21,280 bases of DNA from a virus: IMG/VR virus record IMGVR_UViG_3300031707_000220, positions 1-21,280 of that record; one strand, 5' to 3'. The notes beneath the pieces were generated by a model. That model was not told the DNA's origin, did not search any database, and was given only the letters and a program-made list of their open reading frames with translations. Below, piece by piece: positions 1 through 21,280 of the stretch. Position 1 is the stretch's first letter, and each line of letters opens with the position of its first letter. The position numbers were made by a program, and so were the translations under genes.

Positions 1-328
1 AAAAATTTACAACATTCCGTTCTTTTTCTTTTGTGTCAAATAAATGGTCTATTTCATTTTCATCTTTAGGCTTTAGTTTATAACTCTCTTTAATTATATA
101 ATACGCTTCCGGCGGAGCATTTAATTTCTTAAACAATGTCTTAAATGATAATCCTGAAAAGCCACAAACCCAACAATGATATTTGCCAGTAAATATATTT
201 ACTTCAAGCTTTCTTTTATAATGGTTACAAGCAGGACAAAAATATACAAGGTCTTCTCCCCTTCTAATTCGTCCTTTTTGTTTAAGTACTTTATTTAAAA
301 CAGATATTATATCTTCCTGCAATAACAT
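1..328 (-). CDS. DNA primase, T4 gp61-like, N-terminal part (truncated by window edge)
   Basis: About 109 codons are visible, from an ATG at 326-328, and the frame is still open at base 1. Residues 29-59 form a zinc ribbon: YFCPAC (Cys31, Cys34), then HYKRKLEVN, then HCWVCG (Cys52, Cys55), so C-x2-C-x17-C-x2-C. This is the layout of the primase zinc-binding domain that recognises the template trinucleotide, and the following Phe/Lys-rich stretch (LSFKTLFKKL) fits phage gp61-like primases. The expected role is RNA primer synthesis with a gp41-type helicase at the phage replication fork. The catalytic TOPRIM part lies outside the window. No Shine-Dalgarno is seen before the ATG. The four-Cys ribbon is visible; assignment to gp61 rather than another CHC2-type primase is family-based inference. 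Confidence 0.75.
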   Translation of the reverse strand, partial: MLLQEDIISVLNKVLKQKGRIRRGEDLVYFCPACNHYKRKLEVNIFTGKYHCWVCGFSGLSFKTLFKKLNAPPEAYYIIKESYKLKPKDENEIDHLFDTKEKERNVVNF

Positions 329-360
329 ACAACAAGTTTACCACGATAATTGATTTAGTC

Positions 361-368
361 GATTTATA
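361..368 (-). promoter_or_regulatory. Possible late-type promoter for the primase gene (TATAAATC)
   Basis: The minus strand reads TATAAATC, seven of eight matches to the T4 late octamer TATAAATA, 32 bases before the primase ATG in the 88-bp divergent gap (329-416). The gap is very AT-rich, so chance is a real alternative. On the plus strand the same gap has TTGATT (380-385) and TACTAT (403-408) with a 17-base spacer, a weak sigma70-like pair that would start transcription almost at the ATG of the nuclease gene. Confidence 0.25.
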
Positions 369-416
369 TTAAAGACCATTTGATTTTTTTATATAAAAAT
401 AATACTATATATTTTC

Positions 417-815
417 ATGAATGACTATGGCCATTGGATTGTAAAAGAAGAACCGCCGGAAAATAGTATCGGATTTATTTATAAAATAACCAATCTCACT
501 AACGATAAAAAATATTTGGGCAAAAAATTGTTGAAATTTAAAGTCTCCAAGAAGCCTCTAAAGGGTCGTGTAAACAAACGACGATCTACAAAAGCCTCCG
601 ATTGGAAATCCTATACGGGAAGTTGTAAGAAACTACAAGAAGATATACAAAAAATTGGTAAAGATAATTTCCTCTTTGAAATTTTATATTGGCGCAAATC
701 CAAATCTGAACTTAACTATGAAGAAATGAAACAAATAATACTTGCCAATGCACTATTTGATTCTAGTTATTACAATGAATATGTTGGCGGTAGAATTAGA
801 ATCCAAAAATTTTAA
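417..815 (+). CDS. GIY-YIG family endonuclease (SegE-like)
   Basis: This 132-residue protein has the GIY-YIG core near its N-terminus: GFIYKITN at residues 19-26, then KKYLGKK at 32-38 (the GIY and YIG elements). It continues with SDWKSYTGS (61-69) and a Glu-containing segment LNYEEM (99-104) that could supply the metal-binding Glu. Length and motif order match small phage GIY-YIG proteins of the SegE type, which are free-standing homing-like or DNA-processing nucleases. It is the only supported plus-strand gene. It diverges from the primase gene and converges on the repeat-protein gene, with the two stop codons overlapping (812-815). No Shine-Dalgarno is visible. Whether it is a mobile homing nuclease or a fixed phage nuclease cannot be decided here. 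Confidence 0.75.
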   Translation: MNDYGHWIVKEEPPENSIGFIYKITNLTNDKKYLGKKLLKFKVSKKPLKGRVNKRRSTKASDWKSYTGSCKKLQEDIQKIGKDNFLFEILYWRKSKSELNYEEMKQIILANALFDSSYYNEYVGGRIRIQKF

Positions 816-1378
816 GGATAATATTTTGTAGTGTCAATTTCTGTAGAATGTCCCGATGAATTATACAAAGCTAATACAGGCGTTTCATTTGGTGTATGTT
901 TTACAAAATTCGAATGACCAGATTTATTAAAAGTAGCAAGAATTGGCGTTTCATCTGGCTTATGCTTTACAAAATGAGAATGCTCCGATGCGTTAAAAGT
1001 AGCAAGAATTGGTGTCTCATCTGGTGTATGTTTAATAAACTTAGAATGGTCTGATGCATTAAAAGTGGCAAGAATAGGCGTTTCGTCTGGTGTATGCTTT
1101 ACAAAATGAGAATGCTCTGACTTATTAAAAGTTCCAAGGATAGGCGTTTCATCAGGCGTATGCTTTATAAACTTAGAATGGTCTGATTTATTAAATGTAT
1201 CCAATATAGGGGTTTCATTTGGAGAAATCTTAACAAATTTAGATTCTTTGGATTTATTATAAACACCTAATATTGGCGTTTCATTTGGTGTTATTTTACC
1301 AACCTTTGAATGCGCTGAATCTGCATATCTCTCTCGGAGAGAGATTGTATTAGTCGAAAGAATGTTGTCTTTTATCAT
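812..1378 (-). CDS. Protein of seven 22-residue tandem repeats, unknown function
   Basis: This 188-residue protein has a short unique N-terminus (1-23), seven tandem 22-residue repeats (24-177) and a short tail ending TTKYYP. The repeat core is KHTPDETPILATFN, followed by a short Ser/His linker. Thr-Pro-(Asp/Asn)-Glu-Thr-Pro-(Ile/Val)-Leu is nearly invariant. There is no Cys, no signal peptide and no membrane segment. I do not recognise the family. It follows the adhesin gene by only 18 bp, so it is probably the last gene of the late operon and could be a virion or fibre-associated component; this is inference from position only. Start: the ATG at 1376-1378 is preceded by a TATATTTATAA element rather than a Shine-Dalgarno. 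The end overlaps the stop of the convergent nuclease gene by 4 bases. Confidence 0.8.
   Translation of the reverse strand: MIKDNILSTNTISLRERYADSAHSKVGKITPNETPILGVYNKSKESKFVKISPNETPILDTFNKSDHSKFIKHTPDETPILGTFNKSEHSHFVKHTPDETPILATFNASDHSKFIKHTPDETPILATFNASEHSHFVKHKPDETPILATFNKSGHSNFVKHTPNETPVLALYNSSGHSTEIDTTKYYP
848..1309 (-). repeat. Seven tandem 66-bp in-frame repeats
   Basis: Seven 66-bp units (462 bp) encode the 22-residue repeats. Middle copies are more alike than end copies. Copies 3 to 6 alternate SKFIK and SHFVK at their starts, which suggests expansion by duplication of a two-unit (132 bp) block. Confidence 0.9.
1327..1345 (-). other. Perfect inverted repeat (hairpin) near the 5' end of the repeat-protein gene
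   Basis: Bases 1327-1335 (ATCTCTCTC) and 1337-1345 (GAGAGAGAT) are exact reverse complements around one base. In the mRNA this gives an 8-bp stem with a CCG loop, beginning 33 bases after the first base of the start codon, in the codons for Ile-Ser-Leu-Arg-Glu-Arg. It may affect translation or mRNA stability, or may be a by-product of codon choice. Confidence 0.45.
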
Positions 1379-1383
1379 ACAAT

Positions 1384-1394
1384 TATAAATATAA
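1384..1394 (-). promoter_or_regulatory. TATATTTATA element before the repeat-protein start (copy 1)
   Basis: The plus strand reads TATAAATATAA, so the gene strand reads TTATATTTATA, ending 5 bases before the ATG at 1378. The same 11-mer precedes two other starts (4456 and 14188) at nearly the same spacing. It takes the place where a Shine-Dalgarno would be. The role is unknown: it could be a promoter, an AT-rich translation-initiation region or a protein-binding site. Confidence 0.4.
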
Positions 1395-1396
1395 GG

Positions 1397-4300
1397 TTAT
1401 ATGTCGAATCTTATGATAAAATTCAACGGAAATACTCCTTGATTTCGTATTGGAGTCCCAAGTTTAGCTACACCCATAAGATCTGCCCCATCATATAATC
1501 CTATTGTCGTTATATATGGCACCAAATATGAAGATGTGGTGTCGGAAACAGAAGCTGACATAGGCCGGCTGTAAAATCTATCTAAAATCTTACCAGGTTT
1601 ATTTTTTCCTGTTTCCTCCAATAGATAGGCATAAATTAAATCAAAGGAATTGCGGCTTGAAATTATACTTTTTTGGTTTTGATATGCTTCATAATTATTA
1701 ATTGTTAGTGTAGTTGTAAAAAACTTCCACAACAAATTTACATCTAAATAATCCGCCACGCCGTCGTCATTTATGTCTAACAAAGAATCGTATGCATTAA
1801 TCATAGTATTAATTTCAGACACAGACCCAAACTTAGAATCCATCGGTCTATTATTATTCAAATAAAACTTAAACAAACTATAAGGAACAACCTCTTCGAT
1901 TGTAGCAAAAGATTCATCTAATATAAAATTCCCATTTGAATCTGTATAATTAAAATGCTCCCACCACCTTTCATTTGATGTAAATTTAAAGTTGATAATT
2001 CTTAATAATTTATCACAATCATCAAAATCAAATCTTCCGTTTCTGTTTAAATCAAAATCAGAATATGGTTCATAAGTATATGAAGTTGGATTAGTACTAT
2101 AGTTAAATTCTCCAGGATTTATAGTACATACAATTTCTTTTTGGTAAAGCTTTAGTCGGCTATTAAATGATATATTATATTCAGGATAAATATTAACAGG
2201 TGATTCAAATATAAAATCAAATACCGAGCCACTTGTTGATGTTATCATTTTTCCTGTTTTATAAAACACATTTCCAATATAATGTGTTTGTTTATAATCC
2301 ACTAAATTAAATATATTAAAATCTCCACATAGATTTTTCAAATATTTTAACTCATCAACATAAACATTAGTTGGAACAGTATTATCATTGTCAACTACTA
2401 CAATTGGGCATCCAGCTATAAGATTATTTTCATATAATGAAACTGCATAAGCGTAAAAATTGTATGGATGTGAATAAATTTTATTAGTCTTGTATTTGCC
2501 AAAAACATTCCAACCATCGTCGGCCTTTTGATACACATAAAACATGCCAACATTATTTATTTCTTCCATGTCATTAAAATTGAAAGGTTGTAAAAAGGTA
2601 TTATAGATATAATCGGTGGTATATTCTGAAAAATACTTTGGACAAGATGCTATGACTTTATCGCCCCACATATCAACAGAAAAACCAAATATATTTTGTT
2701 TAAACGCGTCGGCATCCCCAGAAATTCTAGTTTGATTAAATACAAAACCAGAATAGGCATATACAGAAGCACTATGGATTTCACATCGTTCTTTTTCGTA
2801 GATATAAACCGCCCCATTTTTATAGCAGCCTGAACCACTAAATTCATAAACAGTTCTATCAAACGGAGCGCCAACGGCAACTTTTATATCCGTTGAAGAA
2901 GAACAATAAATTGAAACAGATGTACCAAACCCATCCGCGTCATTTAAAATGGTTGTATATGGTTGAACAGGCAAGAAATTCAAATTTTCTGTTGTTTTTG
3001 TTGGATTAAATTTATAAGTTTGCTCCCACACACTACCAGTTAATTCAAATAAATAAACACTTCCCGATCCCAATGTATTATCTCCATTTCCTACTACAAG
3101 TTTATTATAGTTTTTATCAAGTTTTAAGCATTTTCCAAATAATACATCATTGGGAACATCACTTCCTGTCAACTGTGAATGAAATGCATACCCTGTGGTT
3201 ATACTTCCAGAAAGAATATATACTGCTCCAGTGTAACTACCCGAAGATAAACTGCCCGACAAATAAGTGTGCGGGCAGCCAATCGCCAAATATTCATCAT
3301 TTAAAGAAATTGTCCAACCAAAAGTTCCACTTCCTGTTTCATATGTGGATGGTATAATAGATGAAGAAATTACATAAGCTGGTGTAGCATATGAACCAGT
3401 ATTTAAGTTATATAACTCTACAACCCCCGCGTCTGTATATACTACATTTGAGCCCGATGGATATATGTATCTAGCCAATATAGAAGAAACCGCCGCAACA
3501 TTTTTACATAAATCTACTGACCTGCCGAAATCTGAACATTTAACTATTAAAGGCGCAGCCTCAGATATACTAAAGGTTCTTCTTTTTAATATTCCATCAT
3601 AAAAAAATCTATTGCTTATTTGTGAATTAAATTTATAAACTTGAACATTTCCTTCCACCCCAGTTAGTTCAAAACATGGATTCCCTATTAATGCGCATCT
3701 ATCATTTATAGAAACAGAATAACCCATATTTCTGTTTTTAATGGTGATATTAGAATCCGGTATAGTTTTGTTAACATCGTCAATGACAAATGAAAACATA
3801 TCTTTTGCTTTTAAATTTCCAAATCCATCATCAATGACTTTATAGGAAGATATTCCTGCCGTTTCATCTATTTCCACACTATTTTCTTCTATTCTGTCAG
3901 CAAAATATAGTTGTGGTATTGTTACAACTTTAATTTCATCATATAAAAGTCTATTCTTGTTGTCTAATAAAATGTCTAAATTGTCTAATCCAAGCATCTT
4001 AGTAGGATCCTTGACATCAGGATAATATAAATTTTTATATTGATTATAAACAACTCGCTTATAGGATTCATCTACATTCCTAGGTTCGTTGTTTGGATTA
4101 AATAAAATGCGTTTATCAACCTTTATTCCCTCTTCAATATAAGCAAAATCCCAACTGCCTTGTTCTAATCCCAACAGAAACGCAGTTGAACCAGTTGGAA
4201 TCGTGTTTTTAACAGCTTGATTGTAATATGGAAGTAAAAAATAGGGAAGAGGAAGATTGTTAATATTTTGTAAATAGGATTCAAGAAAAACAAAAGTATT

Positions 4301-4456
4301 GTCTATATCTGTTAAAACATACTGCAATGATCCTAATTCTAGTAATATTAACGAACCGCTTATTGGGTCAACTGTTGTATTACAATAGTCATATAACCAA
4401 TTTGGTCCATAATCTACATATTCTCCACCAATAGCAATTGTGTTATCGCACCACAT
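1397..4456 (-). CDS. Large virion adhesin: FG-GAP-type beta-propeller, dockerin-like Ca2+ loops, shared C-terminal tail module
   Basis: 1019 residues. Residues 1-240 are unique. Residues about 243-690 hold six or seven FG-GAP/integrin-alpha-like blades, each with an (F/Y)G-x-S-V/I-S-(L/I) start and a V-A-(V/I)-G-x-P-like turn followed by a GxVY(V/I)(Y/F) strand: GYSVSI at 245, FGRSVDL at 310, FGWTISL at 379, FGKCLKL at 440, FGTSVSI at 510, FGFSVDM at 590, YAYAVSL at 668. Residues about 800-910 carry Ca2+-loop motifs typical of dockerins: DLNRNGRFDFDD (802-813), DSNGNFILD (839-847) and DINDDGVADYLD (894-905). The last about 43 residues (YITTIGLYDG, VAKLG, IIRFD) match the end of the neighbouring 362-residue protein. 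A virion surface protein that binds a host or matrix ligand is likely. There is no signal peptide. It sits 60 bp after the 362-residue protein's gene. Confidence 0.75.
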   Translation of the reverse strand: MWCDNTIAIGGEYVDYGPNWLYDYCNTTVDPISGSLILLELGSLQYVLTDIDNTFVFLESYLQNINNLPLPYFLLPYYNQAVKNTIPTGSTAFLLGLEQGSWDFAYIEEGIKVDKRILFNPNNEPRNVDESYKRVVYNQYKNLYYPDVKDPTKMLGLDNLDILLDNKNRLLYDEIKVVTIPQLYFADRIEENSVEIDETAGISSYKVIDDGFGNLKAKDMFSFVIDDVNKTIPDSNITIKNRNMGYSVSINDRCALIGNPCFELTGVEGNVQVYKFNSQISNRFFYDGILKRRTFSISEAAPLIVKCSDFGRSVDLCKNVAAVSSILARYIYPSGSNVVYTDAGVVELYNLNTGSYATPAYVISSSIIPSTYETGSGTFGWTISLNDEYLAIGCPHTYLSGSLSSGSYTGAVYILSGSITTGYAFHSQLTGSDVPNDVLFGKCLKLDKNYNKLVVGNGDNTLGSGSVYLFELTGSVWEQTYKFNPTKTTENLNFLPVQPYTTILNDADGFGTSVSIYCSSSTDIKVAVGAPFDRTVYEFSGSGCYKNGAVYIYEKERCEIHSASVYAYSGFVFNQTRISGDADAFKQNIFGFSVDMWGDKVIASCPKYFSEYTTDYIYNTFLQPFNFNDMEEINNVGMFYVYQKADDGWNVFGKYKTNKIYSHPYNFYAYAVSLYENNLIAGCPIVVVDNDNTVPTNVYVDELKYLKNLCGDFNIFNLVDYKQTHYIGNVFYKTGKMITSTSGSVFDFIFESPVNIYPEYNISFNSRLKLYQKEIVCTINPGEFNYSTNPTSYTYEPYSDFDLNRNGRFDFDDCDKLLRIINFKFTSNERWWEHFNYTDSNGNFILDESFATIEEVVPYSLFKFYLNNNRPMDSKFGSVSEINTMINAYDSLLDINDDGVADYLDVNLLWKFFTTTLTINNYEAYQNQKSIISSRNSFDLIYAYLLEETGKNKPGKILDRFYSRPMSASVSDTTSSYLVPYITTIGLYDGADLMGVAKLGTPIRNQGVFPLNFIIRFDI

Positions 4457-4461
4457 ATAAT

Positions 4462-4472
4462 TATAAATATAA
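4462..4472 (-). promoter_or_regulatory. TATATTTATA element before the adhesin start (copy 2)
   Basis: Exact copy of the 11-mer TATAAATATAA (plus strand), 5 bases before the ATG at 4456, the same spacing as copy 1. No Shine-Dalgarno is present. The surrounding 60-bp gap (4457-4516) is AT-rich and shows no hairpin terminator. Confidence 0.4.
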
Positions 4473-4516
4473 CATTTATTAACTTATTTGCGTAAGAGAA
4501 TAATATAAATTTTAGA

Positions 4517-5605
4517 TTAAAAGTCAAGACGAATACGAATTAGAAGCTCGTTATCGAAGGATTTCATCGTTGGTTTGCTCAATTTTGCTACTGCTACCAA
4601 TTCGTTTACATCATTATACAGACCAACAGTGGTAACATAAGTAATAGGATTCGCAATCAATGAATCAATAATATCCCCCTTGTTAAAACTGCCAGATACA
4701 TCTGTTTCTTGATGAGCAAAAGTAATATTATTAGAATAATTAAAATCTTGATTTTTTACTCTAACAAAATAATGTGTAGATGGAACAAACTCTGATTTTC
4801 TTATTCGCATTTGTCCGCCGGCATTTTTTAAAGCATTATAGAATACTACATCATTTTTTTGAAAAGAATTTATATCTATAGTAGGAGTATTCAGAATTAA
4901 CCCCACACCAACTATATCATTCAGATATGTCGCATTAAATACCATTATTCCGCTTTTTGGATAAAATAATCCAATTGCATCGTATCCCGATGAACCTGCA
5001 ATAGTTTGACCTGTAAGAGAATCAAATGAACCGGATATAATTTCATATACCAATCTACTTTCTTTTCTTTCTGATGGGGTTAGGAGCGGAAATTCATCAA
5101 TAAAAGAATATGGTCCAATATTAACAGACCATTGACCTGGGTCTATTTGATCCCGCATTAATTGAGCGGAAAAATTCATTATACATATAGCTGAGCCTGT
5201 TGGGTATACATTTGTTCCAACTGAACCCGTTCGAAAGCTAAACAAACCATCAATATCACCACTGCCAAGTAAAACATTTCGGTATTGTGAATATGTTGCT
5301 TTGGTGCTAAGAACAGGACTACCTAATACAGAGCCACTTCCATTAACTTCACCATATGAAACACTAAATAATAATTGAGAATTAGTCACACTATCATTAT
5401 AAACTTCTGTATAATACAATCCATTTAAAATATCATAAACACTGCCACCAGGAGTGATAGTTTGAAGCTGTAATGGTGAAGTTAAGAATGTCGATTGTGA
5501 ATAATATACATCTCCATCGGGAAAAAATCCACTGGAAATTCTACTAGTTTTCCCGATTATTACATCGTCAGATTCAAATGGTTGATATACTTTAAAAGTT
5601 GGCAT
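4517..5605 (-). CDS. Conserved T4-like phage virion (tail/baseplate-type) protein
   Basis: 362 residues, soluble, with no signal peptide. The sequence pattern resembles a structural protein conserved in T4-like cyanophages and huge phages: an N-terminal FKVYQPFESDDVIIGKTSRI segment, a YSQYRNVLLGSGD motif near residue 107, IDPGQWSVNIGP near 154, a GLFYPKSGIMVFN strand near 213, HYFVRVKNQDFNYSNN near 281, and a C-terminal TTVGLYND, LVAVAKLS, LLIRIRLDF tail. The same C-terminal tail is on the adhesin encoded just downstream. Its exact place in the particle is unknown to me; baseplate or tail is the best fit from context. The gene starts 13 bp after the stop of the 211-residue tail gene with no clear Shine-Dalgarno, which suggests transcription in one unit and possibly translational coupling. 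Confidence 0.7.
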   Translation of the reverse strand: MPTFKVYQPFESDDVIIGKTSRISSGFFPDGDVYYSQSTFLTSPLQLQTITPGGSVYDILNGLYYTEVYNDSVTNSQLLFSVSYGEVNGSGSVLGSPVLSTKATYSQYRNVLLGSGDIDGLFSFRTGSVGTNVYPTGSAICIMNFSAQLMRDQIDPGQWSVNIGPYSFIDEFPLLTPSERKESRLVYEIISGSFDSLTGQTIAGSSGYDAIGLFYPKSGIMVFNATYLNDIVGVGLILNTPTIDINSFQKNDVVFYNALKNAGGQMRIRKSEFVPSTHYFVRVKNQDFNYSNNITFAHQETDVSGSFNKGDIIDSLIANPITYVTTVGLYNDVNELVAVAKLSKPTMKSFDNELLIRIRLDF

Positions 5606-5618
5606 AATATTAAATTCT

Positions 5619-6254
5619 TTAAGATACCGTCACTGTTACTGCAATTGTTGTTCCGCCTCCACTTTCATTTCCAATAATGGTTAGTGTTGTTGAGGTTGTA
5701 TTTTGTAAATTAGCAGAAGGAACAAATGCAAATTCCATACCAATTAATGTTTGTGAATTTGCAGAACTTATATCACCAGCAAAAACCGCCGTTGTTCCTG
5801 CGCCAGCATTTAATGATGGCGCTTGGACAGTCACTATCAAACTTCCAACTTTGCTATTACCAAGTATAGCTGTATATCCCAAATTGGAATTGTAATTTGC
5901 GGGTGTAGTGGATGGAGATATAATTATTCTACCCGTATAGGTGGAGTTTATATTGATACTTCCCTGTGCAATGGTTATTGTTGGTATAAATGTTGTGCCT
6001 TCATCCAAAGTAACTAGTTTAAATTTTAATGCCTGTGTTTCGTCAACAACTGGTTCAAAAACAGGAGTGTTTACCAACGCGATATCAGATAATTGTGCCG
6101 ATGGAGCATTTGGGTCAAACAACGAATAATCAATTTCATCGTCTGCTAACGCAAACGATGTAATATTAAGACTTCCATTTTTTGCCAATAATTCTCTGCC
6201 CTTCTTTGTTAAGACCGCATCGACAAATATTGATTTATTATCCAAATATGACAT
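5619..6254 (-). CDS. Conserved phage tail/baseplate-type structural protein with C-terminal Ig-like part
   Basis: 211 residues. The N-terminus (SIFVDAVLTKKGRELLAKNG, about 8-27, then ITSFALADDEIDYSLFDP) is a signature I associate with structural proteins of T4-like and huge phages. Residues about 95-211 are rich in Val, Thr, Ser and Gly and look like beta-sandwich (Ig-like) repeats, ending TLTIIGNESGGGTTIAVTVTVS with the last residue before TAA. This is consistent with a virion component exposed on the tail or baseplate; the exact role is unknown. Start choice is well supported: AAAGGAAG lies 5 bases before the ATG. The TATAAATA late promoter lies about 38 bp upstream, so this is probably the first gene of the promoter-proximal late transcript that continues through 812. 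Confidence 0.7.
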   Translation of the reverse strand: MSYLDNKSIFVDAVLTKKGRELLAKNGSLNITSFALADDEIDYSLFDPNAPSAQLSDIALVNTPVFEPVVDETQALKFKLVTLDEGTTFIPTITIAQGSININSTYTGRIIISPSTTPANYNSNLGYTAILGNSKVGSLIVTVQAPSLNAGAGTTAVFAGDISSANSQTLIGMEFAFVPSANLQNTTSTTLTIIGNESGGGTTIAVTVTVS

Positions 6255-6259
6255 ATAAT

Positions 6260-6267
6260 CTTCCTTT
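6260..6267 (-). promoter_or_regulatory. Shine-Dalgarno of the 211-residue tail gene (AAAGGAAG)
   Basis: AAAGGAAG on the minus strand, 5 bases before the ATG at 6254. This is the only clear Shine-Dalgarno among the starts of the AT-rich virion genes here, and it fixes the start. Confidence 0.75.
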
Positions 6268-6292
6268 AATAAATAGTGTTAAAAATATTTTT

Positions 6293-6300
6293 TATTTATA
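6293..6300 (-). promoter_or_regulatory. T4-type late promoter octamer TATAAATA
   Basis: An exact TATAAATA on the minus strand, in the 112-bp gap (6255-6366) between two virion genes, followed by an AT-rich initiation region and a good ribosome binding site. T4-type late promoters consist essentially of this octamer, read by a gp55-like sigma factor with the gp45 clamp. Transcription would run into 6254 and probably on to 812. In sequence this AT-rich a few chance copies are expected, but position and orientation favour function. Confidence 0.6.
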
Positions 6301-6366
6301 TATTTTTTGTTCTTTTCCAGCAATCCTATTATGAATACATATAGATAAACACACATTTTCTTTCTC

Positions 6367-9300
6367 TTATCTCACAATTGTAGGAGTTGGGCTACTAGCC
6401 ACTCCAATTGGTGTGGTGGTTGTTCCACCAGTTGAACCGCCTGTACCAGCCGTTCCCCCACCTGTAATTATAGCTGACCCACCACCACCCGTTGTAGTTA
6501 CACCGACATTACTGGTCGAACCTACTTGACCAGTATTAATCACGCCACCAGTTCCAGTTGATATTATCGGGCTTCTATCTGTTTTTCTCGATTGATTTAT
6601 TGTTGTTATACTTGTTTGTCTTGATTTAACCGTCCAAGAAGGCGAAGGTGAAACAAATACATTAGTATTAAAATTTGGATAAGCCTCTTTTCTAAAAGAC
6701 AATGGTTTAAACGAAGTGTTATTGTAATAGTTTTTATAATATAAAGTATAATTAGGAGGTGGAGAAGCATTAAAAGCCGATGCTGTTTCTACTAATTCTA
6801 CGCGTTTAAAAGTTTTTTCCAATGTACCCAATAAATTCATTCTATCTGTGTAATGAACTTTTAGTGGAACATCAACCAGATATACATAATAATAATCAGA
6901 ATCATATTGAGTTATACCACTTCCAGATTCTATGAAAAGACCATGTTGATATTTGTCAGGAGTGTCACTAATATCTGAGAAGCCATAATAATTATTTTCC
7001 ACATATGAATCATCATATTGATATTTTATCATTTTTGAATTCGTTGATAATAAATTTGTAAATTCTCCACCATTGATATGATTTATAATATTCCGAAGGT
7101 CTATATAACCCGTCGGCACATTGATGTTATCAACAAATGGTGGAAGATTTGGTATTCTTGTTCTTTCCAAAATTGTTTGTTCAATTAATAATCCAGTATA
7201 TACTTTATTTCGCGCTGGAAATACATTCTTTAATGTTTCAAATATACTTCTGTCAACATAAATGTTATAAATTGCAAACAACTCATTAAATAATACCTTA
7301 TATTTGTTAGCATAATTGTAAAAATCATTTCTTAAAAGTCTAAAGGACTTATAGCGAAAATTAGATGAATATCTATCTTCGGGATAAGCTACCGACGATA
7401 TAATGTTAGTGTCTCCGTAAAAATCCAATATATCTTTGTTTCTTTCATCGGTAGGCGCCAAAAATATTCCAAGTTTGTTGGAATCTTCATAATAATTCTG
7501 AGATTCTTTTTGTGAAACTGAAGAATGTGGTGAAAGCGTATTATCTACTCTAGTTTCATAATGTCTGTTTATTTTTACATTTTCAAGTCTAGATGGTCCT
7601 ACTCCGCTTACATCATATTTAATTGTAGCTTCAAAATCCTTTGTTTGATATGGAAATATCGTCACAGATTGTGACATGCAACTAGATGTATTAAATATTT
7701 CCGTATAATTACTACCAACAAAATTATACAATGATGCGGTTAAATAAGAATAGTTGATATTGTTATTATAAACCAAAAATCCATTTGCCGTAGACGAACT
7801 TACGCTAATATCAATTGGATAACCCAAATCAAAGTTAAAGACAGAATTCACATAGCTAGATGATGGACTTCCATCGTAATAAGAATATATGTTTCTGTTT
7901 TTTGTATAAAATGTATTATTTGATATAGGAGATAGATTATATGAGAATTTATCTAATGCACCGATAAAGTTTTTAACAGAATATCCTGGTATTATCGAAT
8001 TAATATCTAAGAATGTTCCACTCCCTGTAACCGATGATGTAATATTTCCAAAAATATTAAAGTTATTAATTTCAAAAATGGTGTTAAATGACGAAGAAAG
8101 ATAAAATGAATACTGAAATGAATCGGTGGTCAACTCATTACTTCTTTTACACACCAAAATATCATATTGTGTTGGTATAATACCTTCATCAATAACACTT
8201 TCAAAATTCGAATCAATCAAATTTCTTCTAAATAATACTCCAATTATGTCGTCGGAAAGTAAATAAAATTGATCGGTTACATATTTAAACTCATCCCCTC
8301 CTAATTTAAATATAACATAAACCCGTCCCAGTGTTTCTTTTTCCTTTATAATGCCCAAAGAAAATACTTGATCACCACTAACATTATATCTAGATAACAA
8401 CTGAACAATAGATTTATCACTATAATTACTTGTATTAAGCCAGAATTTAAAATCAACCGATTTATGAGGTATAATGTCTTTTATCTTTACATATTCATCG
8501 TTGCTGCCCGTAAATTCCAACAAATAAACATTTGTAGATACATCATTCCACGATTCAATAATAGGCCTATTATAACCACCGCCAAATTCTTTTATTTGTA
8601 TCAAATTCCTTGGAACACCATAACAAGACAAAATGTATTTTATAGCCTCTTGGGTACCTTTTGATTTGTATATAACAGGAAGATTAGTTAATATTCTTTT
8701 CCAGATTATTTTAGTTCTATCATCCAACGAAAACTCGTAAGATCCAGAATTGTATGTATTTGACAAATATGTATTTGTAATATCTGCTTCATCACTATTT
8801 CCAGAAAGACTTGGAGGAATTTTAAAGCCAAACGAATTTAGAATGTTATTTAACAATCCACGGCTCAAACCATCGTCTATATTACTTCCAATTTCTCTGT
8901 ATAAATTAAAATTTGCAATATAAAGATAAATGTTATCAAAATGATGACCAACCATACTTAAAAACTTCAAATATTCATCATTATCAGAATTTGCAGAAAT
9001 AAACTCTGGAGTATTACTGATTAAACTGTCTCGATTTTGTCTATCGTATTGTATTGCATTTGTTTCTAATTCATCTATATAATTTGATATCCTTGGATTA
9101 GATAATCCAACATCAGCTGGCTCAATAAATTTTTTGGTATTTATGTCATAAACAAAATTCCCAGCAATATATTGTTCGTAAAGATATGACTCATAAAAAT
9201 CAAATGAATTAATAATATCATTCTTTTGCTCTAACTTGTCGCCATACACATTCAATTGTATTGTATTATTGTAACCATCTGCTTGAGTATAAATTGGTGG

Positions 9301-11148
9301 GATATTTCCCGCTTTAGCCAAATCTAAAATATCTTGTTCCAACAATGTTAATTTAATTATCTTATTTTCAAATATTTTAACACGAATATGCGCAGAAGAA
9401 AACACAACAAAATTGGAAAAATCTGTATAGTCTATGTTAAATTGTTTTATGTTTTTTGATAATAAAATTTCATTATTTACATTATAATCAGCATTTAGTT
9501 CTTCTGCCGTGTAATATTTTGTAACTTTATCAAGAGATGTTTTATCACTTATATTTATTGAAAAATTTGGTCCAGATAATCTTATACCCTTCTTTTGAAT
9601 TAACTGTGCATAATTAATTTTTTGAAAAAATGGTTCAATAGAAATATTAACTGCGCCACAAACTGTACCAACATCATAAGCATCTGATAGAGGATCTTTA
9701 AGCTTTACAACATATTCCAAATTGGCCGGATCTGAATAATCCACCCTAGAATTCAACAACAATGCCATATTTTCTTCATCAAAATGAAGCGCGGTTTTCA
9801 ATGGAGAATGAAATTTTTCTATATAGTCCGCTTTAAGAAAAATCTGCGATAGCAATAAAAAGTTATTAAATAAATTTGTTAAAAAAGACAAACTATCAGA
9901 GTATAATTTTATATCCGAATATGTTTGCGTTGCATTGGGGTTGATTAACAACAGCCATTTATCTACAGTATATACATTTATTGCGTTTATTTGAGAGGAT
10001 AATTCAGCATAATCACCTATAAATTCATAATTAAATTTTATATGATTCAGGATGTATTCTTTGATGCCAGTAAATTTTATTTGCTTTCTTAGTTTATTAT
10101 CAAAAAATGATTCTCCGTAATATATCGTATTAATCAAATCAAACAACTGATTTTCACTTTTTAAATTAAATAAAGTATACAATGAGTTTAATTTTTCTGC
10201 ATTTTCTTTTTTGGCAGTATTTAATGCTCTATTAGAATTAAACGAAGACAAATAATAATCCATAGATGGATAGATTCTTTTGTATAAAAAGTTTTTCGCG
10301 TCTAATGCTAAAAATTCAGTGTTTAATTTTAGAACCGCATCATCTATCTTATCCAAGAAATTAATTTTTACACCAGAATTGGTAAAGGTGTTATTGTAAA
10401 CATATAAAACGGATGGAAAACTTTCATCGGTTGCATCTAATACAATTTGTCCTCTTGATGTTTTGTATAATATATTTTTTGTGTATGCGACACCACCAAC
10501 AAACAACGCACCATCAGGAGTCAAACTAAAAGCAATTTTCTCAAAATTATCAGTTGGAACTAATACATTTATATTATATACAATTCCTTTTAATAGATTG
10601 ACCTCAGTAGAACCATTTAGATAAATCTGTTCACCCTCAACGGAAAGTGTAACGGTACTATTTACATTTTCTTGAGAAAAGTTTTTAACCAATTTGATTT
10701 CTTTTCTAGAATTACTTATTTCCTTTATTAAAAGTGAAGAACTAAAAGAAAATAAATCAATAATAGGATCTATCAAAACATAGAAAACATCAGAAGATGT
10801 ATTGCCAGCACTTTTAATTGATTCACTTATATCAATCAAAAGATTTTTTTCTTTGTCTTGTATAAAATTATTTTTGTAATAAGAAAATTGATCTATGAAA
10901 ATATTTCCATCTATATCTTCATATCTGTATTGAACATTTTGTGGTATGTGTGAACCGGTTATGATTGAAAATGAAATCTTTTCTTGCTTATTGTTAAATA
11001 AGCCAAAATAAATTTTACTATTTTCATCATTTCCAAAAAACAATTCGTTGGTATCGCTAAGCAAAACCGTAGAACTTTCAAGTGCAGACAAATAACTAAT
11101 TTTGTTGACTTGATTTGCTTTTTCTTCTAATATATTAAATGGTAACAT
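6367..11148 (-). CDS. Very large baseplate/tail structural protein
   Basis: 1593 residues. The first about 700 residues are mainly beta-rich with many Asn, Tyr and Phe and are not assigned. Around residues 810-850 is a conserved-looking helical segment, IIWKRILTNLPVIYKSKGTQ then AIKYILSCYG, which resembles the 'NLPYLLKTKGT...LxxCYGIP' block of large baseplate/tail proteins in T4-like and huge phages. A LamG-like beta-sandwich is plausible at about 880-1060 (VDFKFWLNTSNYSD onward). Residues about 1270-1335 contain another block of the same protein type, NVFPARNKVYTGLLIEQTIL. The last about 60 residues are almost only Gly, Thr, Ser and Val and look like a flexible tail. There is no signal peptide. 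It follows the EF-hand-like gene by 35 bp. A tail or baseplate scaffold is likely; the exact homolog is not certain. Confidence 0.65.
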   Translation of the reverse strand: MLPFNILEEKANQVNKISYLSALESSTVLLSDTNELFFGNDENSKIYFGLFNNKQEKISFSIITGSHIPQNVQYRYEDIDGNIFIDQFSYYKNNFIQDKEKNLLIDISESIKSAGNTSSDVFYVLIDPIIDLFSFSSSLLIKEISNSRKEIKLVKNFSQENVNSTVTLSVEGEQIYLNGSTEVNLLKGIVYNINVLVPTDNFEKIAFSLTPDGALFVGGVAYTKNILYKTSRGQIVLDATDESFPSVLYVYNNTFTNSGVKINFLDKIDDAVLKLNTEFLALDAKNFLYKRIYPSMDYYLSSFNSNRALNTAKKENAEKLNSLYTLFNLKSENQLFDLINTIYYGESFFDNKLRKQIKFTGIKEYILNHIKFNYEFIGDYAELSSQINAINVYTVDKWLLLINPNATQTYSDIKLYSDSLSFLTNLFNNFLLLSQIFLKADYIEKFHSPLKTALHFDEENMALLLNSRVDYSDPANLEYVVKLKDPLSDAYDVGTVCGAVNISIEPFFQKINYAQLIQKKGIRLSGPNFSINISDKTSLDKVTKYYTAEELNADYNVNNEILLSKNIKQFNIDYTDFSNFVVFSSAHIRVKIFENKIIKLTLLEQDILDLAKAGNIPPIYTQADGYNNTIQLNVYGDKLEQKNDIINSFDFYESYLYEQYIAGNFVYDINTKKFIEPADVGLSNPRISNYIDELETNAIQYDRQNRDSLISNTPEFISANSDNDEYLKFLSMVGHHFDNIYLYIANFNLYREIGSNIDDGLSRGLLNNILNSFGFKIPPSLSGNSDEADITNTYLSNTYNSGSYEFSLDDRTKIIWKRILTNLPVIYKSKGTQEAIKYILSCYGVPRNLIQIKEFGGGYNRPIIESWNDVSTNVYLLEFTGSNDEYVKIKDIIPHKSVDFKFWLNTSNYSDKSIVQLLSRYNVSGDQVFSLGIIKEKETLGRVYVIFKLGGDEFKYVTDQFYLLSDDIIGVLFRRNLIDSNFESVIDEGIIPTQYDILVCKRSNELTTDSFQYSFYLSSSFNTIFEINNFNIFGNITSSVTGSGTFLDINSIIPGYSVKNFIGALDKFSYNLSPISNNTFYTKNRNIYSYYDGSPSSSYVNSVFNFDLGYPIDISVSSSTANGFLVYNNNINYSYLTASLYNFVGSNYTEIFNTSSCMSQSVTIFPYQTKDFEATIKYDVSGVGPSRLENVKINRHYETRVDNTLSPHSSVSQKESQNYYEDSNKLGIFLAPTDERNKDILDFYGDTNIISSVAYPEDRYSSNFRYKSFRLLRNDFYNYANKYKVLFNELFAIYNIYVDRSIFETLKNVFPARNKVYTGLLIEQTILERTRIPNLPPFVDNINVPTGYIDLRNIINHINGGEFTNLLSTNSKMIKYQYDDSYVENNYYGFSDISDTPDKYQHGLFIESGSGITQYDSDYYYVYLVDVPLKVHYTDRMNLLGTLEKTFKRVELVETASAFNASPPPNYTLYYKNYYNNTSFKPLSFRKEAYPNFNTNVFVSPSPSWTVKSRQTSITTINQSRKTDRSPIISTGTGGVINTGQVGSTSNVGVTTTGGGGSAIITGGGTAGTGGSTGGTTTTPIGVASSPTPTIVR

Positions 11149-11183
11149 AACGGCCAGTAATATATATCAAATATTATAAACTT

Positions 11184-12107
11184 TTATGATGACGGAGGGG
11201 TTAATATAGCCCTTTCAAGAGTAAGTAATTCTGTTTTAGAAAGGCCTTTCTTGCCATCAGTATTAAAAGAAGTGACCACAGGATTTCCTATCTTATACTG
11301 TTTCTTTAATGTCTTTATTTCTTTTTTACTCAACATAAAATTACCATCCACATCAAATTTTGATAACAATGATGTTTTTGTCTCTATTTTTGCTACATTT
11401 CTGTAAAATGTGTCAATAATAAACTGTAAATCAGTCTTGGAAAGCGGAAGTGTATTGTCTTTCCTTTTTAAAGTGTCCAATAAAACAGGATTTCCTATCT
11501 TATATTGCTGCTGTATATTCTTAATTTCTTTTTTATCCAATATGAAATCTGAATTCAAATCGAATATGGCTAATGGATTACTAGCAGAAATCTGCGCCGA
11601 TCCTGTGGGAAATACAATTGGTTCTCTCGAACCCGTTGCCGGCGCAGGAGCGTTCAATGGTAAATATGGAAATTCTTCAGAAAAATCCGCTTCAGTTGTA
11701 CCTTGACCCAAAAGTATTCTTAAAGAGATAATAACATCTCTTGCATTATTAGAATTAGCAATTAAATCAGCTACTACAGCAGAATCTATTCCCACCGCAG
11801 AAAGTTGATCTTGTAATGATTGTACTTGGTCATTTAAAGAACTTACCAACGCAGAAAAATCTACAGAAGGCGCATCAGATGCTGCTCCAGGAAGAAATTC
11901 TTCAAAATCTAAAGTATAAAATTGGGATAATTTGGTTTCATCATAAGAATAATTAAAATTATTTTTCTTCAAAAAGGTTTGATTAAAAATTTCACCACTA
12001 TCTTTAAAAAACAAATTACCAACAGAATCAAAACTATAAACATAAATCAAAGAATCATTTCTGAAACTTGATATATCTACATTAAATTTATTTAAGTTGT
12101 CGCTCAT
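11184..12107 (-). CDS. EF-hand/dockerin-like Ca2+-loop protein of the virion gene cluster
   Basis: 307 residues. Residues 84-105 (SALVSSLNDQVQSLQDQLSA) may form a short coiled coil, and a Pro/Ala/Gly-rich linker follows near 150-170. The C-terminal 130 residues contain two related units. Each begins with a 12-residue Ca2+ loop: DLNSDFILDKKE (183-194) and DVDGNFMLSKKE (252-263). Both are followed by a helix ending (K/Q)QYKIGNPV. Each unit has a second, weaker loop (near 215-226, and NTDGKKGLSKTE at 282-293). This is the arrangement of paired EF hands or dockerins. The start overlaps the stop of the upstream gene (TAATG at 12105-12109), so the two are probably translationally coupled. The role in the particle is unknown; Ca2+-dependent assembly or adhesion is inference. 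Confidence 0.65.
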   Translation of the reverse strand: MSDNLNKFNVDISSFRNDSLIYVYSFDSVGNLFFKDSGEIFNQTFLKKNNFNYSYDETKLSQFYTLDFEEFLPGAASDAPSVDFSALVSSLNDQVQSLQDQLSAVGIDSAVVADLIANSNNARDVIISLRILLGQGTTEADFSEEFPYLPLNAPAPATGSREPIVFPTGSAQISASNPLAIFDLNSDFILDKKEIKNIQQQYKIGNPVLLDTLKRKDNTLPLSKTDLQFIIDTFYRNVAKIETKTSLLSKFDVDGNFMLSKKEIKTLKKQYKIGNPVVTSFNTDGKKGLSKTELLTLERAILTPPSS

Positions 12108-14188
12108 TATCTTACAATTTTAAATATAGCATTACTATCATATATTTCGGTAAAATTATCCGTTACAACTTTTATCAAAACCTTATAATATCTTTCTTGA
12201 GGTAGACCAGTAGTATCCAGTTTAAAGTAATTTCCATTTTCATCACAACTTAATTTACTATAATTATCGAAATCTACAACATTTTCATCGCTCTCCATAT
12301 CTTTAATAGCATAATAGCTGGAAGTAGGCAAATATTTTGTGTCTAAATATACAGTTTGTAATCTGGAAAATGATTTTTTTGGATACAAATCCCTTGAAAA
12401 TATATCAAATCTAACCATCGAACCAAACTTATATTCTTTCTTTAAATTCTTAATAGAAACAGCTATTCCAGCACTTGAAGTTATAGGAGCAAGCTCTCCA
12501 GTTGAGAATGATGAATCATCCCATTGAACATCAATATATGGAGTATATATCGTATTGGTTTCTTTAGAAAAGAATTTTAATTTTCCGTTAGTATCACCAT
12601 TTGCTATTTCTTCTGAACTTATTAGAATAAGACCCGCATTTTGTACCGCTCCCGCCATCCAAGCCTTACAAATATTAGTTATGTCCATCTTTATATCTGA
12701 CTTTTGATAATAATCAAAACTCTGTGAACATATCAATGAACTAGATGATTGTAACGAAGAAAAATAACTAGACACATAATAACTTGGCGTGCTACCAGTG
12801 GTTTGATTATAAGTGTAATTTTCCACCGATTGTATACCCGCGTTAAAATATGACATAAAACTAGAAGAAAATGCGTTAAAAATACTTGAAGAAAATTGTG
12901 TTTGTAAAACCGCTGTGGAACTAGACAATATATACGGAGATATATCAGCTAATACAAATCCTAAATATTCAGTTTTCAGTCCTGCTAGTAAACTAGAAGT
13001 ATTTAAATATTCCGCATATGCTCCCGCATATTTCGGATCACACTGAGAAAGACTTGATGTTAATACAAAGCAATGATTTGAACTAGTACTTAATTCTTGA
13101 AATAAACTATTATAGTAATTAGTGTAGAAATTATATGCAGTTAAAGCAACAAGACTATTTGACAAATTTGTTGCTCCCAGTTGATTTAATTTTGCATATA
13201 ATTCGCTGTATATTGAACTAGACAAACTGCTTGATATCGTTAAAATATAAGAATATGAAGCTGACGCAAATGAACTGGAAAATTGCACCGGATATAAAGA
13301 TGATTGTAAACTAGAAGAAAGTGCTAATAAAAAGCAAACACTAGCACTTACTTCAAGACTTGACGATGGATCTGTAGTTGCATTTACACTTGATGTTACA
13401 TTGTTATAAATTGAATCCGTTAAATTTAATAAGAATGTATATGAGTTTTGTATATTCGCGTTTGTTAATTGGGCATTGGTCAGCACAGAATTCAAACTTG
13501 AACTTAATATACTATAAAAACTAGAAGTCAAATTAGTCTGTAAACTTGAAGAATATACCGATTCAAAAGTAGAAGCTGGTGTATCAAAAAATGTGGTTTG
13601 AACACTTGACGATGGAAAAATAAAATTTGGTGGTACAATATAATACCACTGACCACCGCCCATCATAAATGATGCAGTAGACGGATAATCCAAATAATTC
13701 TCATCCGGAACATATGATGTATCAATGTTTGGATACCACACACTTGAAGTATCCGGCCAGTTTGTAAATACCCAGTTTACACCCGCCTCACTTCCACCAA
13801 ATGCATATATACCATTTCCCATCTCCCATGGCCATTTTAACGGATAACAATATATTTTATATGTAAGGGGCAACGCTGAAGCATCCGTGGTTTTCAAATT
13901 TAATATAAATTTAGGATTAGCTATCTCAGCTGTGGTAACAGACTTGGAAATCTCAGTTAAATCAAACTTTAAAAGACTTCGTTGTAATACTCTTCGTTTT
14001 TCAACAACAAACTGGCTAGATGATAACGCATAACTTCCTGATATATATCCACTTATAATACCATTAAAATTTGTAAGACTGCCAGTAAAACCATTAATTG
14101 AACCAGTAAACGGCCCACTAACAGAACCGCTAATACAATAGTTTGTTATTGAACCCGTGAAGATTTCAGAATTAAATGATAAAGACAT
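12107..14188 (-). CDS. DNRLRE-like virion protein with a large Ser-rich insertion
   Basis: 693 residues. The N-terminal 55 residues are Gly/Ser-rich (repeated TGSI and SGSV-like steps). QRSLLKFDLTEISKS (69-83) and KMDITNICKAWMAG (500-513) look like the first and second halves of a DNRLRE/CBM96-like beta-sandwich, as does KLKFFSKETNTIYTPYIDVQ (536-555). The halves are separated by a segment of about 300 residues (about 195-490) very rich in Ser, with many SSSL/SSSI/SSSF steps, and no family I recognise. The end (YPKKSFS at 602-609 region, LPTSSYYAIKD, YSKLSCDENGNYF, ERYYKVLIKV) resembles a structural protein conserved in T4-like and huge phages. There is no signal peptide. A virion fibre or tail component is likely. 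The stop overlaps the next start. Confidence 0.65.
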   Translation of the reverse strand: MSLSFNSEIFTGSITNYCISGSVSGPFTGSINGFTGSLTNFNGIISGYISGSYALSSSQFVVEKRRVLQRSLLKFDLTEISKSVTTAEIANPKFILNLKTTDASALPLTYKIYCYPLKWPWEMGNGIYAFGGSEAGVNWVFTNWPDTSSVWYPNIDTSYVPDENYLDYPSTASFMMGGGQWYYIVPPNFIFPSSSVQTTFFDTPASTFESVYSSSLQTNLTSSFYSILSSSLNSVLTNAQLTNANIQNSYTFLLNLTDSIYNNVTSSVNATTDPSSSLEVSASVCFLLALSSSLQSSLYPVQFSSSFASASYSYILTISSSLSSSIYSELYAKLNQLGATNLSNSLVALTAYNFYTNYYNSLFQELSTSSNHCFVLTSSLSQCDPKYAGAYAEYLNTSSLLAGLKTEYLGFVLADISPYILSSSTAVLQTQFSSSIFNAFSSSFMSYFNAGIQSVENYTYNQTTGSTPSYYVSSYFSSLQSSSSLICSQSFDYYQKSDIKMDITNICKAWMAGAVQNAGLILISSEEIANGDTNGKLKFFSKETNTIYTPYIDVQWDDSSFSTGELAPITSSAGIAVSIKNLKKEYKFGSMVRFDIFSRDLYPKKSFSRLQTVYLDTKYLPTSSYYAIKDMESDENVVDFDNYSKLSCDENGNYFKLDTTGLPQERYYKVLIKVVTDNFTEIYDSNAIFKIVR

Positions 14189-14195
14189 ATATGCC

Positions 14196-14206
14196 TATAA
14201 ATATAA
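14196..14206 (-). promoter_or_regulatory. TATATTTATA element before the DNRLRE-like gene start (copy 3)
   Basis: Third exact copy of the 11-mer TATAAATATAA (plus strand), 7 bases before the ATG at 14188. The 62-bp gap it sits in (14189-14250) separates the AT-rich virion block from the right-hand cassette and would be a natural place for a promoter. Confidence 0.4.
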
Positions 14207-14250
14207 TGTTTTATGTGTTTTAATTGATATATTATCGCAATGAAATAATG

Positions 14251-16404
14251 TCACGGAAGAGGAGAAATTACAGGATCTATAACATATGTAGCAATTCCGC
14301 TGCGTCCCACCAAATTTGTAATATCATAAACCCCAACAGTGTCAGTAAGAATTGATGTTGACAATTTATTTCCATAAATATCCTTCAATGATGGTAACGA
14401 CACAGATTGTGTTTCACCCTCTGCTGCCCAAGTAAAAATGCGTTTAATGGATATTCCTGGAACTGAATTATGAGCTTTAAATGTAACAATAACTTGTCTA
14501 TTAGTAATTACAAAATCGAGAGGTTTTAACCCACGAGTTAATGTTGCTAACATAAATATTGCGCCAGTCTGTGGTTTTGGACCATGACCCACTTCAAATC
14601 CAGAGAACTGATTCCAACTCTGTTCTAGGTCAGTGTAAGGAGGAGACTCATTCGGCCAGCCAATAATGTTCATATTGCCATTCCACATCTGCATATTATA
14701 GGCAAGTAAAATCAGTGCATTTTTTATCAATCTCTGTTCCCCTGTATGCCAATCTATGCCCGACCCATTATAGCGATGTGTGGGAACTTTGCTATAAGGG
14801 GTATCCAGAGTCGCTGACCGGGCACTATACTCAGTTTCATCCACGAACAACGGGACAGTACCCATAGTAGCTGAAATAGCCTGCACATAAGCTACATGAG
14901 TGGTATATGGAGTAAACGCCCAAGATTTATAGGCTTCCCACCACGGGTAGTAGAAGTCAACGGGGGCATTATCTAGGTCGCCGTCGTGGAAAGAGATGCC
15001 CGCCATTCGATTCGTCAGACCCCGCGTCCCCATCATGCGAAATAGATCTAAATAGGCAGATACCGTTGAGGGAGTATAGATTTTAACATTACTGTTAAGG
15101 GCTGCCTTCACATACATGGTCGTCTCGACAAGATCGCAAATCCGATTCAGCCAGTTGGTGTAGGCTTGCCCACAATCAGGGTCGCCCCAATCCATTGTGG
15201 GACAGCCAGTCGCGTCGAATGGTATCCGAACTTTGAGATTGGGCGAGTTCAGTTGTGTCTCATACCACGGCTCATTCAAAATCTCCAGATAAACCCGGCC
15301 TTGGTCAGCCAGCGTCTTAAAATGAGTCATCAGCGCGCCGACATAGTTTGTCCAACCGCGTGCGAACTCCGCCCAAGTGTTCGTCGCGTAATAGACGGGT
15401 GCCGACTCAGCATGAAGGATGATTTCTCTGGTTGAGCCAGCATTGGTAATTCCATTAGGCAGATAGTTGATCGAATCTTCCATATGCGGCCCGCAGTTAC
15501 CAGGAACACAGTAATTCCAATCCCACGTCGCGGGGTCTTCGCCAGCAGGAACACCATTTGTTTGAAGAGTTGACCAATTGTGGCCGTAATGAATCCGCAG
15601 AATTGACGGGTTCATATTGGTAAAGATACCAACCATCGTCCCGACTTCACCCGCCGCGATCGGGCCTTCTGTCATAAACCATGGCGCCGGAAGATAATTT
15701 GCGGGCAAGACAATAAACTGGATCCGATCATCGCTGTTCTCTGCAAAGTAAAAACCAACGGGAAGATTTGTTATTGCCGCGGGGGAAGCACCAGAAAAAA
15801 CAGTGTGACACTTTCCCGTAATGACGGTGTAGACCGTTAAGGCCGAGTTGTCCTGACTCGTTAAATCTACAGTCTCCCCCGCTTTATACATACCTGTATC
15901 GCGCTTCGCAATCCGACACATTCCAGTTCGCACCATAGAATTTTGCCAGCAAAGAACGGTCGTGCCGTTGATGGCCGAAACCGCTGCTGCCAGCCAATTC
16001 GTTGGGTTGTTGCCTGGATACCAGCGATTAAAGTCGCCCATCGACGCGTCGCGCGACTCGTTCCAATACGATTTGTTGGTGGTCAACGACGAAACTCTAT
16101 TGGTCTGGGCGTCAAACAGAGTTCTGCCAGAAAACGGCAGATTCGTTACGCCATTCGTCGTCCATGCCGAAAAGCGAGCAATATACAGCGTTGTGCCATC
16201 ATCACCAACCACTACGTTCGTTTGGGTTGATCCGAGAATCATATGATTGATTGGGACGTTGGTTTCGGTGGTGTCAAGTGTCACTGACACGGTGAAAGTT
16301 CCTGTGTTGGTTATCACAGAGTAAATTACCGCTTGTGCATTACCAACAAAGGTAAGCAGAGCGACTATTATAAGATATGCAAGGTATCGTTTTATTATAT
16401 TCAT
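14251..16404 (-). CDS. Secreted glycoside hydrolase clan A-like protein, paralog 2
   Basis: 717 residues. A signal peptide is clear: MNIIKR, hydrophobic YLAYLIIVALLTFVG, cleavage after NAQA (residue 25). An N-terminal beta-rich part (30-240) is followed by a TIM-barrel-like region. VYLEILNEPWY (371-381) fits the end of strand beta-4, with Glu378 as acid/base. SFHDGD (471-476) fits beta-6. VPLFVDETEY (517-526) fits beta-7, with Glu523 or Glu525 as nucleophile. A C-terminal beta-sandwich (about 620-700) follows. This is the plan of clan GH-A enzymes such as GH5, GH39, GH51 or GH79; the exact family and substrate are unknown. It aligns along nearly its whole length with the next gene upstream. 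The C-terminal third of the gene is AT-rich like the phage block, while the rest is GC-richer. No Shine-Dalgarno is visible. Confidence 0.65.
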   Translation of the reverse strand: MNIIKRYLAYLIIVALLTFVGNAQAVIYSVITNTGTFTVSVTLDTTETNVPINHMILGSTQTNVVVGDDGTTLYIARFSAWTTNGVTNLPFSGRTLFDAQTNRVSSLTTNKSYWNESRDASMGDFNRWYPGNNPTNWLAAAVSAINGTTVLCWQNSMVRTGMCRIAKRDTGMYKAGETVDLTSQDNSALTVYTVITGKCHTVFSGASPAAITNLPVGFYFAENSDDRIQFIVLPANYLPAPWFMTEGPIAAGEVGTMVGIFTNMNPSILRIHYGHNWSTLQTNGVPAGEDPATWDWNYCVPGNCGPHMEDSINYLPNGITNAGSTREIILHAESAPVYYATNTWAEFARGWTNYVGALMTHFKTLADQGRVYLEILNEPWYETQLNSPNLKVRIPFDATGCPTMDWGDPDCGQAYTNWLNRICDLVETTMYVKAALNSNVKIYTPSTVSAYLDLFRMMGTRGLTNRMAGISFHDGDLDNAPVDFYYPWWEAYKSWAFTPYTTHVAYVQAISATMGTVPLFVDETEYSARSATLDTPYSKVPTHRYNGSGIDWHTGEQRLIKNALILLAYNMQMWNGNMNIIGWPNESPPYTDLEQSWNQFSGFEVGHGPKPQTGAIFMLATLTRGLKPLDFVITNRQVIVTFKAHNSVPGISIKRIFTWAAEGETQSVSLPSLKDIYGNKLSTSILTDTVGVYDITNLVGRSGIATYVIDPVISPLP

Positions 16405-16423
16405 ATAAAAATTATCTCAACTA

Positions 16424-16463
16424 TTATGGATTAGATGGAGCTGTGACGTGTTCATAATAATCA
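16424..16463 (-). pseudogene. Frameshifted C-terminal remnant after the 16461-18587 gene
   Basis: Just after the codons NPSW the gene hits TGA (16461-16463). Skipping one T (16463) gives an open frame of 12 codons, DYYEHVTAPSNP, then TAA (16424-16426) and TAG. The peptide is protein-like and continues smoothly from the gene's end. A one-base insertion, a sequencing error or a +1 frameshift could explain it. It is short, so chance cannot be excluded. Confidence 0.35.
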
Positions 16464-18587
16464 CCATGAAGGATTGGCTGCTGTTAGAGGATTGACACGA
16501 ACAGTTGGCAGTTTACCGATGAGCCCGCCTCTAGCAAATGCATTGGTCACTTCGTACCATCCTACAGAGTCAGTCAAAAACGTCGGGGAGATTGAATTCC
16601 CATAAAGGTCACGCAACCACGGCAGATTTACCGTTTTCGTTTTGCTTGTGGCCATCCAAGTAAACACGCGCCGAACTGTTACTCCCGGAGATGGATGACC
16701 AACATCAAACGTAAGGATAACTTGGTCATTAGTAACTACGTTACTAACAGGTATGAGTCCCTTGGTCAGATGCGCCAATTGCAAAGTGTTTGCTAGTCCT
16801 GGTTTTGGACCACGTCCGCGTTCCCACCCGTAAATCTGAAGAATTGTACCTTCAAGGCCGCCATACCGACCAATGCCGTCGTCATCAGGGTAGGCGTATA
16901 TCACATGGTGAATCCACATCTGCGCGTTGTGGGCCAGCCAGAGAAGACCTCGTTTAGCCAGATGTTGTGAACCATCGTACCAATCCACCCCCGATGAATT
17001 GTAATCGCCTCCTGGTCCCCAACGAATGAAACCCTTGGCGTACGGTGTGTCAAGAAGAGCCGACCGGATGAGGTACTCAGTTTCATCAACAAGAATAGGC
17101 GTAGTGGTGCCTATCGCATCTTGTAGGGCTGTTATGGAGTCGTATGACACTCCACCACCGGGCAATACCGTAAAATCCTCAAAGTTGAGCCCGCCGCCGT
17201 CGTGGATTGAAAATCCCATCCAGTCTGGGCCATTGGTCGCGCCGTGGTCGGCCATATACTTGAACACATCCCCGTAGTTTGGATTGCTCGTTGATATCCC
17301 ATAGATTTTGGCCTTGCTGCCGATTGCGACCTTCACCGCCGTTGTTGTTTTTACCAAGTCAGTCATGAGTTGCATCCAGTTGGTAAAAGCCTGATGGCAT
17401 GGTGGATTGTTCCAATCCATGTCGGCGCAACCATTCCAGTTAAACGGCATCGCCGATGGTTGGTGGCCGTAAAAGGGCTCGTTCAACACCTCAAGCCACA
17501 ACCTTCCTTCGTCGGCCAACGGCTTAAAGTGGTTCATAATTGCCCCGACGTAGTTCGTCCACCCTGCCATGAAAATTGCTAGAGAATTAGTTTGGTAGTA
17601 TACCGGTGCTTGTTCCAAGTGGATAATGAGCACTCTGGTCGAGCCGGCATTTGTGATGCCGTTGGCTGGCCAATTAACGCGCTCGACCGAACCAGACGGA
17701 TACGGATACCACTCTGGAAATCCCCAAGCCCATGTGGTGGTGTCTTCTCCTGACGGTGTGCCATTGGTTTGGAGCATCGACCACGGGAAACTACCCAATC
17801 CTCGGACGAAATGTGGGTTCATGTTTGTCCACGTAGTTGTCAGTAGTCCGTTGTTTTGTGACCCGAATGGTCCTTCCAATCCAAACCAAGTTGCTGGGGA
17901 GTAGTCGGCTGGTTGTACCAAAAACTCCATGCGGTCGTTGGAATTCTCCACGAAGTAAAGTCCAACAGGCAGGTTCGTCAACGCTGCTGGTGATGCCAAA
18001 CTACTGGCAACTGTAACACATTTCCCAGTAACAGTTGTATAGACACTCAAAGCGGAGTTGTCAGAACTTGAGAGGGAAACAATGGCTCCCTGTTTGTACA
18101 TTCCTGGTTGTGCATAAATGATGCGGGGTGCTCCCGTATGAACAAGAGAAGTCTGCCAGCAAATTGGTGTCTTCTTGGAAACAGCGTCCACCGCGGCCTT
18201 GACCCAGTTGGTTGGGTTGTAACCGTCTGTCCAACTGATTCCCGTCGCATACAGGCGATTCTCGTTCCAGTAGGCTTTGTTGGTAGTTACAGAAGTCACC
18301 AGATTAGTTTGAGCATTCCACATCGTCCGACCGTAGAATGGTATATTCGCTTGCCCATTCGTTGTCCATATACTGAAGCGGGCAATTCCCAAGTCACTAT
18401 AGATGTTTGTATCCGTGCTTCCAAAAATCAGAAGGCTGATTGGGAAATCGGTTTCAGTTGTATCAATTGTCACTGAGACGGCAAAGGTACCAGTATTAGT
18501 CACAACCGTATACACGGTGGCTACGGCTCTTGGCATAATTGCCAGTAGAAGCAGTACCAGAATAATTCTAAGAATGCGGTTATTCAT
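16461..18587 (-). CDS. Secreted glycoside hydrolase clan A-like protein, paralog 1
   Basis: 708 residues from the ATG at 18585-18587; an in-frame ATG at 18597-18599 would add four residues. The inner start is preferred because GGAGG lies 5 bases before it, and it overlaps the upstream stop (TGATG). The signal peptide is MNNRILR, hydrophobic IILVLLLLAIM, then PRAVA. The same plan as its paralog is seen: LWLEVLNEPFY (Glu370 as acid/base), SIHDGG, TPILVDETEY (Glu502 or Glu504 as nucleophile), then a C-terminal beta-sandwich (FTWMATSKTKTVNLPWLRDL). A clan GH-A fold is likely; GH family and substrate are unknown. Secretion through Sec is unusual for a phage tail protein, so this may be a secreted or envelope-bound enzyme, or a domain borrowed from a host. 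The stop may reflect a frameshift (see the 16424-16463 entry). Confidence 0.65.
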   Translation of the reverse strand: MNNRILRIILVLLLLAIMPRAVATVYTVVTNTGTFAVSVTIDTTETDFPISLLIFGSTDTNIYSDLGIARFSIWTTNGQANIPFYGRTMWNAQTNLVTSVTTNKAYWNENRLYATGISWTDGYNPTNWVKAAVDAVSKKTPICWQTSLVHTGAPRIIYAQPGMYKQGAIVSLSSSDNSALSVYTTVTGKCVTVASSLASPAALTNLPVGLYFVENSNDRMEFLVQPADYSPATWFGLEGPFGSQNNGLLTTTWTNMNPHFVRGLGSFPWSMLQTNGTPSGEDTTTWAWGFPEWYPYPSGSVERVNWPANGITNAGSTRVLIIHLEQAPVYYQTNSLAIFMAGWTNYVGAIMNHFKPLADEGRLWLEVLNEPFYGHQPSAMPFNWNGCADMDWNNPPCHQAFTNWMQLMTDLVKTTTAVKVAIGSKAKIYGISTSNPNYGDVFKYMADHGATNGPDWMGFSIHDGGGLNFEDFTVLPGGGVSYDSITALQDAIGTTTPILVDETEYLIRSALLDTPYAKGFIRWGPGGDYNSSGVDWYDGSQHLAKRGLLWLAHNAQMWIHHVIYAYPDDDGIGRYGGLEGTILQIYGWERGRGPKPGLANTLQLAHLTKGLIPVSNVVTNDQVILTFDVGHPSPGVTVRRVFTWMATSKTKTVNLPWLRDLYGNSISPTFLTDSVGWYEVTNAFARGGLIGKLPTVRVNPLTAANPSW

Positions 18588-21280
18588 CACGGCCTCCATT
18601 CCGCCGTGAACGGCTTAGTGAGTTGTAAGTTGCGCAGGGTCACAAAATTACTATTCGTGTTGTAGGGGTCTACATTCATTGCGGGTTGCAACACCAGCAC
18701 GGTGTTGCCATAGCTGCTGGCAAGCGCAGTAAAATTCATGGTCGTAACAGACACGGTCGAGGTCAGCGAATGAACCGTTGTTACTGTCCCACCCGATGTT
18801 ATTGTGCCAGATGCGTTCCAAGCGCGAAGGTAGTAAGTGACTCGCCACGAGTGGTTTGTGTTGTTTTGCCCAGTGCCAAGTCTCCACCCAATCGTCACGC
18901 GGACGGTGTTAGCTGCGACGGGCCTCTCTCCCAACGGGAAGAACCACAGGATGTTGTTATTATTCGTGCAGCTATAAGCAGGGGAAGTAGCCCAGTTTGG
19001 TTCGATTGCCAAAATGGCGTCTCGCTCCGGATACTGGGTGAGGCCAAATGCGTTCACATTCGGCCAACTCCCATTTTCCCATGCGTCAGGGTTAGCGACA
19101 GAGTATGTCCCGTTCACATCCGTCATGTGAGACGGTAGGGACAGCGAGACTTTCGCCGTGGTCAGGCCAACATTCGTCAGGCCGCTGCCGTTGCCGGTTA
19201 GGGTGGCCGCATTCAACACCCCGCCCACGGTCAGATTACCAGCCGTGGTAACTGCCCCGGTCGCCCCGCCACCGTAGACTATCTCACCTCCGCGCAATTT
19301 CAGGTCGGCAGTCCCGTCAAGAACCGGCAGCGGGTCAATACCGTAGAGGACGTCCGTGCAGTTGTCGCCATCGTTTTGCCAGTCGGCAATGACGAAGATG
19401 GAAGCATTCGTGCTCGTGTAGTTCGTGGCCCCGCTCGCGTTGAGACTCCACAAGCTGCCCGACCACTTCATCTCCCAAACCCCATTCGTCCAGAGTACCT
19501 GACTGTTCACAACGCTGTTGGAATACAGGGGGCCACTAAAACAGTCCGCTTCTACGGAAATGGAGACGTAGTTGCTGCTGGATGGCGGCGCACTGATTGG
19601 TTGCGTAAAGACATTCGTACCTGTCCACGTCTGGTTGGCTGTCAGGTCAACGCCGGCGCCGCCGCCGCCAAACCCGTTGGTTGGCATGATAAAGTGGGTG
19701 TACCCACCAATGTTAGTAATGATAACGCTACCACTTGTATTGGTGTAGGTCACAACCACCGTTGACGACGTGGAGGCGAACCCTGTTCCGTCTTGCCACA
19801 CCATTGACGGGATGCCATAGATATAGCCGATGTTATTGTTATTGCTCTTGGACAGCCCCGAAGCACCAGTGACATCAAGGTTGGTAATACCTCCGCCGGC
19901 AAACCCGTTGGTTGGCATTAGGAAATAAGTGATTCCACCGATATTTGTTATGATGATTCCTCCAGATGAAGCCGTATAATCAGCAACTACTACTGTAGAA
20001 GTACTTTGATAACCAGTTGAATCCTCCCAGACAGTTGGTGGAATACCATATAGATATATCACCGAACCGTTATTTGATACACTTAAACCAGGCGAGCCTG
20101 TAACGTCTAAATTGGTGAGCACTTGCCCGTTAATATAAACAAAGGCAGTAAGACCGTCCGCTGAATTAGACGCGCTAAACCCCGATGCCCCACTCATATT
20201 CAGGGAGCCAAGACTACCCAAGGCAGCGACCTGACCTGCCCGATTGGTAAAGATTTGGTTGAGTGGTGGTACGGGCATATTCTTCAAGCGAACTCTGGCA
20301 GCATCAAACGCAGCGTTATCACTGGTGGGGCTTACAAAGATTTGCCAACTATTAGTATAGCCAGTTATCATTTGAACATTGTCAAGGACGAGTGTTCCGT
20401 AACCAGTATAGGGCCGCCAAGAAACGCAGAGATTTTGATAGACCCCCGCCGCTCCGCAAGCTACCAATAACGAATCCTTGATATAGTAATATGACCCTGA
20501 GGGGCCGGTGATAGTGGGTTGGAAGGAGATGCAGCGCGCGTCGTTACCCGCTTTTGCTTTTGCAAAGAATACACAATCATTGGCGTGCAGAGTCAAAGTC
20601 CCCGCTGGACTGCTACAGTTTACATCATCCCACGCAGAAGAAAGAAAACAGTGGTCGAGCCATACATTACCCGTCCCTAAAATAGCATCTATGTTCAAAG
20701 TGGAAGGATACCGCCCAATCCGTAAGTAATGAAAATCTGACTCGGTAGCATTTTGCGTACTGAAAAATAGGTCAACCTGACCGCCCCACCACGACAGGTT
20801 AGAATTGACAGTAATCCAATATAAACCAGCCTGACCTAGAATGTTGTTGCCTTGAACAACCGCCGTATTCTTGTTGATGAGGAAATTATTAGGAGTGGCA
20901 TTGTCAGTATAATTAGACCCTAACCACCAAATGCACCCGCCCCAAGCGGGCAACAAATTGTAAGCGTTAGTAAACGTCGCCGACGGCAGCGCGGGGTCGC
21001 CAAGCACAGCCGTACCATCAACACCAGAAGCGGAGACAAAGGCCGTATTTGTTGCGTTGTAGTAACGGTTAGACAATCCAACCATCGCCGCGTACGGTAT
21101 AACAAATGGAATATCCGATAGGTTTGTAATAGTCCCGTCTAAGGCAGTAAGTCCCAGCGCATTGCTCGACAAGACAGCGGTGGTTGCCCAATCGCTGTTT
21201 GTACTGTGCGCGGCGTTTATCGCATTGCTCGCCAAGACAGCGGTGGTTGCCCAATCGCTGTTTGTGCTGTGCGCGGCGTT
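18587..21280 (-). CDS. Large modular tail fibre/adhesin, C-terminal part (5' end beyond the window)
   Basis: 898 codons are visible and the frame is open to the window edge; no ATG near the edge opens it, so the true start lies outside. Order of parts from the visible N-terminus: two 21-residue repeats rich in Ala, Ser and Asn (ATTAVLxSNA-like, as in phage fibre shafts); a beta-rich region with GNNILGQAGLYWITVNSNLS and LTLHANDCVFF that may be a right-handed beta-helix; two about 76-residue repeats (TNLDVTG... to MPTNGF); an LTVGGVLNAATLTGNGSGL motif common in phage fibres; and a C-terminal beta-sandwich-like head. This is best read as a host-binding tail fibre. It ends in TGATG overlap with the next gene. 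There is no evidence of a chaperone or intramolecular protease domain in the visible part. Confidence 0.7.
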   Translation of the reverse strand, partial: NAAHSTNSDWATTAVLASNAINAAHSTNSDWATTAVLSSNALGLTALDGTITNLSDIPFVIPYAAMVGLSNRYYNATNTAFVSASGVDGTAVLGDPALPSATFTNAYNLLPAWGGCIWWLGSNYTDNATPNNFLINKNTAVVQGNNILGQAGLYWITVNSNLSWWGGQVDLFFSTQNATESDFHYLRIGRYPSTLNIDAILGTGNVWLDHCFLSSAWDDVNCSSPAGTLTLHANDCVFFAKAKAGNDARCISFQPTITGPSGSYYYIKDSLLVACGAAGVYQNLCVSWRPYTGYGTLVLDNVQMITGYTNSWQIFVSPTSDNAAFDAARVRLKNMPVPPLNQIFTNRAGQVAALGSLGSLNMSGASGFSASNSADGLTAFVYINGQVLTNLDVTGSPGLSVSNNGSVIYLYGIPPTVWEDSTGYQSTSTVVVADYTASSGGIIITNIGGITYFLMPTNGFAGGGITNLDVTGASGLSKSNNNNIGYIYGIPSMVWQDGTGFASTSSTVVVTYTNTSGSVIITNIGGYTHFIMPTNGFGGGGAGVDLTANQTWTGTNVFTQPISAPPSSSNYVSISVEADCFSGPLYSNSVVNSQVLWTNGVWEMKWSGSLWSLNASGATNYTSTNASIFVIADWQNDGDNCTDVLYGIDPLPVLDGTADLKLRGGEIVYGGGATGAVTTAGNLTVGGVLNAATLTGNGSGLTNVGLTTAKVSLSLPSHMTDVNGTYSVANPDAWENGSWPNVNAFGLTQYPERDAILAIEPNWATSPAYSCTNNNNILWFFPLGERPVAANTVRVTIGWRLGTGQNNTNHSWRVTYYLRAWNASGTITSGGTVTTVHSLTSTVSVTTMNFTALASSYGNTVLVLQPAMNVDPYNTNSNFVTLRNLQLTKPFTAEWRP
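18593..18597 (-). promoter_or_regulatory. Shine-Dalgarno GGAGG deciding the start of the 16461-18587 gene
   Basis: GGAGG on the minus strand, spaced 5 bases (CCGTG) from the ATG at 18587. It lies inside the last codons of the fibre gene, so the two genes are probably translationally coupled. It also contains the alternative ATG at 18599, which has no such site. Confidence 0.75.
19660..20117 (-). repeat. Two about 76-residue repeats in the fibre gene
   Basis: Two adjacent units (about 19888-20117 and 19660-19887) encode matching motifs: TNLDVTG, YGIP, VW(E/Q)D, TVVV, IITNIGG and MPTNGF. The first unit is AT-rich with codons such as ACT, GTA and TAT; the second uses GC-richer codons for the same residues. 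The boundaries are approximate. Confidence 0.75.
21155..21280 (-). repeat. Two tandem 63-bp repeats at the window edge (fibre shaft)
   Basis: Units 21218-21280 and 21155-21217 are nearly identical (a handful of differences) and encode 21-residue units, NAAHSTNSDWATTAV plus LxSNA(I/L). 21 residues is three heptads, which suits a coiled or trimeric fibre shaft. The array probably continues beyond the window. Confidence 0.85.

Follow-up and report, generated by a model that had tools for sequence, protein, structure and literature searches.

Gene arrangement around the two glycosidase-like genes

The stretch analysed here (the window) is a whole IMG/VR fragment of 21,280 bp. It comes from a large, T4-like tailed phage that is uncultured, and it carries the tail/baseplate module, with all virion genes on the minus strand. 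Two adjacent genes, here called GH1 and GH2, are found in this module together with a fibre-like gene, and the features of this part of the window are as follows.

12107..14188, minus: 693-aa conserved tail/baseplate protein, the downstream border of the insertion site
14196..14205, minus: TATATTTATA motif, just upstream of the virion gene after the cassette
14251..16404, minus: GH1, 717 aa, predicted to be exported; signal peptide, N-terminal domain, GH39-like catalytic domain and C-terminal beta domain
14251..14604, minus: 3' end of GH1 (117 codons), where GC3 is phage-native at 0.19 and differs from the 0.515 found upstream
14830..14832, minus: GH1 Glu525 of DETEY, predicted nucleophile, aligned to TEW of GH39
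15271..15273, minus: GH1 Glu378 of LNEP, predicted acid/base, aligned to WNEP of GH39
16330..16404, minus: predicted Sec-type signal peptide of GH1, residues 1-25, cleaved between AQA and V (rule-based scan; cleavage Ala invariant in the alignment)
16461..18587, minus: GH2, 708-aa paralog with the architecture of GH1
17076..17078, minus: GH2 Glu508 of DETEY (numbered from 18599), predicted nucleophile by alignment
17478..17480, minus: GH2 Glu374 of LNEP (numbered from 18599), predicted acid/base by alignment
18519..18587, minus: predicted Sec-type signal peptide of GH2, 23 residues, cleaved between AVA and T (rule-based scan and alignment)
18587..21280, minus: fibre-like protein, 5'-open at the contig end, its stop codon overlapping the GH2 start

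Both ORFs are intact and share 48% identity over 708 aa, in agreement with the first-pass annotation, which had described two adjacent paralogs. The program called GH2 as 16461-18599, with the first ATG at 18599; the better start is 18587, as that annotation had also placed it, because the ATG there overlaps the stop codon of the fibre-like gene (TGATG) and has GGAGG just upstream. No other listed start, either in the window or in L005, a related phage contig whose virion proteins are 62-63% identical to those of the window, has a ribosome-site-like sequence as clear as this GGAGG.

The TATATTTATA motif recurs ahead of two further genes, with starts at 1378 and 4456 (window 1384 and 4462, minus strand), and at the same place in L005 (9985), and a similar TAATATTTATA stands ahead of several genes in a marine contig (L022); these motifs are possibly the late promoter of this phage lineage. 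At the other end of the window, a SegE-type GIY-YIG endonuclease is encoded on the opposite strand (417-815, plus) between the primase gene and the virion genes, with similar ORFs in both related contigs, and the adjoining 812-1378 (minus) encodes a 188-aa protein built of repeats of about 20 residues (HTPDETPILATFN...), a diverged repeat protein being present at the matching position in the L005 phage. Because the nearest cultured relatives infect Flavobacterium and a Microcystis phage is also similar, the host is likely, but unproven, to be a diderm.

Export signals and catalytic domain

The N-termini of GH1 and GH2 have the three features by which a rule-based scan recognizes Sec export, namely a positive charge in the first residues, then an extended hydrophobic core, and lastly an AXA site, and cleavage is predicted after MNIIKRYLAYLIIVALLTFVGNAQA and before VIYSV in GH1, and after MNNRILRIILVLLLLAIMPRAVA and before TVYTV in GH2. 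Ala in the cleavage column is invariant in the alignment of GH1, GH2 and the L005 protein (three sequences), although their hydrophobic cores differ. When the scan was applied to 71 distinct phage ORFs, ten were flagged, and five of the ten were all five cassette proteins with a visible start in the window and L005: GH1, GH2 and the fibre-like, GH and OMP-like proteins of L005. Of the remaining flagged ORFs, also five, two resemble multi-span membrane proteins. A lipobox Cys, the mark of lipoproteins such as T5 Llp, was absent from GH1 and GH2, both of which have type I-like sites, and a weak lipobox (LMSC) was found only in the L005 fibre-like protein. There are exactly four Cys in mature GH2, and GH1 and the L005 protein share every one of them, as two similarly spaced pairs, an arrangement that would fit disulphides outside the cytoplasm. 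The first-pass annotation had read Sec signal peptides in both paralogs and proposed that their products are secreted by infected cells; the scan and the invariant cleavage Ala bear out the former, and the concentration of signal peptides in the cassette, together with that Ala, supports the latter. Judged from sequence, the cassette proteins look exported from the infected cell.

Scans against Pfam, PHROGs and NCBIfam gave no curated family for GH1 or GH2 and no match past cut-off; in Pfam even E<=1 brought no family for GH1, GH2 or the L005 protein, the cut-off of GH39 (PF01229) not being reached. Profile comparison was more informative. A four-copy phage catalytic profile matched a mixed GH39 set at P=2.3e-5, with LNEP placed on WNEP and DETEY on TEW, and matched a GH39-like subgroup from the Verrucomicrobiota phylum with Prob 92, P=6e-7 and a score of 59, the best score among 80 column permutations and reversals being 24.7. 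The same profile scored 39 against GH39 in the narrow sense, 32 against GH5 and 26 against GH30_2, and the controls GH10 and triosephosphate isomerase scored 15 and 12. The LNEP and DETEY motifs, which had been pointed out from the sequence before, are present in both GH1 and GH2; a predicted acid/base NEP and a predicted nucleophile TE[WY] occur in this order with family-like spacing, and both motifs are collinear with the catalytic glutamates of GH39.

Structural comparison serves as supporting evidence only. Two AF2 models were poor (pLDDT 32 and 39), and their top Foldseek matches were mostly TIM barrels; with a low-confidence domain model the best match was a GH39 enzyme (5jvk, E=1.1e-3), another GH39 ranking seventh. 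The full profile had a sole match in PDB, the beta-xylosidase 6uqj at E=0.42, and PDB sequence searches gave nothing significant. Because the structure models are poor, a GH-A fold is supported but not proven, and membership of clan GH-A is probable. Taking together the absence of a curated model, the profile matches and the best Foldseek match, we describe the catalytic domain as GH39-like and do not file it as a GH39 member. It has in common with GH39 (beta-xylosidases and others; clan GH-A) the collinear NEP/TE motifs, a predicted alpha/beta barrel followed by a beta domain, and the best profile and Foldseek neighbours; unlike GH39, GH1 and GH2 lie below Pfam recognition, have an extra N-terminal domain of about 220 aa and are known only from this phage group. 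The GH-A-type catalytic domain proposed in the first-pass annotation is thus supported by profile comparison, while substrate and role are still a matter of inference.

GH1 and GH2 appear to have the retaining-type pair of candidate catalytic glutamates, and the C-terminal GH domain of the L005 protein shares both residues, even though the three are only 35-48% identical. This conservation speaks against the view that these are catalytically dead GH-fold proteins serving as exported glycan binders or as receptor blockers for superinfection exclusion, a view which we consider very improbable even though the exported T5 Llp, encoded beside the receptor-binding gene pb5, acts in such a way (PMC9586334).

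Insertion site, neighbouring genes and composition

In L005 the gene order is gp25, the wedge gene, small genes, a fibre-like gene with signal peptide, a GH gene, an OMP-like gene with signal peptide and strong terminator, and a conserved 720-aa gene, and the fibre-like and GH genes come after the wedge operon, the gaps being 3-12 nt. The GH gene at this matching site encodes a fused version of 1014 aa with two catalytic domains, in which an N-terminal domain as in GH1 and GH2 precedes an additional GH-A-like domain (NEP at 401, SELG at 525), and the orthologous catalytic domain (NEP at 678, NETEY at 826) makes up the C-terminal part. The search for the same pair beside fibre genes in other phage contigs, which had been suggested as a check, has therefore succeeded with this fused version. 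In four more distant lineages (Flavobacterium phage immuto, Microcystis phage Mel-JY01, huge phage LR756508 and marine contigs) there is no insert, and no more than about 30 bp separate the wedge gene from the 693-aa homolog downstream. Because the cassette is present in L005 and the wedge gene directly adjoins the downstream gene in these distant lineages, the cassette, as read from these gene orders, is an accessory insertion of exported proteins inside a virion (tail/baseplate) operon. Presence in some lineage members and absence at the same site in others is characteristic of morons; as to the promoter and terminator of its own that a moron carries, no convincing terminator was found by the window cassette, and the terminator of L005 occurs only after the OMP-like gene. 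The L005 cassette has viral genes on both sides, the wedge gene upstream and conserved tail genes downstream, and one flank of the window cassette is the contig end.

Other genes of L005 also deserve mention. Two small proteins are encoded between the wedge gene and the cassette (L005:3674-4559), and the first starts with MHKKIYPIQDT, to be compared with MFKIIYPSNDA of the 386-420 aa proteins found downstream in relatives, so that they are possible duplicates. The OMP-like protein adjoining the cassette (L005:9235-9897) is an exported protein of 220 aa, and a 14-pair terminator follows its gene.

If GH1 and GH2 were virion-associated depolymerases, the hydrophobic N-terminus would anchor them or act in assembly, and they would belong to the tail, as the position of their genes among tail genes and next to a fibre-like one might suggest. 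We regard this as distinctly unlikely, in view of the classic signal peptide layout, the conserved cleavage Ala and the conserved Cys; moreover, the genes are absent at the site in other lineage members and therefore are not core tail parts.

The fibre-like neighbour itself calls for caution. Scans of Pfam, PHROGs and NCBIfam gave no usable match for the window protein, and no relatives were found when they were sought with it. It contains a module of 74-82 aa in two copies that is 52-58% identical to the fibre-like protein of L005 (L005:4990-6060), which has the ADFLDGFHA motif, as in tail fibres, plus a signal peptide, and this signal peptide is unusual for a tail fibre. A match of the L005 protein to DUF4995 was set aside, being below cut-off and spanning residues 1-67 including the signal peptide. 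Because the L005 relative has a signal peptide, the window neighbour may not be a virion fibre. The tail-fibre locus of the first-pass annotation is a baseplate/tail module, and the label "tail fibre" is doubtful, the gene being 5'-truncated and its L005 relative having a signal peptide.

The window cassette has GC of 47-52% and GC3 of 46-56%, against about 31% and 20% in the phage genes, and this sharp difference is what could favour an assembly chimera or host contamination as the source of the 50% GC block. This explanation is hardly credible and has been largely refuted, because a second contig (3300035701_000264) also reads across this junction and differs at only 3 bases in the part common to both, and because L005 has homologs at the matching site with phage-like GC (GC3 14-23%). 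Within GH1, GC3 breaks at codon 600 (14605), where 2dLL is 45 compared with at most 11.6 in 200 permutations, and a recombination junction is predicted near this position. This sharp drop inside the gene suggests that GH1 is a mosaic, in which incoming high-GC DNA would have recombined with a resident AT-rich copy; protein identities across the last 117 codons are weakly informative on this reading.

Profile searches of 388 Verrucomicrobiota-phylum and 395 Bacteroidota-phylum genomes, run without a positive control, found no relative at E<=0.01, a negative that carries little weight for want of such a control, and a genome scan by alignment found none; genome matches to the DETEY pattern were unrelated or due to chance. 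Two motif scans of IMG/VR brought up no viral contig beyond the pair known before, and among 2.9 million viral contigs there was no relative outside this phage group. The earlier suggestion of captured host genes finds no support in these sampled genomes and contigs, and the distribution of GC3 points to recombination with a resident homologous copy, not to an initial acquisition from a host.

Possible role outside the host cell

Because the cassette proteins look exported, the phage probably trims sugars outside its host and not as part of the virus particle. The explanation that we favour, with somewhat better than even confidence, is that the accessory cassette in the T4-like tail/baseplate operon encodes exported GH39-like hydrolases of clan GH-A, made late and cleaving glycans for release or spread. 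The cassette genes are co-directional with the virion genes, and GH1 and GH2 would be made late together with virion proteins and would reach the periplasm or the exterior through the host Sec system. There they may cleave a glycan of the host envelope, the capsule or the surrounding matrix. Such cleavage could make the cell or matrix come apart more easily at lysis and prevent progeny from adhering to debris or matrix, and the neighbouring fibre-like protein may bind the same or a related glycan. Against a secreted enzyme it can be said that virion-bound enzymes serve similar ends in many phages.

GH1 and GH2 might instead be auxiliary metabolic genes, whose exported products degrade environmental polysaccharide, for instance from plants or algae, and so nourish the infected host when infection is long. 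Glycoside hydrolases of soil viruses, embedded among viral genes on uncultured phage contigs as here, are known, one having confirmed endomannanase activity (Emerson et al., 2018; PMC6786970), and GH39-like relatives are common in the sampled Verrucomicrobiota-phylum genomes and occur in Bacteroidota. We nevertheless think this role rather unlikely, because the genes sit in a virion module beside a fibre-like gene and not with metabolic genes, because several catalytic copies and the other exported proteins point to the cell surface, and because no transporter or sugar-use genes were seen in the contigs. The genes of Emerson et al. (2018) were assigned to known GH families, and the main text of that paper does not mention signal peptides; the genes described here differ in belonging to a new family, in being duplicated and in lying in a baseplate/tail operon with other exported proteins.

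A more speculative proposal, to which we give a low probability, is that a lytic phage exports late a fibre-like glycan binder and matching glycosidases which are swapped as a unit, forming a receptor-destroying system comparable to viral neuraminidase or parts that join the virion outside the cell.

Exported accessory proteins encoded beside tail or receptor-binding genes are represented by the lambda morons Lom and Bor. The exported T5 Llp, encoded next to pb5, resembles the cassette in the same respect (PMC9586334). Unlike GH1 and GH2, Llp, Lom and Bor are small lipoproteins or beta-barrels and not enzymes; the closer parallel to them is the OMP-like gene of L005 with its own terminator, which is reminiscent of lambda Lom.

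Phage-borne glycosidases and exported phage accessory proteins are thus of a known kind, and what is new is an undescribed family of predicted glycosidases, so far found only in phages, and its arrangement, an exchangeable set of genes for exported proteins housed in a tail operon. Where genes of such operons are annotated as "fibre", care is needed, because exported proteins may be among them. Should host surface glycans prove to be the target of the enzymes, these would be a secreted equivalent of the depolymerases that phages carry on the virion.
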